IMG/VR virus record: IMGVR_UViG_3300036770_001972 | Coordinates: 38,229-102,228 of that record | DNA length: 64,000 bases | Origin: a virus | Direction: 5' to 3' (one strand) | Shown: in pieces, positions 1 through 64,000 of the stretch | How the letters are laid out: every line of letters starts with the position of its first letter | How positions within the stretch are numbered: position 1 is the stretch's first letter | Position numbers and translations under genes: made by a program | Notes under the pieces: model-generated | Database searches by the model: none | The model's input: only the letters and a program-made list of their open reading frames with translations | What the model was told of the DNA's origin: nothing

Positions 1-333
1 TTCCTCCACAGGATATTTAGCCTTTATGTCGGGTTCAGGCATGGACTCTTTCTTGGCTGCTTCTACATCAGCCGCCACCTGTTGATTCTCCTTGGTGACT
101 TCGACAAGCAGTCTGAAGAAATCGTCTATGCGGGAGAGATATCTTTCCCCATCTTCCCACACTCCGACTACAGTCCAAGAGTTGTTCTCGGTTCTGTAGT
201 GTCTGCGCTTTCCATCGTAAAACATCACAATCAGACCATTTGGATGCTGATAGGCGGGTTCCAAACGCTTGAACAGTTCAAGGGGAACCTTGAGACCGTT
301 CAGATAGATGTTGTCTTTGTCGTGCTTGAACAT
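1..333 (-). CDS. Small conserved protein, C-terminus cut by window edge
   Basis: An open frame begins at the ATG read from 333 and runs off the left edge. The visible 111 residues start MFKHDKDNIYLNGLKVPLEL and end in an acidic, lysine-rich tail. The start lies 3 bp past the stop of the large fiber gene upstream, without a clear ribosome-binding site, so translational coupling is likely. The aromatic-rich middle (YDGKRRHYRTENNSWTVVG) looks like a small beta-rich domain. I do not recognise the family. A TAAATA-type motif lies inside its visible 3' end and may serve the next gene beyond the window. Confidence 0.7.
   Translation of the reverse strand, partial: MFKHDKDNIYLNGLKVPLELFKRLEPAYQHPNGLIVMFYDGKRRHYRTENNSWTVVGVWEDGERYLSRIDDFFRLLVEVTKENQQVAADVEAAKKESMPEPDIKAKYPVEE
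14..20 (-). promoter_or_regulatory. Late-promoter-like CTAAATA near the left edge
   Basis: On the minus strand this reads CTAAATA and is followed at once by a GTGGAGGAA string resembling a ribosome-binding site, so a gene may start just beyond the window. The motif lies within the visible coding frame of the partial gene, so it could be chance. Confidence 0.3.
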
Positions 334-336
334 CGA

Positions 337-3300
337 TTAGAACGGAAGTTGTTCCGAATCTCCCTTGATTACTTCATGGATTGTGGCTGTATCGACCATC
401 GCGCTCAAATCCGTCTGACTGACTGTCATGACGATCTTGGAGTTGATTCCCTGAACACGACCTGTACCGATGAAGCGGGGTGTTTGGACTCCTGTCACAA
501 AGTCGGTGCCCGTCTTGCCCTTTGAAAGTCCTGTGGTGGAAAGCAAGTCGGGGCTTGAAACATTCGAATTGATTGCAAGTACCGCAAACTTGTTTTCCTC
601 CGTTCCCTGCCCAATTCCAGTTGTCTCACCGCCCTTGCTAGTACCCACATCCGAAAGAATGCGGACGAAATCCTTGATTCTCACATTTGCATTGACTGCA
701 AGAATACCAGGCCCGATGATATCGGCATCACCAACAACAACATTTCCATTCAACACCGTAGTTGGGGCACGATTGCCTTTGATGTGCGTCTTGCCGATCT
801 TGTCCAAATCACGGGTGATGTTGATTGTGCCGCCATTATCGGTGATCACGGGGAACGAATTGCGAGAGAAGATTGCACCCGCTGCCTCTGCATTAGACCC
901 GCTATCGGCAGCAAGACCATAGTAAGAATCCGACACCGTGCAATGCTTCAGAACGATGGTTCCACCATTCGTGGCATGCGCGGCAACTGGATAGTTCAGG
1001 AACATGGAGTCCCTAGCCTTGATGGTTCCACCATCAGTCTGCAAACCGATTGCGTTGCTGTATGCCCCACCCGTAATGAATGATGCCAAGGAAGCATCGG
1101 TCATCGCTGCTGTGGTGGAGTGATTGATAAACGCAATACCATCACCATCTGTTCCACCAACCGCCCAATCGCCAATGTATGTCCGTGTGTTTCTTCCTGA
1201 GAACACAGCACCATTTGAAGATGTTGTATGGATGGTAACACCGTATACATCAACCGAATTGATGTAGTTGGTGAATGTCTGATTCAGCAGATTGCCGAAT
1301 GTCATCGAACCCTCGTTCTTGACATGCAGCGTGAAATACTGTCCGCTGATTCCAACGACTTCGTGTCCACCGACGATCATGTTCATCAGACCGCCCGTGC
1401 CGCTTGTGACTCCGTCGAATCCTGAAGAGATGCCGTTGGAATTTGTCATACCACCGACAAGGGCTAGTGGTGGAAGGAAGCGAACTGCACTTCCCGTTGC
1501 CGCAATCATGCTTTGTGCCGTGCCGATGTTTACCTGAAGTGCAAACCGCGTGGTGTCTGTTGCTCCAAGTGCTGTATACAGAGGTAGGAATGTGATTCCC
1601 TGAACGGTCTGTGTAACAAGGCTTCCTTGTTCTGCACGGATGTACAAGTCGCGGTCAATGTAGTTGAACCACGGCTGATTCAATGTGTACACACCGCGAG
1701 TCAGGATGATGTCAAAAGGTGTTGCAAATGCAGATGCAGAGTCGTTGATCACCGATAGGTTGTACACGGAGGATCGATTGATCTTGACATTTGGATTCGG
1801 GGAAACCGTAAGTGGCTTCGTGAATCTCCCGTATGGGAAGGTGCTTTCATTCACAGAGTCGGTCGGATCTCTGTAATAGAAAGGTGCCTCTGTTGTCGGT
1901 GCGATGTTGCTTGCAGAGAATACCGACATCGCATAAGAGAAGTCTGTTGGATACAGAGGATCCATGGATAGATTCTGCGACAAGAAAGTCCTCGCGGGAT
2001 TGCCGACGATGCCGTTCTTGTACACGGATTCGGGTGCCAACCAAATAGATTTTGGCAGATCACCGCCTACAAATTGACAGACGCAATCCGCACCATCTGC
2101 TCCCGCAGGGCCTTGCGGGCCTGCTGGGCCTTGCGGGCCCTGACTGCCGTCTTGTCCGTCTTGTCCATCCGCTCCATCATTACCCGCAGGGCCTTGAGGG
2201 CCTTGAGGGCCTGTCTCGCCAGTTGCGCCAGTTGCGCCAGTATGACCGCGAGGGCCAATTTCAATCCCAGGTCCTTGGAATTGGCGATGTCGAATGATCC
2301 AGTTCGTAGCCACATACGGCGGCATCAAAGAGATTGGCTCATTGTCTGCCGTGAATCCTGCTTCATATGATGTCGTTTGAGCAACATCTACTGTTCTCTG
2401 AGAGGCAGCAATTGCCACACGATTGGTCGCACCTGAAGAGGAAGACTCTGTAGTGTAGAGATAGTTTCCGTGATCGGGAATCTCGTTCGATGCCAACAGG
2501 TGGGTATCATCACCACCAATCTCTCCCCGCTTCAACTCAGTCAGACCTGACGAGTATCCCACGCCGAATGCAGTTCTAGCCCGCATGTCGGGAATAAAGA
2601 ACCGCTCCGATGTTGCACCAGTTGCCTCTCCCACCTCAAGCGACTGAATCGTCACTTGAGAACTTGCGACTGCTCCGCTGAAATCAACGGGAGTGCAGCC
2701 AGGGTAATTTCTTGCATATTGGAAGCGAACTTCGGTTGTGTTTGCCGCAGTCAGCGTTCCGATTGCAAAGTCATTCGTTCCACCCCAACCAATCTTATAC
2801 TCAAGATATGTGTCATTGTCATATGCATCAACCAATCCATGTGCGGTTGTGCCTGGATAGTCTTCATGTCCCTCCGTTGAGAAAGAAATGATGACATCCC
2901 GAGCCGTGTTACCCATCGGGCCTGTTGTGCTTGAGACGAGACCCGTTACCTTGTACTTGTCCCCGATGATCTCATACAGATGGCTATAGATTTCGCCATC
3001 CATGGGATTCTCTCCGACCTTACGGACGGCAGCACCATCACAGATTCTCCAAGTGGAGGGTACTGTTTGGAAACTTCCTGCCCATGGGATCATCGATCCA
3101 ACGGGAGAGTACAGCGATGCACTTGATGTCTGTGGGAGTGCATTGATCACGAATCCCTTGTCGGTATCCGTGGCGACGATCATTCCTTGAATGTATGACG
3201 CACCATCGAAAGGACGAATCGGGGTCAGATACCCCGCATTTGTCGGTGACAGATAGTAGACATTTCCTGCGGTGAGGCTTGTTGCACCGTCATCAATGTC

Positions 3301-3561
3301 CAAGGCGGCTCCTTCGAAATCGATTTCGCCTTGGTAGACTACTGTGATCGATTCCGTCGAAGCCGCCTCGACAACACCCACCGTCTGAGATGTCTCCAAA
3401 TCATCGGCAAGACCTAGAGCGAATCCTGTAACGCCGCCCGTATAGACTACGACATTACCCGCTGCGAAACCGTGCCCTGAGGGGACAGTCCAAGTGTTGA
3501 GGATTCTGCGGCCATCACTACCGCCGCCGCCGCCGATGATTGGGATTGCACTATATGCCAT
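337..3561 (-). CDS. Tail fiber with collar domain, collagen-like rod and beta-helix-like C-terminus
   Basis: The 1074-residue product has a phage tail-collar module (GSMIPWAGSFQTVPSTW, later PDMRARTAFGVG and PPYVATNWIIRHR), then a collagen-like Gly-X-Y rod at about residues 434-490 (GPQGPQGPAGNDG type), then a long Gly/Asn/Thr-rich part with irregular repeats that resembles a right-handed parallel beta-helix. In T4-like phages such proteins are trimeric receptor-binding fibers. It shares the collar module with the 1131-residue fiber at 5.3-8.7 kb. A CTAAATA motif at 3598-3604 and an AGGTAGGA ribosome-binding site precede the start. The fiber role is well supported; the receptor is unknown, and the C-terminal fold is an inference from composition. 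Confidence 0.85.
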   Translation of the reverse strand: MAYSAIPIIGGGGGSDGRRILNTWTVPSGHGFAAGNVVVYTGGVTGFALGLADDLETSQTVGVVEAASTESITVVYQGEIDFEGAALDIDDGATSLTAGNVYYLSPTNAGYLTPIRPFDGASYIQGMIVATDTDKGFVINALPQTSSASLYSPVGSMIPWAGSFQTVPSTWRICDGAAVRKVGENPMDGEIYSHLYEIIGDKYKVTGLVSSTTGPMGNTARDVIISFSTEGHEDYPGTTAHGLVDAYDNDTYLEYKIGWGGTNDFAIGTLTAANTTEVRFQYARNYPGCTPVDFSGAVASSQVTIQSLEVGEATGATSERFFIPDMRARTAFGVGYSSGLTELKRGEIGGDDTHLLASNEIPDHGNYLYTTESSSSGATNRVAIAASQRTVDVAQTTSYEAGFTADNEPISLMPPYVATNWIIRHRQFQGPGIEIGPRGHTGATGATGETGPQGPQGPAGNDGADGQDGQDGSQGPQGPAGPQGPAGADGADCVCQFVGGDLPKSIWLAPESVYKNGIVGNPARTFLSQNLSMDPLYPTDFSYAMSVFSASNIAPTTEAPFYYRDPTDSVNESTFPYGRFTKPLTVSPNPNVKINRSSVYNLSVINDSASAFATPFDIILTRGVYTLNQPWFNYIDRDLYIRAEQGSLVTQTVQGITFLPLYTALGATDTTRFALQVNIGTAQSMIAATGSAVRFLPPLALVGGMTNSNGISSGFDGVTSGTGGLMNMIVGGHEVVGISGQYFTLHVKNEGSMTFGNLLNQTFTNYINSVDVYGVTIHTTSSNGAVFSGRNTRTYIGDWAVGGTDGDGIAFINHSTTAAMTDASLASFITGGAYSNAIGLQTDGGTIKARDSMFLNYPVAAHATNGGTIVLKHCTVSDSYYGLAADSGSNAEAAGAIFSRNSFPVITDNGGTINITRDLDKIGKTHIKGNRAPTTVLNGNVVVGDADIIGPGILAVNANVRIKDFVRILSDVGTSKGGETTGIGQGTEENKFAVLAINSNVSSPDLLSTTGLSKGKTGTDFVTGVQTPRFIGTGRVQGINSKIVMTVSQTDLSAMVDTATIHEVIKGDSEQLPF

Positions 3562-3597
3562 TAGTGGAGTTCCTACCTTTAATAGTCAGACTGCCAC

Positions 3598-3604
3598 TAT
3601 TTAG
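3598..3604 (-). promoter_or_regulatory. Late-promoter-like CTAAATA before the collar fiber
   Basis: Reads CTAAATA on the minus strand, 36 nt upstream of the fiber start, in a non-coding gap. Fits the motif found before many late genes here. Confidence 0.55.
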
Positions 3605-3613
3605 CGACAATCT

Positions 3614-4840
3614 TTACCCCTGATCGCCCTCGTTCAGGATGGCATCGGTAGCGAACTTGAGATTCGCCTCAATGCGCTCCTTCTGATCGGGCGGGAACTT
3701 GCCCTGTTGGAGCAACTGAATGCTTGCAATACGGGATTCGCGGTAGTGTCCCGTCCAAAACGCCGCGATTGCAAACTCATCCAACATTGCCCAATCGTAG
3801 ATTCCCTGCCCGACGAAAAGGGCACCTTCGGGGTATCTAACCTTTAGACCCTGCTTGGCGAACCGATAGCCCTGATCGAACCGTGAGAATGCACGGCAGA
3901 GACGGGCAGCAGCCCAAAGGCTTTCTGCTCTCCAAGGAGCGACCTGATATGCCTTGAAGTAGACCTGAATGATGTTGTCAACAGGCTTCTCCAAGATTTC
4001 CATGATACGACCCGCCTGATAGAGGCTGTAGAAGACCTCTTCATTCCAACCACCGAGATCTGCTCTCTTGAGATATGCCGCCAAAGCGGGTTCCCATTGC
4101 TGCGAGTCACGGTACGACTGAGCAAGATAGAAGTGATAACGATTGAAGTCCTTCTCTTCGACCTTGCCTGTGGCGAGAGCCGCTTCGAACTTCTCAGCAT
4201 CCTTCTTGTACTTCTCAGGATCCGAGGAACGGGCACCGTCCTGAATCGGGGTGTTCATGAATCCACGGGCAAAGTCGCGGGTGCCGATTGGATCATGGCA
4301 GTCCACATACTCATGGAGAACACCACGGTAGTAGAACCGCTTCTTGTTGCTTGTCATCTGCGGACGGTGATATCGAGTCTGTCCGAAGTGGGCGAAGATG
4401 TTGTATAGATCGGCATTCAGGGTTTCCTTGAACTTCATCGGATCGAAGCCTGGCTCATACACCAAGATCTCATCCGCATCAATCATGTATGCATAGTCGG
4501 TGTCGGTCTTCTGACACAGTTCAAGAGCCTCGCTGCGGTTGTGACCGAAGTCAACCCACGGACGCTCATGGAGTTCTCCCTTGATGCCGTTGCGCTCAAA
4601 GAAGTCCTTGATCTTTTGCTGTGTGCCGTCTGTCGATCCTGTGTCAACGATGACCCAGTAATCGATGATCGGAAGTACAGAAGAGAGGCACCGCTCAATG
4701 ACATGAGCCTCGTTCTTGACGATCATGCAAAGGCTGATCGTCTTGTGCTTCTTGTCGTTCGTGGTTGCTGTTGTGACCGCGTCTGTGGGGGAGGTCGAAA
4801 CAACATTCGTCGGTGCGTCAATCGTCATAGTCTCGCTCAT
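3614..4840 (-). CDS. GT-A fold family 2 glycosyltransferase with helical-repeat C-terminus
   Basis: The N-terminal half carries GT2 signatures: SLCMIVKNE near residue 36, the nucleotide-binding segment VDTGSTDG near 65, and a DAD metal-binding motif at 121-123. The C-terminal half is rich in Trp, Tyr and Ala helices (YLAQSYRDSQQWEPALAAYLKRA) resembling tetratricopeptide repeats. The product would transfer a sugar from a nucleotide donor; the acceptor cannot be told. I chose the start MSETMTID at 4840 because GGAG lies 6 nt upstream; an in-frame ATG 12 nt earlier contains that site. Its place between fiber genes suggests modification of virion fibers or of host glycans, which is inference. Confidence 0.85.
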   Translation of the reverse strand: MSETMTIDAPTNVVSTSPTDAVTTATTNDKKHKTISLCMIVKNEAHVIERCLSSVLPIIDYWVIVDTGSTDGTQQKIKDFFERNGIKGELHERPWVDFGHNRSEALELCQKTDTDYAYMIDADEILVYEPGFDPMKFKETLNADLYNIFAHFGQTRYHRPQMTSNKKRFYYRGVLHEYVDCHDPIGTRDFARGFMNTPIQDGARSSDPEKYKKDAEKFEAALATGKVEEKDFNRYHFYLAQSYRDSQQWEPALAAYLKRADLGGWNEEVFYSLYQAGRIMEILEKPVDNIIQVYFKAYQVAPWRAESLWAAARLCRAFSRFDQGYRFAKQGLKVRYPEGALFVGQGIYDWAMLDEFAIAAFWTGHYRESRIASIQLLQQGKFPPDQKERIEANLKFATDAILNEGDQG

Positions 4841-4873
4841 TACAATCTCCATGATGAAAGGGGGTGTGTCAGA

Positions 4874-4880
4874 TATTTAG
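4874..4880 (-). promoter_or_regulatory. Late-promoter-like CTAAATA before the glycosyltransferase
   Basis: Reads CTAAATA on the minus strand, 33 nt upstream of the chosen start, in the gap after the 113-residue gene. Confidence 0.5.
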
Positions 4881-4917
4881 TGCGCCCAAGGTCAATGCTC
4901 AAAAGACCTTGTTGAGA

Positions 4918-5259
4918 TTACGGAATTTTCGTAACTTCGGGATAGACCGTAATCATGCCCTGCACAACTCTTTGGACAGTCGCGCTTCCGTTTGAGTGCA
5001 ATTCGACATCATAAAACCAAACTCCTGCTTTGGCATTCGCAGATGCGGTAGGCCCCAAAGAAACCGTGATGTTTCCTGTTGCTCCTGTGATTGATGCCGT
5101 GAAGTTTATGCCTGTTGTCGATGAATAGAACCTACGCATCTGTGCGTATGCCGTGTATCCCGAGGCAATATCCAATGGAAGACCGTCATCCCCCTTCACC
5201 ACATAAGAGAAGGAGAAATTTGATCCCTGATCCATGTCTCTATTGATCGTTTGTGCCAT
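4918..5259 (-). CDS. Small beta-rich virion protein, BppU-N-like
   Basis: The 113-residue protein begins with polar residues (MAQTINRDMDQGSNFSFSYVV) followed by GDDGLPLDIASGYTAYAQMR, a pattern seen in the N-terminal domains of baseplate/upper fiber proteins and in small structural proteins of marine T4-like phages. It alternates short strands with Gly/Ser/Thr turns and has no signal peptide or membrane segment. It lies 14 bp downstream of the 1131-residue fiber gene, probably in the same operon, and could be a fiber-attachment or capping protein. The family call is tentative. Confidence 0.6.
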   Translation of the reverse strand: MAQTINRDMDQGSNFSFSYVVKGDDGLPLDIASGYTAYAQMRRFYSSTTGINFTASITGATGNITVSLGPTASANAKAGVWFYDVELHSNGSATVQRVVQGMITVYPEVTKIP

Positions 5260-5273
5260 AAGTGATTAGCCTA

Positions 5274-8200
5274 TTAGGGTTTCTTGCCGATTGCCATCCA
5301 CGACGCACCGATCAGATAGTTAAGATTTCCCTCACTTGCCTTGCCCAACACAATCACACCGCCGTTTGCAGTCATTGCTGCAATTTGACCGTATGAATCT
5401 CCTGCCCCATTGAATTGAGAATATCGCGGGGTAACATTGCAAGACCATGCAACAGTTGCGAACGGAGTTGGCCAAGTTATGCTCTTGTAAAGATTGCCGC
5501 TTGAATTCGTAAGTTCTGCGCGGGGGACAAATCCCCATTGAATAAGAATTCCACCTGGTAGTTCTGTATATCCATTCTCTTGATCAGAATATGCAGATGA
5601 CTGTGAGCCACCAGTTCCCGTTTGATACCAAACAAAGCCTTCGGGATATCCTGCGGTACTTGTTGGTGGTGCAGCAGAACTGACATTATGCATCGGGCGA
5701 CAGGAAACTTCACCTGTCTTGTAGTCGATGACAAGATTGCGGGAATCTGCATCTCTCTGATTCTGATCGTAGAATGCAGTTGGGCCTGTAAGACCAAAAT
5801 TGAGGGCAGGGTACATACGCACATTGCATGTACTGCCACCCGTGATCATCAGAGAATTGCTGCCCGAAAGCGAGATACGAGCAGACTCATTGATGAAGAG
5901 TCTGTTGCCGACATAGTAATCTGCACTTACACCACCCGCCACAATCGCATCGACGCTGTCTGCGCCACCCAATCCTTGGATATTGATGTTGCCCGTAACG
6001 GTCAATGTACCATGGAAGGTATCGTCTGCATCGCGGCGAAGAACTCTAGCATTCGTGCGGAACTGCACCCTATCGGCTTCGGTAAGAGTACGAGCCGCAC
6101 CACCCTCTACCGTGTGGTTGATGTCGTAGCGAATGTAGTAGTTGTCGTGATTGTGACCCGTTAGGATCGTCGCCTGTAGACCTTTCTTGGAGCGAATGAT
6201 CCAATGCAAGCCGACATATGGGGGATAGATGCTGAACGGCGAAGGTTCAACACCAGTTCCTTGTAGACCGCCAGTTTCCGCAGTAGAAGATCCATACGAA
6301 GTGCTGAACTGATCCGTCTGCACCACGCTATTAAGTGAGTGCGTGTGTGGGGGGATGTTGTTCTCAAGCAGGATGACCTCTTCTTCGCCACCCACGGTTC
6401 CCAAGGAGATCGCGGGGGAGATCACACCGCTGCCGCTCAAGCCCGTGCCATTCGATACACCAAATGCAGTCCGTCTCCGCATGTCGGGAAGGAAGAACAC
6501 AGATCTGCCAACGGTCGATCCAACAGAGCGACCATAGACCTTGATTTCTGTATCTTCAACAACTTCGGTGAAAGGAGAGGATGCGAAAGAGACTCTGCGA
6601 GTGGCTTCGGTGACTGTGGCGACAATTACCGATGCGCTACCAGTTGTCCATACGAGCCGCAACGCATCTCCAACCGCCAAACCGCGAGTATCGCCGTCGA
6701 TGGTAATGGTACTTGCATCATAGACCGTTGCATCTGCATAATGGTTTTGACCAATTGCGGAATATAGATCATTCCACTCGTTCTGAGACTTTGCCTTGCC
6801 ATCGCAAAGCAACCAACCATCGGGAATCTGATCTATAGCACCCGCAAATGGCTGAACTGCGCCGATTGGAGCAACCGAACGAAGATAAACCAAATCACTT
6901 GGTGTATCACCAACAATGACACCCGTATAGTTGATGACATATCCCGAGTCGTATCCTGTTGCGAGGAAGATAGCCTTGCGTACTTCCCCCGCCTGTACTT
7001 CATATGCACCACCATCGGGATCGCTGATGAGGCGACCACCAACATCGGGGTGCAGATAGTATGCCTGACCAGTAGCAAGAGGATAAAGACCCGTCAAGCC
7101 ACCGCTGCCTGTCAATCCCTTGATGAATCCCTTCGTGACGAGACTGAAACAATCGCCGCTGACACTTTCAACCATGCCGATTGCTTCTGCATTGGGAACT
7201 GTGTTTGCCTGAGCGAATGTAAGAGTGCCGTCAAGATCGAATCGCAGAACATGCCCGACTTGGAACGCATGTCCTGTTTGGCAGAAACGCTTGCGAATAG
7301 CGTCTGCGCGAATCCAATCTTCATGCAAGCGACCGTCATCCAACGAAACTGGAATAGACCATGGAGTTGCTGTCGTGAGTGCATGGGCACCGTCGAGTTG
7401 ATCTGCATTGAACCACTTGACCCAATTTGTCACGGGGATATTGGGGTAAACAGCAGGCCCTGTGCTGCCCGAGTAAACTACTCCGAATGTGATTCCCGCT
7501 TCGCCCGTGGCACTATGCCACATGGTAAGTTGCTGACCTACTTGATATTTGGTAAATGGTGTTTCAGTTCCATTGAAACCAAGGTAGGTATAGGTATTGT
7601 CCGCAGCCCCATATCCATAAGAAGCAAACTTGGAGGAAACGACATGTGCGTCTGCACCAGTTACACCAATGTTTGTGTTGCTGAAGAAGCCGTACCAATC
7701 TACGCTTCCGATGGGGGCACTCTTTAGCCATACCCAATCTTTGTCACCCTGCAAGCCCTTTACGCGGATTCCAGCGGGCTGAAGCAGAGTATCGCTATAG
7801 AAGTCAGTTCCATCTACAACATCGCCCGATACTGTTACGGTTTGTTGATAGGCGGTTCCAGTAACAACCAATTTACCAGTTGCAATGATGTCGCCAACTC
7901 CACCTTCGCTAAAAGCCCCCAATCGAATAGTTCCTGTCGTGCCTGAGGGGGAGACAGACCAATTCGAAACTTGCCCAATTGTTGTTGCGTTGGCTTCTGT
8001 CGGTGGATTGATAGTATCGTGATAAAAGGCTGTGCTTCCAACATCGAACGATGTTCCAGTAAGGCTTGATCCCGAAATCGTGAACTGGACATACCGAGCG
8101 TATGCCAATTCAATCAGTTTATCTTCAATACGCAGATCATTCGAATCGATGTAAGAAATGTCATCTTGAACATTCAAGTTGCCGATGATGTTGACATTGC

Positions 8201-8669
8201 CCTGAATTGTAAAATCGCCGTTGCCGCTGTCACCGAACACAACCGTATTCGGAAGCATACGATTTGCAGTTGTTCTCTTTGGCGTTCCCGCAGGCCCCTG
8301 TCTTTGGTCGCTGAAATCGCTGAAGATCACATAATCATCGATGGCAGGATTGGCAGAAGCACCAGTACCAAGATCCTCTAGCCGAATGGCATCGATGATT
8401 ACCTTGTTATAGTTGTTCGTAAACGCAGGAACACCAATGCCGATACCCGCACCAGGGTTGACTGAAATTGTGACAACGCCGTTGTAATAGCCACCCGAAC
8501 AGCCCGTTTCTCTGATCAAACCGCCATTGGTCGGGCCTACAGCAACATCGTAGACATTGATTGCGCTTGCGGCTTCAATGATCTCATTCGTTCTGTCGAA
8601 CCATGTGTTGAAGGTATCGGACAGGACGAGTGGCTGAATGTTAATCAGGTCTGCTGCTGTACAGGACAT
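5274..8669 (-). CDS. Large tail fiber with collar module
   Basis: The 1131-residue protein has a tail-collar module around residues 600-740 (GAVQPFAGAIDQIPDGWLLC, then LPDMRRRTAFGVSNG, then PPYVGLHWIIRSKKG). Upstream is a segment (FQVGHVLRFD... AEAIGMVESVSGD) matching the region before the collar in the fiber at 0.3-3.6 kb. The N-terminal 300 residues are a series of beta-rich segments, perhaps the virion-attachment part. A TLTEADRVQFRTNARVLRRD segment follows the collar. The gene lies just downstream of a small coiled-coil gene and the giant baseplate-associated protein, consistent with a fiber docked on the baseplate. Fiber role well supported; receptor unknown. Confidence 0.82.
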   Translation of the reverse strand: MSCTAADLINIQPLVLSDTFNTWFDRTNEIIEAASAINVYDVAVGPTNGGLIRETGCSGGYYNGVVTISVNPGAGIGIGVPAFTNNYNKVIIDAIRLEDLGTGASANPAIDDYVIFSDFSDQRQGPAGTPKRTTANRMLPNTVVFGDSGNGDFTIQGNVNIIGNLNVQDDISYIDSNDLRIEDKLIELAYARYVQFTISGSSLTGTSFDVGSTAFYHDTINPPTEANATTIGQVSNWSVSPSGTTGTIRLGAFSEGGVGDIIATGKLVVTGTAYQQTVTVSGDVVDGTDFYSDTLLQPAGIRVKGLQGDKDWVWLKSAPIGSVDWYGFFSNTNIGVTGADAHVVSSKFASYGYGAADNTYTYLGFNGTETPFTKYQVGQQLTMWHSATGEAGITFGVVYSGSTGPAVYPNIPVTNWVKWFNADQLDGAHALTTATPWSIPVSLDDGRLHEDWIRADAIRKRFCQTGHAFQVGHVLRFDLDGTLTFAQANTVPNAEAIGMVESVSGDCFSLVTKGFIKGLTGSGGLTGLYPLATGQAYYLHPDVGGRLISDPDGGAYEVQAGEVRKAIFLATGYDSGYVINYTGVIVGDTPSDLVYLRSVAPIGAVQPFAGAIDQIPDGWLLCDGKAKSQNEWNDLYSAIGQNHYADATVYDASTITIDGDTRGLAVGDALRLVWTTGSASVIVATVTEATRRVSFASSPFTEVVEDTEIKVYGRSVGSTVGRSVFFLPDMRRRTAFGVSNGTGLSGSGVISPAISLGTVGGEEEVILLENNIPPHTHSLNSVVQTDQFSTSYGSSTAETGGLQGTGVEPSPFSIYPPYVGLHWIIRSKKGLQATILTGHNHDNYYIRYDINHTVEGGAARTLTEADRVQFRTNARVLRRDADDTFHGTLTVTGNINIQGLGGADSVDAIVAGGVSADYYVGNRLFINESARISLSGSNSLMITGGSTCNVRMYPALNFGLTGPTAFYDQNQRDADSRNLVIDYKTGEVSCRPMHNVSSAAPPTSTAGYPEGFVWYQTGTGGSQSSAYSDQENGYTELPGGILIQWGFVPRAELTNSSGNLYKSITWPTPFATVAWSCNVTPRYSQFNGAGDSYGQIAAMTANGGVIVLGKASEGNLNYLIGASWMAIGKKP

Positions 8670-8676
8670 TTGCTAT

Positions 8677-8880
8677 TCACCGTTCCTCAATGAGTTTTGA
8701 CATGAGTGCCTTTAGTTCAGACAGTTCATGTTCCAACCTATTTATCCGATCCTTCTGAGCCTTGGCTTCTTGCTTTCGTCTCTCATATGCCTTTATCGAA
8801 TCCTTATCCGTGGAAAGCAACGCCCCCGAGCGCATGTCTCTTACCAATTTTTCATTCTGCACAGGGATCTTGTGTGTCAT
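8677..8880 (-). CDS. Small coiled-coil protein next to giant virion protein
   Basis: This 67-residue protein (MTHKIPVQNEKLVRDMRSGA...) has a charged C-terminal half with heptad-like Leu/Ile spacing (DRINRLEHELSELKALMSKL), predicting a coiled coil. Its ATG overlaps the stop of the upstream 1650-residue gene in an ATGA junction, so translation is likely coupled. Short proteins with the opening 'P-x-N-x-LVRD-x-x-SGA-x-x-x-TD' pattern recur beside structural genes in marine T4-like phages. The function is unknown; a fiber-assembly or trimerisation aid is a guess. Confidence 0.72.
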   Translation of the reverse strand: MTHKIPVQNEKLVRDMRSGALLSTDKDSIKAYERRKQEAKAQKDRINRLEHELSELKALMSKLIEER

Positions 8881-11800
8881 GTTGCGATCATCCGTAGATT
8901 GCGGATCTTTGGAACTGCGGCACCGTTGTCATCTCCGAACATCACTACCTTGATTGAGAATGTCTTGAACTTCTGAAGAGTCGTGTATCCAATGTTTGTG
9001 AAAGTGACCTCGCGGAAATCCGAGTCGGAGGACGAAACCCCTGTATCTGTGGATGTCAGTTCGACATAGTTCACATTGTCATAGTCGGGTTCACCAACAG
9101 GAACTGGACGGACGAACACCTTGACGGACGAGGCATTTGTGTTGCCCTTCTTCGGATTGCACAGCGACATCGAAACCGTAATGTTTTCGGCTTCCATACC
9201 ACTCTCCAAGGTGACCTTCTTGCTGATGTAACGGGCGGCTGTGCGGTAACCCGAAGCAACCCCCTCGTTTGTCGGCTCCAATTCTCCGTTGTACGATCCA
9301 CTTGAACTGTCTGTTACTGTTTGATTGTTGATCGTGTTGCTTACGGTGATGAAACTGGACTTCTGTAGATCAAAGATCGGAGACACATACCCGTTCGAAC
9401 TTGCGGACAGGGTGGCTACAATCTCCGATACATTGCCTTCGCCCGTAGACGAGGAAACTGTGTGATAACCACTCGCAGGAATGGTATTCTTGTTTGGAGT
9501 AAGGCTTGCGTAGTTCACGGGTGGAGAAGCCTGAACCTCAACTGCATATGCAATTCCCGTATCTTCGGGAGTCGAATCGACTGCATTCAATCTGAACTCG
9601 TTGATGTTCAGATTTGCAGAGCCGCTTGAGATTGCAGAATTCTGCACCGTTACGGTACCGCTGCTGCTGAACTTACAGACCTTTAGGCGCAATGCAAGAG
9701 TTTCGTTTTCGCTCTTTGCATACTTGCCTGAGTTCTGTGGCTTGAACAGCGACCGCATCATCGGCTGCTTGATCACACCGATCTTTGGATCCTCTTCGGA
9801 TGCTCTGATGATTGTGGATCCAATCGATCCCTTCAGAAGGGCATAATTCGAAGAGTTTGTTGAAACGCAGACCGCATACTCCTTCGCGGGAAGAAGATAG
9901 ACGGGAGTGCTGAACGGGAAGTTCGTTGCATCTGCATCACCGTCTTCGATTAGATCCACCGTAGAAATGCTTCCATCGTTGTACTTGACAGATGTGGCAA
10001 ACGGCAGCACCTTCGATGGGTGTGGGTATCCCGAAACGGTGGGTCGAATCTGCACAGTCACGGGGATCGTGCTAAGTGCATCAACACTCTCAAAGTAGAG
10101 ATCGACCGACTTTAGGAAGATACCTTGGGGATACTTGACGGGATCGACATAGAATGTCTGCGACAGCGGCTCAGAATAGCCACGAATCTCACCCGAACTT
10201 GTAAGCATTTCTGATAGGTTCGAAACTACCTTTTCAGTCTTGACTGACTTTCTTCGGGTTTCGGCAATACGGGTTGCCAACAGACCATCCTCTGACAGAG
10301 AATCATATGCACCTTCGACTGCATATGTGGCTTCTGCTGCCATCGTGGAGGAGGCGACAGAATCCGCAGAGGCAACATCCGTGATGCGAATGTTGTGCCG
10401 TCCGACCAAGAAGTTCTGTTCATATACGCCTGTCGAAGCGTTTGGATAGTTGAACAGATACTTGATCGATGCTTCACCATTTTCAGTAGTAACTTGACTT
10501 CCACCCGTGCAGTATGGGGTGACATTCATGTCATCGCAGAAGACATAGAATGTGGTGCTTGGCTTGAGTCCCTTGGCGGTGAGGGTGATTTCCTGCTGAC
10601 GAGCAACGGGCAGAACATCACGGGCTACCGTCTTGTTTGCCACAATCTTCTTCATGCTCTCAGGAGCAACAGAAGAGTTAACGCTGTTCAAAGACAATCC
10701 TTCAGCCTTGGCAGACAGCAACTTGTTTCGGACTAGATTGGGGCGATTGTTCTTGGAGTTCTGATTCTCCTTGCCGAACCAAATCGATTCCCAATCATTG
10801 AACCGAGTGCCGAATCCATAGTTGGAGTTGACTTCCCAGTTGTCATTCTCGCCCTCTACATTGACACGAACCTTTGGCTGCTTCGTGGTGTCGTACCATG
10901 TATCCGCTGCGGGGCTGATCGACAGATGCCCCATGTAGTTGATTACATTGAACGGATTGATCTGAATCGACTCGCTTGCCAACAGATGGGAGATTTCAGG
11001 AGACTGTGTGAAGGAGAGGGTATAGACACCATCGGTGGCATTGCCAGTAACCGAGGATACAACTGCTCCCGTCAGTCCATATGAGCGAGTAGAGAACGGT
11101 GGACGCAGTTCGTTGTTTTCATAATCAACGCTTGCGGCAAACATCGGATCTGCATTGTCAGCGACTGCGTGTCCCTTGAACTGATCGACCAAGATGCCGC
11201 GCTTTGGCATCTCATCTCCGTTTTCATCACGGATGCTCTTTGCCTTTGCTTCTTGCTCTAGAAGGCTAAGTGTTGTGTAGTACTCAACAGCCTCAATGCG
11301 CTTCTCAAGATCACCAATATCCCGCATCGTGTATCGCTTGTTCTCAACATAACGAATCGATGCGTCATTGCTGTTGAATGTGTACGGATTGACCTGTACG
11401 GTGTACAAAGTCATCGCATTCGGATCGTCCGCAGGAATGTCGGCGTTGAGAGACGGCGTTCCCGAGATGACTGCAAAATTGCGATCCCGAGTCAAGACGA
11501 TCTTGTCTGTTCTTGGGAGATAATGCGTATAGGTGAAGTCGTTATCGTTTGCTGCCGAATTCGTGGGAATCCACGGCGTAGCCATGATATCTCCACTCAG
11601 GCTTCTGTCGGGACGGAAGTCAATGCAGTCGCGCAACTTGTACTGTGTGCCCGTGGACTTGCTCGTATAGGTCGGGATGTTCTCATAATCGGGATACGAA
11701 GCAACCGTATATGCACCATATACATTTTCGTGAGAGTAGTACTTGAAGGTTGCGTAGAAAGGCCCAGTAACGCCTGTAACCCCTGCGCCGAGAGTCAGGC

Positions 11801-13829
11801 GAGACCAATCATAGAACGAGTCGCGCTGACCGTTGTCTAGAGTGAAATACGAGTTCAGGCTGATCCCCGAACTTGCACCCTTTGTTCCCGTGATTGACAG
11901 AAGTTCGATGACATCCGTGTATCCGTTCAGGAAGAGAGTATCAGATGTGCTGCCTCTCTCGTCACCTGTCAACGAAGACCCCCACGCGCCCGTGAGCGTG
12001 AGGCTTACTGTCTGTTCTGTCTTGTCGCGGATGTAGTTCACCATAGCCGTGGAATCATTGCCTGGTTCCTGTGTGGCGTATGTGAATACCTTTGTTCCTG
12101 CCGCAGCATTTGTAACAGTAACGGATAGTTCCGTGACATTTGCACCACGGGCGGCAGTTCCTGCAAGAACCTTGCCAGTTCCGTCGAAAACCAACACATC
12201 CGAGTCGGGAAGGCTTACAGTCGTATTGATCGGGAACTGAAGACCAGGGTCATATGAGTTGATCGTGTATGTGAATGACGATGTCGGTGCTGTTCTTGAA
12301 TCATATCCAACGATTGCATAGTCACCCGAAGAGAACGAGGTGACTCCCGAACCTTCAGGAACCTGATACAGAAGAATGTCTTGACTCTCGTTTTCCAATC
12401 CCGCACTTCCCGTGAGGGTAAACATGTGCGCCGTCAAACTGGGAAGGTGAATACGAACTGTTTCTTCGAATGATGCCGTACCCGACATCTTGATGTCATA
12501 CAACGACAAGTTGTAGACACTAGCCGAATATGGCTCCACCCAACGCATTCTTGCAGAGCCGATGACATCAAGAGCCGAACCGCTTGCACCGCGAGACAGG
12601 TTGATTGTTGGGTGTTTGGTGGGATCTTCAATTGGGTTAAACGATCCCGTGATGCCCGAGAATTCAACCTTTGTGTATGGGCCAATCGATCTGTTGAAAT
12701 CGCGGGTGACTGTTCTTTCGTGGGACTCCCCACGGGCACATGGGATGTTCAATTTTGTCTTTGCCTGAGTTTCAAACTCATATCCAAAGACATATGCTTT
12801 GCCCGAGGACAATTCCGCCTTCAGTACGGTGTTTCCGCCGCTAGAAGTTGGGCCGTTCAAAGTGAGTTCGAACGGATTGACTGTGTAGTTGCCCGATTCG
12901 TCGTATGTCCGTCTTGCAAGGGTATCCTCAAGGACTGCATAATCGGGGTACTTTTCGATCTTAACGATGTCGCCATCGACAACTCGCATGAACTCAATGA
13001 ATCCAACGCGAGAGAAGTTGTCAACGGAACTCGTATCTGATGCTGTGAATCCATTCTGAGCGACATTGAGTTCGATCTTGAATCGATCCGAGCCTGGTGC
13101 GGCATAGTTGTAAAAGCCGAAAGCGGGATCGTTCAATGATGTATCGTCAGTCGCGGTGACGAAACTCTTGTCAACAGAGAAGCCAATACGGGTCGTTGGG
13201 TTGTTGTAGTTACGGATTAGGCTACCCGCGCTGCCCGTGAGGGTATATGCACCAATCGACTGTGAATCATTCAGTACGAAATAGCCTTCGACAAATCGAA
13301 CGCCTCGTTCAACTGAGGCAACCAACGCATCACCAATGAAGCAGCAAGAAGGCCCCGTGATCGATGCTGTGATCCCAACACCGTTTGATGCTGTTGCGGC
13401 GATGACATCGTTTGCATCGAAAGTCGCCCCGCCCTCCATGTACTCAAAGAAAAGAACAGGTCTGTTTTCCTCCAAAGTGCTTCCCGAAAGACCCACTTCG
13501 GCATGAACCACACGCGCCCGAGCCTTGCCCGAAGAACTAATGACAGCACCAATGAAGTCGGCAGGATCCTCTGTCGATCCTCCCAATTCAACCTTTGCGT
13601 ACTTGACGCGATTTTCGCTGATCTGACCATCAAGAACGATGCTTCCCTCTTCGAAAACATGGGATCCCATTCTTTCGATTTGGTTCTGAAGGAGCGTCTG
13701 AATCTGCGTCAGTTCTCTTGCCTGAACACCGTAGCCAGGGCGGAACATCAACCGAAGGAACTTCTTGTCCTCCGAGAAGTCATCGTAATAGGGGTCTACA
13801 TTGAATAGGCTTGGGTCGTATGACGGCAT
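8877..13829 (-). CDS. Giant baseplate/tail-fiber-associated virion protein, DUF4815-like
   Basis: This 1650-residue protein opens with YDDFSEDKKFLRLMFRPGYG and ARELTQIQTLLQNQIERMG, matching DUF4815-type virion proteins of marine T4-like phages. A long beta-rich body follows, with a central coiled segment (RDIGDLEKRIEAVEYYTTLS) near residue 830 and late strands resembling jelly-roll domains (SQTFYVDPVKYPQGIFLKSV). It is the largest gene in the window. The order gp6, gp7-like, gp8-like, then this gene puts it at the T4 gp9/gp10 position, so it may connect the baseplate to the fibers. GAGG precedes the ATG. The virion role is well supported by context; its exact T4 equivalent is not established. 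Confidence 0.75.
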   Translation of the reverse strand: MPSYDPSLFNVDPYYDDFSEDKKFLRLMFRPGYGVQARELTQIQTLLQNQIERMGSHVFEEGSIVLDGQISENRVKYAKVELGGSTEDPADFIGAVISSSGKARARVVHAEVGLSGSTLEENRPVLFFEYMEGGATFDANDVIAATASNGVGITASITGPSCCFIGDALVASVERGVRFVEGYFVLNDSQSIGAYTLTGSAGSLIRNYNNPTTRIGFSVDKSFVTATDDTSLNDPAFGFYNYAAPGSDRFKIELNVAQNGFTASDTSSVDNFSRVGFIEFMRVVDGDIVKIEKYPDYAVLEDTLARRTYDESGNYTVNPFELTLNGPTSSGGNTVLKAELSSGKAYVFGYEFETQAKTKLNIPCARGESHERTVTRDFNRSIGPYTKVEFSGITGSFNPIEDPTKHPTINLSRGASGSALDVIGSARMRWVEPYSASVYNLSLYDIKMSGTASFEETVRIHLPSLTAHMFTLTGSAGLENESQDILLYQVPEGSGVTSFSSGDYAIVGYDSRTAPTSSFTYTINSYDPGLQFPINTTVSLPDSDVLVFDGTGKVLAGTAARGANVTELSVTVTNAAAGTKVFTYATQEPGNDSTAMVNYIRDKTEQTVSLTLTGAWGSSLTGDERGSTSDTLFLNGYTDVIELLSITGTKGASSGISLNSYFTLDNGQRDSFYDWSRLTLGAGVTGVTGPFYATFKYYSHENVYGAYTVASYPDYENIPTYTSKSTGTQYKLRDCIDFRPDRSLSGDIMATPWIPTNSAANDNDFTYTHYLPRTDKIVLTRDRNFAVISGTPSLNADIPADDPNAMTLYTVQVNPYTFNSNDASIRYVENKRYTMRDIGDLEKRIEAVEYYTTLSLLEQEAKAKSIRDENGDEMPKRGILVDQFKGHAVADNADPMFAASVDYENNELRPPFSTRSYGLTGAVVSSVTGNATDGVYTLSFTQSPEISHLLASESIQINPFNVINYMGHLSISPAADTWYDTTKQPKVRVNVEGENDNWEVNSNYGFGTRFNDWESIWFGKENQNSKNNRPNLVRNKLLSAKAEGLSLNSVNSSVAPESMKKIVANKTVARDVLPVARQQEITLTAKGLKPSTTFYVFCDDMNVTPYCTGGSQVTTENGEASIKYLFNYPNASTGVYEQNFLVGRHNIRITDVASADSVASSTMAAEATYAVEGAYDSLSEDGLLATRIAETRRKSVKTEKVVSNLSEMLTSSGEIRGYSEPLSQTFYVDPVKYPQGIFLKSVDLYFESVDALSTIPVTVQIRPTVSGYPHPSKVLPFATSVKYNDGSISTVDLIEDGDADATNFPFSTPVYLLPAKEYAVCVSTNSSNYALLKGSIGSTIIRASEEDPKIGVIKQPMMRSLFKPQNSGKYAKSENETLALRLKVCKFSSSGTVTVQNSAISSGSANLNINEFRLNAVDSTPEDTGIAYAVEVQASPPVNYASLTPNKNTIPASGYHTVSSSTGEGNVSEIVATLSASSNGYVSPIFDLQKSSFITVSNTINNQTVTDSSSGSYNGELEPTNEGVASGYRTAARYISKKVTLESGMEAENITVSMSLCNPKKGNTNASSVKVFVRPVPVGEPDYDNVNYVELTSTDTGVSSSDSDFREVTFTNIGYTTLQKFKTFSIKVVMFGDDNGAAVPKIRNLRMIAT

Positions 13830-13841
13830 TTGCTTACCTCA

Positions 13842-16241
13842 TCAGAAGTCGATGACTATCTTTATCTCTTCCTTTTGTTCAAAACCGCGTTGAATCGGCT
13901 TCATATTCTGTATGTATAGGGTCTCTCCCGAACGATACTTGAGTTCCCCTGTGTGTACTATTTGTTGGACTTGAGCGGACGCGGTGGTTGACTCATCCAC
14001 GAAGTAGGGCGTTGTCATGCCAACATAGAACTTACCCTGCGTTCCAGTTACGCGAAGGGTGCCTGTTGTGCCTGATGCCCCCGCCGACCAATCCATTACA
14101 TATCCATTTGCCGATCCCGTGTTTCCGTAAGCAAACGCGGTATAGTCATCTTCTCTGAATGACTGTGAATCGAATTGATTATTTCCGTCATACAACATGA
14201 CTAGTGATGTTGTCTGATCGTAGACGCTGCTTCCATCCGTTGATGTTGGAACTCCACTCTTGCAGCAATCTGAATGTGCCTCAAGAATACGAATGACGCT
14301 ATCAACCGCTACAATCTCTGCCACGCCACTAAGCCCCGTTCCCACGAACCCGCTATACAGAGGATCTACCTGAGTGAGCCGTTCTCCCTGCTTGAATGTG
14401 CCCTGTGGTTCTTCCAAGTAGAGATATCCCGATTTATTCGACCCCAAAGACGGTTCCCATGCATAGACCTCTCCCGTTGCGCGGGAGGGGGGAGCAGATG
14501 TTTCGTAGTTTCCGACACCGATGGCGATGTATCCGCGAGTGAAATCTGTGCCGTTTCCGAGGAATGCAGCATCCGTTGGTGCCACTCTGAGTCGAAGAAG
14601 GCGGCGACCTTCGGTTCCCGCTACTGTCTTTTCACGAACATTCATGATGGTCAAGCCGTTTACGGTTCCACCAAACTTGAACTCACCATCTCTGATGTTC
14701 GTAAGCACCAATTCACTTGTTCCGCTGTGTCCTGAAGCACCGCTGCGCCAAGAGACGATTTCTCCATATGCTCCGCTATATCCTGCTCCAGTTGCCTGTT
14801 GTGCTGTTGCTCCTGCGATAAAAGATCCCGACACCCCGCTATCGTAGAAGTTGATTCGGACATGCTTTTCCTCTAGCAGAGGATTGAGGATCAAGCCAAA
14901 CTGACGGTATTCGTTTTCCGTGCTTACCTTCTCATTCTCGCTGCGGAAATAGTCCTTGACGATCATGATGGAGGATGCGCCAAGTTCCTTCACGGGATCC
15001 GAACCATGTCCATTTGGGGGAGACATAACAGGTTCGGCCAAGTCCTGCAAGAAGACCTTTTCTGTAGGAACATCCAACCCCTTGACGAATTCCAAGGATG
15101 CAAATGTGTAGTTCTTGCCGCCATCAACCAACTCAATCGAATCGATCAATCGGATAGTCTCAAAGAACTCCGTGCAAGCGGTAACGCCGTTTGCACCAAG
15201 AACATCGGATCCCGCAGTCAGACCAAAGCGAACAGAGACTTCTGCGCTTGTACTGTATGGGTTCGATGTGTTTACATTTGCCTCACCATCACCAACTACC
15301 TTGATGTAAGGAACGATAGAGAATGTGCTTGGACTTCCACCACCCGAAACACTTGCTGAGAACGGGTCTGCAACCGTGACAAATGCGGAACTGCCGTCTG
15401 TTGGGGTAAACGATGTAATGACCCGCCGCTGACCCAATCCCTGACCGTTGTCAATCGATAGAACCATGTCCTCATAGTATCCCTCTTGGAGGAATAGGAA
15501 CTTGGATGCCAAGGTAATTCCAGTTGCTCCCAACGCAACATCCGCAACTACCGTATTGCTTGCGGATGGGAATACGCAATTTGTGGAGACAACGAAGGGC
15601 TGAACATCGGTGTTCATCTTGATGAAGGCGATTTCGCCGTCAACAGCATCCTCCTGAACTCTCCATTGCAAGATTCTCTCGTCGTTGCTGCGGAGATATT
15701 CAACAAACTCCACGGGCATGTAGCCGATGGAATCTCCCTGTGTCTTGGTAAGGAACTTTCTCTTAGACTCAGGAATCTGATAAAGGAACTTCCAACGATA
15801 GCCGTCTGAAAGCCGCCTGATCCGCGAGTCTGTGTGCATCGGTGCCACAAGAGACGGTGAGTTGTTTGCATTGTCAATGCACTTGTATACTCTCTCCTCG
15901 TCAACCAATGCATAAAATGGTGCGGGGTTGAGGTCATCGAACAGGTCGATGTTGTCGCGGTAGGCGGTGTATACAGCCCCTGGAGTCCAATCATAGCGAC
16001 GAACGACCAAGGAAACATCCGAGCGATCAATTCTCTTGTGGGCGAAGATGCCTCTCCAAAAGTCCGTATCGTCTCTTACCGAATCAACACTTCGGGGGGG
16101 ATTCTCATCGTCTGTCCACGCAACAACCTTGCCGATTGAGAGAAACAGATTGTTTTCATCAACATCGCCATAGATGTCAAGAAGAGAACGAGCGGCAATC
16201 CGCTTGTGGTTTTGACGAAATGGGTCGCAGGATCCAGCCAT
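13842..16241 (-). CDS. Baseplate wedge protein, gp8-like
   Basis: The 799-residue product has the N-terminal pattern of gp8-type wedge proteins from marine T4-like phages: LFLSIGKVVAWTDDENPPRS, DFWRGIFAHKRI, SDVSLVVRRYDW and YKCIDNANNSPS, then DGYRWKFLYQIP. The C-terminal two thirds are beta-rich and make it more than twice the length of T4 gp8 (334 residues). It follows the gp7-like wedge gene and would be an outer wedge component. The ATG has no ribosome-binding site and lies 7 nt after a CTAAATA motif that overlaps the upstream stop codon, so the message may be nearly leaderless or translation may be coupled. Confidence 0.78.
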   Translation of the reverse strand: MAGSCDPFRQNHKRIAARSLLDIYGDVDENNLFLSIGKVVAWTDDENPPRSVDSVRDDTDFWRGIFAHKRIDRSDVSLVVRRYDWTPGAVYTAYRDNIDLFDDLNPAPFYALVDEERVYKCIDNANNSPSLVAPMHTDSRIRRLSDGYRWKFLYQIPESKRKFLTKTQGDSIGYMPVEFVEYLRSNDERILQWRVQEDAVDGEIAFIKMNTDVQPFVVSTNCVFPSASNTVVADVALGATGITLASKFLFLQEGYYEDMVLSIDNGQGLGQRRVITSFTPTDGSSAFVTVADPFSASVSGGGSPSTFSIVPYIKVVGDGEANVNTSNPYSTSAEVSVRFGLTAGSDVLGANGVTACTEFFETIRLIDSIELVDGGKNYTFASLEFVKGLDVPTEKVFLQDLAEPVMSPPNGHGSDPVKELGASSIMIVKDYFRSENEKVSTENEYRQFGLILNPLLEEKHVRINFYDSGVSGSFIAGATAQQATGAGYSGAYGEIVSWRSGASGHSGTSELVLTNIRDGEFKFGGTVNGLTIMNVREKTVAGTEGRRLLRLRVAPTDAAFLGNGTDFTRGYIAIGVGNYETSAPPSRATGEVYAWEPSLGSNKSGYLYLEEPQGTFKQGERLTQVDPLYSGFVGTGLSGVAEIVAVDSVIRILEAHSDCCKSGVPTSTDGSSVYDQTTSLVMLYDGNNQFDSQSFREDDYTAFAYGNTGSANGYVMDWSAGASGTTGTLRVTGTQGKFYVGMTTPYFVDESTTASAQVQQIVHTGELKYRSGETLYIQNMKPIQRGFEQKEEIKIVIDF

Positions 16242-16248
16242 TGCTTTG

Positions 16249-16255
16249 TATTTAG
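16249..16255 (-). promoter_or_regulatory. CTAAATA motif 7 nt from the gp8-like start
   Basis: Reads CTAAATA on the minus strand, containing the TAA stop of the upstream gene and ending 7 nt before the next ATG. By analogy to T4 late promoters, transcription would begin 1-2 nt before the ATG. Confidence 0.5.
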
Positions 16256-18480
16256 AGTGCTTCCTCTACACTATCAGAAACTGTTATTTCGGGTGTTGGT
16301 GGCGGTACGAATTCATACGCAAAGAGGTGGATCTTCCTTGTGCCAGGGATCAATCTGTCCTGTTCATCCAAGATATCCATTCGAAGGGTGTGTCTTCCAT
16401 CCTTGACCAACTTCAAAACTGTTTGACGGCTGTTGATCGAAAGTGTGCTTCGGAGTTTGTTGTCCAAGTAGACTTTGATGCTCTTTGCCTTGTAGTAGGA
16501 AAGATTCCCTTCATTTTCGATTGTAAACTTCACAAGAAGTGTCCTGAAGAAGTTGTAATCGCTTTCTGATGTACCAACTGGGACTTTGGGATTGTTGGCG
16601 ATCAATCCCTCTGCGGGTGTGTTGATTGCAATCTTTGGCACGGCGACATTCACGAAGTTTTCGTTTCGGCAATCAAACTCTTGTCCCTGTGGCATGTTGA
16701 AGAATGCTCGGGCGGTGATCTTTCGGAACTCGCTGTTTTCATCGTACTCAAGCAATGCATACTTGAAGTCATAAGGCTCGGTGTAGTAAAGCCCATTTGG
16801 GCAACGATTGATTTCCCCGTTGCAAGGCTCTGAGACATCTGCCGTGATATTGAGCGGCGTAACTGTGGATAGAAGATCTCCTGCCCATTTGCCAATATCC
16901 TCTATTCTCCATCCCTCTTTGCGATATGACCACTCTGACCACCCGCCGTTTTGGGACAGGAAGTCATTGATTTGTGTATTCCAAATCTTTGCAATGTGGT
17001 AGCCACGGGAGACCATCTTGTTGGGGTGAGGATACACAATCCAAAACGGATCGGCATTTGGGAAATCATCCTCGTATAGGATTCCACTCGTTGCACCGAC
17101 AAATGCAATGTTGTTTGTCATCGGATTGCCTTGCAAAGCCAATCCATTTCCAGTTCCACGAATCAAAATATCGTGTGTATCGGGGGAGTATCCCGCAGCA
17201 GTCAGACCGCCCCCCGTCACGCCTGTGAGAAACCACAGGGAAAGGTCATCGAAGGTTTGGAATGTGTATGGCACATAGTGTCCAATGATCGGCACATGAT
17301 ATGACATGAGAGCGGATGCATTCTGTAAGTCTGCCTCCGCGCACCGCTTGATGAGAACAGACCCAAACATGGCTGTTCCAATTGGGTGTACCAATCTACG
17401 AATGATCTCTCTGTATTTGTCAACTACCACCTCAGTCTTCAGAACATACGACCAGTTTTGGTAGAAGTGATTATCCTGAAGAACTTTGTTTGTGCTGAGT
17501 CTGCCGTCATTGTTGGCGTAATATCCCGCAGACTGACAAAGGGCACCGACAGTTACCGTTCCGCTGAATCCCGAACCACGAACTGTATCGATGGCAATCG
17601 TGGGCGCGACCTTGTAGTTGATTCCGAAGTCATTGATGTCGATCTTTCGAATCGATCCCGACCCATCGACTTCGACAACTGTTCCAACAGCCTGTTGACC
17701 GCTGTCTCCGCTTGCCGCAACAAATCTGACTCTGTCGCCAATTTCATAGTCGCTGCCGCCATTAGAAATCGACAACGACGAGATAACGCTATAGACAGAA
17801 ACCTCATGGAATGACTCTTCGCCATCCGTAAAATCAATACCTAGGTTTCCCGCAGTAAAAGTTCCGTTACGACCCGAAATCAAGAGTTCTGCTACTGGAA
17901 AGTTGTCGATCTGATAGACATTGACATCGACAACACGGGCGGTTGCCAAGATAGCCCCGCTTGCACTCTTCTGTGTGATGTTATTTCCTGCTGCGCGATA
18001 GATCGTGTCGCCCAATGCATTCGATATTCTAAGGTAGTTGTTCTGCGTCCATCTTCCCGAAGAAGACCGCAAGATGTCCGTCTTGGGATAGTAGAACTCT
18101 ACCGATGTGTCGTACAGAATACGAAACAAGAACTCGTATGACTTTTCGGTTCCCTTGGCAAGATAGAACTGCTTGATGTTCTTCATCAGCCGCCGTGGAT
18201 CAACTGGCTGATTGGTGGTCTTGCTGATTGCAAGGCTCTCGGGGAAGTTCAGTAGGTACTGGGTGCGAAACTCCTCAACAAACTGATCCAAAGTGGTATC
18301 GATGTCGGGGATGTCGTGCATCGCCATGGGCGAAAGCACCTTGCCATCGTTTCGCTTCAATCCCAACCATTCATAGTATGCAGACAGAAATGCCACAAGC
18401 GTAGGATGATCCACCCGTACAAACTCAGGGAGTCTGTCGGAAACCAAGTGGGAAAGGTTGCGATCACCGTCAATGCTCAT
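16252..18480 (-). CDS. Baseplate wedge protein, probable gp7 equivalent
   Basis: The 742-residue protein opens with LSHLVSDRLPEFVRVDHPTL and YYEWLGLKRNDGKVLS, followed by DPRRLMKNIKQFYLAKGTEKSYEFLFRILY and EFYYPKTDILRSSSGRW. This block is characteristic of a large wedge protein conserved in marine T4-like phages and placed directly after gp6. The central part has beta strands with SISNGGSDYEIGDRVRF repeats, and the C-terminus has a beta-sandwich-like tail ending in an acidic tip. It begins 6 bp after gp6. The wedge role is well supported; equating it with T4 gp7 rests mainly on gene order. Confidence 0.7.
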   Translation of the reverse strand: MSIDGDRNLSHLVSDRLPEFVRVDHPTLVAFLSAYYEWLGLKRNDGKVLSPMAMHDIPDIDTTLDQFVEEFRTQYLLNFPESLAISKTTNQPVDPRRLMKNIKQFYLAKGTEKSYEFLFRILYDTSVEFYYPKTDILRSSSGRWTQNNYLRISNALGDTIYRAAGNNITQKSASGAILATARVVDVNVYQIDNFPVAELLISGRNGTFTAGNLGIDFTDGEESFHEVSVYSVISSLSISNGGSDYEIGDRVRFVAASGDSGQQAVGTVVEVDGSGSIRKIDINDFGINYKVAPTIAIDTVRGSGFSGTVTVGALCQSAGYYANNDGRLSTNKVLQDNHFYQNWSYVLKTEVVVDKYREIIRRLVHPIGTAMFGSVLIKRCAEADLQNASALMSYHVPIIGHYVPYTFQTFDDLSLWFLTGVTGGGLTAAGYSPDTHDILIRGTGNGLALQGNPMTNNIAFVGATSGILYEDDFPNADPFWIVYPHPNKMVSRGYHIAKIWNTQINDFLSQNGGWSEWSYRKEGWRIEDIGKWAGDLLSTVTPLNITADVSEPCNGEINRCPNGLYYTEPYDFKYALLEYDENSEFRKITARAFFNMPQGQEFDCRNENFVNVAVPKIAINTPAEGLIANNPKVPVGTSESDYNFFRTLLVKFTIENEGNLSYYKAKSIKVYLDNKLRSTLSINSRQTVLKLVKDGRHTLRMDILDEQDRLIPGTRKIHLFAYEFVPPPTPEITVSDSVEEAL

Positions 18481-18486
18481 GCTTGA

Positions 18487-20412
18487 TTACCGTGTAAATG
18501 GAGAATCACTTGCACTTCTATCTATTGTGGTCTTTTCGGGCACCGCGTTGATTGAGATTCCTAGATCATCGATGATGATGATCTGATTTCTCCTTGCAAA
18601 GATGTCTTTCTTCTCGGGAGTTACTGTGACCTTTAGCGATGTTTGTCCGTCATCCAAGTACTCGGGGATGAAGTTTCGAAGTGAGATTGTTCCCGTCGAA
18701 TAGTCGATGCTGCCGATGTTCTTCAGAACAACTACTTTAGAAGATCCGACTTGCTTGTAGACGCGGACATTTCCGTAGCCATCGTCATCCAAGAAGCAAT
18801 CCACGATTGGCTTGACAACTGCCGTCGATGTTGCATCTCTGTATCCAAATAAAGTGCTAGAAAGAATCGGGGTATAGCCGTCTACTGGGTGTAGAAGTGG
18901 GTTGTCAAAACGGATGGTATATGGAGCAGCCCGACCCAAGTTTGGCTCAAACTGCTTCGAAAGAGTGATTTCAGTTGAGTTTGAGTTGATCGCGGGTGCA
19001 GAACCATCGATGATGGACGAGAACTTGGAGAGTCTGAAGTTGCGTTGGAAGAGTCCCAAGTAGTTGGTGCTGTATGCCTTGATAAGAGACGAGATGCGAG
19101 TTTCGACACCCGACTTGTTCAAGGTGGTCTTTGATTCGTCGTAGTAGACGGTCACCGCTGGATTGATGTAAAGAATGTCGGGATCGACAACCTCGGGCGT
19201 GATGGTCACAAGGTTTCTCTGCCCCAAAATGGTTCGCTCAATTGCTTGCTTCTCGGTACTGGAAAGGCGTGTTCCTACTTTTGGCTTGATGCTGATGAAC
19301 ACCTTTCCGTACTGAGGCGGATCATTCTCTTCTCCACCCCAAATGAAGAACGAGTCTGCTCGGCTTGCGTACTCGCGCCCAAGGATTGCCTTGTAGTCAT
19401 CTGCCGTTACCGCACGGTCTTGCGCTTGATAGTTTCTCGGGGCGTAATAGCGGATCGACTCAATGTCCTCGCTGTCTTCTCCTCCGAAAGAAACCTGAAC
19501 CTTGTCATCATCGTCCGTCTTGATTCGGACTTCATCGACGCGGCTATCGTTAGAGGTAATTGCCCTCTTCACGCTAGTCTCGTCGTATCCAATCCCATTC
19601 CCAGCCGAACCATTCGTAACCAAGTAGCGAAGTGTAACGACATTTCCGTTTTCGATTGCCTTGCCGATCACACCATCACCAAAATAGACTTCCCAAAACC
19701 CATCGCGGCTCTCCTGAATGAAGAACACATTCGATGAGGAGTCCAACTTGTTGATGTCAATTGCCCTCTTCCAAAGTTGTGCAGAACCCGTGGTATCTGT
19801 TTGGGATCGTTGTACCAATACCACCAAGGTATCGATATCGACATTCAGATCGGGGATCGCAAACTTCGCTTCCGACCCCCCCTGCGTGTTGGCGACATAC
19901 GCAACTTGCTTGAGATAGCCCTGATACAGGGTGACATCCTGAACAATGTTTTCCCCACCACGACGAACTGCTTTGTAGGTCTCTAGGTTGACAAAATTGA
20001 CTGCCTTCCCATCGACATCCTTGCCACGAAACACGGTTCCCTGCTCCACAAACTCTCTGCCCTGAATGACTCTTTGGGTGAAGGGGGAAGTAACATCGTC
20101 CGTGCCCATCGAAATATCAACCACCAATTGGGCTGCTTTCTTCGATCTTGGCGTGTAGTTGAGATGCTTCGCCAAGGACACAACAGAGGGTCGCATGACA
20201 GCCGAATCGATGAACGACTCGTTCGCTGCCATGTTTGCATAGAACGCCTGATAGTGCGTGTTGTATGCCAACAGATCCAAGACGATTGACAGCGCAGAGC
20301 CTTCAAAGTTGTAGTCCTTAAATTGCTCTTGACCCTGAAGATACGCCTTGAGGTTGTTCTTGATTTCGTCAAACTCAAGCGACTGAATTGGTGTATTGGA
20401 ACTGTTGTTCAT
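18487..20412 (-). CDS. gp6: Baseplate wedge subunit gp6 (baseplate J family)
   Basis: The 641-residue protein has the gp6 N-terminal signature: SLEFDEIKNNLKAYLQGQEQ, DYNFEGSALSIVLDLLAYNT, HYQAFYANMAANESFIDSAV, LAKHLNYTPRSKKAA. The middle contains the baseplate-J-like segment APRNYQAQDRAVTADDYKAI. T4 gp6 forms the dimer ring that holds the wedges around the hub. The length is close to T4 gp6 (660 residues). The start overlaps the gp25 stop in an ATGA junction, with AGAGG upstream, so the two are co-translated as in many T4-like phages. Confidence 0.95.
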   Translation of the reverse strand: MNNSSNTPIQSLEFDEIKNNLKAYLQGQEQFKDYNFEGSALSIVLDLLAYNTHYQAFYANMAANESFIDSAVMRPSVVSLAKHLNYTPRSKKAAQLVVDISMGTDDVTSPFTQRVIQGREFVEQGTVFRGKDVDGKAVNFVNLETYKAVRRGGENIVQDVTLYQGYLKQVAYVANTQGGSEAKFAIPDLNVDIDTLVVLVQRSQTDTTGSAQLWKRAIDINKLDSSSNVFFIQESRDGFWEVYFGDGVIGKAIENGNVVTLRYLVTNGSAGNGIGYDETSVKRAITSNDSRVDEVRIKTDDDDKVQVSFGGEDSEDIESIRYYAPRNYQAQDRAVTADDYKAILGREYASRADSFFIWGGEENDPPQYGKVFISIKPKVGTRLSSTEKQAIERTILGQRNLVTITPEVVDPDILYINPAVTVYYDESKTTLNKSGVETRISSLIKAYSTNYLGLFQRNFRLSKFSSIIDGSAPAINSNSTEITLSKQFEPNLGRAAPYTIRFDNPLLHPVDGYTPILSSTLFGYRDATSTAVVKPIVDCFLDDDGYGNVRVYKQVGSSKVVVLKNIGSIDYSTGTISLRNFIPEYLDDGQTSLKVTVTPEKKDIFARRNQIIIIDDLGISINAVPEKTTIDRSASDSPFTR

Positions 20413-20801
20413 CTTAGCCTCTGTAGAGCGACTGTTGTAGAGAAGACTTTCTGCACATTCTTAATGGTGAAGTGAATCGTGATTCGGATCTCATTCCTAT
20501 CTATTACATCAACCACATCAACGATGGCGTTGCTGACTCGCGGCTCGTACCGCTGAATTGTGTCTCCGATTCTTCTCTTAAGTTCGATTAGCATGATCGG
20601 ATCAACCAGTTCAAACAGCAGATCCTGAATGCCTGAACTAATCTCGGGGTGAAATGGCTTCTCTCCACGGCGATACAGCAGAAGGTTGCGGAGTGACCGC
20701 TTGATGGCTTCCTCATCCTTACGCAAAGAGACATCGCCCGACAGCGGATTGCGGTCAAAGTTGATGTCTAGGTCTATGGATGTGTTCTGTGCTTTTGCCA
20801 T
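20409..20801 (-). CDS. gp25: Baseplate wedge subunit gp25
   Basis: The 130-residue product shows gp25/W features: DLDINFDRNPLSGDVSLRKD, SLRNLLLYRRGEKPFHPEIS and SGIQDLLFELVDP, then EPRVSNAIVDVVDV. This family is the most conserved wedge protein of contractile systems and helps nucleate the sheath at the baseplate; the EPR motif is a hallmark of the group. Length and position directly upstream of gp6 match the T4-like arrangement. AAGG precedes the ATG. Confidence 0.96.
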   Translation of the reverse strand: MAKAQNTSIDLDINFDRNPLSGDVSLRKDEEAIKRSLRNLLLYRRGEKPFHPEISSGIQDLLFELVDPIMLIELKRRIGDTIQRYEPRVSNAIVDVVDVIDRNEIRITIHFTIKNVQKVFSTTVALQRLR

Positions 20802-20803
20802 TG

Positions 20804-21448
20804 TTACCTTAGAGCCAGTTCAAGTTCTGTGTAATCTCGGGATTGTTCGAATGTTGAAGACAGTTCCTTTACTTCATCCATCGTGGGTAGTTTGTTTGCC
20901 TCAAACCATTCCAGTTCGATGAATCCAACATACAGGTCTTCTTTCATGATCGGAAGAATCGCATATGCAACGATGCCGTTTGACTTGTTGTACGAGCGGA
21001 AATAGCCTTCCCGCATCGACTCTGTCATGTGTAGTCTTGGATTGTTCTCCCGCATCGTCTCCACCAAATCCCAAAACATGGTGACAAGGATGTTCTGTAG
21101 ATTGGCACCATCGTATGGAACTCCTCGCTCACATGATTCATGTGTGATTGAGAACTTCTTCATCGGTGTGCCATCTAGGAACTTACCTCCATTGTGAAAG
21201 TGACCGATTCGCGCCCTGCATGCATTTGCCTTTACACGAAGACCTGTGAGTGTTTCGTGAATGATCGTATGCTTTGCTTGGAAACTGGAACTTCTGCTTC
21301 CTCCAATAGAAGCCTCCTCCATTTCCCTCCGCTTCTCTACATGAAAGCGTCTCTTTGCATAGAACACTCCTGCAATAAGACCGCTTATGATTCCCGATGC
21401 GGCGATACCTACTTCAAACCAAGTCTGTAGCGATGTGAACATCTCCAT
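20804..21448 (-). CDS. Membrane-anchored GAF-like domain protein in baseplate operon
   Basis: This 214-residue protein begins with one predicted transmembrane helix (about residues 12-30, VGIAASGIISGLIAGVFYAK), followed by basic residues KRRFHVEKRRE that would hold the rest in the cytoplasm. The soluble part has RIGHFHNGGKFLDGTPMKKF, GVPYDGANLQNILVTMFWDL and SNGIVAYAILPIM, an arrangement like a GAF/PAS-type sensor domain. It sits between gp25 and the PAAR gene, with GGGGGATGAGAG before the ATG. The function is unknown. It could be a virion protein acting at the membrane during DNA entry or a late host-sensing protein. No catalytic motif was seen. Confidence 0.75.
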   Translation of the reverse strand: MEMFTSLQTWFEVGIAASGIISGLIAGVFYAKRRFHVEKRREMEEASIGGSRSSSFQAKHTIIHETLTGLRVKANACRARIGHFHNGGKFLDGTPMKKFSITHESCERGVPYDGANLQNILVTMFWDLVETMRENNPRLHMTESMREGYFRSYNKSNGIVAYAILPIMKEDLYVGFIELEWFEANKLPTMDEVKELSSTFEQSRDYTELELALR

Positions 21449-21451
21449 CTC

Positions 21452-21739
21452 TCATCCCCCGCAGTAGACATTTTTGCTTCCCCGCGCACATGCGGATCCA
21501 CAATGGACAGGATCAGCCACCCTAGCAGCGGGTCGGCTATTGATAAAGACGGAAGAGGATCCCTCTGCCGTTTTGCTAGTATGGCATGAATCGCCACAGC
21601 AATGCGTTGCCCAACCGTCACCCTTGCGATGCCAACCAAGACTATTCACGAATACATTCTTAGAACCCTCGACATTACGACGAGGGGGGAAGCATCCATG
21701 TCCTGAGCAGATATCGGTGTGTCTGTGAGCGGCTGGCAT
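21452..21739 (-). CDS. PAAR-domain spike tip protein (gp5.4-like)
   Basis: The 95-residue protein contains the PAAR-type motif NSRPAARVADPVHCG and repeated short blocks (GSKNVFVNS, GSSSVFINS, GSKNVYCGG) typical of the conical PAAR beta-structure. Cys and His residues (HRHTDICSGHGC, THCCGDSCH, VHCGSAC) could bind the metal at the tip. Such proteins sharpen the central spike of contractile tails and cap gp5. A strong AAGGAG lies 6-7 nt before the ATG, and the gene lies in the hub operon near gp5, as expected. Confidence 0.92.
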   Translation of the reverse strand: MPAAHRHTDICSGHGCFPPRRNVEGSKNVFVNSLGWHRKGDGWATHCCGDSCHTSKTAEGSSSVFINSRPAARVADPVHCGSACARGSKNVYCGG

Positions 21740-21748
21740 CTATTCTCC

Positions 21749-22531
21749 TTAGCAATTTGGAAAGTACCCCCGCTCCTTCATGGTGGCGAGATACTGTTTG
21801 TTCGTCACGGGATTTCCATCTATGAACATCTGATTCCTGATATTTAGGATGAACTCATCCCTGTCAGATGACCAATTGTTGCTCGTATCGATTACGAACT
21901 CACCATCGATGTATCTGCTCGTCAGAGAAGAATCAAATGCCCGTGCGATGAAGATGATTCCCTTTGGTATCGGGAATCCTGCCCTATACAGAGAAGCCGA
22001 ACCACGAACCGCGTAGTTGTCCTCTGTGAACTTTCTCGGGCCCTGTTCTCCAAAATTGAAGTTGAATGTCTGTGCTGCCCGAACATCTCTAGGATCTTCG
22101 GGTATCCCCTGTGGATTGGTAAGTCCAAATTCCTCGGGAAAGATATCGTCCAAGTCATCGATCTTCCCGAACATGTATCCTGTGTCGATGTCTAGCGTCA
22201 GGCTAGGGGGAAACACACCGCTAACGATTGCAAACTTCAGATCGCCACCAGTTGTTGGCGGTGCGCCCACATAGGACACATAGGATGCTCTCAATTGGAT
22301 CGTAGTTCTGCATCCGACATCAGGGTCTTGCGGTCGAATCACCTTCTGCTGTTCATAGATCGGGCGAGACGGGGAGGTCTCGTTGTATGACTTGTTCAGG
22401 ATAGCGGGACTCAACCATTGGATATCTCCCGTAACGGAGGAAAGCGACTCGTCCTGTTCAACGATGTTCAGTTCTCCAAATCCTGCGGGATAGTAGTATT
22501 CGATAGGCTGTGCGCCCGTCATACTAGCCAT
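21749..22531 (-). CDS. Hub-operon virion protein with Ig/cadherin-like segment
   Basis: This 260-residue protein lies between PAAR and the 239-residue gene, upstream of gp5. It contains AIVSGVFPPSLTLDIDTGYM, resembling the 'LPPGLxLDxxTGxxxG' pattern of putative Ig-like (He_PIG) domains. The C-terminal part (NWSSDRDEFILNIRNQMF, ATMKERGYFPNC) has no recognised motif. It has no signal peptide or membrane segment. AGGAG precedes the ATG, which shares one base with the stop of the upstream gene. Function unknown; baseplate or spike accessory by context. Confidence 0.7.
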   Translation of the reverse strand: MASMTGAQPIEYYYPAGFGELNIVEQDESLSSVTGDIQWLSPAILNKSYNETSPSRPIYEQQKVIRPQDPDVGCRTTIQLRASYVSYVGAPPTTGGDLKFAIVSGVFPPSLTLDIDTGYMFGKIDDLDDIFPEEFGLTNPQGIPEDPRDVRAAQTFNFNFGEQGPRKFTEDNYAVRGSASLYRAGFPIPKGIIFIARAFDSSLTSRYIDGEFVIDTSNNWSSDRDEFILNIRNQMFIDGNPVTNKQYLATMKERGYFPNC

Positions 22532-23250
22532 CAGAACTCTCCTAGGTCGATTTCATCATCCAAACTCTTGACTGTCACATCGGGAGATTCAATTACGATG
22601 TTTGGATTAGTACCGTATGGAACGGGTTCTGCAATGAAAGCATCCACGGGTTCTTCCGCAGGCTGTGACAATGCAGATCCAAGTTGTGGCTGCGACTGTG
22701 GTGTTGGTATCGCTTCGGGTTTGCCGCAGGATATGGTTGGGATGTTGCTCTGAATCGCTGCGCCGATATCTGCAATAGTGTCGTTGATCTTGCCAACAAC
22801 ACCCACAATAGCCTCGGATGCGATCTGTAGTGTTGGGAGGGTGATTCCGTTGATTCCCGCCATGATGTCGTTCAGCGATGGCAAGCCACCAATGCTTGCA
22901 TTCGGGATGTCCAAATCCAAAGACGGCACCTTCCCCAAGAATCCGCAAATGTCGATATCGGGAACTTGGGACATGTCTCCTCTCTCGGTAGTCAGTTCGT
23001 TGATCGACTTCTTCGATTCGTTGAAATCAGTCGCCACGGGGACATTCACCATCCCACGGATACTCACCGCCTCGCTTGTCTTCACCGATGACTTCTGTGC
23101 TGCGTCCAATGCTGCGTAGGTCTTCAGTTGATTCTGCTGATCGAATTGATAGGTTTCGATGTCTTCCGAAGAATACACAGAACCCTGCGTACTCCTAGAT
23201 GGAGTTGCGCTTGCGATTGGAATAGACAAGTTTGGTCTTGAAAAAGACAT
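22531..23250 (-). CDS. Unknown virion-operon protein, partly low complexity
   Basis: This 239-residue protein is between gp5 and the Ig-like gene, in one-base stop/start overlaps on both sides, so it is part of the hub operon. The middle (GFLGKVPSLDLDIPNASIGG, INGITLPTLQIASEAIVGVV) is hydrophobic, with repeated Leu/Ile and Gly but no clear membrane helix. The C-terminus is Pro/Glu/Asp-rich and likely disordered. I do not recognise a family. Confidence 0.65.
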   Translation of the reverse strand: MSFSRPNLSIPIASATPSRSTQGSVYSSEDIETYQFDQQNQLKTYAALDAAQKSSVKTSEAVSIRGMVNVPVATDFNESKKSINELTTERGDMSQVPDIDICGFLGKVPSLDLDIPNASIGGLPSLNDIMAGINGITLPTLQIASEAIVGVVGKINDTIADIGAAIQSNIPTISCGKPEAIPTPQSQPQLGSALSQPAEEPVDAFIAEPVPYGTNPNIVIESPDVTVKSLDDEIDLGEF

Positions 23251-24485
23251 TAGTCCTTATTCCTCACTTGCAAATCGGATGGGCTGAGTTTTTCGATTAG
23301 TCCATTGACCAATCCACGCAACTTGTCCATGAGAGTTTGTACATTTGACGAGTTCTCACCCTCGGGATTCAAGTCGATTCTCGGAGCCATGATGACCATG
23401 TTTCCTTCGCTAGAGAGCGTATAGGTTCCCTTGACCTTCTGAAGGAAGTTGCCGCCGACATCTACCGTCATGTTTCCTCGGGCGTACATCTTCGTGTCTC
23501 CCTGAACCTCAATCTCCAAGTCCTTGCCCATCATGATCTTCATCGTCTTGTCCGCATTGAACGAGCAGTTTCCCTTTACAAGAATCATCTTGTCATTCAG
23601 GGTGATGTCCCATGCGTTTCCGACAACCTTGTGTACCTCGCTGCCTCTCGGGTGAATCTCCGTAAAGGTGCCTGAGCAATGGTACCAATGCATTCTCTCT
23701 GCCCCTGGGGTATCGTCATACTCGACAATGTGTCCCGCCTGAGACTCATAGACATTGTTGAAGGGATACTGGGCTGCATATGGTGTCTCGGGTTCTGCCC
23801 AAAATCCATAGAGTGCCGACACGCAGAATTCGATGCTGTCTTTCTTCTTTTTGACAATCGTGTTCTCAATCTGCTCGTTTCTTGCCAACCTGTTCGTGTC
23901 TGCTTCTCCCATTCGTGAGATAAGCGGATACATCCCCTGCGGATCAGCAAACCCGCGACCTGTATCGATGGTCGGATTCTTGGGCAACTGATACGACTTG
24001 AGTCCGACATCGTTCTTTGCCTCGTCCAACGACGAGATGATCTCTGCCTTCTTGCTTTCGATCTGATTGATGTAGATCTGCTTGACATCCTCGGGATCCA
24101 CAAACGGCAGATTTGGCAGATTCGACAGTTCGTTTGGAACTGGAATGTTTACGGTGTTGATCCCGCCGATTGTGCCAAACACAACTGGCTCTTGCGAATT
24201 CATTCCATCTCGGAAGAACCCCACCACCCATGTTCCTTGAAGCAGACCCGTAGGAGACCACCCTTTGCCCGAAACGCTTGCGCTCGTCACGGGCATGATC
24301 ACATGCGCCCAAGGAAGATTGTCGGTGGGAATCTGAGTCTTGTCATCCGTGTGCCACCCAAGTACGCGCACACGGACGCGACCCAACTTGAGTGGATCGT
24401 AGATGTCTTCCACGACACCTTGCCACCACACGAAGCCGTTCTTGCCCATGTAGTCCGCTCTCATTGGTTCTTGGTTGCTGCTCAT
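23250..24485 (-). CDS. gp5: Baseplate hub spike gp5, without lysozyme domain
   Basis: The N-terminus carries a gp5/VgrG OB-fold: FVWWQGVVEDIYDPLKLGRV, RVRVLGWHTDD and SPTGLLQGTWVVGFFRDG, ending in VVFGTIGG near residue 110. The C-terminal half has VYESQAGHIVEYDDTPGAER and SGTFTEIHPRGSEVHKVVG, followed by strands of a triple beta-helix (GDTKMYARGNMTVDVGGNFL). At 411 residues it is shorter than T4 gp5 (575), and no T4-lysozyme-like domain is visible between the OB-fold and the helix. It forms the cell-puncturing spike with PAAR at its tip. The ATG overlaps the stop of the gp27-like gene. Confidence 0.88.
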   Translation of the reverse strand: MSSNQEPMRADYMGKNGFVWWQGVVEDIYDPLKLGRVRVRVLGWHTDDKTQIPTDNLPWAHVIMPVTSASVSGKGWSPTGLLQGTWVVGFFRDGMNSQEPVVFGTIGGINTVNIPVPNELSNLPNLPFVDPEDVKQIYINQIESKKAEIISSLDEAKNDVGLKSYQLPKNPTIDTGRGFADPQGMYPLISRMGEADTNRLARNEQIENTIVKKKKDSIEFCVSALYGFWAEPETPYAAQYPFNNVYESQAGHIVEYDDTPGAERMHWYHCSGTFTEIHPRGSEVHKVVGNAWDITLNDKMILVKGNCSFNADKTMKIMMGKDLEIEVQGDTKMYARGNMTVDVGGNFLQKVKGTYTLSSEGNMVIMAPRIDLNPEGENSSNVQTLMDKLRGLVNGLIEKLSPSDLQVRNKD

Positions 24486-25960
24486 GATGTCTCCAAATTC
24501 AACTCTGCCTTCTTGTAGTCGGCAATCGGTTCTGCGAACGAATCACGCGACAATGTCATCGTCATAGTATGTTCACGATCTGTTACGAGATGCTTTACGG
24601 TGGTGACCAAGTAGCGACCCTTGAGGTAGTCATCTTCGTAGTTGTCTTGATTCTTCGTTGCTTCCTTTGCAATCGTCCTGAAGTTGATCACCTGACCCGC
24701 CTTGACATTCGTATCGCCGTAACAGGAAACTATGAGATTGATCGAATTCAGTTGGTTGAGTAGAGACTGCCTGAGCAATACCGTTTCATCGGGATCGTGA
24801 ACCTGTGCAAGTCCCGCCATCGAATAAGATGACTTTGGATAGAATCGAATGTGCGATTCCACGGAGTCTGTGTAATCGATCTTCTGCATCGGAATGAGAG
24901 GGTTCTTCTCAAGATGTGCAGCATCATTCATAAACGACTTGTCATACTTGAACTGCGAGGTAGACCATGTCTTGGTTGTCATGTCATGGGTCATGATCGC
25001 TGACGCAAGCATTCCCAAGTTCTGTTGCTTGATCTTGTCCGTCATGTCTTCCACGACCAACGAGTGAATGTTGCGAAGTTCAGACTCAAGCATTCTTGCC
25101 CCATCGTCGCTACGGAACCCATCGGGATAGTTTGTGTATGTAAACGCGGCATCGGCTGTCTTTAGACCCGACAGGGGGACGAAATGGTGCCCGTCTGAGT
25201 TTTGAAACAGCACATAATCACACATGGAGGTGTCGGCTCTCGCTCTAGCCCTATGTGCAAGCCAATTGATTGCATACAGGGGCGACCAATAGGGAATCAC
25301 ATACGAGCGATTGTCGAAGGTCTCTGTAACCGTCTTGAGATGGATCTTGTCATCATCGAAGGCTTCCCGTGCAAGCCCGATTGCGCCGCCTACGATAGCC
25401 CCAGCCACGCTCCCTGCAATCGGGATGGGGATCATACTGCCAACCAAGCCCCCTGCTGCCGCGCCTCCTGCGAGGGCTGAAATGAGACCGTTGTTTTCGC
25501 CGTTATCGACCGCCAAAAACTCGTCAAAGATGTTCTCCACCATCTTGGACACGGGCATGTTTCGATATGATTTCGAAACCTTTGTTTGCATGCTTTTGAT
25601 CGCCTGTTGAGCGACAAACTCAATGCGAACCATCTGTGTTGATTCCTGTGCAGTCTCGGTCAGCACCGAAATTTTGTATGTTCGAAACACCATCTTCACG
25701 GGCTGACTGCCGCCCATGGGCGTTCGATAGATGATTGTCAGAGTCTCGGCACCGATGATCGGAAAGTTCTTTACGAGGTTCATCGAATCGATCAGCGTGA
25801 TGCTTCCCGACATGCAGTTGCTGAAGATGTCCTCGTATACAATGAAGTTCTGAAAGATGCCCTTCAGGCTCATCGTAAAGCCAGTATACGACTTGAGGGT
25901 GATCTCATCGATCACCACATCGCCTGGTTTCACCATCGTGTCGCTACTGACCTCTGTCAC
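24482..25960 (-). CDS. gp27: Baseplate hub protein, gp27-like, with glycine-zipper insert
   Basis: The N-terminal part has ITLKSYTGFTMSLKGIFQNF, YEDIFSNCMSGSITLIDSMN and LTIIYRTPMGG, the pattern of gp27-type hub proteins that join spike to tail tube. It is directly upstream of and overlaps gp5 (ATGA), as hub partners often are. The start is GTG with GAGGTGAATC before it. Residues 158-198 form an unusual Gly/Ala-rich hydrophobic segment (ALAGGAAAGGLVGSMIPIP and following) resembling a glycine zipper, which could insert in a membrane. The length, 492, exceeds T4 gp27 (391). The gp27 call rests on pattern and position. Confidence 0.78.
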   Translation of the reverse strand: MTEVSSDTMVKPGDVVIDEITLKSYTGFTMSLKGIFQNFIVYEDIFSNCMSGSITLIDSMNLVKNFPIIGAETLTIIYRTPMGGSQPVKMVFRTYKISVLTETAQESTQMVRIEFVAQQAIKSMQTKVSKSYRNMPVSKMVENIFDEFLAVDNGENNGLISALAGGAAAGGLVGSMIPIPIAGSVAGAIVGGAIGLAREAFDDDKIHLKTVTETFDNRSYVIPYWSPLYAINWLAHRARARADTSMCDYVLFQNSDGHHFVPLSGLKTADAAFTYTNYPDGFRSDDGARMLESELRNIHSLVVEDMTDKIKQQNLGMLASAIMTHDMTTKTWSTSQFKYDKSFMNDAAHLEKNPLIPMQKIDYTDSVESHIRFYPKSSYSMAGLAQVHDPDETVLLRQSLLNQLNSINLIVSCYGDTNVKAGQVINFRTIAKEATKNQDNYEDDYLKGRYLVTTVKHLVTDREHTMTMTLSRDSFAEPIADYKKAELNLETS

Positions 25961-25968
25961 GATTCACC

Positions 25969-26937
25969 TCATGTATTGATTTGGAATAGCCGCCTGAAAT
26001 CTCTCAGGATTGGGTCGATGTACTCGGGACGCATCAACTTGATGTTGCGCTTGTCATCGTTGACCTTCGACTCATGAACTATGTTCGTCACCGCCGTGGC
26101 GTAACCAAGATCATCATCGTTACCGTCGATGCCCAATGGAATCAACTCCGTATTTCCAACAACGAATCTGTCGATCATTGCCGATGGACTCTCGCTTCTT
26201 TCACTATCAACCAATGTAACTGGCTTGTACAGGGGAGATATGACTTCACCATCCTCTGATTCAAAGTGATGAAGTGCATACACGCTGCTGTCAACTACGC
26301 GGAAGACCTGTGCGGCGATTTCCCTGCCCGTTCTATTGACCGTGAACAGATCGTATGCAATGTCCTGTGGACGGGCGATTGCCTGACCACCAAGCCGAAC
26401 AAGTTCTTCCTGAATGCGGAAAGTTCCTACTGTGTTTTCGATTTCGATCTTGTACAGAGTTGGATCCCAAGACTTGACTGTGCCTCTTCCGACCTCGTTC
26501 CCAAGTCTATCCTTCTGCACGACCAAATCGCCAACCTCATAGTGCGGGAGACGGCGGTCAAACGGCACGATTCTTCCGTCTTCCTGTCTGCCGCTCTTGT
26601 AATCCCAAAGCAGCGGGGGATAGATGAACAGACTCTTTCCTGTGTATGTTTTCTCCATCTGTGATTCGAACTCATTGACGCTCAGGGGCCAACTGAAGTA
26701 TGGATCCAAGATCTCATTGAACATAAGAACGAGCCAATGGTAGTCCGACCGACCGTAGATTCTGTGGGCAATCGTCTCGGGTCTCTCCTCGTCCTTGATC
26801 GTGTAATCCAAGGCAGTAGATTGCGTTTCCTTGATGATGTCAAGGATCTTCGCCCGTGTGAGGATGTTCTTGGCGAGAACAAGATTTCCCGCGTCATCCC
26901 GATAGCCAACATTAGGTAGAAAGTTGAAATAGCCCAT
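25969..26937 (-). CDS. gp53: Baseplate wedge subunit gp53
   Basis: The 322-residue protein opens with GYFNFLPNVGYRDDAG and contains DEERPETIAHRIYGRSDYHW followed by LVLMFNEILDPYFSWPLS, the LysM-like signature of gp53. T4 gp53 (196 residues) joins six wedges around the hub; here an extra beta-rich C-terminal half is present (VGNTELIPLGIDGNDDD). It lies between gp48 and the gp27-like gene in the minus-strand operon, and GAGATAATCC precedes the ATG. Confidence 0.92.
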   Translation of the reverse strand: MGYFNFLPNVGYRDDAGNLVLAKNILTRAKILDIIKETQSTALDYTIKDEERPETIAHRIYGRSDYHWLVLMFNEILDPYFSWPLSVNEFESQMEKTYTGKSLFIYPPLLWDYKSGRQEDGRIVPFDRRLPHYEVGDLVVQKDRLGNEVGRGTVKSWDPTLYKIEIENTVGTFRIQEELVRLGGQAIARPQDIAYDLFTVNRTGREIAAQVFRVVDSSVYALHHFESEDGEVISPLYKPVTLVDSERSESPSAMIDRFVVGNTELIPLGIDGNDDDLGYATAVTNIVHESKVNDDKRNIKLMRPEYIDPILRDFRRLFQINT

Positions 26938-26945
26938 GGATTATC

Positions 26946-28142
26946 TCAGGGTGAGGGGATGTTCCCCAACTCCCAACCAAAGCGGTCGCGGGTGAGGATT
27001 TCAAGTTCGCTGAACGATAGTTCCATAGTGATCTTGGTAGGTGCGGAGCCATACCCATCGTTTTGGAATGTGGTGAATGTGGTCTCTTCACCGTACTTGA
27101 CCTTGACTCCCTTGAGGGCACACTTCAGGATGCGTGGAAGGTATGCATTCTCGCGTCCATCGGCGGTAAGGAATCTGATTTGGAACTCTGCGGGGTAGTC
27201 CAAGAATCTTCCCGAACCTTCCGACCTCTTGGGGTGGGAGAAGAACTTCAGAAGACCGATGATCTCATGGCAAGTCTCCACTTCTTCTCTGTTGCGCGGC
27301 AAGAAGGTATATGCAAAGTTGAATTCTCTGCGCTTGACTTCCTTGAACAGGTGGAGTTGCATTGGGTTGACTACCTGACGCTGCTGTGCGGATGCAAACT
27401 TGGCAAAGGTTCCCGCCTCTGCCCCGACCAGTTCGCCCAACGAATCAAGCACCTTCAGGTTTGCCATGCCGATCTTCTTGCCGATGTCTCTCGCGGCTGC
27501 GGGATCATCGGTCTGTCCAATCGCCTTGGGCAACTTCAGGGCATCCAATCCTGCCATACTTGCGTCTTCGTAATCCATGGCATATCCAACTTCCAAGCCA
27601 GTTGGCATGTACAGATAGATTCGCTGAAGGATCGGTGCCGTGCCCCCCGCGATGCCAGTTTGCTCCTCTGTATAAGAGTCACGCCCCAATCCCTGACCTT
27701 TCAGATTGCCATCCGCGAATACCTGTTTTGCCGTATCCAAGATTACACCGCCACCCGAAACGACCGCGCTCAGGGTGTTTGCAACCATGCCAACGACATC
27801 CGTCTTCTGTTCAGCGGAAGCATCTTGCTCTGCGGCATTTTGTGCCGTTCGCATCTTGTCAATCAGACTTTCGCCAAACCGCGCAAATGCCTCTCTCTTG
27901 GTTGACAGGTATTGGGGATTATTGTCCCATATCTCAATGCACATGATGCTTTGGTGGGAGGGATCGGTCAGCAAGTCATATGGATACTTGTAGTATCCCG
28001 CAGGACGAGACGCTTGCGATCTATTGACATTCCCCCAACCATCGTTGAACACCTTATCTTCGAACGCGGTGGATTTGCGCCGAAGGATGCCGTCAATGGC
28101 TCGGATTTCCCCGTATGTCTTGATGCTGCTGAATTCTGCCAT
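26946..28142 (-). CDS. gp48: Tail tube cap / baseplate protein gp48
   Basis: The 398-residue protein has a C-terminal tube-like domain: FNFAYTFLPRNREEVETCHE, LLKFFSHPKRSEGSGRFLDY, PAEFQIRFLTADG and PKITMELSFSELEILTRDRF-like strands, matching gp48/gp54 tube caps of T4-like phages. The N-terminus has a short hydrophobic stretch (VVGMVANTLSAVVSGGGVIL) near residue 115. It is the first gene of the long minus-strand baseplate operon. The ATG has no ribosome-binding site and lies 6 nt after a CTAAATA motif, so it may be translated from a nearly leaderless transcript. gp48 versus gp54 cannot be fully separated by eye; the next strand carries a gp54 candidate. Confidence 0.82.
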   Translation of the reverse strand: MAEFSSIKTYGEIRAIDGILRRKSTAFEDKVFNDGWGNVNRSQASRPAGYYKYPYDLLTDPSHQSIMCIEIWDNNPQYLSTKREAFARFGESLIDKMRTAQNAAEQDASAEQKTDVVGMVANTLSAVVSGGGVILDTAKQVFADGNLKGQGLGRDSYTEEQTGIAGGTAPILQRIYLYMPTGLEVGYAMDYEDASMAGLDALKLPKAIGQTDDPAAARDIGKKIGMANLKVLDSLGELVGAEAGTFAKFASAQQRQVVNPMQLHLFKEVKRREFNFAYTFLPRNREEVETCHEIIGLLKFFSHPKRSEGSGRFLDYPAEFQIRFLTADGRENAYLPRILKCALKGVKVKYGEETTFTTFQNDGYGSAPTKITMELSFSELEILTRDRFGWELGNIPSP

Positions 28143-28148
28143 ATGGTG

Positions 28149-28155
28149 TATTTAG
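28149..28155 (-). promoter_or_regulatory. CTAAATA late-promoter candidate, 6 nt from gp48 ATG
   Basis: Reads CTAAATA on the minus strand. It is the only candidate signal for the leftward operon, since no minus-strand gene lies upstream. No Shine-Dalgarno string is present between it and the gp48 ATG. Confidence 0.65.
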
Positions 28156-28165
28156 ATGACATCTC

Positions 28166-28172
28166 ATAAATA
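28166..28172 (+). promoter_or_regulatory. ATAAATA late-promoter candidate for the gp4 operon
   Basis: Reads CATAAATA on the plus strand, 10 bp from the divergent leftward motif. It is followed by GGGAG at 28181-28185 and by the proposed gp4 start at 28194. Confidence 0.6.
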
Positions 28173-28193
28173 GCAGATACGGGAGACACCGCT

Positions 28194-28658
28194 ATCGCTA
28201 CTGGAAGTTCATACAAGGGAAAGTACACCCCGAAGCGTCCGCAGAAGTACAAAGGCGATCCCAACATGTGCTTCTATCGCTCATCTTGGGAAAGGCGATT
28301 CATGACTTTCTGCGACGAGAACGACTCCGTGATCGAATGGTCTTCGGAAGAGGTTGTCATTCCCTACATTTCCCCCATCGACGGTAGGCGGCACCGCTAC
28401 TTCGTTGACTTTTGGGTGCGGCTGCGAAAGCCCGATGGGACAACCGAAGAATGCCTGATAGAAGTCAAGCCCAAGAAGCAGACACAGAAGCCCGAACAGC
28501 CAAAGTCAAAGCGGATCTCCAAATCCAAATTGTTTGAGATACGAAATTGGATGGTGAACTCGGCAAAGTGGGCAGCAGCAGAGGACTACTGCGAGGATCG
28601 TGGATGGAAGTTTCGACTCCTAACTGAAGAGAACATCTTCGGAAAGACAGCCAAATGA
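28194..28658 (+). CDS. gp4: Head completion protein gp4, apparent ATC start
   Basis: The protein has the gp4 signature: FYRSSWERRFMTFCDENDSV, IEWSSEEVVIPYISPIDGRR, HRYFVDFWVR and CLIEVKPKKQT, with D and E-x-K residues of an endonuclease-like fold. gp4 finishes the filled head before tail joining. The first ATG is at 28266, but the family N-terminus (ATGSSYKGKYTPKRPQKYKG) is encoded in frame upstream. No ATG, GTG, TTG or CTG occurs between the stop at 28167 and 28266. An ATC at 28194, 8 nt after GGGAG, would give about 154 residues, close to T4 gp4. I place the start there, with ATG 28266 (130 residues) as the fallback. Confidence 0.85.
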   Translation: MATGSSYKGKYTPKRPQKYKGDPNMCFYRSSWERRFMTFCDENDSVIEWSSEEVVIPYISPIDGRRHRYFVDFWVRLRKPDGTTEECLIEVKPKKQTQKPEQPKSKRISKSKLFEIRNWMVNSAKWAAAEDYCEDRGWKFRLLTEENIFGKTAK

Positions 28659-29248
28659 CAAAGCAACAGGTAACAAAGGTAGTAAACCAGTTCGCTCGTA
28701 CCACAAATCTGAACCTAGGTGACGAACGCGCCACTCGTTGGTTGGCGACGAACCTTTCCAAGATCAAGACCACGATGCGACAGGATCACTACATCAACCA
28801 AAGCAGGACTTTGGTGAGAAAGCAGATGACACCTGGTACGATGCTCTTCTTTGGATACATGCCGAAGACCAAGGACGAACTCATGTTTTGGGACGAGTTC
28901 CCCGTCACCATTGTCCTCCATCCACAAAAGGGAGGATTCCTAGGACTCAATCTCCACTATCTGCCACCTTCGGCACGGGCAGACTTCCTGAACAAACTGC
29001 TCAAGTATGTCTCCGACCCAAACTGGATCAAGCACAACAACACCTCGGTTGAGTTTCGGGTGACCTACGGGCTGTTGAAGAACAATGCCAAACTAAAGGC
29101 ATTCAAGCCCTGTATCAAGCGATACTACTACAATCACATCGTCTCAAAGGTAGCGTTCATCGATCCGATGCAATGGAAGATGGTTCCCTTCTTCCCTCTT
29201 GACAAGTTCAAGGGTGCAAGTCGCGCGGATGTGTGGGCGTTGGCGTAA
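28655..29248 (+). CDS. Conserved T4-like assembly protein of unknown role
   Basis: The 197-residue protein overlaps the gp4 stop in an ATGA junction. It has a conserved-looking core: MLFFGYMPKTKDELMFWDEF, PVTIVLHPQKGGFLGLNLHY, LPPSARADFLNKLL and KAFKPCIKRYYYNHIVSK. Proteins with this 'GYxPKTKxxLxxWDxFP' core occur next to structural genes in marine T4-like phages, but I cannot name a T4 equivalent with confidence. No signal peptide, membrane helix or catalytic motif is visible. Its place between gp4 and the gp54-like gene points to head-tail or tail assembly. Confidence 0.75.
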   Translation: MTKQQVTKVVNQFARTTNLNLGDERATRWLATNLSKIKTTMRQDHYINQSRTLVRKQMTPGTMLFFGYMPKTKDELMFWDEFPVTIVLHPQKGGFLGLNLHYLPPSARADFLNKLLKYVSDPNWIKHNNTSVEFRVTYGLLKNNAKLKAFKPCIKRYYYNHIVSKVAFIDPMQWKMVPFFPLDKFKGASRADVWALA

Positions 29249-29266
29249 TAGATACCTTATAGAACC

Positions 29267-30313
29267 ATGGATATCCAAGCAAACCTACAAGCAGCGAGGG
29301 CACGGGCGGCATACCAATCGTATGTCCAAAATCCCGATCCATCCTTCCAAGACTCCGTGTACGGGCGGGCGCGTGAGACGGGGTGGGCGGCGGGTAATCG
29401 TTGGCTTGTGATGGTCTTCCCGAATCAGGCGGTGCGTGATGGTATCGGTATGAACTTTGTTCCCGATGTCGCTCGGTTGGCTACCACATGCAAGTCGATC
29501 AACCTGAACGAGCAGACTTGGTACAGCACCGAACAGAACTACATCAACGCAGGCCCAAACCGCGTCTTCCCATACAAGAGAAACACCAACAACGCTTCGG
29601 GCATCAAAGTCCAATACAATGTCGGAACGGACATGTTTGAGAAGGAGTTCTTTGAGGCGTGGCTGCGCTACATTCAGAACCCATACACCCGCCAATGGCG
29701 TTTCTACGATGACTACGCCAAGGACAGTTTCATCTACCTGTTGCTTCTGCCCAACCATGTTCAGAACTTTGCACAGGCGATGGAGGCGATGTATCAAGGC
29801 AAGGTTGTCGGCTATAAGTTCACCGAAGTCTATCCGTTCTCCATGAACATGAACGGCGGCAACCTGAACTACAACAATGTGCAGGAGCCGCTGTTCTCCG
29901 ACATCGGATTCATGTATCACGACATGATCCCGCTTCAGGAAGAGAACATCAGATACGACAACATCATTCCGACCGTCACCGATACGGGATATCCTGTCAT
30001 CGAAAAGGATCGATACAAGGACATCCTCACGGCAAGCCAAGCGGGAATCGACAAGGCTGTCAACGGATTTGCCTTGGGAACGATTGCAGAACGCGCAGCA
30101 TTCAATGCACAGCGTCAGCAGCAGCGCAGCGTGTTGCAGGCGTATGTCAAGCAACTAGAGGAATACAAGGTAAACGACCTACCGCGTGGCGTGGATGGAA
30201 GAGTGGTCTACTCTACCCCGCGACAAGGTGGACTCGACTTGGGTCTGACCCTCCTGTCACAGACTCAGGGCTTCTTCGGCGCAGGATTCTTTGGAAACGG
30301 ATTCTATCCCTAA
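29267..30313 (+). CDS. Tail tube initiator / baseplate protein, gp54-like
   Basis: The 348-residue protein contains DMFEKEFFEAWLRYIQNPYT, YYDDY-like aromatic strands and VVGYKFTEVYPFSMNMNGGN, which resemble tube-fold proteins (gp19/gp48/gp54). The C-terminus is helical (AERAAFNAQRQQQRSVLQAY) and ends in a Gly/Phe tail. In T4, gp54 sits on the gp48 cap and starts tube assembly. Gene order here (gp4, unknown, this gene, gp26, tape measure) and the tube-like core support that role, but the match is by pattern only. No clear ribosome-binding site precedes the ATG. Confidence 0.6.
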   Translation: MDIQANLQAARARAAYQSYVQNPDPSFQDSVYGRARETGWAAGNRWLVMVFPNQAVRDGIGMNFVPDVARLATTCKSINLNEQTWYSTEQNYINAGPNRVFPYKRNTNNASGIKVQYNVGTDMFEKEFFEAWLRYIQNPYTRQWRFYDDYAKDSFIYLLLLPNHVQNFAQAMEAMYQGKVVGYKFTEVYPFSMNMNGGNLNYNNVQEPLFSDIGFMYHDMIPLQEENIRYDNIIPTVTDTGYPVIEKDRYKDILTASQAGIDKAVNGFALGTIAERAAFNAQRQQQRSVLQAYVKQLEEYKVNDLPRGVDGRVVYSTPRQGGLDLGLTLLSQTQGFFGAGFFGNGFYP

Positions 30314-30335
30314 CTCTTCATTATAGGAGATCGTC

Positions 30336-31043
30336 ATGTCACTTGCAGGAATTATTGCTTCAACACCCAAGCATCACACAACTCTTCCCGTCAGCGGAAA
30401 GAAGATCGAATACCGACCCTTCATCGTCAAAGAGGAAAAGATCCTTCTCATGGCGGCAGAAAGCAAGGACGAGAAGACGATCAACGCGGCTATCCGCGAA
30501 GTCATCTCCGCTTGCACAAACGGTGCTGTTGATGTCTTCAAGTTGCCGTTGGTGGACATGGAATACCTGTTCCTGCAACTGCGTAGCCAATCTGTCGGTG
30601 AGACCGCAAAGCCGAATGTCAAGTGTTCGAAGTGCGAGTTGCCGAATGAGGTCGAAATCAACCTGAAGGAAATCCACCCCACGAACGATCCGAATCACAA
30701 GAAGATCATCCCCATCGTGGGCGACATCAGCGTGGTTATGAAGTATCCCACCGTCGATGACCTGAAGGACATCGATTCGCAAAGTGACATAGACAAGGCA
30801 CTCACCCTGTTAGTGAAGTCTATCGACAAGGTCTATCAGGGTGAGAAGATCTTCAATGCATCCGAAATGGATCCAAAGGAAGTCCGTGGATTCATCGAAG
30901 AGATGACACAAGAACAGTTCAAGAAACTCTTCTCCTTCGTGGAAACGATGCCAAAGTTGGAGAAGCAAATTCAATTCAAGTGCAAGCATTGTGGTCATGA
31001 GAACAACTCAACTCTGAAGGGGATCACAAGTTTTTTCTCCTAG
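30336..31043 (+). CDS. gp26: Baseplate hub / tail assembly protein gp26
   Basis: The 235-residue protein begins MSLAGIIASTPKHHTTLPVS and has EYRPFIVKEEKILLMAAESK, the T4 gp26 (T4_baseplate) family core. Two Cys pairs, C97/C100 (CSKC) and C216/C219 (CKHC), could form one zinc site. GGAG lies 6 nt before the ATG. At its 3' end the reading frame passes through a T TTT TTC slippery heptamer (31031-31037) two codons before the TAG. A -1 shift there would extend it by 64 residues. The gene directly precedes the tape measure, the usual position of frameshifted tail assembly chaperones. Confidence 0.88.
   Translation: MSLAGIIASTPKHHTTLPVSGKKIEYRPFIVKEEKILLMAAESKDEKTINAAIREVISACTNGAVDVFKLPLVDMEYLFLQLRSQSVGETAKPNVKCSKCELPNEVEINLKEIHPTNDPNHKKIIPIVGDISVVMKYPTVDDLKDIDSQSDIDKALTLLVKSIDKVYQGEKIFNASEMDPKEVRGFIEEMTQEQFKKLFSFVETMPKLEKQIQFKCKHCGHENNSTLKGITSFFS
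31017..31043 (+). promoter_or_regulatory. Programmed -1 frameshift site
   Basis: AAGGGGA (31017-31023), a Shine-Dalgarno-like string, lies 7 nt before the canonical slippery heptamer T TTT TTC (31031-31037), followed by TCC TAG. This layout resembles the stimulator spacing of the E. coli dnaX site. No strong downstream stem was seen by eye. Confidence 0.7.
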
Positions 31044-31231
31044 CCTCCACCCATGACAACTTGTTCAACATGCTCTCCGTGAACTTTGCGATGATGCAGA
31101 ACTTCAACTATACGCTAGTTGATTTAGAGAGCATGATGCCATGGGAGCGGAGGGTCTACATCGATTTGTTGATGCAACACTTGAAGGAAGAGAAGGAGAG
31201 AATGGAGTCTTTGAAGAGCCAAAGACAGTAA
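31037..31231 (+). CDS. gp26 -1 frameshift extension (64 residues)
   Basis: After slippage at 31031-31037 the -1 frame reads LLASTHDNLFNMLSVNFAMM and later TLVDLESMMPWERRVYIDLL and MQHLKEEKERM, stopping at TAA 31229-31231. The pattern 'NYxLxxLExMxPxERxxYxxLLMxxLKEEK' resembles a small protein found after gp26 in T4-like phages. The frame opens after a TGA at 30998 and has no in-frame ATG preceded by a good ribosome-binding site (first ATG at 31070). It is therefore most likely made as a gp26 fusion of 298 residues. A separately started short protein from an internal ATG is the alternative. Confidence 0.7.
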   Translation, partial: LLASTHDNLFNMLSVNFAMMQNFNYTLVDLESMMPWERRVYIDLLMQHLKEEKERMESLKSQRQ

Positions 31232-31242
31232 AGGGCAGATAG

Positions 31243-33993
31243 ATGGCAGAACCAACACAGGGCAATCCAACACCACCGAACAACCAAGATGGTATTGTGG
31301 CACCATCAGCCGATGCTAACAAGGCATTGGATCAGTTCTTTGCTGAGATGGAAGCCCTGAAGAAGTTGGTCGAAAAGTCCAACGACACTCTGGCCAAGAG
31401 AAAAGATCTTGAAGAAAAACTCTTGGATGTCTCTGTAAAACTTCATAAAGCAGACGAGCAGAAGAAAAAGGACTCGGATGCTCTATACAAAGCCCACAAG
31501 AAGTACATTGATGAGCAGGGCAACTGGGTAAAGGGTTCTGAGGCAATCCGCGAAAAGTATGAAAACGATCTACTCAAGATCAACGCGGGGTATGTCGCGG
31601 CAGTTGAAGAAATCAATGCCGTAACTTCTGCTTTGGAGGACAACAAGAAGGCAATGGATGACGAGAAGGATGCCCGAATGTCGGCTCTTTTCTCTCTTCG
31701 TGATTTCCGAGACACGGTGAAAGAAACCGATGCATCGATTGGTGCTGAGATGTCCAAGTCTTTGGGCGAGGCAACCAAGATGGTTGTAGCCACCAATGCT
31801 GCTATTGAGATCGAAGCAAAGAAGATTTCAAGTGAACTTCAAAGCAAGACAAACGCAGTATTTGGAGAAATGGCACAGTCACTCAAGGAGGCAAACCTGA
31901 CCAAAGCCGCAGAAGAAGCGGCAAGTGCGTTGGAGGAAGCCGCAGAAAAGGCTAAAGAGGCTGCTGAAAAAGAAAAGAAGGCATCCGAAGAAGCAGCAAA
32001 GGCTGCTGCCGAAGAACTTGCTGAGAAGAAAAAACTCAGAGCGTCAATCAAAGAGTACGAAAGAACCCAAACTGCCGAAGACTTTGGAAAGAGTCTAGAG
32101 GCACAGGGCGGTCTTGTCGGTCTCGGGACAATCAAAGATCAGATCGATGAGATCGCTAAGGCCGAGGATGATCGATTCAAGGCATACAATCCCAATGCGA
32201 CGAAAGAAGAGATTGCGACGAATCGTGAGAAATTCTTGATGACGCAGAAGGATGTCATTCTCAAGAGGATCGAAATCCAACAGCAAAAAGACTTGGAGAA
32301 GGTGCGCCAAGAGAGAATCAAGAAGATCATCGAAGAGAAGAAGGTATCTGAGGCGACCGCTGCAAAACTAGCAGACACAAAAGAAAACAGAGAAGCCGAT
32401 GCAAAGATGATCGATGGTCAGGAAAAGGTCATTCAATCATTGCAGCGATTGGAAGGTCATGAGATCCGAATGATCGATAGGATGGATAGAGACTCCATCA
32501 AAGATGCCGAGCGAGAAGCAGAAGCATACAACAAAACCCCACCATGGGCACAAAATTTCGTTGATGGAATTGAGAGTCTTAAGGGAGCCATGGGAGACAT
32601 GTTCAAGAAAGAAGACGGTTGGTTCAAAACCATTCTTCTTATCTTGACTGTTGCTGTCGGCGCAGTTCTTGGTTACATTTGGACGAAGATCCAATTCATC
32701 GTTTCTCTTCTCACCATGCTTCCGTTTGGAATCGGAAAGGCTCTTGGTTCCGTCTTTGGTGGTATTGGCAAGGGCGCAGCGGGTCTGTTTGGCGGTGTGG
32801 CAAAAATCTTTGAGCCATTCACAAGAGGATTGGGTTCCATTCTCAAGATGTTCCCTGGAGTTTCGGGAAGCCTCGGTCAATTTGGTAAGGCTTTCAGTTT
32901 TGGATTCAAGGTACTTGGCAAGTTCTTCTTCTATATCCAGTTGGCAATCGATGCCATTTGGGGTGCATATAAGGGATTCCAACAGTTGGGCAACATCAAG
33001 GGTCTCATCATGGGTGCCCTTGCTCAAATCATCAGCGGTCTCACCTTTGGCTTGCTCGACTTCCAAAGCATCTTCGACTTCTTCAACACCACGATGGGCG
33101 GTGTGTTTGATGGAATCGCGGGTGTGTTTGAACCATTGATCGAATACTTCTCCACCGTCTATAAGAACTTCACAGATGCGTTCTCTCGTATATTTGCGAT
33201 ATTCCAAGGAGAGGGATCAATCTTCAGCAAGATCTTCAAGGTAATTCAGGTGGGAGTAACTACGATGGTCAAGAATGCCATCGCCTCTGTTACGGCCTTA
33301 ATCAAAACTGCTGCTAATCTGTTCATTGTTCTTCCCTTTAAGATCGGTGAATTCATTGGCAATATGCTCGTCAAGTTGGCAGAATTGACATATGACGCTT
33401 TCATGTCTCTATGGGATTGGATTGCAAGCGGTCAGATACTTGCGGATGTTGTGAACTTTGGTTCATGGCTTTATGACGAACTGATTGGTTTCTTTGCGGG
33501 AATCATCAATGCTATTGCCGATGGGTTGGGCGAAATACCAATCGTTGGCGGTTATATCAAGGAAGCATTGGGTGGTGGATCGGGTGGTGACGGACTGCAA
33601 GTTGCGGTCGAAAAGAGTGCCGAAGTTGTAAAGGAAGCACAAGAAAGTACAACTGCTGTGGCATCGACCGCAAACAGCATGGCACAATCGGGTGCCGTCC
33701 AATTTGCACAAACTCCTGTTACTCCGATTGCCACCCCTAGTGGGAAGGTACAGTTCGCGCCCATGGCGGCACCTTCCTACAATGCGAATGTGGTCAATAC
33801 GGCGACCAACAACACATCCACCGCAAAGATGAATGCGATGAACAATGGTGGAACCGCAGTCGTGAACACACCGACCACGAACAACATCGTCAATGGTGGT
33901 GGTGGCGAAAGCAATGTGTTGATGCCAACGAACAACAGGAACACAGAACCAACGCTCCGTGCCCTGCTATTCCAAGAGTGTCCTGCCCTATAA
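31243..33993 (+). CDS. gp29: Tail tape measure / hub protein, gp29-like
   Basis: The 916-residue protein has the layout of tape measures: a long coiled-coil N-terminal half (about residues 20-430, with EEAAEKAKEAAEKEKKASEE), then a hydrophobic stretch from about 460 to 780 with several membrane-like helices (ILLILTVAVGAVLGYIWTKI, GKALGSVFGGIGKGAAGLFG), and a low-complexity Asn/Thr/Gly C-terminus. T4 gp29 (590 residues) sets tail length and is part of the hub. The gene lies directly after gp26 and its frameshift extension, with AAGGG before the ATG. The extra length may reflect a longer tail. Confidence 0.85.
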   Translation: MAEPTQGNPTPPNNQDGIVAPSADANKALDQFFAEMEALKKLVEKSNDTLAKRKDLEEKLLDVSVKLHKADEQKKKDSDALYKAHKKYIDEQGNWVKGSEAIREKYENDLLKINAGYVAAVEEINAVTSALEDNKKAMDDEKDARMSALFSLRDFRDTVKETDASIGAEMSKSLGEATKMVVATNAAIEIEAKKISSELQSKTNAVFGEMAQSLKEANLTKAAEEAASALEEAAEKAKEAAEKEKKASEEAAKAAAEELAEKKKLRASIKEYERTQTAEDFGKSLEAQGGLVGLGTIKDQIDEIAKAEDDRFKAYNPNATKEEIATNREKFLMTQKDVILKRIEIQQQKDLEKVRQERIKKIIEEKKVSEATAAKLADTKENREADAKMIDGQEKVIQSLQRLEGHEIRMIDRMDRDSIKDAEREAEAYNKTPPWAQNFVDGIESLKGAMGDMFKKEDGWFKTILLILTVAVGAVLGYIWTKIQFIVSLLTMLPFGIGKALGSVFGGIGKGAAGLFGGVAKIFEPFTRGLGSILKMFPGVSGSLGQFGKAFSFGFKVLGKFFFYIQLAIDAIWGAYKGFQQLGNIKGLIMGALAQIISGLTFGLLDFQSIFDFFNTTMGGVFDGIAGVFEPLIEYFSTVYKNFTDAFSRIFAIFQGEGSIFSKIFKVIQVGVTTMVKNAIASVTALIKTAANLFIVLPFKIGEFIGNMLVKLAELTYDAFMSLWDWIASGQILADVVNFGSWLYDELIGFFAGIINAIADGLGEIPIVGGYIKEALGGGSGGDGLQVAVEKSAEVVKEAQESTTAVASTANSMAQSGAVQFAQTPVTPIATPSGKVQFAPMAAPSYNANVVNTATNNTSTAKMNAMNNGGTAVVNTPTTNNIVNGGGGESNVLMPTNNRNTEPTLRALLFQECPAL

Positions 33994-34000
33994 CACAACA

Positions 34001-34020
34001 GCCGCCCATTTCTGAGCGGC
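34001..34020. terminator. Weak hairpin between convergent tape measure and gp32 genes
   Basis: GCCGC and GCGGC form a 5-bp GC stem around a 10-nt loop in the 57-bp gap between convergent genes. No T-run follows on either strand, so a terminator role is only a suggestion. Confidence 0.3.
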
Positions 34021-34050
34021 AGTCGTGCGCCTCCACGGCATGGTCAGGAT

Positions 34051-34980
34051 TTACTCATCGTCATCTGCCAACTTCTTGAAGTAGGCAAACGCATCCTCAT
34101 CATCGTCCTCGGTCTTCGCAGCCTTGGCGGGAGCCTTCTTTGCAGGCTTCTCCTCGGACACGGCAGCAGCAGTCGTTGCCTTCATCTTGCTGCGGAAATC
34201 CTCAGGCTCGGCTTCCTCGGCACGGGTGGCGGAACCCTCATTGCCACCCTTGAGAACCTGATCCATGCGGCTCTTCAGTTCCTCGTAGGACTTGAACTGA
34301 TCGGGAGCGACGAACGGAAGGAGGGCATGCTGTGACTTCCACAGAGCCTCAAGCCGCTTGTCATCACCATCAAACACCTCGGACGGCGTTTGGAACGCGG
34401 ACTTCTCGTATGAGACATAGCCCGATTCAAGGTGCGCCTTCAACTTGAAGTTGGCACCCTGCCAAAAGTCGAACGGATTGATCTTCGTCTCGTCAGGTGC
34501 GGTGGGGTTCATTGCCTCCTGCAACTTATCGAAGATCTTCTTACCGAACTTGAAGAGGAACACCTTGCCCTCGTTCTCGCGGTTCGACGGGTCGCTGACA
34601 ACAAGGATGTTGGCGATGTACGACAACTTGCGCTTGCGGTCACGGGCGATGCCCTTGTTGGACTCAAGTCCGCTGTTCCAAAGTTCGTTGTTTGCCTCGC
34701 AGATCGGGCACTTCTTCCCAATCGTAGTCGGGCAGTTGTCGATGAGCCAACCACCCTTGCCTTGGAAGCCGTGGCTGAAGAGCCGCACCCAAGGAATGTC
34801 CTCGCCTTCGACGGGCGGCAGGAAGCGGATCACCGCGTAGCCATTACCCGCCTTGTCGCGCTCAAGCGTCCAAAAGCGATCATCATCGTAGTTCTTCTTC
34901 TCGCTGACCTTGCTCATCTCCTTCGACAACTTGTCGATTGCGGACTGAGCGTTCTTCTTCATGCTTGCAAATCCTGACAT
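34051..34980 (-). CDS. gp32: Single-stranded DNA-binding protein gp32
   Basis: The 309-residue protein has the gp32 N-terminus (AIDKLSKEMSKVSE) for cooperative binding, the core FWTLERDKAGNGYAVIRFLP, and the zinc ligands H70, C83, C91 and C94 in SHGFQGKGGWLIDNCPTTIG and CPICE. The C-terminus is very acidic and ends in AYFKKLADDDE, the tail that in T4 recruits replication and recombination proteins. Length is close to T4 gp32 (301). AGGAG precedes the ATG, and a sigma70-type promoter lies at 35027-35054. Confidence 0.97.
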   Translation of the reverse strand: MSGFASMKKNAQSAIDKLSKEMSKVSEKKNYDDDRFWTLERDKAGNGYAVIRFLPPVEGEDIPWVRLFSHGFQGKGGWLIDNCPTTIGKKCPICEANNELWNSGLESNKGIARDRKRKLSYIANILVVSDPSNRENEGKVFLFKFGKKIFDKLQEAMNPTAPDETKINPFDFWQGANFKLKAHLESGYVSYEKSAFQTPSEVFDGDDKRLEALWKSQHALLPFVAPDQFKSYEELKSRMDQVLKGGNEGSATRAEEAEPEDFRSKMKATTAAAVSEEKPAKKAPAKAAKTEDDDEDAFAYFKKLADDDE

Positions 34981-35026
34981 GTGTGTATCTCCTGTGTGTT
35001 GCGTGTTGTGTGAAACGATTGTGACA

Positions 35027-35054
35027 AGTATAGCGTGTGTTGTATGTCAGTCAA
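35027..35054 (-). promoter_or_regulatory. Sigma70-type promoter of gp32 with TTGTCACAA element
   Basis: On the minus strand, TTGACT (35049-35054), a 16-bp spacer and TATACT (35027-35032). Directly downstream is the inverted repeat TTGTCACAA (35019-35027). The 19-bp string at 35015-35033 is identical to that at 37488-37506. Confidence 0.8.
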
Positions 35055-35286
35055 GGGGCAACTTAGACGATTTCTTTGTTCCCCTCAACATGTTTCGATC
35101 CTCAAACTCTGCCTTCAGTTTCTCCCGAATCGGCTTGGTAACCAACTTGGCTACCGACTCGGGTTCGATTCCATGCTTATCACAGAGTTCAAGAATCGCA
35201 TCGATGTATTTTCCCTCCTTGCGGTTCTTGCATAGTTCTTCGATCTCTTTGCTGAAAGTGTCTTCGATGTTGATGATTGATCCCAT
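35047..35286 (-). CDS. gp33: Late transcription coactivator gp33
   Basis: The 79-residue protein has the gp33 pattern: DTFSKEIEELCKNRKEGKYI, DAILELCDKHGIEPESVAKL and VTKPIREKLKAEFEDRN. In T4, gp33 bridges host RNA polymerase (beta flap) and the sliding clamp to activate late promoters with gp55. The size is near T4 gp33 (112), and the gene lies just upstream of gp32 on the same strand. Its 3' end overlaps the -35 element of the gp32 promoter. gp55 is encoded at 41.2 kb. Confidence 0.88.
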   Translation of the reverse strand: MGSIINIEDTFSKEIEELCKNRKEGKYIDAILELCDKHGIEPESVAKLVTKPIREKLKAEFEDRNMLRGTKKSSKLPLD

Positions 35287-35528
35287 TACGGAACCCTTTC
35301 GTCTTCTGCGGGGCTTGCCGTATCGATTGGCATCTCTTCAATCGTGTCCACCCAACGACGAATGCCCGTTTCGAACTCTTCGCTCGTCAGAAGGATTCCG
35401 ATCTGTTCCCCTCGGTCTGTCATGAAACGAATGCAATGATATCGCTCCTCTTTTGGAGGTACGACGATCTCATTTGATCGGGCAAGTGTCCACCCGAAGT
35501 ATTCAAGCAGTCTTTTGAGCCATCCCAT
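35286..35528 (-). CDS. Small protein of unknown function
   Basis: The 80-residue protein starts MGWLKRLLEYFGWTLARSNE, an amphipathic segment that could sit on a membrane surface, followed by ERYHCIRFMTDRGEQIGILL and an acidic C-terminus. I chose the ATG at 35528 because AGGAG lies 7 nt upstream; a TTG two codons earlier is too close to that site. It overlaps the end of the exonuclease gene and abuts gp33. No family recognised. Confidence 0.65.
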   Translation of the reverse strand: MGWLKRLLEYFGWTLARSNEIVVPPKEERYHCIRFMTDRGEQIGILLTSEEFETGIRRWVDTIEEMPIDTASPAEDERVP

Positions 35529-36189
35529 TGGCAATCTCCTGTACCCGCTTGAAGTTGTTCTTTACCCAATAGGAGCGGATGACATTCGCCAACCCCTCCC
35601 TGAAGTCGTTGCGGTGTTCCACGAACTCCTGAGCGGTGCCTTCGTCGTTGACGATCAGTACAACAAGCCGTTCGACTCGCTTGCCTGTGCGCTCTTCCCA
35701 CATGTAGGAATACGCAGCAGCCTGATGGAAGTAGTTCGTGATCCACGAACGCTTCTTCTCCTTGGATGCGGTCTTGAAGTCGATGATTGCGGGTTCGCCG
35801 CAGTACTCACCGATGCAGTCCGTTCGTCCTGCAAGCATGAGCGTATCAGACCACAATCCCGTTTCGATGGCATCGATCTTTCCGATGTTCTCCAACAGCG
35901 GGAGAATCGGATCAAAATGCCAACGATCACCGATCTCCGTAGGGGCGACCTTGTTGATCAAGTACTCTTCCACCAAGGAGTGCAACTTGTTTCCGCGATT
36001 GATAGCCATCTGAGACTTCTTCGCGTTCTCGGGATCCTCACGCCACTTCTTCCACTTCTCGGCATCCTCATGGTTTACAACGGTAGTAACCGATGGATAC
36101 CACTTGCCGTTGGTTGGCGATTGATAGTAGCGTCCCATGCCTTCCGCTTCCACGGAAACGAGTTTCACTTCATTGGTGTTCATGTTCAA
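35503..36189 (-). CDS. PD-(D/E)XK exonuclease, RecB/Cas4-like
   Basis: The 228-residue protein carries the nuclease core of the RecB-like family: an early H (GNKLHSLVEEYL, H70), D124 in LAGRTDCIGEY, D137 and K139 in AIIDFKTASKE, and Q156/Y160 in FHQAAAYSY (QxxxY). The opening (WYPSVTTVVNHEDAEKWKKW) is typical of phage single-domain exonucleases. It probably degrades DNA ends in recombination or host DNA breakdown. No helicase domain is attached. It overlaps the zinc-ribbon gene upstream by 4 bp. Confidence 0.88.
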   Translation of the reverse strand: MNMNTNEVKLVSVEAEGMGRYYQSPTNGKWYPSVTTVVNHEDAEKWKKWREDPENAKKSQMAINRGNKLHSLVEEYLINKVAPTEIGDRWHFDPILPLLENIGKIDAIETGLWSDTLMLAGRTDCIGEYCGEPAIIDFKTASKEKKRSWITNYFHQAAAYSYMWEERTGKRVERLVVLIVNDEGTAQEFVEHRNDFREGLANVIRSYWVKNNFKRVQEIANGMAQKTA

Positions 36190-36440
36190 TAGTCTCTCAT
36201 TCCGTGTCTAGGGTGTGCGGATTTGATCTTGGAAATGACTTCCTTGAATCCGCTGTCGGGTCTACGAATTCCCAATCGAACTGGGTCGATGATCGGTGGA
36301 GCAGACGCGATGTACTGTTCCACCTTCTTCTTGCCGCAGTTTGGGCAAGGCTTCTTGCATGGCTTAGATCGATCCTTTATGAGATGAAACTCTTCGAATC
36401 GATGGTCACATGCACGGCATAGGTAATCGTAGTTTGGCAT
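36186..36440 (-). CDS. FmdB-like zinc-ribbon protein
   Basis: The 84-residue protein begins MPNYDYLCRACDHRFEEFHL and has a second pair in CKKPCPNCGKKKVEQY, a CxxC...CxxC zinc ribbon as in FmdB-family putative regulators. The C-terminus is basic and ends RHGMRDY. Its role in phages is unknown; DNA or RNA binding is possible. An ATAAATA motif at 36452-36458 lies 11 nt before the ATG. Confidence 0.78.
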   Translation of the reverse strand: MPNYDYLCRACDHRFEEFHLIKDRSKPCKKPCPNCGKKKVEQYIASAPPIIDPVRLGIRRPDSGFKEVISKIKSAHPRHGMRDY

Positions 36441-36451
36441 AGCGAGTCTTG

Positions 36452-36458
36452 TATTTAT
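36452..36458 (-). promoter_or_regulatory. ATAAATA late-promoter candidate
   Basis: Reads ATAAATA on the minus strand, 11 nt before the zinc-ribbon ATG, between that gene and the one at 36471. Confidence 0.45.
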
Positions 36459-36470
36459 GCGATTCGCAGA

Positions 36471-37004
36471 TCAAAACCACGAAGGTGTTGGAGTCTTTGC
36501 CCACTTAGCAAACCGCTTCTTTTCTCCGATGTAGTAGTTGCGATATGCGGTTACTGCATCTGAACAACGGTACTGCTCGGGCATTGCCTGTGCAAACGGT
36601 GTCTGCTTGTCCACCGAAATGTTCATCGGATGGTCAATCAGATAGTTTGTGTAAAGCGTCTGCATCGAATGTACCTTGTCGTACCGCAGCGTGTACTGGC
36701 GCAGCAATTCGATCCCGTGGTCGTACAGCCACCCATAGTTATCGGATGACTGCATAACCCACTTGGTGCATGGGTGATTGACCATCGTGGGAAGGCACAG
36801 CATCCGATCCATTTCGGAGTTGGGGTGCTTCCAATGCTTGATGTTTCGCCCCTTCGGAGATACCCGAATGGTTGGCGATCCGTCAAGGACACGATGTGCC
36901 GTTGACAGCATCTGTGCCGACTCCACGATCATCTTGACAACATGCTTGTCGCACATGTCACGCGCAGCCGCAGCAGGACTAGGTTGTAGTACGAAGATGT
37001 TCAA
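36471..37004 (-). CDS. Pyrimidine dimer glycosylase-like (Pyr_excise-type) protein
   Basis: The 177-residue protein has MNIFVLQPSPAAAARDMCDK, HVVKMIVESAQMLSTAHRVL, then MVNHPCTKWVMQSSDNYGWL and Y-R-Y-D-K-x-H. These match a phage protein family often annotated as pyrimidine dimer DNA glycosylase-related (distant from T4 DenV). The conserved His/Lys (DKHVVKM) and 'NHPC-x-x-W' are visible. The role in UV repair is inferred from the family name, and the match is from memory of the pattern. It lies among DNA metabolism genes, which fits. Confidence 0.68.
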   Translation of the reverse strand: MNIFVLQPSPAAAARDMCDKHVVKMIVESAQMLSTAHRVLDGSPTIRVSPKGRNIKHWKHPNSEMDRMLCLPTMVNHPCTKWVMQSSDNYGWLYDHGIELLRQYTLRYDKVHSMQTLYTNYLIDHPMNISVDKQTPFAQAMPEQYRCSDAVTAYRNYYIGEKKRFAKWAKTPTPSWF

Positions 37005-37007
37005 GTA

Positions 37008-37256
37008 TCAGTCCATAAAAGAGCCATCGTTCCAAAGATGCCACAGACGGTGCTTGAAGATTGCCCATCCAAGTCCAAGCCAAGAGTCAGATTCATACTG
37101 ACCCGCCTGACAGACCATGACATAGATGGTCGGGATCTTCTTCTCTTCCTTGACGGGAAGTGCGATTGGAATTGCATCGGGTGCCACTTCAGGTTGCTCC
37201 ATTGTGGGTTTTGTCTTGACCGTCTTGACGGTACGCTTGCGGACAGACTTAGCCAT
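37008..37256 (-). CDS. Small basic-then-aromatic protein, unknown
   Basis: The 82-residue protein starts MAKSVRKRTVKTVKTKPTME, is Pro-rich in the middle, and ends with IYVMVCQAGQYESDSWLGLG and WAIFKHRLWHLWNDGSF. I use the ATG at 37256, which overlaps the end of the 70-residue gene; a longer open frame upstream is the shadow of that gene. No family recognised. The Trp-rich end may bind a partner. Confidence 0.65.
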   Translation of the reverse strand: MAKSVRKRTVKTVKTKPTMEQPEVAPDAIPIALPVKEEKKIPTIYVMVCQAGQYESDSWLGLGWAIFKHRLWHLWNDGSFMD

Positions 37257-37461
37257 TACGATGCGCCCCCATCGGCTCGACATTCTCTTCCTTGACCCAG
37301 TAGGTCTCGGGGCCCCACTCATTGCTATGGGTGGTGACGAGGTACTGCTTGCCCCAGTTGGGGTGGAGTTCGACCCGCCGAACAACGGCGGTCTTCTGCT
37401 CGTCTCGGAGCCAAACCTTCTGCTGAGGTGTCTTCTGCTGCTTTGTATCGTTGCTTTCCAT
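37249..37461 (-). CDS. Small protein of unknown function after a strong promoter
   Basis: The 70-residue protein (MESNDTKQQKTPQQKVWLRD...) has a compact beta-rich middle (AVVRRVELHPNWGKQYLVTT), SH3-like in feel but not assigned. AAGGA precedes the ATG, and it is the first gene after the consensus sigma70 promoter at 37500-37528, so it heads an early operon. Confidence 0.65.
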   Translation of the reverse strand: MESNDTKQQKTPQQKVWLRDEQKTAVVRRVELHPNWGKQYLVTTHSNEWGPETYWVKEENVEPMGAHRNG

Positions 37462-37499
37462 GTGTTTGTAATCCTTATGTTTGGGTTACGATTGTGACA

Positions 37500-37528
37500 A
37501 GTATAGACCACGATCCCTGCCGTGTCAA
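37500..37528 (-). promoter_or_regulatory. Consensus sigma70 promoter with TTGTCACAA element
   Basis: On the minus strand, TTGACA (37523-37528), a 17-bp spacer and TATACT (37500-37505). The inverted repeat TTGTCACAA (37492-37500) follows the -10 box, as at the gp32 promoter. It drives the leftward genes from 37461. Confidence 0.88.
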
Positions 37529-37538
37529 GTCCTGAGTG

Positions 37539-37545
37539 CTAAATA
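37539..37545 (+). promoter_or_regulatory. CTAAATA late-promoter candidate
   Basis: CTAAATA on the plus strand, 18 nt before the ATG of the 145-residue gene; GAGG lies between them. Confidence 0.55.
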
Positions 37546-37563
37546 AGGGTGAGGTACAACATC

Positions 37564-38001
37564 ATGCCAACCACCCTGACCATTCCCGAAGTACTGAAGA
37601 AAATCTCGCAAAACTCTAAGAGCCGTGAAGACACGATCCGTCTTCTTCGTGAGAACGGAACCCACACGCTGAAGCAGTTGCTTCACTATGCGTTCTTTGA
37701 TAACGCAAAGTGGTACCGATCCGATCTCCCTCCGTACACGCCCGATCAGGCACCCGAAGGCTTGACCATGTCGAGCCTGTTTCAGGAAGCCAAGCGGATG
37801 TACATCTTCAAAGAGTCCTATAACCTCCCCAAGGAGCGGAAGGACATCCTGCTCATTCAGATCCTTGAGTCTGTTCACCCCGATGAGGCAAAACTGATCA
37901 AGGAACTGTTGGGCGGCACCTTTGGGTACGGATACGGATTGTCCAAGCCGATGGTTCAAGAGGCGTTCCCCGACATTGCTAATGTTGTGGTTGCTTCCTG
38001 A
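37564..38001 (+). CDS. Conserved T4-like protein of unknown function (DUF6433-like)
   Basis: The 145-residue protein (MPTTLTIPEVLKKISQNSKS) has a helical N-terminal half with REDTIRLLRENGTHTLKQLL and a C-terminal half with KEERKDILL-like helices and GGTFGYGYGLSKPMVQEAFP. It resembles a small conserved protein of marine T4-like phages. I prefer the ATG at 37564, 9 nt after GAGG, over an in-frame GTG 15 nt upstream. It overlaps the convergent RuvC-like gene by 23 bp. Function unknown. Confidence 0.75.
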   Translation: MPTTLTIPEVLKKISQNSKSREDTIRLLRENGTHTLKQLLHYAFFDNAKWYRSDLPPYTPDQAPEGLTMSSLFQEAKRMYIFKESYNLPKERKDILLIQILESVHPDEAKLIKELLGGTFGYGYGLSKPMVQEAFPDIANVVVAS

Positions 38002-38548
38002 GAGCATACCGCGCAAGGAAGTACGAGTCAACTATGTCTGAGACAGGACTTCCACAGTCCTTGCTCTCCTTATCCATGGACTTCATGAGATCGATTCCCG
38101 TCTGATCCCTGAAAGCCGCATGCATGATGCACTTGTCTGCGTTGCCCTTTCCTGCCGCGAACTTCTTCAAGGCTGTCGGTGCAACGGTTTCAAATCGAAT
38201 CCCGCTCTTCCATAACTTGTGCTTGAGCATCCCGCAGTTCTCTCCGATATGAAAGACCTTTCCCTTAGCCCCCATTGCATAGTCCTCTATGACGAGAGCG
38301 TCAGCATCGACTCTGCACTTGGAGACAGCCCATTCAGAAATGAGATCGTATCTTTGCTCGGGACAGAGGTAGTCGGGGTAGACATCCCCGACACATGTCA
38401 GCATTCCAAAAGTATGCATGACCTGATTGCGCTTGACCGATGTGAGAAACCAACAAGTGGCTGTCTCTCCGTCAATCAGAGTGATTGCGGGTGAGGTCAT
38501 GGAGTAGTCAATACCTAAGACTTTCACACAAGTATCTATTGCTTCCAT
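37979..38548 (-). CDS. RuvC-like Holliday junction resolvase
   Basis: The 189-residue protein has the RNase H-fold acidic residues of RuvC-type resolvases: D14 in VLGIDYSMTSPA, E88 in ALVIEDYAMGAKG, and D171/D174 in VSDIVDSYFLARYA. The segment HIGENCGMLKHKL and PTALKKFAAGKGNADK match phage RuvC-like nucleases. It would cut branched DNA in recombination and packaging, a job done by endonuclease VII (gp49) in T4; no gp49-type gene was seen here. Its promoter is not obvious. Confidence 0.85.
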   Translation of the reverse strand: MEAIDTCVKVLGIDYSMTSPAITLIDGETATCWFLTSVKRNQVMHTFGMLTCVGDVYPDYLCPEQRYDLISEWAVSKCRVDADALVIEDYAMGAKGKVFHIGENCGMLKHKLWKSGIRFETVAPTALKKFAAGKGNADKCIMHAAFRDQTGIDLMKSMDKESKDCGSPVSDIVDSYFLARYALRKQPQH

Positions 38549-38566
38549 TCAATCCTGTGCTAGAAT
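38539..38566 (+). promoter_or_regulatory. Sigma70-type promoter of uvsY
   Basis: TTGCTT (38539-38544), 16-bp spacer, TAGAAT (38561-38566) with a TGC extension. It lies 7 nt from the uvsY ATG, so the message would be nearly leaderless. Confidence 0.5.
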
Positions 38567-38573
38567 TCCCGCA

Positions 38574-39011
38574 ATGAACATCGAACGAATCAAGGAAATG
38601 GTCGAAACTGACCTGAAGATCGACGGAACCGAACTCGGTGACGAATCGATCCGTATCCCGCAACTGCACGGCAAGTACCTCAACATCTACCACGATGAGT
38701 GCTTGGTGCTTCGAAAGTTGGATGCCGACTACAACCTACTTCGAAAGAAGAAGTGGGAGTACTACAACGGCAAGTTGTCGCAGCAGGAACTGGATCAACT
38801 TGGATGGGAGCCGTTTGGTCATCGCATTCTGCGACAGGACATGGACACCTACATGGATGCCGATGAAGACTTGGTTCGCGTTCGCTCCAAGATCGACCTA
38901 CAGAAGGCAAAGGTTGAGTACTTGGACAGCATCATCAAGGGCATCAACAACCGCCAATGGGTGATCCGCAACGCGATTGAGTGGCGAAAGTTCATGAGCG
39001 GGGTGACCTAA
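38574..39011 (+). CDS. uvsY: Recombination mediator UvsY
   Basis: The 145-residue protein has the UvsY pattern: DGTELGDESIRIPQLHGKYL, LVLRKLDADYNLLRKKKWEY, YNGKLSQQELDQLGWEPFGH and NNRQWVIRNAIEWRKFMSG. UvsY loads UvsX recombinase onto gp32-coated DNA. Length matches T4 UvsY (137). It is directly followed by UvsW, as in T4. UvsX itself is not in the window. Confidence 0.92.
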   Translation: MNIERIKEMVETDLKIDGTELGDESIRIPQLHGKYLNIYHDECLVLRKLDADYNLLRKKKWEYYNGKLSQQELDQLGWEPFGHRILRQDMDTYMDADEDLVRVRSKIDLQKAKVEYLDSIIKGINNRQWVIRNAIEWRKFMSGVT

Positions 39012-39014
39012 ATA
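39008..39014 (+). promoter_or_regulatory. CTAAATA motif 6 nt from uvsW ATG
   Basis: CTAAATA overlaps the uvsY stop (TAA 39009-39011) and ends 6 nt before the uvsW ATG. No ribosome-binding site lies between. Confidence 0.5.
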
Positions 39015-39020
39015 CCTTGA

Positions 39021-40562
39021 ATGAGCGTGATTGAAGTTCGTAGCATGAATACCGCCTATCTTCGTATCATTGCGGAGAACGGCGTTGCATACGAACTTCA
39101 AGACTACTTCACATTCGAAGTCCCAGGGGCAAAGTACACACCCGCGTACAAGCGGCGTGTATGGGACGGCAAGATACGGCTATTCAACGCATACTCGGGT
39201 CTCCTTCCCTCGGGACTCATGGACTATCTTGCGACCTTTGCCAAGGATCGCGGTTATGAGTTGCGGGTCGATTCTTCAGTAGCCCAACCCGAAATAAAGT
39301 TCGATTGCGACAAGGTTCGGGAGTTCATCAAGGCTCTGAATCCCACCGCCGATGGAAAGCCGCTGGAACCCCACGACCACCAAGTCGATGCGGTCTGTCA
39401 TGCTCTTAACCAATCGCGGTGTGTCTTGCTTTCTCCTACGGCTAGCGGAAAGAGTCTTGCCATCTATTCCATGGTGCGCTATTACCAAAACGCCATCGCA
39501 CCAAATAAGAAGATACTGATCATCGTTCCTACCATTTCGTTGGTCGCCCAGTTGTATTCCGACTTCAAGGATTACTCGGGAACCACGAATTGGAATGCCG
39601 ACAAGAACTGCCACCGTATCGTTGGCGGCGAGGCAAAGTTGACCGATAAGCAGATCGTCATCTCCACATGGCAGAGCATCTACAAGTTGCCTCGCGCATG
39701 GTTCGATAACTTTGAGGTGGTCATCGGGGATGAGGCACACCTGTTCAAGGCGCAGAGTCTGAACACGATCATGAACAAGTTGATCGACTGCCCATATCGA
39801 ATCGCACTCACGGGAACCTTGGACGGCAGCAAGATTCACAAGTTGGCTATCGAAGGTCTTTTCGGCCCAGTTCACCGCGTCATCACGACCAAGGAACTGA
39901 TGGAGAGAAACCTCCTGACCAATCTACGAATTGAATGCCTAATGCTCCGATACCCACCTGAGATCCGAAAGGGTGTCTGTGGATTGGACTATCACAGCGA
40001 GATTGAGTGGTTGGTCAACTGTGAGAAGAGAAACGAGTTCATCGCTTTCTTGGCTTCTGCTACCCGTGGCAATACACTTGTCCTGTTCAACTATGTCGAG
40101 AAGCATGGAAAGCCTTTGTATGAGTTGATCAAGAAGACGGCAACGACTGTCATTGAAGGCAGAAAGGTCTTCTTTGTTGCAGGAGAGACCGAACTTGAGC
40201 AGCGAGAGGGAATTAGATCCATCGTTGAGAAGGAAGAGAATGCAATCATCGTTGCCTCATATGGAACCTTCTCAACTGGAATTAACATTCGAAGCCTGAA
40301 GAATGTGATCTTCGCTAGCCCATCCAAGAGCCGTATTCGTATTCTTCAAAGCATCGGTCGCCAACTCCGCAAGTGTGAAGGAAAGCACATCGCAAAGTTG
40401 TATGACATTGCCGACGATCTTCACCACGGAGACAACTTGAACTACACGCTACAGCACTTCCTGAAGCGCGTGAAGATCTACGAGTCGGAACAGTTCCGAT
40501 ACAAGTTGGTCAAACTTCCAATTGAGATGAAGATACAGAGACCAAAGGAGGGATCCAAATGA
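39021..40562 (+). CDS. uvsW: Recombination helicase UvsW
   Basis: The 513-residue superfamily 2 helicase has an N-terminal UvsW domain (YFTFEVPGAKYTPAYKRRVW), Walker A SPTASGKS at 138-145, a DEAH box at 237-240 (VIGDEAHLFKA), motif III-like ALTGTLDGS, and motif VI QSIGRQLRKCEGK. UvsW reverses forks and unwinds R-loops and branched DNA, helping the switch from origin to recombination-dependent replication. Length is close to T4 UvsW. Translation may be coupled to uvsY or start from a nearly leaderless message. Confidence 0.95.
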   Translation: MSVIEVRSMNTAYLRIIAENGVAYELQDYFTFEVPGAKYTPAYKRRVWDGKIRLFNAYSGLLPSGLMDYLATFAKDRGYELRVDSSVAQPEIKFDCDKVREFIKALNPTADGKPLEPHDHQVDAVCHALNQSRCVLLSPTASGKSLAIYSMVRYYQNAIAPNKKILIIVPTISLVAQLYSDFKDYSGTTNWNADKNCHRIVGGEAKLTDKQIVISTWQSIYKLPRAWFDNFEVVIGDEAHLFKAQSLNTIMNKLIDCPYRIALTGTLDGSKIHKLAIEGLFGPVHRVITTKELMERNLLTNLRIECLMLRYPPEIRKGVCGLDYHSEIEWLVNCEKRNEFIAFLASATRGNTLVLFNYVEKHGKPLYELIKKTATTVIEGRKVFFVAGETELEQREGIRSIVEKEENAIIVASYGTFSTGINIRSLKNVIFASPSKSRIRILQSIGRQLRKCEGKHIAKLYDIADDLHHGDNLNYTLQHFLKRVKIYESEQFRYKLVKLPIEMKIQRPKEGSK

Positions 40563-41008
40563 CTCAGTATTACCCGATCAAACTGATCAGAATGATGTCG
40601 GGGGAAGTGATCGTTGCGGGGATCGCCAATGGAGGGAACGATTCCTACATCTTTGAGAAGCCGATGGTACTGGTGGCTGTTGCTCTCCCGAATCAAAAGC
40701 CAAACATGCCGCAGGAAGTCACAGTCATGCTGAGGGATTGGATGGAGTTCAGCGACGATGTGTACTACATCATTCCAAAGAAGGCTGTCATGTGCATCAT
40801 GAAGCCCAACAAGGACATAGTGGCTGACTACACTCAGGCGAAGATTCAGTCTGACATCATGAGCGACATGATTGAGAACGGCATGGTCGGTGGCAACAAG
40901 ACCGTTGAGGATCTAGAGAAAGAATCTGATGACGATGAGGATGATGCTGAGTTCGAAGAGGGGCACGACGAGTTCCCTGGTTGGGGCGGCGATCCTCGGC
41001 TCGGCTAG
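40559..41008 (+). CDS. Sm-like small protein, acidic tail
   Basis: The 149-residue protein has YPIKLIRMMSGEVIVAGIAN and IFEKPMVLVAVALP, the Sm1-type strand pattern ('xLxxGExVxAxV') of small beta-barrel RNA-binding proteins, followed by SDDVYYIIPKKAVMCIMKPN. The C-terminal 40 residues are strongly acidic. It overlaps uvsW by 4 bp. A shorter relative lies at 44828-45154. Proteins like this are common in marine T4-like phages; RNA binding is inferred. Confidence 0.72.
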   Translation: MTQYYPIKLIRMMSGEVIVAGIANGGNDSYIFEKPMVLVAVALPNQKPNMPQEVTVMLRDWMEFSDDVYYIIPKKAVMCIMKPNKDIVADYTQAKIQSDIMSDMIENGMVGGNKTVEDLEKESDDDEDDAEFEEGHDEFPGWGGDPRLG

Positions 41009-41079
41009 GTACTTTAGGGTACTAGAAGTACTCTATGTACTCTCTAAAGAGGTTACTTAAGTAGTACTCTATAGGTACT
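41009..41079. repeat. Phased GTACT repeat array upstream of gp55
   Basis: GTACT occurs at 41009, 41019, 41028, 41037, 41064 and 41075, with a one-base variant GTTACT at 41052, giving 9-15 bp steps. Several copies are the palindrome AGTACT. This non-coding array fills the gap between the Sm-like gene and the gp55 promoter. It may be a protein-binding array or an origin-like element. Confidence 0.7.
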
Positions 41080-41085
41080 ATTGTC

Positions 41086-41102
41086 CTCTTGAACCTCAAG
41101 AG
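41086..41102 (+). other. Hairpin CTCTTGA-ACC-TCAAGAG
   Basis: A perfect 7-bp stem with a 3-nt loop directly after the GTACT array. No T-run follows, so it is not a standard terminator; it may be part of the same regulatory element. Confidence 0.5.
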
Positions 41103-41173
41103 TATCTAGTAGCGGGAACGAGTAAATTGCCTTTGATTCCGTGAAGTGAGTAAAGATTCTGCTGACAATGTTC

Positions 41174-41202
41174 TTTACTCCAACAGAAGTCGGTGTTATA
41201 GT
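41174..41202 (+). promoter_or_regulatory. Sigma70-type promoter of gp55
   Basis: TTTACT (41174-41179), 17-bp spacer, TATAGT (41197-41202), 23 bp before the gp55 ATG at 41226, with GGAGAGAGA before the start. Confidence 0.65.
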
Positions 41203-41225
41203 TCTCCCAACAACATGGAGAGAGA

Positions 41226-41804
41226 ATGACCAAGAAAAGAGCAGGAAACCATTACATTGATAACGAACGGTTCCTAGAGGAACTGGTTACACACAAGAAG
41301 GCTGTTGCCAAGGCGAAGAAGGCAGGGACAAAGCCACCTGGTGTGAGCAACTACATCGGACAATGCTTTCTCGACATCGCAAACAACTTGGCGAAGAAGC
41401 CGAACTTTGCGAACTACACCTACAAGGACGAGATGGTATCGGATTCGGTTGAGAACTGCATCATGTATGCAACCAACTTCGATCCGAACAAGTCTCGCAA
41501 TCCGTTCGCTTTCTTCACGCAGATCATCTACTACGCCTTCCTCAGGCGCATTCAGAAAGAGAAGAAGCAACTCTACATCAAGATGAAGTGCTTTGAGGAG
41601 AACGATCCGACAGGTCGTTTCCGAAACTGGATGGAAGAAGAGCATTCGAAGTTTGAGGATGGGAATCAAAGCCCATACGCCGAATTCATCAGCGACAGCA
41701 GCCTCTCATCCGAATCCCTGAAGCCCAAGAAAAAGAAGAAGCGCAAGCGCAAGGTATCCAAGGAGCCAAAGCACACGCTAGATGATGTGATGGAAGATCT
41801 ATGA
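41226..41804 (+). CDS. gp55: Late-promoter sigma factor gp55
   Basis: The 192-residue protein matches gp55: YIGQCFLDIANNLAKKPNFA, DEMVSDSVENCIMYATNFDP, NKSRNPFAFFTQIIYYAFLR and RIQKEKKQLYIKMK, the sigma region 2-like core that recognises late promoters. The C-terminus (KKKKRKRKV, then HTLDDVMEDL) has a basic stretch and an acidic hydrophobic tail like the clamp-binding end of T4 gp55. It works with gp33 and the sliding clamp. It overlaps gp47 by 4 bp. Confidence 0.96.
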   Translation: MTKKRAGNHYIDNERFLEELVTHKKAVAKAKKAGTKPPGVSNYIGQCFLDIANNLAKKPNFANYTYKDEMVSDSVENCIMYATNFDPNKSRNPFAFFTQIIYYAFLRRIQKEKKQLYIKMKCFEENDPTGRFRNWMEEEHSKFEDGNQSPYAEFISDSSLSSESLKPKKKKKRKRKVSKEPKHTLDDVMEDL

Positions 41805-42844
41805 TTGCAATCATCAACGACACTCACTTTGGTGCCCGAAACGACAGCCCGATCTTCCTTGAACACTTCATGGAGTTTTGGGAGAAGGTCTTCTTCCCGA
41901 CCCTAGAAGATCGGGGAATCAAGCGGATCATTCACTTGGGCGACTTTCTTGATCGCCGCAAGTTTGTGAACTTCCATACACTCCATCAGGTTCGAACTCG
42001 GTTCTTGGAGCCGCTGAAGAACATGGGCGTTGAGATGGACATCACATTGGGCAACCATGATGTCTTCTTCAAGAACACCAATCGACTGAACTCGGTCATT
42101 GAACTGTTCCGCAACTACCCGAACATTCGCATCCATGAGCAACCCACGGTGCTTGACTTGGGTGAAACAAAGATTGGATTGGTACCATGGATCACCAAGG
42201 ACAACTCAGAGGAGTGCCTGAAGTTCATCGCGTCCGCGCCCGTGCGCGTACTCATGGGACACTTTGAAGTGAGCGGCTACGAGGTTCTTCGCGGTGTCGA
42301 ACATCACGATGGCATGGATCCCGCCCTGTTCAAGAGTTATGAGGCGGTATACAGCGGTCACTTTCATTGCCGTCACAGCAGGGCAAACATTCACTACTTG
42401 GGCACCCAGTATCAGATGACATTTGCCGACCTGAACGAGCGAAAGGGGTTCAGCGTCTTCCACCCGCGCACGGGCGAGATGGAGTTCATTGAGAACCCCA
42501 TTCAGATCTTCCAACAGTTGGAGTATGACGATACCAAGGAAGACTACAACATCCTGAACTGCAAGCCCTATCGCAATACATTCGTTCGAATCTTGGTCAA
42601 GAACAAGACTCGTCCGATCATGTTCGACAACCTGTTGGATCGGCTGAATGATGCCCCGACTCATTCGATCAGCATCACCGATCAGACCGAAAAGGAAATA
42701 AACAACAAGACGGATGTGGTGGACATGTCCAAAGATACCCTGAGTTTGATCTGCGACGAGATCGACACCATTCAGGGGGTTCAGGATCCTGTTCGTCTGA
42801 AGACCCTGATTCGGGAGATTTACAGCGAGTCGCTGCAAGGCTAA
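41801..42844 (+). CDS. gp47: Recombination endonuclease subunit gp47 (Mre11/SbcD-like)
   Basis: The 347-residue protein has the metallophosphoesterase motifs IINDTHFGARN (D7, H9), HLGDFLDRRKF, TLGNHDVFF and later GHFEVSG and YSGHFHCRHSR, as in Mre11/SbcD. With gp46 it forms the nuclease-ATPase that resects DNA ends and degrades host DNA. Its partner gp46 is at 45.2-46.9 kb on the other strand, unlike the adjacent arrangement in T4. Confidence 0.96.
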   Translation: MIAIINDTHFGARNDSPIFLEHFMEFWEKVFFPTLEDRGIKRIIHLGDFLDRRKFVNFHTLHQVRTRFLEPLKNMGVEMDITLGNHDVFFKNTNRLNSVIELFRNYPNIRIHEQPTVLDLGETKIGLVPWITKDNSEECLKFIASAPVRVLMGHFEVSGYEVLRGVEHHDGMDPALFKSYEAVYSGHFHCRHSRANIHYLGTQYQMTFADLNERKGFSVFHPRTGEMEFIENPIQIFQQLEYDDTKEDYNILNCKPYRNTFVRILVKNKTRPIMFDNLLDRLNDAPTHSISITDQTEKEINNKTDVVDMSKDTLSLICDEIDTIQGVQDPVRLKTLIREIYSESLQG

Positions 42845-42847
42845 ATA
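42841..42847 (+). promoter_or_regulatory. CTAAATA motif 7 nt from next ATG
   Basis: CTAAATA contains the gp47 stop (TAA 42842-42844) and ends 7 nt before the ATG of the 72-residue gene, with no ribosome-binding site between. Confidence 0.5.
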
Positions 42848-42854
42848 TGATGAA

Positions 42855-43073
42855 ATGCCTAAGCACTACGACACGCTGATTCGGGACATCAAGGAGTGGA
42901 GTACCGTTCCTACAAGCGGTAGTGGAGACACTACCCATGTGATGTCTCTTAGAACAGGGAAGGCAGACAAGGCGAAGAAGCCCTCTGTCAGGCAACTCAA
43001 GAACAAGTCCCCCACGCGAGTCGAAATAGGCAAACTAAAGAACGCAAACTGGAGTTCGGGGGGTATCACATGA
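42855..43073 (+). CDS. Small basic protein of unknown function
   Basis: The 72-residue protein (MPKHYDTLIRDIKEWSTVPT) is rich in Lys and Ser, with a basic middle (GKADKAKKPSVRQLKNKSPT). It has no recognised motif. It overlaps the next gene's ATG and may be co-translated with it. It could be nucleic-acid binding, which is a guess from charge. Confidence 0.6.
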   Translation: MPKHYDTLIRDIKEWSTVPTSGSGDTTHVMSLRTGKADKAKKPSVRQLKNKSPTRVEIGKLKNANWSSGGIT

Positions 43074-44794
43074 TCTTCGGCAACGATTGCAAGGCAACCG
43101 TGATTGCAGCGGGGAACATGATGGGGTATGACATTTTCACAGGGAGTGATTTTGTCAAGCCATTCGTTGAGGGTGAGCAACTGCAACTTCTCTATCCACC
43201 CGATCATGGAAACAGCGGATCCAACTATCTGTTCGACTCTCACTTAGGCGCAACAGTTTTTGGAATCTTCTCGGGTGAGCGCGGTAGGCTCACTCTCTAC
43301 TATCCCGAAACAAAAGACATCGTAATCAATCCCGATGCTGTCTTCCCATATCAAAGCGAAATTGACATCATCACTCTACCGACATTCAATACAGGTCTTC
43401 GACCTTTCACGGATAGAGATATGACGAGTGACAATGGGGTCGATGCATTTCCATTGAAGGGGTCGATCATCGTTGGATCTCAAAGTGGAGCAAAGCGTTT
43501 CTATGCAGGCCCCTTCAAGGGGTTTACCAAGGAACTGGAGTGTATTTGTGAGGGTGGAACGGCAGTCAATGATTTGGACGGTATGGACTGCAAGGGAAAC
43601 CTAAAGGGATCTTACTACGAAAGCGGGTACTCCCCACAACTACACGATTTGTTCAATTATGCAGATCAGCCAAGAACAATAGTAGACATCAACACGCCGT
43701 TCAATACATTGTTCATGGCGAATACGCCATATCAAGGATTGGACTACACATCGATCAATGTGAGAAACAGGTTCAAGCGACCTGTGCCATACAGCATGTT
43801 CAGCGATAGTGGAAAGGGCGTATCAGCGGTAGTGATCTCCGATATGCATGCGATTGTTTCGGCAGAGGCAGATATAGACAATGAAAACCTTCGTTTCTAT
43901 TCGGGGGCAAGTGGATTCATCACTCCTACCGTTTCTTCTAGTGCGACAACCTTTAAGCAAATGTGGGACGCGATAGGGTTTGTTGACGAGAACAGCAGCG
44001 CAGAAACACTCGCCAAGTTCAATGAGATGAAATCATACTTCGATGACATCAAGATCATCAAGTTCAGTTCATCTTTGCCGAGCGACATCGGTCGAATGGA
44101 ACTAATCGACATCTATCAGAGCGATCCTGTTTTCTATGCATTGGCTATCGGTCAAGAAGGAAGAGGGCATCACGGCACATTCTGTCCACCGATCAGCAAC
44201 ACATTTGATCCTTCCATACTTCCCACTTTGCTTTTCAAGGGATCGGATGCATGCGTCCAAATGCCATCCATGTCATTGCATGAAATGGGAAATACGATAA
44301 GAACTACTGCTGTTGTAAGAGGTGATGTGGGTTCTCCTGTAATGACTTATTACCGTGACAAAGGTATTTTCTTGGGCTTTGTAACTGGTGCGGGATACAC
44401 ATACTACTCAGATACAAATAAAAGAACAGCATTTGCATCTATTCGTGGAATGGGTATTGGTTCGACAAAACCAATCACATTCCCATGGGGGACAACATGG
44501 ACTCCGTTTGCATTCTTGAATCAGTACCTTTCTAGTTCGGGTGTAAGCGCAAAGAATAGAGTGCTACAGAGAGAGTCCTCTGATACAAGCACAACATATC
44601 CATATCCATCCATTCCTTTTGGCACGGTTGTGCCGACAAGCACTTCGCGCCGAGCAAGCCTAGTCAACACAGATCCCCGTATTGGTGTCAAGTTCAGCGA
44701 AAGTGGAATCGAAAGATTTACAAACAGACCGTATTTGATACCTGAGAGAAACGATGAGATCGGAACGACTGTGTCTATAGACTTCACCGCGTGA
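43070..44794 (+). CDS. Trypsin-fold-like protein lacking catalytic His and Ser
   Basis: The 574-residue protein has chymotrypsin-type landmarks in the right order: VSAVVISDMHAIVSAEA (251-267) aligns to 'AVxISPRHxLTAAHC', DDIKIIKFSSSLP (325-337) to the Asp region, and RGDVGSPVM (417-425) to 'GDSGSPV'. In this alignment His is Glu266 and the nucleophile Ser is Val420, so it should be inactive; Asp326 is kept. The N-terminal 240 residues and the C-terminal 130 are unassigned. No signal peptide is seen. GGGGGG precedes the ATG. It may be a binding or structural protein. The fold call is an inference from motifs. Confidence 0.65.
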   Translation: MIFGNDCKATVIAAGNMMGYDIFTGSDFVKPFVEGEQLQLLYPPDHGNSGSNYLFDSHLGATVFGIFSGERGRLTLYYPETKDIVINPDAVFPYQSEIDIITLPTFNTGLRPFTDRDMTSDNGVDAFPLKGSIIVGSQSGAKRFYAGPFKGFTKELECICEGGTAVNDLDGMDCKGNLKGSYYESGYSPQLHDLFNYADQPRTIVDINTPFNTLFMANTPYQGLDYTSINVRNRFKRPVPYSMFSDSGKGVSAVVISDMHAIVSAEADIDNENLRFYSGASGFITPTVSSSATTFKQMWDAIGFVDENSSAETLAKFNEMKSYFDDIKIIKFSSSLPSDIGRMELIDIYQSDPVFYALAIGQEGRGHHGTFCPPISNTFDPSILPTLLFKGSDACVQMPSMSLHEMGNTIRTTAVVRGDVGSPVMTYYRDKGIFLGFVTGAGYTYYSDTNKRTAFASIRGMGIGSTKPITFPWGTTWTPFAFLNQYLSSSGVSAKNRVLQRESSDTSTTYPYPSIPFGTVVPTSTSRRASLVNTDPRIGVKFSESGIERFTNRPYLIPERNDEIGTTVSIDFTA

Positions 44795-44827
44795 AGCCTA
44801 CATACATGACACAAGGAGACTCACATC

Positions 44828-45154
44828 ATGAGCGAAGTGAAACTGTTTAGATTGAATTCGGGTGAAGAAGTAATCAGCAAGGTGTTGGAAAATCCGCAGA
44901 CTCACACTAAGTCTGCAACTTGGCTGATCAAGTCCCCCGCCATCATTCTTCCTGTCGGAAACGGCAAGTTGGGAATGGCACCGTGGCTTCCCTACTGCGA
45001 AACCGATAGCATGGAATTGCCCGAGAAGGCGGTTGCATTCGTTGCAACTCCAAAGACCCAGTTGGTCAATGACTATAACGAGAACTTCGGATCGGGTCTC
45101 GTCGTTCCCGACAAGACCGTGGAAGCACCGCCTCTTCGTCTGATTACCGAGTGA
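44828..45154 (+). CDS. Sm-like small protein
   Basis: The 108-residue protein opens VKLFRLNSGEEVISKVLENP and has WLIKSPAIILPVGNGKLGMA followed by LPEKAVAFVATPKTQLVNDY, the same order of strands as the 149-residue protein at 40.6 kb (YPIKLIRMMSGEVIVAGI). It is therefore a shorter paralog without the acidic tail. AAGGAG precedes the ATG. Its TGA directly abuts the TGA of the convergent gp46 gene (palindrome TGATCA). Confidence 0.72.
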   Translation: MSEVKLFRLNSGEEVISKVLENPQTHTKSATWLIKSPAIILPVGNGKLGMAPWLPYCETDSMELPEKAVAFVATPKTQLVNDYNENFGSGLVVPDKTVEAPPLRLITE

Positions 45155-46852
45155 TCAGAACGCCCTGCTGAAGTTGCCGCGCTTGGCAAACTGAATGCAG
45201 CGGTCGAACTTATCCTGAAGAACTTCCTTAGGCTTATGGCTAATCACGAAGGTGTTCGTACCGCCCTTCGAATTAGCCATAATGTCTAGGAAGGCTTCGA
45301 TTGCAGAGTCATCCAAACTACCATCCAAGACCTCGTCCAATACGAGAAGATTGGTGGTGATAGAGTTCTTCATCGAAGCAATCGACCGCCATGCAAACAG
45401 CAGGGCTAGGTCGATCTTCTTCTTTTCACCCTCGCTGAATGATGCATAGGTGAAGACATCGCGGTGACGCGACTTGATGGTTTCGTTGAACTCCTCGTCT
45501 AGGTGGAAGTTCACGAAGAAGTTCATCTGACCGAGATACTTGTTGATCGTGTCGTTGATCACAGGGACATAGTTCTTGATGATTCGACTCTTGATTCCCG
45601 AGTCTTTCAAGAGCGTTCCCGCAAGCGACAAATAGTGCTGCTCTTCGATCAGATCCTTCTTGTTCTCAATCGCCTCTTCCTCCGATGACAAAGCAGCAGA
45701 CAGATCCTCTAAGATGTTGCCAACTTTTGTGGGCTTCTTGGCGGTGATTGTCTTGATGTGCTTCTCCGTGGATTCGACCTCGTTCGTCTTCTTGACGATC
45801 ATGGAATTCAAGTCGCTGATTTCCATCATAACAACTTGAATGTTTTCGATCCTCGCTTCGGCAATATCAATCTCCTTTGAGAGATCGGCAATCGCCTTGT
45901 CCATCTCAGAGACCTTTGTTTTGCCCTTGTCGATTGCCTCCTGCTTGAACTCCTCAGCAATCTTCTGAGAGCATGTGGGGCAACTGTCGTTCTTTTCGTA
46001 GAACGATACCTCTTTGGTCAGAGATTGGATCTTCTTCTGTATCTGTGATTTCAACTGGCAGTACTTGCCGTGATTGGTAGATACCTTGTCGCTATCGGTG
46101 ATGGTGGAGGACAGTTCTTCGATACGATCATGACACTTCTTGATGATCTCTTTGGCTTCATCAATGGTCTTGTTCGCGGCTTCGACTTGCTCCGTTTCCC
46201 AAGCCTCATCCATCTCGCTGCGCTTCTTCTCATCCTCGCGCATGCGCTTGAGTACGCTCACGCGCTCACGCGCGACCGCGAGTGCGGAGTCCGCATGCTG
46301 CAACTCTTCCTTGTTCGCGCTGACTCGTTCCTTGAGGTGTGCATTCATGGATGAGAAGACACCGATGTCAAGGATACTTTCAACCACAGCCCTGCGCTCT
46401 GCCGCAGTAAGTCGCATGAACGGAATGTAGTTTGCAGAGCCAAGAATGACCACCTGACAGAATGACTTGTAATTCATTCCGAGGACGGTTTCCTCAAGCA
46501 TCTTCTGTCCGTCCCGAGACTTGGAGTCTTGGTCAAGTTGCTTGCCATCCTTCCAAATCTCAAAGACCTTGGGTGCCTGACCGCGAACTACCTTGTAATC
46601 CGCCTTACCGTCCGAGAACTCAATCTCAACCAACGACTCCTTCTCGTTCACCGAGGAGACCAGTTGCGGAAGATTGATGTTCCGATAAGGCTTGTTAAAC
46701 AGGACAAAGGTAAGAGCATCTAAAAGAGTACTCTTACCCGCCCCGTTTTCGCCCAAGATGAGGGTAGTGTCAGTCTTGTCGAACTGGATCTCCGTGAAGT
46801 TGTTTCCCGTGCTGAGAAAGTTCTTCCAACGGATCTTCTTGAACTTGATCAT
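45155..46852 (-). CDS. gp46: Recombination endonuclease subunit gp46 (Rad50/SbcC-like)
   Basis: The 565-residue ATPase has Walker A GENGAGKST at 34-42, a central coiled coil, a zinc-hook CPTC at 291-294, a signature-like FSEGEKKKIDLAL and Walker B LLVLDEVLDGSLD near residue 490, and ends in the D-loop region. With gp47 it processes DNA ends. A consensus sigma70 promoter lies at 46885-46913. It is convergent with the Sm-like gene and separated from gp47. Confidence 0.97.
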   Translation of the reverse strand: MIKFKKIRWKNFLSTGNNFTEIQFDKTDTTLILGENGAGKSTLLDALTFVLFNKPYRNINLPQLVSSVNEKESLVEIEFSDGKADYKVVRGQAPKVFEIWKDGKQLDQDSKSRDGQKMLEETVLGMNYKSFCQVVILGSANYIPFMRLTAAERRAVVESILDIGVFSSMNAHLKERVSANKEELQHADSALAVARERVSVLKRMREDEKKRSEMDEAWETEQVEAANKTIDEAKEIIKKCHDRIEELSSTITDSDKVSTNHGKYCQLKSQIQKKIQSLTKEVSFYEKNDSCPTCSQKIAEEFKQEAIDKGKTKVSEMDKAIADLSKEIDIAEARIENIQVVMMEISDLNSMIVKKTNEVESTEKHIKTITAKKPTKVGNILEDLSAALSSEEEAIENKKDLIEEQHYLSLAGTLLKDSGIKSRIIKNYVPVINDTINKYLGQMNFFVNFHLDEEFNETIKSRHRDVFTYASFSEGEKKKIDLALLFAWRSIASMKNSITTNLLVLDEVLDGSLDDSAIEAFLDIMANSKGGTNTFVISHKPKEVLQDKFDRCIQFAKRGNFSRAF

Positions 46853-46884
46853 CGTGGTGCATTCACTCCGATTAGCATTCCGAA

Positions 46885-46913
46885 ATTGTACACCACAAAC
46901 GATGTGATGTCAA
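46885..46913 (-). promoter_or_regulatory. Sigma70 promoter of gp46
   Basis: On the minus strand, TTGACA (46908-46913), 17-bp spacer, TACAAT (46885-46890), about 33 bp before the gp46 start. Confidence 0.85.
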
Positions 46914-46914
46914 G

Positions 46915-47028
46915 TCACTTGTTCCATGGCATCTTTGCAGAAAGCCACTTCCACAGAGGCGCACCGATCAGCGCACCCGCGACGAACATGAGGACGCTCC
47001 ACCACGCAGTACCTAGAATGTGTTCCAT
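46915..47028 (-). CDS. 37-residue single-span membrane protein
   Basis: A short frame starts MEHILGTAWWSVLMFVAGAL and ends KWLSAKMPWNK. Residues 8-28 form one hydrophobic helix. AGGAG lies 7 nt before the ATG and a CTAAATA motif lies 21 nt before it, so both signals support a real gene. Its stop sits just upstream of the gp46 promoter. Function unknown; small late membrane proteins may act in lysis or membrane change. Confidence 0.7.
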   Translation of the reverse strand: MEHILGTAWWSVLMFVAGALIGAPLWKWLSAKMPWNK

Positions 47029-47049
47029 TTGTGTTCTCCTTTCTACCTG

Positions 47050-47056
47050 TATTTAG
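47050..47056 (-). promoter_or_regulatory. CTAAATA late-promoter candidate for the 37-residue gene
   Basis: Reads CTAAATA on the minus strand, overlapping the stop of the 741-residue gene and followed by AGGAG and the ATG at 47028. Confidence 0.6.
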
Positions 47057-49278
47057 GTTGTGAAGTACTGGTTCGGCAAATGCCGTAGCACTTCCTTGTT
47101 CAAATGTGTTCGAAGCGCATCAACTGACACAGATGGCTTTAGTATTGTTTTCCCTGCCTGAAAAAAGATGGCGTATTGGCTGTTTTCGATAGTTCCCTGA
47201 TATACCGACTTCCAATCCGATATCTTTCCACCAATTGGACGGGTCATGATGAATGTCTTTTGGTTTGGTGATGATCGTTTGTAATTTCTCATGTCCAAAA
47301 TTAGAGAGTAGTCCATTTTCTCACCAATAGGAGCCGAACCTTCACTTTGCATCATTTCAAGTTGATTGCATCCCTGAACTAGAGTGGGCACTTCCGCCAA
47401 CGCACAGAAACAAGTGATGCAACCACCAAGTCCACAGGTGTTTAAACCACCTGGTGGATTTACTACCTCAACACATTGACATGAAGCACTAATATCCACC
47501 ACTCTTTTGCAAGAATCTTCCGCACAATCATCCATCATGTTCGAAACATCGATTGTATGGGTTGTTTCGCATGGACATTCGGCATATTCTTCGCATGCAG
47601 GGGTGCTTCTAGGTGTTCCTGTAATTCTCAAATTTCGGCATGGACATGTATTGCCTGGGACAGGTTCATATCGATAAACTTCTATGCAACAACAAGAGGC
47701 TGCTCCACCTTGAGTGCTATATGGATTTTCCGAATCTTCACAATCAACAGGACACTCACAATTACTTCCACCTAAAACTCTCTGTGTCCAATACTGCTCA
47801 CCATAAGCCGAATCACTACTAGACCTATTGGATGATTCTCTAACATCATAGGAAACTTCCATTTGATTCGGATCACGGGCACCGCGTATCCATCCATTCA
47901 AGTTTCCGCTATCCTGCACACCATTTCCCGCCAAATTCACGCTTTCGCGGATATCGTCAAGATAGCCAACGGTTCTCTTCGATGCGAACCTCAGCAACTC
48001 AGACTTCACGCACGGATCTGCAAATCCACTACCCGATGGTGCATATCCATCTTCGTAAGTGCCGCCGTACATCATGGTGGAGATCGCGTTTCGCGCACGA
48101 ATCTGCGAGTCATATCCAGTTTCTCCTGCGGATATGTCGCCTGTGCAAGCAATCTCAATCAATGATGGGGCGGGATCGAAGAAGACAAATCCATCTGAAG
48201 TACCATTAATCGCCGCTTGAATCATGTCATATCGATATGTCAGCGATGGATAGTAACCATCAGATGCATTTGCGGTTGTGCCTTCGTAAGATTCACCATC
48301 AATGTCCACATACTCCCCTGGTATACTTTCAGAGATCGTGTATTGAGATTCAGGATCGTCATATCTCGTCAGGGGGCGAGACGGATACATGGTAGAGATC
48401 ATTGGATAACTCTTCACCAACAAACTCTTTGCCTTTTCGGATGACAACTGACATAGCGTCTTGTTTCTCTGATAGTTTGCTTCGGGGTCATATCCAAATT
48501 CATAGAACGGAAGAGAATCTGCATACGGAACACGAATGTCGGGACATAGCCAGTTCACGGCACAGTTGTCAAAGACCATCTCCTGAATGCCGTCCGTGAC
48601 AAGTTGCTCATAGAACGAGCGCAATTCTTGTGGGGCATTCAGCCAGTTGTAGTAATCCGACCCGCTGCTTCCTGTTGGATGTTCGGGATCCCACCATGCA
48701 GGAGCCGTATAACCACCCGTGTTGGTCAGAGAGGGATCCCATGTGGGCGACTCACCTACGGGCGGGGCATACGCCATGACATAGGGAATGTGGGGCAACC
48801 CTGCGATAGCCCAATCGATGTTCGGGTATTGATTCTTTAGGAGTCCAAAGACTGCTTTGATGCTATTGACATACTGAGTCGAATCGGTTGCATCAACAGA
48901 TGCGGTTGACCCTCTTGTTGGGCCAGCAATTCCATCTCCAACAATCTTGATCCAATCAGGGGAGCCTCTGAGGTCGATTAGACCGAGTCCTTCTGAGGAG
49001 GCGGTGATCGGGAAGCGGCTCTGTACATAGCCTGTAATCGCCGCTGTAGCCCCTAGAGAGTGGGTGTAGTAAGTCAGCCCCTTGTCCGAGACAAACCACA
49101 CAGCGAGGTTCCCCGTGGCTCCTGCGCTGCGGCTAATGGTGTTGAAGAAGGCATCGACATGCTGACCGTAGATGCCATAGTCATTCTGTGGGAGCGAATA
49201 GGTAACGCCGCCCGAATTCACTTCGCTAGAGGCGAACGAATAGGCATGATTGTAAAGTTGATAGTAGTCGTTTGCCAT
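47053..49278 (-). CDS. Large Cys-rich protein, possible sugar-cleaving N-terminal domain
   Basis: The 741-residue protein has an N-terminal two-thirds with alternating strand/helix segments (LGLIDLRGSPDWIKIVGDGI, NIDWAIAGLPHIPYVMAYAP, LVTDGIQEMVFDNCAVNW) that resemble a TIM-barrel hydrolase; catalytic residues cannot be fixed by eye. Residues about 505-655 hold roughly 20 Cys in clusters (CECPVDC, SCCC, TCPC, CPC, CQC), which could bind metal or form disulfides. It has no signal peptide. A CTAAATA motif lies 26 nt upstream. Probable virion or late host-interaction protein; no family recognised. Confidence 0.65.
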   Translation of the reverse strand: MANDYYQLYNHAYSFASSEVNSGGVTYSLPQNDYGIYGQHVDAFFNTISRSAGATGNLAVWFVSDKGLTYYTHSLGATAAITGYVQSRFPITASSEGLGLIDLRGSPDWIKIVGDGIAGPTRGSTASVDATDSTQYVNSIKAVFGLLKNQYPNIDWAIAGLPHIPYVMAYAPPVGESPTWDPSLTNTGGYTAPAWWDPEHPTGSSGSDYYNWLNAPQELRSFYEQLVTDGIQEMVFDNCAVNWLCPDIRVPYADSLPFYEFGYDPEANYQRNKTLCQLSSEKAKSLLVKSYPMISTMYPSRPLTRYDDPESQYTISESIPGEYVDIDGESYEGTTANASDGYYPSLTYRYDMIQAAINGTSDGFVFFDPAPSLIEIACTGDISAGETGYDSQIRARNAISTMMYGGTYEDGYAPSGSGFADPCVKSELLRFASKRTVGYLDDIRESVNLAGNGVQDSGNLNGWIRGARDPNQMEVSYDVRESSNRSSSDSAYGEQYWTQRVLGGSNCECPVDCEDSENPYSTQGGAASCCCIEVYRYEPVPGNTCPCRNLRITGTPRSTPACEEYAECPCETTHTIDVSNMMDDCAEDSCKRVVDISASCQCVEVVNPPGGLNTCGLGGCITCFCALAEVPTLVQGCNQLEMMQSEGSAPIGEKMDYSLILDMRNYKRSSPNQKTFIMTRPIGGKISDWKSVYQGTIENSQYAIFFQAGKTILKPSVSVDALRTHLNKEVLRHLPNQYFTT

Positions 49279-49304
49279 GGTACAGGTCTTGGAAAGGTTA
49301 CCTG

Positions 49305-49311
49305 TATTTAG
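49305..49311 (-). promoter_or_regulatory. CTAAATA late-promoter candidate for the 741-residue gene
   Basis: Reads CTAAATA on the minus strand, 26 nt before the ATG, in the 48-bp gap. Confidence 0.55.
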
Positions 49312-49326
49312 CCCGACTGCTATTGT

Positions 49327-49797
49327 TCACTTTTTCTTGGATGTTCGGTTCTTGGAGTCCTCAACCAAGAGTTGTCCGAAGTTGATTACCTTTTCGACCG
49401 AGTTCCCGACACATTGACTGTTATAGATGATTTCAGCCAGTTCGCGCTCCTTGGCGTGTTCGTGCTTGTATCTCATCATCTCTTTCTTTGTGACGGGCTT
49501 TTCGTCATGCTTGAAGGTAATGTTCTTCAGGCTGACCAAGTCCTCAAGGTCATCGACTTCCTCCACATCCTTGTTGACGAACTCATCGTAGTCTAGGATC
49601 GGCTTCGTGAATGCCTCAGCCATCTGAGACCAACTCAGGAGGATTTCCGTGGCGTTTTCCCCATACGGCTCCACAGGTCTTTCCGTGATTCCGTTGGGTT
49701 CACCTTTTTGGTTGTAATAGGTTTCGTGGATGCCATAGGTGACAAAGTCTTGCAAACCTACGCGCTGAACACGCTTTACGAGGCGGTAATTCCACAT
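49327..49797 (-). CDS. Conserved phage protein, unknown function
   Basis: The 156-residue protein starts MWNYRLVKRVQRVGLQDFVT and YGIHETYYNQKGEPNGITER, a pattern of small conserved proteins in marine T4-like phages. The second half is charged and helical and ends KNRTSKKK. I use the ATG at 49797 because a perfect AGGAGG lies 6 nt upstream; an ATG 42 nt earlier has no such site. The CTAAATA at 49865-49871 lies farther upstream. Confidence 0.72.
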   Translation of the reverse strand: MWNYRLVKRVQRVGLQDFVTYGIHETYYNQKGEPNGITERPVEPYGENATEILLSWSQMAEAFTKPILDYDEFVNKDVEEVDDLEDLVSLKNITFKHDEKPVTKKEMMRYKHEHAKERELAEIIYNSQCVGNSVEKVINFGQLLVEDSKNRTSKKK

Positions 49798-49864
49798 GCC
49801 ACACCTCCTGTTGCCATCGGGATTGATGCACGGAAGCATCGCAGAAACAAGCCGATGACGGAAG

Positions 49865-49871
49865 TATTTAG
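49865..49871 (-). promoter_or_regulatory. CTAAATA late-promoter candidate
   Basis: Reads CTAAATA on the minus strand in the gap before the 156-residue gene, giving a leader of about 65 nt. Confidence 0.45.
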
Positions 49872-49878
49872 ACTATGG

Positions 49879-50481
49879 TCACACGCACTTCGAAAAGATC
49901 TCTTCCACCTTTTTGGGTAGGGTGGAATGGCTCTGCTGTCTGAATGAAGACGGCATCTTTCGAATGTAATAGGGGATCATCGGATCCTTTTTGAACTTGT
50001 CTAGTTCCTTCCGATGGATCTCCATGAGATGGTGGATATAGACATAGCAGTTTGCTTCCTGCTTGTAGCGTTCGATGTCTATGCCCAGTTGGTATTCCTT
50101 CATGACCTCCACGGCAATCATCTCACACTCGCGCTCCATGGCACGAACGGCATCAAACGCCTTGTGAACCCGCCGTGCTTCGTACTTCTTTCCGCGAAGC
50201 CAATCCTCTTGTATTGTCGCATAGTCGCCCATAGGGCCAAAGCAAAGGGAATACAGTCTGCTTCCCGAAAGCCATTGAATGAAATGGGAGTACTCATGCG
50301 CGAGGACTTCTATCCAACGAGGATTGCCCTTCGCTACACGGATTTGCTTCTCATCGAAGAAGCCGAAACATTTCACTCCGTCTGCGCGTACAAACCTACC
50401 GCGACTGAATACGAGTCTCATTCCGTATTCATTCAAGTCGTGTCTCACCGCCTTGACAAAATCCCTCTCGGCGGTTGACAT
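49879..50481 (-). CDS. Zinc metallopeptidase-like protein (HEXXH)
   Basis: The 200-residue protein has the zincin motif in EVLAHEYSHFIQW (H62, E63, H66) and a later E118/E120 in MERECEMIAVE that could be the third ligand. FDEKQIRVAKGNPRWIEV before the motif resembles small phage metallopeptidase-like proteins. It would be cytoplasmic, with no signal peptide. It overlaps nothing and follows the 97-residue gene by 2 bp. GAGG precedes the ATG. The substrate is unknown; virion protein processing or host protein cleavage are possibilities. Confidence 0.72.
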   Translation of the reverse strand: MSTAERDFVKAVRHDLNEYGMRLVFSRGRFVRADGVKCFGFFDEKQIRVAKGNPRWIEVLAHEYSHFIQWLSGSRLYSLCFGPMGDYATIQEDWLRGKKYEARRVHKAFDAVRAMERECEMIAVEVMKEYQLGIDIERYKQEANCYVYIHHLMEIHRKELDKFKKDPMIPYYIRKMPSSFRQQSHSTLPKKVEEIFSKCV

Positions 50482-50483
50482 CG

Positions 50484-50777
50484 TTAGAACCTCACGATTT
50501 CAGTTCCGTTTTCTTTGACAATGACTGTCTTGTTGTCGAACATCGACTTGCAGTTGGCTAGCACATCTCCCGTCATCCCTGAGAATGCCCGACATGCTGT
50601 CATGATGTTGTTGAGAGCATTCTTCCCCTTCTTACAGGAGCAAGTGTTGGGATTGGTATACACACTCATCAATGCGAAGAATGTTCCCATGGCACCGTGC
50701 GATGCGGGGGCTGCCCCACCCCTAGATTGAATGTGTCTATACAAAGCCTCCATGCTTTCAAATGTGATCTCATTCAT
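50484..50777 (-). CDS. Small Cys-containing protein, unknown
   Basis: The 97-residue protein (MNEITFESMEALYRHIQSRG) has a CSCKKGKNALNNIM segment and two more Cys, in a helical context (MGTFFALMSVYTNPNTCSCK). It overlaps the end of the upstream membrane-protein gene by 8 bp. The two CxC/C residues could bind metal. No family recognised. Confidence 0.65.
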   Translation of the reverse strand: MNEITFESMEALYRHIQSRGGAAPASHGAMGTFFALMSVYTNPNTCSCKKGKNALNNIMTACRAFSGMTGDVLANCKSMFDNKTVIVKENGTEIVRF

Positions 50778-51144
50778 CGGAGTCTTCTCCTATGCGCGAA
50801 AGGTATTTCTCTAAAGCCCTGAATCCCGAGTACTCAAGTTGGGATGCCATGTAAACCAACGGCGTGTATTCGAAGCCGCAGAAATAGGATGCGCCTATTG
50901 CTGCCCATGCACCCAAGCAGTATCTACAGGTAAGGAGATCAATCAAGAATCCTTCCCGCATGAACTGCATGAATGATGAGTAAGACCCCGTCCAGTTCCC
51001 CATTTTGAGATCGTGGTCATATTCCTTGATCAGGGTGATGAAGTTCAGGAATGGAAGTCTCTTCAGATATGAGTACACCACGCTTGTCTCGTAGAGCAAG
51101 AACAGAACCGTGGCAACCCAAAGTGATGCTAGAAAGACTTCCAT
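50770..51144 (-). CDS. DUF1360-like membrane protein
   Basis: The 124-residue protein has an N-terminal hydrophobic helix (FLASLWVATVLFLLYETSVV) and a second near residues 75-95 (FLIDLLTCRYCLGAWAAIGA) with the CRYCLGAW motif of DUF1360-type membrane proteins. The C-terminus is acidic. Function unknown. A CTAAATA at 51158-51164 lies 13 nt before the ATG. Confidence 0.7.
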   Translation of the reverse strand: MEVFLASLWVATVLFLLYETSVVYSYLKRLPFLNFITLIKEYDHDLKMGNWTGSYSSFMQFMREGFLIDLLTCRYCLGAWAAIGASYFCGFEYTPLVYMASQLEYSGFRALEKYLSRIGEDSDE

Positions 51145-51157
51145 AACGAACCCACTC

Positions 51158-51164
51158 TATTTAG
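51158..51164 (-). promoter_or_regulatory. CTAAATA late-promoter candidate for the membrane protein
   Basis: Reads CTAAATA on the minus strand and overlaps the TAA stop of nrdJ, 13 nt before the next ATG. Confidence 0.5.
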
Positions 51165-53125
51165 CCTGTCCGAGTCAGGTCAACAACCTCACACTTGTCG
51201 CCCGAGCAAGCAAATGTTTGATTCCCAACCGTGTTGTCTTCCTTTTCATAATTGGAAAGGAGACTCCAATCGGCATCCTTTGGCATCTTGGCGAGAAGGG
51301 TTTCATACTCTTCCTTTGTGCAGTCCTGATACGGAGCCTGACGGTAGGAGTGATCTGCATAGGGAAGGAACGAGATGCCCGACACCTCATCGAAGTGGGC
51401 ATACACCCACGCACCGACATCCATCCACTCGCTCTCCTTGACCGTTACCGTGATCGACGGCTTGTGTTCACACCAGTTGCGCTGATAGACAAGCCACAGG
51501 TTCAGGTGTTCGATGGCGGTCATGTCCTTGCGGAACACGGAACCATCGGGAGACTTCATCGGGAAGGAGAACACCGTGGTGTGTTCAGGCTTCATGACAT
51601 CGGCTTCATTGGGGAATCCCATCTCCTTCATCATCTGACACAGCGGATCCTTGTTATCGGCACGGACGGTGCGGACATAGTAAGGCGCATGACGGGCGTG
51701 AATGCCCGATGCGGCATCCGTCAACTGCGACACCGTTCCCGATGGCTTGACACAGGTAATCGCGGCAGACTGTTCAATGCCGATCCGATCTGCCCAATCC
51801 TTATTGGTATCGATTGCCAATTGACGCATTTCGGAAAGCAGCAGAGAAAGACCGAGTTCGTCATTCACCCCGCTGCCTGATCGTCCATTGGTCAACTTGC
51901 AGTCAAGGATGCCCGTCAGCGAAACGCCAAGAAGGGCTTCCTCGCGGCAGTTCTTTGCCCATTCCGAGGAGATGTATTGGAAGTTGGTCAAGGAGGCTTG
52001 CATCGTGCCGAGGATCGTGGCAAGGCGAACCTTGCGCTTCAGGCTTTCCTCTGTGTCATTCTCACGAACCACAACCTCAGTCAGATTGCAGAACTCGCGG
52101 TCGCGGAGGATGATCTCGCTGCATGGATTGGTTCCGAATGCATGATTTGCATCACGGCGATCCCCCAACTTGGCAACGGTCTTCTGCGCCGCAGCACGGT
52201 TGAAGATGCCACGCTCACCGCTCTTGGACTTGTAGAGCGACAGCCACTCTTCCATGAAGGTGCCGATCTCAGGCTTCTCCTTGTAGGCAACGCTGTTGTT
52301 TGCAAGTGCCCGTTGCGGGTTTGCTTCCCACCATGCACCACTCTTCGCATCGCGCATGCGCTCGTCCGTGAGATTGGAGAGGCTAATGAGTGCCGAGCGA
52401 CGAACGCCACCGACAACCACGATCTCAGCGATCTTGCAGACGATGTCGTGACATTCGATTGATGTCAACTTGCGCCCCGCAGCCTTCTTGAAGGTCTCCA
52501 CCGTGAACTGGAAAAGATCATTGAGGGGACGAGGGCCGCTAGCACGACCGCCGAATACCTTCAGTCGCGCACCCGCAGGACGAACCTTGGAGGTATCCCA
52601 CTTGGGGATCTGTCCGACGATCAGGAGAGAAACCAGTTCGCGGTATGCCTTTGCCCAACCCTGCTTAGAATCGGCAACGATGATCGTTGTATCTGTGTCG
52701 GAGAAATCCTCAGCAATCGTCGGCAACTTGTCAACGAACTCTCGCTCCACCGAGAAGCCAACTCCCGTACCACACATGAGGACATACAGAATTTCATCGA
52801 ATGCACGGACGCGGTTCACATGTGCATACGAGCAGTTGTATCCCGCGATGTTGTCGCGCTCAAGGGCTTCTCCTGCGGTCATGAGACAACGCATGGACGG
52901 AAGCACCTCAAGGTTGAGGACGGCGGCACGAAGTTCTTCGCGGGTCTCCTTGGGCAACTTGAAGTTCTGATTGTCCTTCAGATGCTTGTCGAAGAAGTTG
53001 AAGTAGCGATCAACAGTCTCCGTCCAAGTCTCGCGGCGACCAACATCGGGAAGCCACCGACTGTATCTGCTGAGGTGAATGAATTGCTGATACGCGGTCG
53101 GAAGGCTGTGCGGGTCGTTGCTCAT
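51161..53125 (-). CDS. nrdJ: Class II (B12-dependent) ribonucleotide reductase
   Basis: The 654-residue enzyme has RTPR-type landmarks: IAGYNCSYAHVNRVRAFDE (C98), LYVLMCGTGVGFSVE, the active-site NPCSEIILRDREFC (N333, C335, E337, C346), CVKPSGTVSQL, and a C-terminal CxxxxC pair (FACSGDKCEVV) for re-reduction. It reduces ribonucleotides using adenosylcobalamin and needs no small subunit or oxygen, unlike T4 NrdAB. It is shorter than Lactobacillus RTPR (739). AGGAG lies 7 nt before the ATG. Upstream are a sigma70 promoter, a hairpin and a CTAAATA motif. Confidence 0.95.
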   Translation of the reverse strand: MSNDPHSLPTAYQQFIHLSRYSRWLPDVGRRETWTETVDRYFNFFDKHLKDNQNFKLPKETREELRAAVLNLEVLPSMRCLMTAGEALERDNIAGYNCSYAHVNRVRAFDEILYVLMCGTGVGFSVEREFVDKLPTIAEDFSDTDTTIIVADSKQGWAKAYRELVSLLIVGQIPKWDTSKVRPAGARLKVFGGRASGPRPLNDLFQFTVETFKKAAGRKLTSIECHDIVCKIAEIVVVGGVRRSALISLSNLTDERMRDAKSGAWWEANPQRALANNSVAYKEKPEIGTFMEEWLSLYKSKSGERGIFNRAAAQKTVAKLGDRRDANHAFGTNPCSEIILRDREFCNLTEVVVRENDTEESLKRKVRLATILGTMQASLTNFQYISSEWAKNCREEALLGVSLTGILDCKLTNGRSGSGVNDELGLSLLLSEMRQLAIDTNKDWADRIGIEQSAAITCVKPSGTVSQLTDAASGIHARHAPYYVRTVRADNKDPLCQMMKEMGFPNEADVMKPEHTTVFSFPMKSPDGSVFRKDMTAIEHLNLWLVYQRNWCEHKPSITVTVKESEWMDVGAWVYAHFDEVSGISFLPYADHSYRQAPYQDCTKEEYETLLAKMPKDADWSLLSNYEKEDNTVGNQTFACSGDKCEVVDLTRTG

Positions 53126-53154
53126 TGTGTACTCCTGATGTTGAGATGCGAGGG

Positions 53155-53161
53155 TATTTAG
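53155..53161 (-). promoter_or_regulatory. CTAAATA late-promoter candidate of nrdJ
   Basis: Reads CTAAATA on the minus strand, 29 nt before the nrdJ ATG and directly after the leader hairpin. Confidence 0.55.
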
Positions 53162-53163
53162 AG

Positions 53164-53192
53164 GAACACCCGCTTGTTCAGGGCGGGTGTTC
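53164..53192 (-). other. Strong hairpin in the nrdJ leader
   Basis: A perfect 10-bp stem (GAACACCCGC / GCGGGTGTTC) with a 9-nt loop lies between the nrdJ sigma70 promoter and the late-promoter motif. No T-run follows on the minus strand. It may protect or regulate the nrdJ message, or weakly end transcription from upstream. Confidence 0.7.
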
Positions 53193-53220
53193 TTGTCAGT
53201 CGAACAGATTTATTGAGTGA

Positions 53221-53249
53221 ACTTTACACAAATGTGTCGTAAATGTCAA
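53221..53249 (-). promoter_or_regulatory. Sigma70 promoter of nrdJ with ACACA/TGTGT repeat
   Basis: On the minus strand, TTGACA (53244-53249), 17-bp spacer, TAAAGT (53221-53226). The spacer holds the inverted repeat ACACA-TT-TGTGT (53226-53237), a possible operator. The -35 box overlaps the stop of the upstream gene. Confidence 0.75.
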
Positions 53250-54772
53250 GGCCCTTCAAAAAGCCAATCGATCAAACAGGATGGGCGATAACCAAAATAC
53301 TGGCAATACGGCAACTGATCTACATCAGTAGAGCCTTGCGAGTCTTCGTTTTGACAAATCGAACAGAAAGTGGCTATACCACCCTTAGGGTTTGTAGGCA
53401 CACAATCCAATATAGTAACTCCCAACTCGGCAATAGAACCGCCGTTGTTTTCGTTGGATGGGTTGCAACCGAACCATTGAATGATTCTTGCATTTCCCGT
53501 GCTGCCATATTCAACATCATGGGAAACTTCATCCAAGTGAAACACAAAACCAAACCTTGAGATATCCGCGCCGCTTCCGCGATTGGTACATTGCGTGTCA
53601 AAAATCACATTTGCATTTCCGACAACATAGATGTGTTTCCATTTGTCGGTATTATTTCCCGCAGAAAGGAACGCATCTCTGTCCCAAAGAAACACATTTG
53701 GAATGATGAAAGTATATCCTGCTTGAGAAAGTAGAGCATCCGCAAGGGTCTCAAGGTAGTATCTAACATTCTGTTTATTGGTTCCAAGTTGATTTTCACT
53801 CGGATCCGCCGCAAACAAAGAGTCGATAGCACTTTTGACACTTGGGAAAAAATCGATGTAACTTGCCTCATCGCCGCCGTGCAAGTTGTACCAAACAGCA
53901 TGCACCAATGACCAAACAGAACAAGTTGGAACGGGGACAAATCCACCACCATTGTTAACATACGATTGTGGGTTAAAGCATTGAAAGGAGTAATATCCCG
54001 TTCCATTTGCACTAGAAGTGCTTGGTGGAGCGTAGTGCCCGATTCCGTCGTTTAATCGTGGAGAAAAGCAAGATTGATCGGTGCATGTGCCATTTGCACA
54101 GGGATAGGTTGACACGGGGTTTAAAGAAGACTGTCCACCAAATAGAGGAAGATCCAATACACTATTTGCGGCAGGCCAACTTCTTCCTGATATCGACAGT
54201 TCGTTTTGCTTGATACCACTTCCACCCGCGCTATCCCAAAATGCGGGAATAGTACCATCGCAAGATGGATCTGCTCCCCATCCAAAGTATTTGTATCTGT
54301 TTCTTCCGCTGATGACCATTGCTCTATCGGGAACGGAGAATGCATTGTACTTCATGCAAAATGCAGATCCCGTAATTTGCGCGGGGGATGCAGATGGGCT
54401 ATTTGGCGTTCTGTAATAATAGTTGTGTTTTACACCAGTTCGCTCTTCGAAATCGCAAATTCCGATGTTTTCGGGAGTTGAGTTGCTAACAACATAACAG
54501 TACATTGGAGAATTGATTCTCAATTCAACAGGTTCCAATGGATTTGATTGAATGCCCGATCCCAAAACGACCCCACCACCACACGGAGGCCCACCAATCA
54601 CGACATCTTCACAGAAATTGCTACAAATCTGCGTTCCTCCCACATTTGGATAGCATGTGCTAACACAAATCGTTGCGGTTTCATCGGGATCTGTGCAAGG
54701 AGGAGGTGGTGGTGGACAATCAGTAGTTCCTGAAAGTCTACGCGGAATAAGTTTGTGCCATGCGAATCCCAT
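53246..54772 (-). CDS. Cys- and Pro-containing large protein, unknown
   Basis: The 508-residue protein starts MGFAWHKLIPRRLSGTTDCP, then a Pro run and a Cys-rich N-terminal part (7 Cys by about residue 65), followed by Tyr/Gly/Ser-rich beta-type segments (YYYRTPNSPSASPAQITGSA) and a later DFFPSVKSAIDSLFAADPSE helix. It has no classic signal peptide and no recognised domain. AGAGGAATCGTA precedes the ATG. Its place between fibers and RNR, and its composition, suggest a late exported or virion protein. Confidence 0.6.
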   Translation of the reverse strand: MGFAWHKLIPRRLSGTTDCPPPPPPCTDPDETATICVSTCYPNVGGTQICSNFCEDVVIGGPPCGGGVVLGSGIQSNPLEPVELRINSPMYCYVVSNSTPENIGICDFEERTGVKHNYYYRTPNSPSASPAQITGSAFCMKYNAFSVPDRAMVISGRNRYKYFGWGADPSCDGTIPAFWDSAGGSGIKQNELSISGRSWPAANSVLDLPLFGGQSSLNPVSTYPCANGTCTDQSCFSPRLNDGIGHYAPPSTSSANGTGYYSFQCFNPQSYVNNGGGFVPVPTCSVWSLVHAVWYNLHGGDEASYIDFFPSVKSAIDSLFAADPSENQLGTNKQNVRYYLETLADALLSQAGYTFIIPNVFLWDRDAFLSAGNNTDKWKHIYVVGNANVIFDTQCTNRGSGADISRFGFVFHLDEVSHDVEYGSTGNARIIQWFGCNPSNENNGGSIAELGVTILDCVPTNPKGGIATFCSICQNEDSQGSTDVDQLPYCQYFGYRPSCLIDWLFEGP

Positions 54773-54787
54773 TACGATTCCTCTTTC

Positions 54788-56068
54788 TCAACTGATTTCG
54801 ATACCAGACCCAGTAATTCCCGAAGCGATGACAAAACCCATGGTTAGACCCCCAGCGGTCTTCTGTACGCGCATCAGGGTAACCATAGCAACAGATCCAG
54901 TAATTGCAGCATTGGTTACTGTGTCGGGAGAGAACAAAATGGGTCGTGTCAGTCCATCGGTTAGTATGCTTGAATCGAATTGCCCTGTATAGCCGCTACC
55001 GCTGTTTTGTTTGATGATTACAGCAATGGTTTCTACAGTCGTTGAAAGACTGTGCCATCCAGATCCCGCTTTGATCGTTACGGTTCCATTGGGGGAAATG
55101 TTGTATCTCTGAATGGTTCCCGATGCACCGTTGACAACAACATCATTGACACCCGATGCCAAGGTGTACACAGGCGCGGCTTCGGCGGGATTTCTGAAGA
55201 TGCCGCCCGTGATTGACATGTTTGCACCAAGCACCATTCCCGTACCAGTTATGGTGATTCTGCTTCCAGCCGCTGTGCCGAAAGTCAAAGAGGTGCCGTT
55301 GAACAACAAGTTCGATGTTGCTGTCAAGCCACCTTGTGCGCGGAAAGAGGTGTTGATGTATGGAATACCATGCTGACTTCCTGTGATGGTCATCGCACCC
55401 GTTGCACCGTTGAATGATGTCACGCCGATGTTGTTGATGACCTTACCAGTTCCGATGTTGATCGCAGATCCTGCTTGAATGGTGTCGCCTGTGGCTCCAT
55501 AAGCAGCGGCAAGTTGGACATTTCCTGTTGTTGATACTGTAAAGTATGTCGAGTTGAAAGACGCAAGACCTATCTTTGCGTTGGTTGCCGTCAACCCAAC
55601 AATCGAATACTCGCCTTTGGTTGTCTTATTAAAGGCAAGTCCTGTTGTTCCCGAAATGTCAATTACATCACCCCATCCGTAGGTGTCTACATTTTTTCCC
55701 TGATCGCTAATGCTGATGCCACCAAGAGTTCCACCGATTTTGATGTGAGCAGACGCGCCCAAATCGAAATAGCGAGGATCGAATGACGCAACTCCAGTTG
55801 CTGCTATTGTGGCGCGGCGTACTGTACCCACTTCACCACTAACGATGAAGGCATGCCCATCTCCCGCTGCCCCCGCACCAGTTGCGCCAGTATTGCCAGT
55901 ATTTCCTTGGGCACCTGGTTCGCCTGGGTCTCCTTGAGGGCCCTGCGACCCAATGACAGAACCATCAACAATGTTCCACACACCGCTGCTTGCATCGAAC
56001 TCCCATACGATGTTTCCGTATGTGTATTGTGCGCCGTTTGTTACACCACTTGGGGGATTGAAAGACAT
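54788..56068 (-). CDS. Collagen-like fiber with shared repeat module
   Basis: The 426-residue protein has an N-terminal domain with VWEFDASSGVWNIVDGSVIG, a short Gly-X-Y rod (GPQGDPGEPGAQGNTGNTGA) at about residues 40-65, and then one copy of the module ASFNSTYFTVSTTGNVQLAA...NNIGVTSFNGATG found repeatedly in the fiber at 62.3-64 kb. The C-terminus is Thr/Gly-rich. It ends the second fiber locus. An ATAAATA motif and AGGAACG precede the ATG. A fiber role is well supported. Confidence 0.78.
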   Translation of the reverse strand: MSFNPPSGVTNGAQYTYGNIVWEFDASSGVWNIVDGSVIGSQGPQGDPGEPGAQGNTGNTGATGAGAAGDGHAFIVSGEVGTVRRATIAATGVASFDPRYFDLGASAHIKIGGTLGGISISDQGKNVDTYGWGDVIDISGTTGLAFNKTTKGEYSIVGLTATNAKIGLASFNSTYFTVSTTGNVQLAAAYGATGDTIQAGSAINIGTGKVINNIGVTSFNGATGAMTITGSQHGIPYINTSFRAQGGLTATSNLLFNGTSLTFGTAAGSRITITGTGMVLGANMSITGGIFRNPAEAAPVYTLASGVNDVVVNGASGTIQRYNISPNGTVTIKAGSGWHSLSTTVETIAVIIKQNSGSGYTGQFDSSILTDGLTRPILFSPDTVTNAAITGSVAMVTLMRVQKTAGGLTMGFVIASGITGSGIEIS

Positions 56069-56093
56069 TTGGGTTCGTTCCTTTGCTTTCTGC

Positions 56094-56100
56094 TATTTAT
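56094..56100 (-). promoter_or_regulatory. ATAAATA late-promoter candidate
   Basis: Reads ATAAATA on the minus strand and contains the stop of the 131-residue gene, 25 nt before the ATG of the collagen-like fiber. Confidence 0.45.
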
Positions 56101-56492
56101 GAGAAGGTTCCACCATCGATCTTGCCGCTGCGAAGAAGTGGTTTCCATCCGTTTGTTGAGTCATACTGATAGAACAATTGAGTTCTTTTGTCGTAGACAA
56201 TACCGTAGTTTGTCTCAGAATTTCCAACACTTTTGAAGATTTGCCACTCAGTTCCGTTGTGTCGCACCACATCATTGTCTGCTAAGTTTGCTAGAGATAT
56301 CGGAGATGAGGAAACGGTTCTCACGATGTACTTTGTATTGACTGTCGCGCTTATCGATTCTCCCGAGTTCTCAAGTATCTTTTCCACGGCAAAGTTGATG
56401 TCCGATCCATCAACGACATAGAAGTAATCGGATGTCAGTACCGTATTTTCACGGTTGGCTGGTTCTAATGTATCTCCAATTCTAATCGCCAT
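56097..56492 (-). CDS. Fiber anchor-domain paralog without the rod
   Basis: The 131-residue protein (MAIRIGDTLEPANRENTVLT) matches the N-terminus of the neighbouring 831-residue fiber ([20 protein letters not shown]) and keeps the later TKYIV and DKRTQLFYQYDSTNGWKPLL segments, then stops. It looks like the attachment domain alone, perhaps a capping or spacer protein or the remnant of a shortened fiber. It is in the same operon, 6 bp downstream of the full-length fiber. Confidence 0.7.
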   Translation of the reverse strand: MAIRIGDTLEPANRENTVLTSDYFYVVDGSDINFAVEKILENSGESISATVNTKYIVRTVSSSPISLANLADNDVVRHNGTEWQIFKSVGNSETNYGIVYDKRTQLFYQYDSTNGWKPLLRSGKIDGGTFS

Positions 56493-56498
56493 GGTTTA

Positions 56499-59009
<2,511 letters not shown>

Positions 59010-59014
59010 CTATC

Positions 59015-59989
59015 TTATGTTGCGACCGTTCTCAGTTCCACCGATGTGCCCAAGTTTGGGTTGCGGCTCCTAGTCACATAGAAAGATTCCGTGAAGCCCA
59101 AAGTATTGGAACTTGTCACAGACGCATCACCTGGGATGTCCAACTGTCCCTGCAAATACATCCCCCCATATGGACTATTATTTATGCTTTGCTTGATGGA
59201 GCCAAATCTTGTAGGAAACGCATAGTACATGTACTCGTCATATTGTGTACTTATGTTGACGGTGTGTGGTAAAGAAGCGGAAACCTCAGAGGTGAGGAGC
59301 GCGTTCGTCAGAATCGATTGTATTTCTTCTCCATTAAGACTAGAGAGAGTACTCTTTCCCCATCGCACCTCGTTCCCGATGGCGACTGTGAACTCATGGG
59401 TGTCTCCGACCGAAGCACTACCCGTCACAACCAATCGAAGTGTGACTGTATCTCCAATTCCAGCCGTAATTGTCTGTGCGCTGAATGTGATCGAATCCAT
59501 CGCTGAAGTTGGAAAGTAGACGGGGAATCCAGTTCCTTGCGTTGGATCGGTCAAATAGATTGCACCCGTGGCAGGAACAACACCCCCCGCATATGTCACG
59601 CTTATGCTCTCCCCCGCCAAACTATGCGCTGTGTTTCCTTTCATCACGATGTCATCGATGGTTGTGGTGAAAGTATCGATGAGAAGAAGCGTTGTTCCGT
59701 CCGCACCCGTTGATCCTGTCGGGCCTTGAGGGCCGAGACCGCTCGGCGTGAAAAGAACCCAATCGGAATTGGATGTTCCACCGACGAGTGCATAGTAGGA
59801 ATCCGCGTCCTGCACATAGACCATCATGCCCTCTTCGCGGCGTTCCTGCGCGATGGCATCTCTTTGTGCAGTCGTTCCTACTGATCGTAGACCACCCAAA
59901 CCAAACTGCGGGTCTGTCACAGGATAGGTGTCGAGTTCGCTCGTTGGAGCGATCTTACCTGTTAGTGGAACTGTTCCCGTGATAGGCAT
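59015..59989 (-). CDS. Short fiber with shared tip module
   Basis: The 324-residue protein has an N-terminal fiber-like part (MVYVQDADSYYALVGGTSNS), a minimal Gly-X-Y segment (GPQGPTGSTGADG) near residue 93, a beta-sandwich-like middle (TITAGIGDTVTLRLVVTGSA), and the tip module (YYAFPTRFGSIKQSIN, then GFTESFYVTRSRNPNLGTSV). The middle and tip match parts of the 831-residue fiber. It lies between two relatives in one operon. Confidence 0.75.
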   Translation of the reverse strand: MPITGTVPLTGKIAPTSELDTYPVTDPQFGLGGLRSVGTTAQRDAIAQERREEGMMVYVQDADSYYALVGGTSNSDWVLFTPSGLGPQGPTGSTGADGTTLLLIDTFTTTIDDIVMKGNTAHSLAGESISVTYAGGVVPATGAIYLTDPTQGTGFPVYFPTSAMDSITFSAQTITAGIGDTVTLRLVVTGSASVGDTHEFTVAIGNEVRWGKSTLSSLNGEEIQSILTNALLTSEVSASLPHTVNISTQYDEYMYYAFPTRFGSIKQSINNSPYGGMYLQGQLDIPGDASVTSSNTLGFTESFYVTRSRNPNLGTSVELRTVAT

Positions 59990-59995
59990 GATGTA

Positions 59996-60931
59996 TTAGT
60001 ACGAGTATGTCACGATGACGGACAGATCACCGTTGAGTTGGTTTGTGCTTCGATAGATCTTGTATGTCGTTGAGAACCCATATGAGTTCATCACCGAAGC
60101 CGTGGTTGTGGTTGCCAACGAGACATCGAATCCTGCAAGCGTCATCTTGCTGATGTCGTAGTCATCGTGTATGAACACATAGAAGTATCCCGATCCTGCC
60201 GAAGCCGTGAGTGTGGTCGTTTGGCTTGATGTGGATTTATTGGTGATGAGTGATGTGCTTCCCAACGAAAGACTTGATGGATCCGTGAGGGATGCATCGG
60301 TTGACTTGCCCCAATAGAGCCGAGACCACCAAGACCTCGTCGCGGAGATTGAAGGATTGCTTCCTTCTTCCTGTGCGCCCGTAAGGCTGATCGTTACTGA
60401 GTTGGAGCCGAGCGTGGTCGCCCTGAACGGAGGGTATGTAACGCTTGCCGAGTTTGCTGTGGGGCTTCCTGCGGTGAGCGCGATGCCTGATGCCAATCCG
60501 CTATATGAGATGTATGCGCTGTTGGCAAGCCAGTTGCCCGTTGGCCCGCTCCGAGTCCACGAAACGGTTGCCGCACCATTTCCACCCGTCTGTCCCAGTT
60601 CATAAGACGAAGCAAGACCAGTTGTGATGCCCGTGAACGCTACGCTCTGATATGGGTACAGTATCTGTTCCAAGATTTCAATTGCCGTTGACCCAACATC
60701 AATGGTCGTTCCTTGAGGTATTCCTGCAATGTCGGTTGCAGTCGTGGGTTCGGCTGAAGTCCAAGTGCTTTCGGCAGAGCCACCCCCGCCGCCTAGGATC
60801 TCAATCGAATTGTTTGCTGTACCACCGACATACAGTTTCCTGTCGGTGAGGTTGACTGCCATCTCCCCGTAGGTAAGCCCTGCGGGAATTACGCCTGGTT
60901 TGATGGTTCGTCTGACCTTGAATAGTGCCAT
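59996..60931 (-). CDS. Fiber/adhesin with shared tip module
   Basis: The 311-residue protein opens with MALFKVRRTIKPGVIPAGLT and YGEMAVNLTDRKLYVGG, a 'GExAVNxxDxKLYxG' pattern common at the N-terminus of phage fibers. A Gly run follows, then beta-rich segments and the tip module (STTYKIYRSTNQLNGDLSVI). It is the shortest of three related tips. The ATG has no ribosome-binding site and lies 6 nt after a CTAAATA motif. Confidence 0.75.
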   Translation of the reverse strand: MALFKVRRTIKPGVIPAGLTYGEMAVNLTDRKLYVGGTANNSIEILGGGGGSAESTWTSAEPTTATDIAGIPQGTTIDVGSTAIEILEQILYPYQSVAFTGITTGLASSYELGQTGGNGAATVSWTRSGPTGNWLANSAYISYSGLASGIALTAGSPTANSASVTYPPFRATTLGSNSVTISLTGAQEEGSNPSISATRSWWSRLYWGKSTDASLTDPSSLSLGSTSLITNKSTSSQTTTLTASAGSGYFYVFIHDDYDISKMTLAGFDVSLATTTTASVMNSYGFSTTYKIYRSTNQLNGDLSVIVTYSY

Positions 60932-60937
60932 ACAGCA

Positions 60938-60944
60938 TATTTAG
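60938..60944 (-). promoter_or_regulatory. CTAAATA motif 6 nt from the 311-residue fiber ATG
   Basis: Reads CTAAATA on the minus strand in the 51-bp gap after the methyltransferase gene. The ATG follows after 6 nt with no ribosome-binding site. Confidence 0.6.
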
Positions 60945-60982
60945 TGAGGGGTTTTCCAAACGAATAAACATCCCGACCCCGT

Positions 60983-61549
60983 TCAGGCGGGAAGGCTCCA
61001 ACTCCAAACACCGATCTCGTCGCAGTATGCGGAGTACCTATTGCGAATGAATTGATCGTATTCAGGCAGATCCATTGGATTTCCTCCTATCCAAGTGTCA
61101 AACCATGCATAGTGCCAATGGGATCCTTGCGGTGGATTCCAAGTTTCGATATCCGCATGGACAAGAGAGAAGCGAGAATCCTTGGGGCAATGCTGCCACA
61201 CCAAGTCGATGACTTCCTGATTCTTCTCTACGATGGTGACAGATGTGATATGTGGATTGTCGAGCAGTTTCTGATTGACGAATCCGATTCCCAAACCACC
61301 GATCAGAACATCGCCAGTTGCACCCTGCCACAGAGGTTCATGCTGCGCGTATTCGGAATGGGTGTCCTGCATAATTGGGCCAATCGGCGCGTAAACCAAG
61401 AAAGTGTACCTGTCATATGGCTCCTCCCACATAGAAGTCATGTCGAAGCCAGTTGCCAAGGTAAAGACCGTTGATGAGTCGCCTGTGGCAACCTTGACAG
61501 ACCAATCGCCAATGGTTCCTTCGGGAATGTTTACTTGTATTCTTGTCAT
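60983..61549 (-). CDS. SAM-dependent methyltransferase-like (spermidine synthase-type) protein
   Basis: The 188-residue protein has a Rossmann core: GDVLIGGLGIGFVNQKLL (motif I, 79-96), VTIVEKNQEVIDLVW (acidic motif II, E108), LVHADIETWN (motif III, D133) and YAWFDTWIGG (D151), like spermidine synthase/methyltransferases. It probably binds S-adenosylmethionine or a decarboxylated form. Its N-terminal 75 residues may recognise the substrate. It starts in an ATGA overlap with the glycine-rich gene and lies within the fiber locus, so it may modify a fiber or a host glycan or lipid; this is inference. Confidence 0.75.
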   Translation of the reverse strand: MTRIQVNIPEGTIGDWSVKVATGDSSTVFTLATGFDMTSMWEEPYDRYTFLVYAPIGPIMQDTHSEYAQHEPLWQGATGDVLIGGLGIGFVNQKLLDNPHITSVTIVEKNQEVIDLVWQHCPKDSRFSLVHADIETWNPPQGSHWHYAWFDTWIGGNPMDLPEYDQFIRNRYSAYCDEIGVWSWSLPA

Positions 61550-62331
61550 CCGTATGCCCTGATTCGAATGCCACCAGTACCGCCCGTTGCGCCTTTGTAT
61601 GCATCCGCAACAGTTAGTAATTTCCGATATCCACCACCACCACCACCCGCGCCCTTCAAATCGGTGATTCCCCCACCGCCTGCCTCTGCCCGTGTGTCGG
61701 ATGAGTAAAGACCACCATTACCGCCATTGGCAATGATTATGAACTCTGCTGCATTGGCATCATTCTCTCCACCATATCCACCATTTCCGCCGTTTGAGCC
61801 TGCGGTTGCTGTTGCACCACCATTATTTCCATTTCCCCCTGCGCGGTTGCTGATGTTTCCATTCAGCGCGTTTCCGCCCGTTCCCCCACGGGGTGTCATA
61901 CCGATGGTCGTTGCTCTTTCGCCGCCGAATCCACCATAGGCAACGACTCCTGAGAAAGAGATTATCGTATCTCCGTTTCTCGTCAGAGATGTGAGTGTTG
62001 TGTTTCCACCCGATGCGCCTCTATTCGCAGCATCGCCCGCCCCGCCGCTGCCAATCGTGAAGTTCAGTACATCGCCGCCGAATGCACCCGTATATCCATA
62101 GCGCACATATCCACCACCGCCGCCACCGCCGCCACCGACATAGTAAACGGTTCTGCCTACTGAGACTGAGTTTGCCGCACCACCACCACCACCGCCACCA
62201 TAAAGTTCGACATCGATGTACTGCGCCCCTGCGGGAATGGTATAAGACTGCGCTCCCGCTGTGGTTCCGATTCTAGCGTCAGCGAGGAGTTGCAGTTGTC
62301 TGTTCTGTGCTGCTCGTACTACGCCGATCAT
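61546..62331 (-). CDS. Glycine-rich tip adhesin-like protein
   Basis: The 261-residue protein has a short N-terminal part (AQSYTIPAGAQYIDVELYGG), a pattern seen in Gly-rich phage tip proteins, and then many Gly runs (GGGGGGG at about 46-52, and 70-78) with NGGNGG, GGNGNNGG and GGTGG repeats. This resembles the polyglycine-II adhesins (gp38-like) of some T-even phages, where Gly-rich strands pack as a tip and the loops bind the receptor. It overlaps the long repeat fiber upstream. The adhesin role is likely but not proved. Confidence 0.72.
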   Translation of the reverse strand: MIGVVRAAQNRQLQLLADARIGTTAGAQSYTIPAGAQYIDVELYGGGGGGGAANSVSVGRTVYYVGGGGGGGGGYVRYGYTGAFGGDVLNFTIGSGGAGDAANRGASGGNTTLTSLTRNGDTIISFSGVVAYGGFGGERATTIGMTPRGGTGGNALNGNISNRAGGNGNNGGATATAGSNGGNGGYGGENDANAAEFIIIANGGNGGLYSSDTRAEAGGGGITDLKGAGGGGGGYRKLLTVADAYKGATGGTGGIRIRAYG

Positions 62332-64000
62332 GTGAAGTTCAAGCCCCCGACGAATCCATAAATCGTAGTTCCCGCGTCAGGAGTGACAAACGAAACGACA
62401 TCGATTCCGCTGCTCGACAGCACGGGCTTGATGCCACCAGGCCACTTGATGTTTCCACCCCATGCGGTCATGCCCGTGCCCGACATGAGACCGCCGTTGG
62501 TCACAATCAGGGTCACGGATGCAGCACCCGAGGAAGGTGCATCCGTGAAGTATATTGCCGTGGTTCCTGTCGCGCCCGTGCCCACGCCCGTGAGCGTCTG
62601 CACCTGACCGTTGGCGAAACTGATGTTTGCTGTGCGGAGAGAGCCATTTGCATAGACACCCTCGTTGACGATCTTGGTACCATAGATGGTTGTTGTATCG
62701 GATGCGGCATTGCCAAGAGTCGTGTTTCCATTGACTACAACATTGCTATTGAATGTTGCGCCCGACGAGACAAACAAAGCACTAGCCGAAAGACCATAAC
62801 CTATGGTCGCTGCTGCATCACAATTGAACTGCGTTGCATAAAGGGAGATCGTGCTGTTACCGTCATATACTTCAAGATAAGTATTGTTTCCACCATAGTT
62901 TCCATCAAAGTCACCGATGGTGATTGCATTGCCCGCATTTTGAGTGAGTCTAAGATTTGAAGAAGCAAGAGCAGAGACGAAGTTGTCAATTCCTGGTGTA
63001 ATCTGAATGCGTCTACTGCCACTTCCGATTGTCAGAGTTTCTGTCGCCGTGGTATAGTACAATCCATTGTCTGCTGAGAGAGATCCCGATGCATTGAATT
63101 GAATTTGGGTATCTGCACCCGCAGCACCTGTGGTTTGATACGCAGATGCAAGACTTACCGCACCATTAGATACCGTAAAGTAAGTGGAGTTGAAAGACGC
63201 AACGCCAGTTACAGAGGTTGTTGCCAAGCGATTGGTTACTACCGTGTTTCCGAGAACTAGGCTAGAGCCACCATCACCCGTGAGTGATACATTTCCTGTC
63301 AAACCATTGAACGAAGTGACACCGATGTTGTACAGGGTATCTGTCTTGCCTGATGTGGCAATACCGATTCCTGATCCCGCAACGGTAATGACTGTGTCGC
63401 CTGTGGCTTGATATGCAGCAGCAAGACTTACAGCACCATTCGACACCGTAAAGTAAGTGGAGTTGAAAGATGCCACACCAGTTGCGGCAGTAGTCGCAAT
63501 ACGATTAGTTACTACCGTGTTTCCGAGAACTAGGCTAGAGCCACCATCACCCGTAAAAGATATGTTCCCAGTTAGACTGTTGAACGAGGTGACACCAATG
63601 TTGTACAGAGTATCTGTCTTGCCTGATGTGGCGATGCCGATCCCCGATCCCGCGACTGTGATGACTGTATCTCCTGTAGCCTGATAGGCAGCAGCAAGAT
63701 CAATATGTCCCGTTGTCGTTGCCGTGAAGCGGACATTGTTGAACGAAGCGACACCTGTAACAGCCGTGGTTGCAAGTCTTGCACCTAAAGTAGTTGTGGT
63801 TCCCGAGACGGTGTGGAGGATTGCTCCTGAACCAGTTAGGGAGACATTTCCAGTAAATCCGTTGAAACTTGTAACACCGATATTGTATAGGGTATCAGTC
63901 TTACCCGATGTGGCAATACCGATTCCTGATCCCGCAACGGTAATGACTGTGTCGCCTGTGGCTTGATATGCAGCAAGGAGATCTACATTGCCAGTAGCAG
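62328..64000 (-). CDS. Large fiber with tandem ~91-residue repeats, N-terminus outside window
   Basis: The frame is open from the right edge down to 62328 (about 556 residues); a GTG at 63476 is internal, not a start. The N-terminal visible part has at least three repeats of about 273 bp (91 residues): ASFNSTYFTVSNGAVSLAAA, then VITVAGSGIGIATSGKTDTL and YNIGVTSFNGLTGNVSLTG. The C-terminal 250 residues are non-repeated, beta-rich and end in SSGIDVVSFVTPDAGTTIYG. Part of the repeat recurs in the fiber at 54.8 kb. The product is a fiber shaft with a C-terminal domain next to a Gly-rich tip gene. Confidence 0.8.
   Translation of the reverse strand, partial: ATGNVDLLAAYQATGDTVITVAGSGIGIATSGKTDTLYNIGVTSFNGFTGNVSLTGSGAILHTVSGTTTTLGARLATTAVTGVASFNNVRFTATTTGHIDLAAAYQATGDTVITVAGSGIGIATSGKTDTLYNIGVTSFNSLTGNISFTGDGGSSLVLGNTVVTNRIATTAATGVASFNSTYFTVSNGAVSLAAAYQATGDTVITVAGSGIGIATSGKTDTLYNIGVTSFNGLTGNVSLTGDGGSSLVLGNTVVTNRLATTSVTGVASFNSTYFTVSNGAVSLASAYQTTGAAGADTQIQFNASGSLSADNGLYYTTATETLTIGSGSRRIQITPGIDNFVSALASSNLRLTQNAGNAITIGDFDGNYGGNNTYLEVYDGNSTISLYATQFNCDAAATIGYGLSASALFVSSGATFNSNVVVNGNTTLGNAASDTTTIYGTKIVNEGVYANGSLRTANISFANGQVQTLTGVGTGATGTTAIYFTDAPSSGAASVTLIVTNGGLMSGTGMTAWGGNIKWPGGIKPVLSSSGIDVVSFVTPDAGTTIYGFVGGLNFT
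63120..64000. repeat. Tandem 273-bp repeats inside a fiber gene
   Basis: Near-identical blocks recur with steps of about 273 and 270-282 bp (for example GTTGAA-GA(C/T)GC at 63194, 63467 and 63737), with further partial copies at both ends. They encode ~91-residue shaft repeats and could recombine to change fiber length. Confidence 0.85.

Follow-up and report, generated by a model that had tools for sequence, protein, structure and literature searches.

A predicted programmed -1 frameshift at the end of the gp26-like tail chaperone gene in an uncultured T4-like virus

The gp26-like gene of the virus record IMGVR_UViG_3300036770_001972 ends in a run of T residues, and an open frame shifted by -1 continues past its stop codon almost to the next gene. 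Is this second frame a separate small gene, or is it the C-terminal part of a longer gp26 product that is made by ribosomal frameshifting? We analyzed this locus in a stretch of 64,000 nucleotides (positions 38,229 to 102,228 of the record; referred to here as the window) and in related phages. We conclude that the locus very probably encodes a pair of tail assembly chaperones, predicted to be made by programmed -1 ribosomal frameshifting. A preliminary description had proposed that gp26 is the counterpart of lambda gpG/gpG-T in this way. Conservation, selection and colinearity with T4 make that the best-supported reading.

Anatomy of the locus and its proteins

The locus contains the following features, all on the plus strand.

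30336 to 31043, +: gp26-like tail assembly chaperone, short form (TAC-N), 235 aa, with two CxxC pairs (PF12322, phrog_150)
31017 to 31023, +: internal Shine-Dalgarno-like candidate stimulator AAGGGGA (pairing with the anti-Shine-Dalgarno above synonymous nulls)
31031 to 31037, +: putative -1 slippery heptamer T TTT TTC (from the sequence; kept across relatives)
31041 to 31043, +: gp26 stop codon TAG, one codon (TCC) after the heptamer
31037 to 31231, +: -1 frame extension (TAC-C), 64 codons and TAA, predicted to be reached by frameshift (phrog_634, coding pattern, no SD-led start)
31243 to 33993, +: probable tape measure protein gene, 916 aa, presumed chaperone client (position, weak phrog_1535 match)

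Within positions 31000-31060 the gp26 frame reads ...CTG AAG GGG ATC ACA AGT TTT TTC TCC TAG. The preliminary description had reported the heptamer near the end of gp26, AAGGGGA 7 nt upstream of it, a 64-residue -1 frame and a 298-residue fusion, and we reproduced each of these from the sequence. The 7-nt spacer is TCACAAG. The -1 frame is already open upstream of the heptamer and remains so up to the TAA at 31229-31231. Translated from 31037, it gives the 64 aa LLASTHDNLFNMLSVNFAMMQNFNYTLVDLESMMPWERRVYIDLLMQHLKEEKERMESLKSQRQ. The predicted fusion (TAC-NC) is 298 aa long and would contain the peptide ...GITSFFLLASTHD... over the frameshift junction.

The gp26-like protein matched PF12322 (T4_baseplate; E 3e-60) and phrog_150 (baseplate hub; E 1e-59). 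Its gene is the single PF12322 copy on the 102-kb record, which may be a fragment. The extension matched phrog_634, "baseplate hub assembly catalyst" (gp51), with an E value of 1e-19, and also the C-terminal end of long phrog_150 members. It had been described earlier as a conserved-looking pattern; the pattern is not an orphan one, as it belongs to the known small gp51 family. The top matches of the extension among solved structures were HIV gp41 C-helices, which we took as chance matches to the WERE-like stretch. The chaperone gene sits directly before the gene starting at 31243, whose 916-aa product weakly matched the tail length tape measure protein family phrog_1535 (E 0.001). From its position and this weak match, 31243-33993 is a probable tape measure gene.

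The heptamer is in an unusual place for this DNA. Among 51 non-overlapping open reading frames in the window (20,199 codons), T TTT TTN occurred in phase twice. There were 65 in-phase heptamers of the general form X XXY YYZ, and only the one in gp26 was within 3 codons of a stop. The frame beyond it has the pattern of coding sequence. Between the extensions of nine clade relatives, differences at codon positions 1, 2 and 3 of the -1 frame numbered 459, 116 and 910, which indicates that the extension codes in that frame.

Conservation of the slip site and its stimulator

We found that the heptamer is kept across distant relatives. In phage and IMG/VR collections we found 246 loci that have gp26 together with the extension, and clustering gp26 at 80% identity gave 130 clusters (<80% identity between them). 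By tblastn, the extension had matches in 561 phage records; no cultured phage among these matches had an extension at least 60% identical to that of the window. An alignment of the heptamer and the extension across relatives had been proposed as a check. The extension was in the -1 frame relative to gp26 in all 246 loci, and T TTT TTN, in one and the same phase, preceded the gp26 stop in 129 of the 130 clusters, including clusters from Pelagibacter, Methylophilales, Vibrio, Sinorhizobium and Nitratidesulfovibrio phages. The last base of the heptamer was C in 80 clusters, T in 38, A in 9 and G in 2. The stop followed after 0 or 1 codon in 122 of the 129. Five clusters (L193, L002, L200, L190 and L214) had the stop 8-9 codons past an unchanged heptamer and thus a longer tail on the short form.

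This conservation extends to synonymous sites. The first Phe codon was TTT in every one of the 129 clusters (log10 P -25 against each locus's own codon use), and the preceding codon always ended in T (log10 P -18). These P values are uncorrected for phylogeny, and the clusters are not fully independent; with 35 clusters at <60% identity, the corresponding values were -6.2 and -5.3. The second heptamer codon was Leu (TTA or TTG) in 11 clusters, so it is the run of bases that is kept and not Phe-Phe. Based on these results, the heptamer is under selection at synonymous sites.

We found that the upstream Shine-Dalgarno-like element is also under selection. Predicted pairing with the anti-Shine-Dalgarno across relatives peaked 9-16 nt before the heptamer, with a mean of about -6.4 kcal/mol, and was approximately 0 beside the peak. 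Compared to synonymous randomisation, the pairing had a z of -9.4 (53 clusters) and -12.7 (129 clusters). A conserved (K/E/R)-Gly pair accounts for part of this signal, and the remainder exceeds the synonymous expectation. Pairing of the window's AAGGGGA was -7.9 kcal/mol, a value reached by 2.3% of synonymous versions.

The dnaX frameshift has an SD-like stimulator just upstream of its heptamer. As in E. coli dnaX, an SD-like element precedes the heptamer in the window, at a distance of about 10 nt, and is a candidate stimulator by its position. Unlike dnaX, an unrelated gene, the window's clade showed no downstream stem-loop. RNAalifold found no consensus structure downstream of the heptamer in 53 clusters. 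Averaged over relatives, the first 60 nt downstream folded more stably than synonymous shuffles, with z between about -2 and -6 in 36-nt windows. This excess was confined to other lineages, with hairpins in some cyanophages; in the window's clade there was no stable downstream hairpin, and folding z values were mostly near or above 0. We therefore dropped a downstream RNA stimulator for the window locus, and take its set of stimulators to be the SD-like element only.

Several cyanophage lineages had a hairpin of the type CCCUC...GAGGG approximately 6 nt past the heptamer, with a sequence that differed between lineages (L003, L132, L122, L001, L120 and L121; at roughly +13 to +38 relative to the heptamer).

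Start of the extension and alternative explanations

If the extension were a separate small gene (gp51), translated from its own start or by a restart after gp26, there would be no need for a frameshift. Small free gp51 genes are indeed annotated in many cyanophage records. We found that the extension has no usable start, in agreement with the earlier statement that it has no good separate one. The first ATG of the window extension, at 31070, is residue 11, inside the domain, and has no SD. The first ATG in most relatives is at residue 18 or 19, within the conserved domain and past the block (I/L)ALSHDSLENYYKTNFAL. SD energy at the first extension ATG averaged 0.0 kcal/mol, compared to -3.6 kcal/mol where the next genes start. 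The extension of L167 contains no ATG, and that of the Nitratidesulfovibrio phage contains no ATG, GTG or TTG. The extension is conserved from the slip site onwards, upstream of these ATGs.

A restart has some support in a few relatives. L127, L165, L169, L173 and L258 have the heptamer and also an ATG in the -1 frame that overlaps the gp26 stop (TAATG or TGATG), and L171, L256 and L257 have such an overlap as well; reinitiation could therefore contribute there. However, a separate gene leaves unexplained both the kept phase of the heptamer and the placement of the SD-like element at the slip site. We consider a separate gp51 gene very improbable as the explanation for this locus.

The three loci L171:3929-4049, L256:2938-3061 and L257:2938-3061, which are Ackermannviridae-type (phages Pseudomonas Cygsa01, Vibrio 1.244 and Vibrio K469), have the TAATG overlap in place of T TTT TTN at the gp26 end. 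Serratia phage 3M (L259:2938-3061), also Ackermannviridae-type, has neither the heptamer nor an early start codon (CAGGTTTTCATC TGATC), and conservation of its extension begins at the gp26 stop.

The long form might instead come from slippage of RNA polymerase on the T run. Runs of 7 or 8 T, present in 38 of the 129 clusters (7 in 20 clusters and 8 in 18), would suit this mechanism. In the other 91, the window's among them, the run is only 6 T. Six T is short for polymerase slippage. The run starts at a third codon base in every one of the 129 clusters, a constant phase that transcriptional slippage would not need, and the selection on the SD-like element also argues against it. Because of the run length and the fixed phase, we regard transcriptional slippage as very unlikely, slightly more so than a separate gene. 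An indel from sequencing or assembly that split one gene in two at the T run has nothing specific in its favor beyond the fact that a 1-nt homopolymer error would give such a picture in a single genome, and the repetition of the arrangement in 246 contigs and in cultured phages makes the chance of it negligible.

Programmed -1 ribosomal frameshifting is thus the explanation that we favor; it draws directly on the anatomy of the locus, its conservation, the selection on its signals, the lack of a usable start and the colinearity with T4 gp51. Most ribosomes would stop at the TAG at 31041 and make the 235-aa short form (gp26, TAC-N). In a minority, AAGGGGA would be paired to the anti-Shine-Dalgarno of 16S rRNA, and the two tRNAs would slip from TTT-TTC back to TTT-TTT. 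The slipped ribosomes would read the -1 frame to 31231, which yields the long form of 298 aa (TAC-NC). On the model of the lambda gpG/gpGT pair, the product of the neighboring probable tape measure gene would be coated by a large number of short and a small number of long copies, the C-terminal helical domain of the long form may recruit the tail tube subunit, and both forms would presumably be gone before the virion is finished. We infer the occurrence of slippage, its low efficiency, and the tape measure and tube partners.

Comparison with T4 and other known systems

T4 and Aeromonas phages 25 and SW69-9 offer a natural comparison. In these phages gp26 is short and gp51 is long, each a gene of its own, and gp51 carries a gp26-like domain and an extension domain in one frame. 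T4 gp26 and T4 gp51 both matched PF12322, and the C-terminus of T4 gp51 matched phrog_634, the same family as the window extension. We built a profile from conceptual frameshift fusions, with T4-type sequences left out. T4-type gp51 aligned to this profile as one domain that crossed the Phe-Phe junction ungapped, and T4 gp26 aligned to it up to the last residues of gp26. The gapless alignment supports both the position of the shift and its product. T4 gp51 is thus a natural fusion of the two domains in one frame, and T4 gp26 is its short paralogue. Like T4, the window has PF12322 in gp26 and a C-terminal domain that T4 gp51 carries in frame; unlike T4, which has two genes and no slippery site, it has one gene with a predicted frameshift.

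AlphaFold2 models of gp26 and of a gp51-type fusion were confident, with pLDDT values of 89.3 and 89.7, respectively, and in the fusion model the C-terminus formed an additional small helical domain. Among PDB structures, the HK97 tail assembly chaperone (2ob9_A) matched the gp26 model with the highest probability, a weak match (probability 0.54, E 1.2) with a TM score of 0.50 by target. A fold search with the gp51-type model gave no match, and a sequence search of solved structures with gp26 gave nothing credible.

The abstract of a 2022 Virology paper (566:9-15) by Vladimirov, Gautam and Davidson reportedly names T4 genes 26 and 51. According to two later articles that cite it, poly-T -1 sites occur in the TAC-N genes of T4-like phages, and in some of these phages the short gene and a long, fused one are separate (PMC12846349, PMC10885494). 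Going by these articles, the frameshifted chaperone in T4-like phages is already described (Vladimirov, Gautam and Davidson 2022), and the window is a well-supported further example of a known system. It shares with those chaperones the gp26/gp51 family and a poly-T site ending the short gene. It differs in that its 102-kb record is uncultured and distant from cultured members, and its clade lacks the downstream hairpin present in some cyanophages. The earlier remark that T4-type phages are usually not cited as examples agrees with a 2016 review, according to which long-tailed phages "except T4" share a conserved G-T frameshift (PMC5009743). That statement explains the remark, which no longer holds after the 2022 description.

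Like lambda G/GT (Xu, Hendrix, Duda; reviewed in PMC5009743), the window has a -1 heptamer near the end of the chaperone gene, before the probable tape measure gene, and would have short and long products. Unlike in lambda, its predicted slip site is TTTTTTC, its short form carries CxxC pairs, and it has an internal SD-like element; we claim no sequence relation between the two.

T4 gp26 and gp51 have been listed as hub assembly chaperones, and gp51 is essential, absent from the virion, and judged to be catalytic from old dominance tests (PMC3004832). This long-unexplained protein fits a long chaperone form, as proposed in 2022. The window extends the chaperone frameshift, as predicted here, to an uncultured T4-like lineage in which the signals are under measurable selection at the level of bases.

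More tentatively, a near-universal cassette (internal SD and T TTT TTN at fixed spacing, with a stop usually 0-1 codon later) might drive the frameshift outside the T4 group proper. In lineages without the heptamer, its place would have been taken by a duplication that gave separate genes for short and fused proteins (T4) or by a stop-overlapping ATG, with two proteins in place of the long form (Ackermannviridae-type). We consider this general scheme possible, if somewhat doubtful. The cassette statistics and the ATG-overlap route may be uncatalogued so far.

A 2010 comparison described cyanophage gp51 as approximately 20% of the length of T4 gp51 and aligning with its C-terminus (PMC3037559). 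Our results support re-annotation of many cyanophage gp26/gp51 pairs as a single frameshifted gene (561 phage records match the extension). In public records the extension is either a free gp51 that starts inside the conserved domain or is unannotated (L001:3005-3188, L002:3055-3189, L003:3055-3189 and L168:4058-4201); these look like annotation errors. The S-RSM4 gene that follows the extension, in the tape measure position (L003:3189-6185), carries the annotation 2OG-Fe(II) oxygenase, and its product had endolysin and metallo-endopeptidase family matches in addition to weak tape measure matches.
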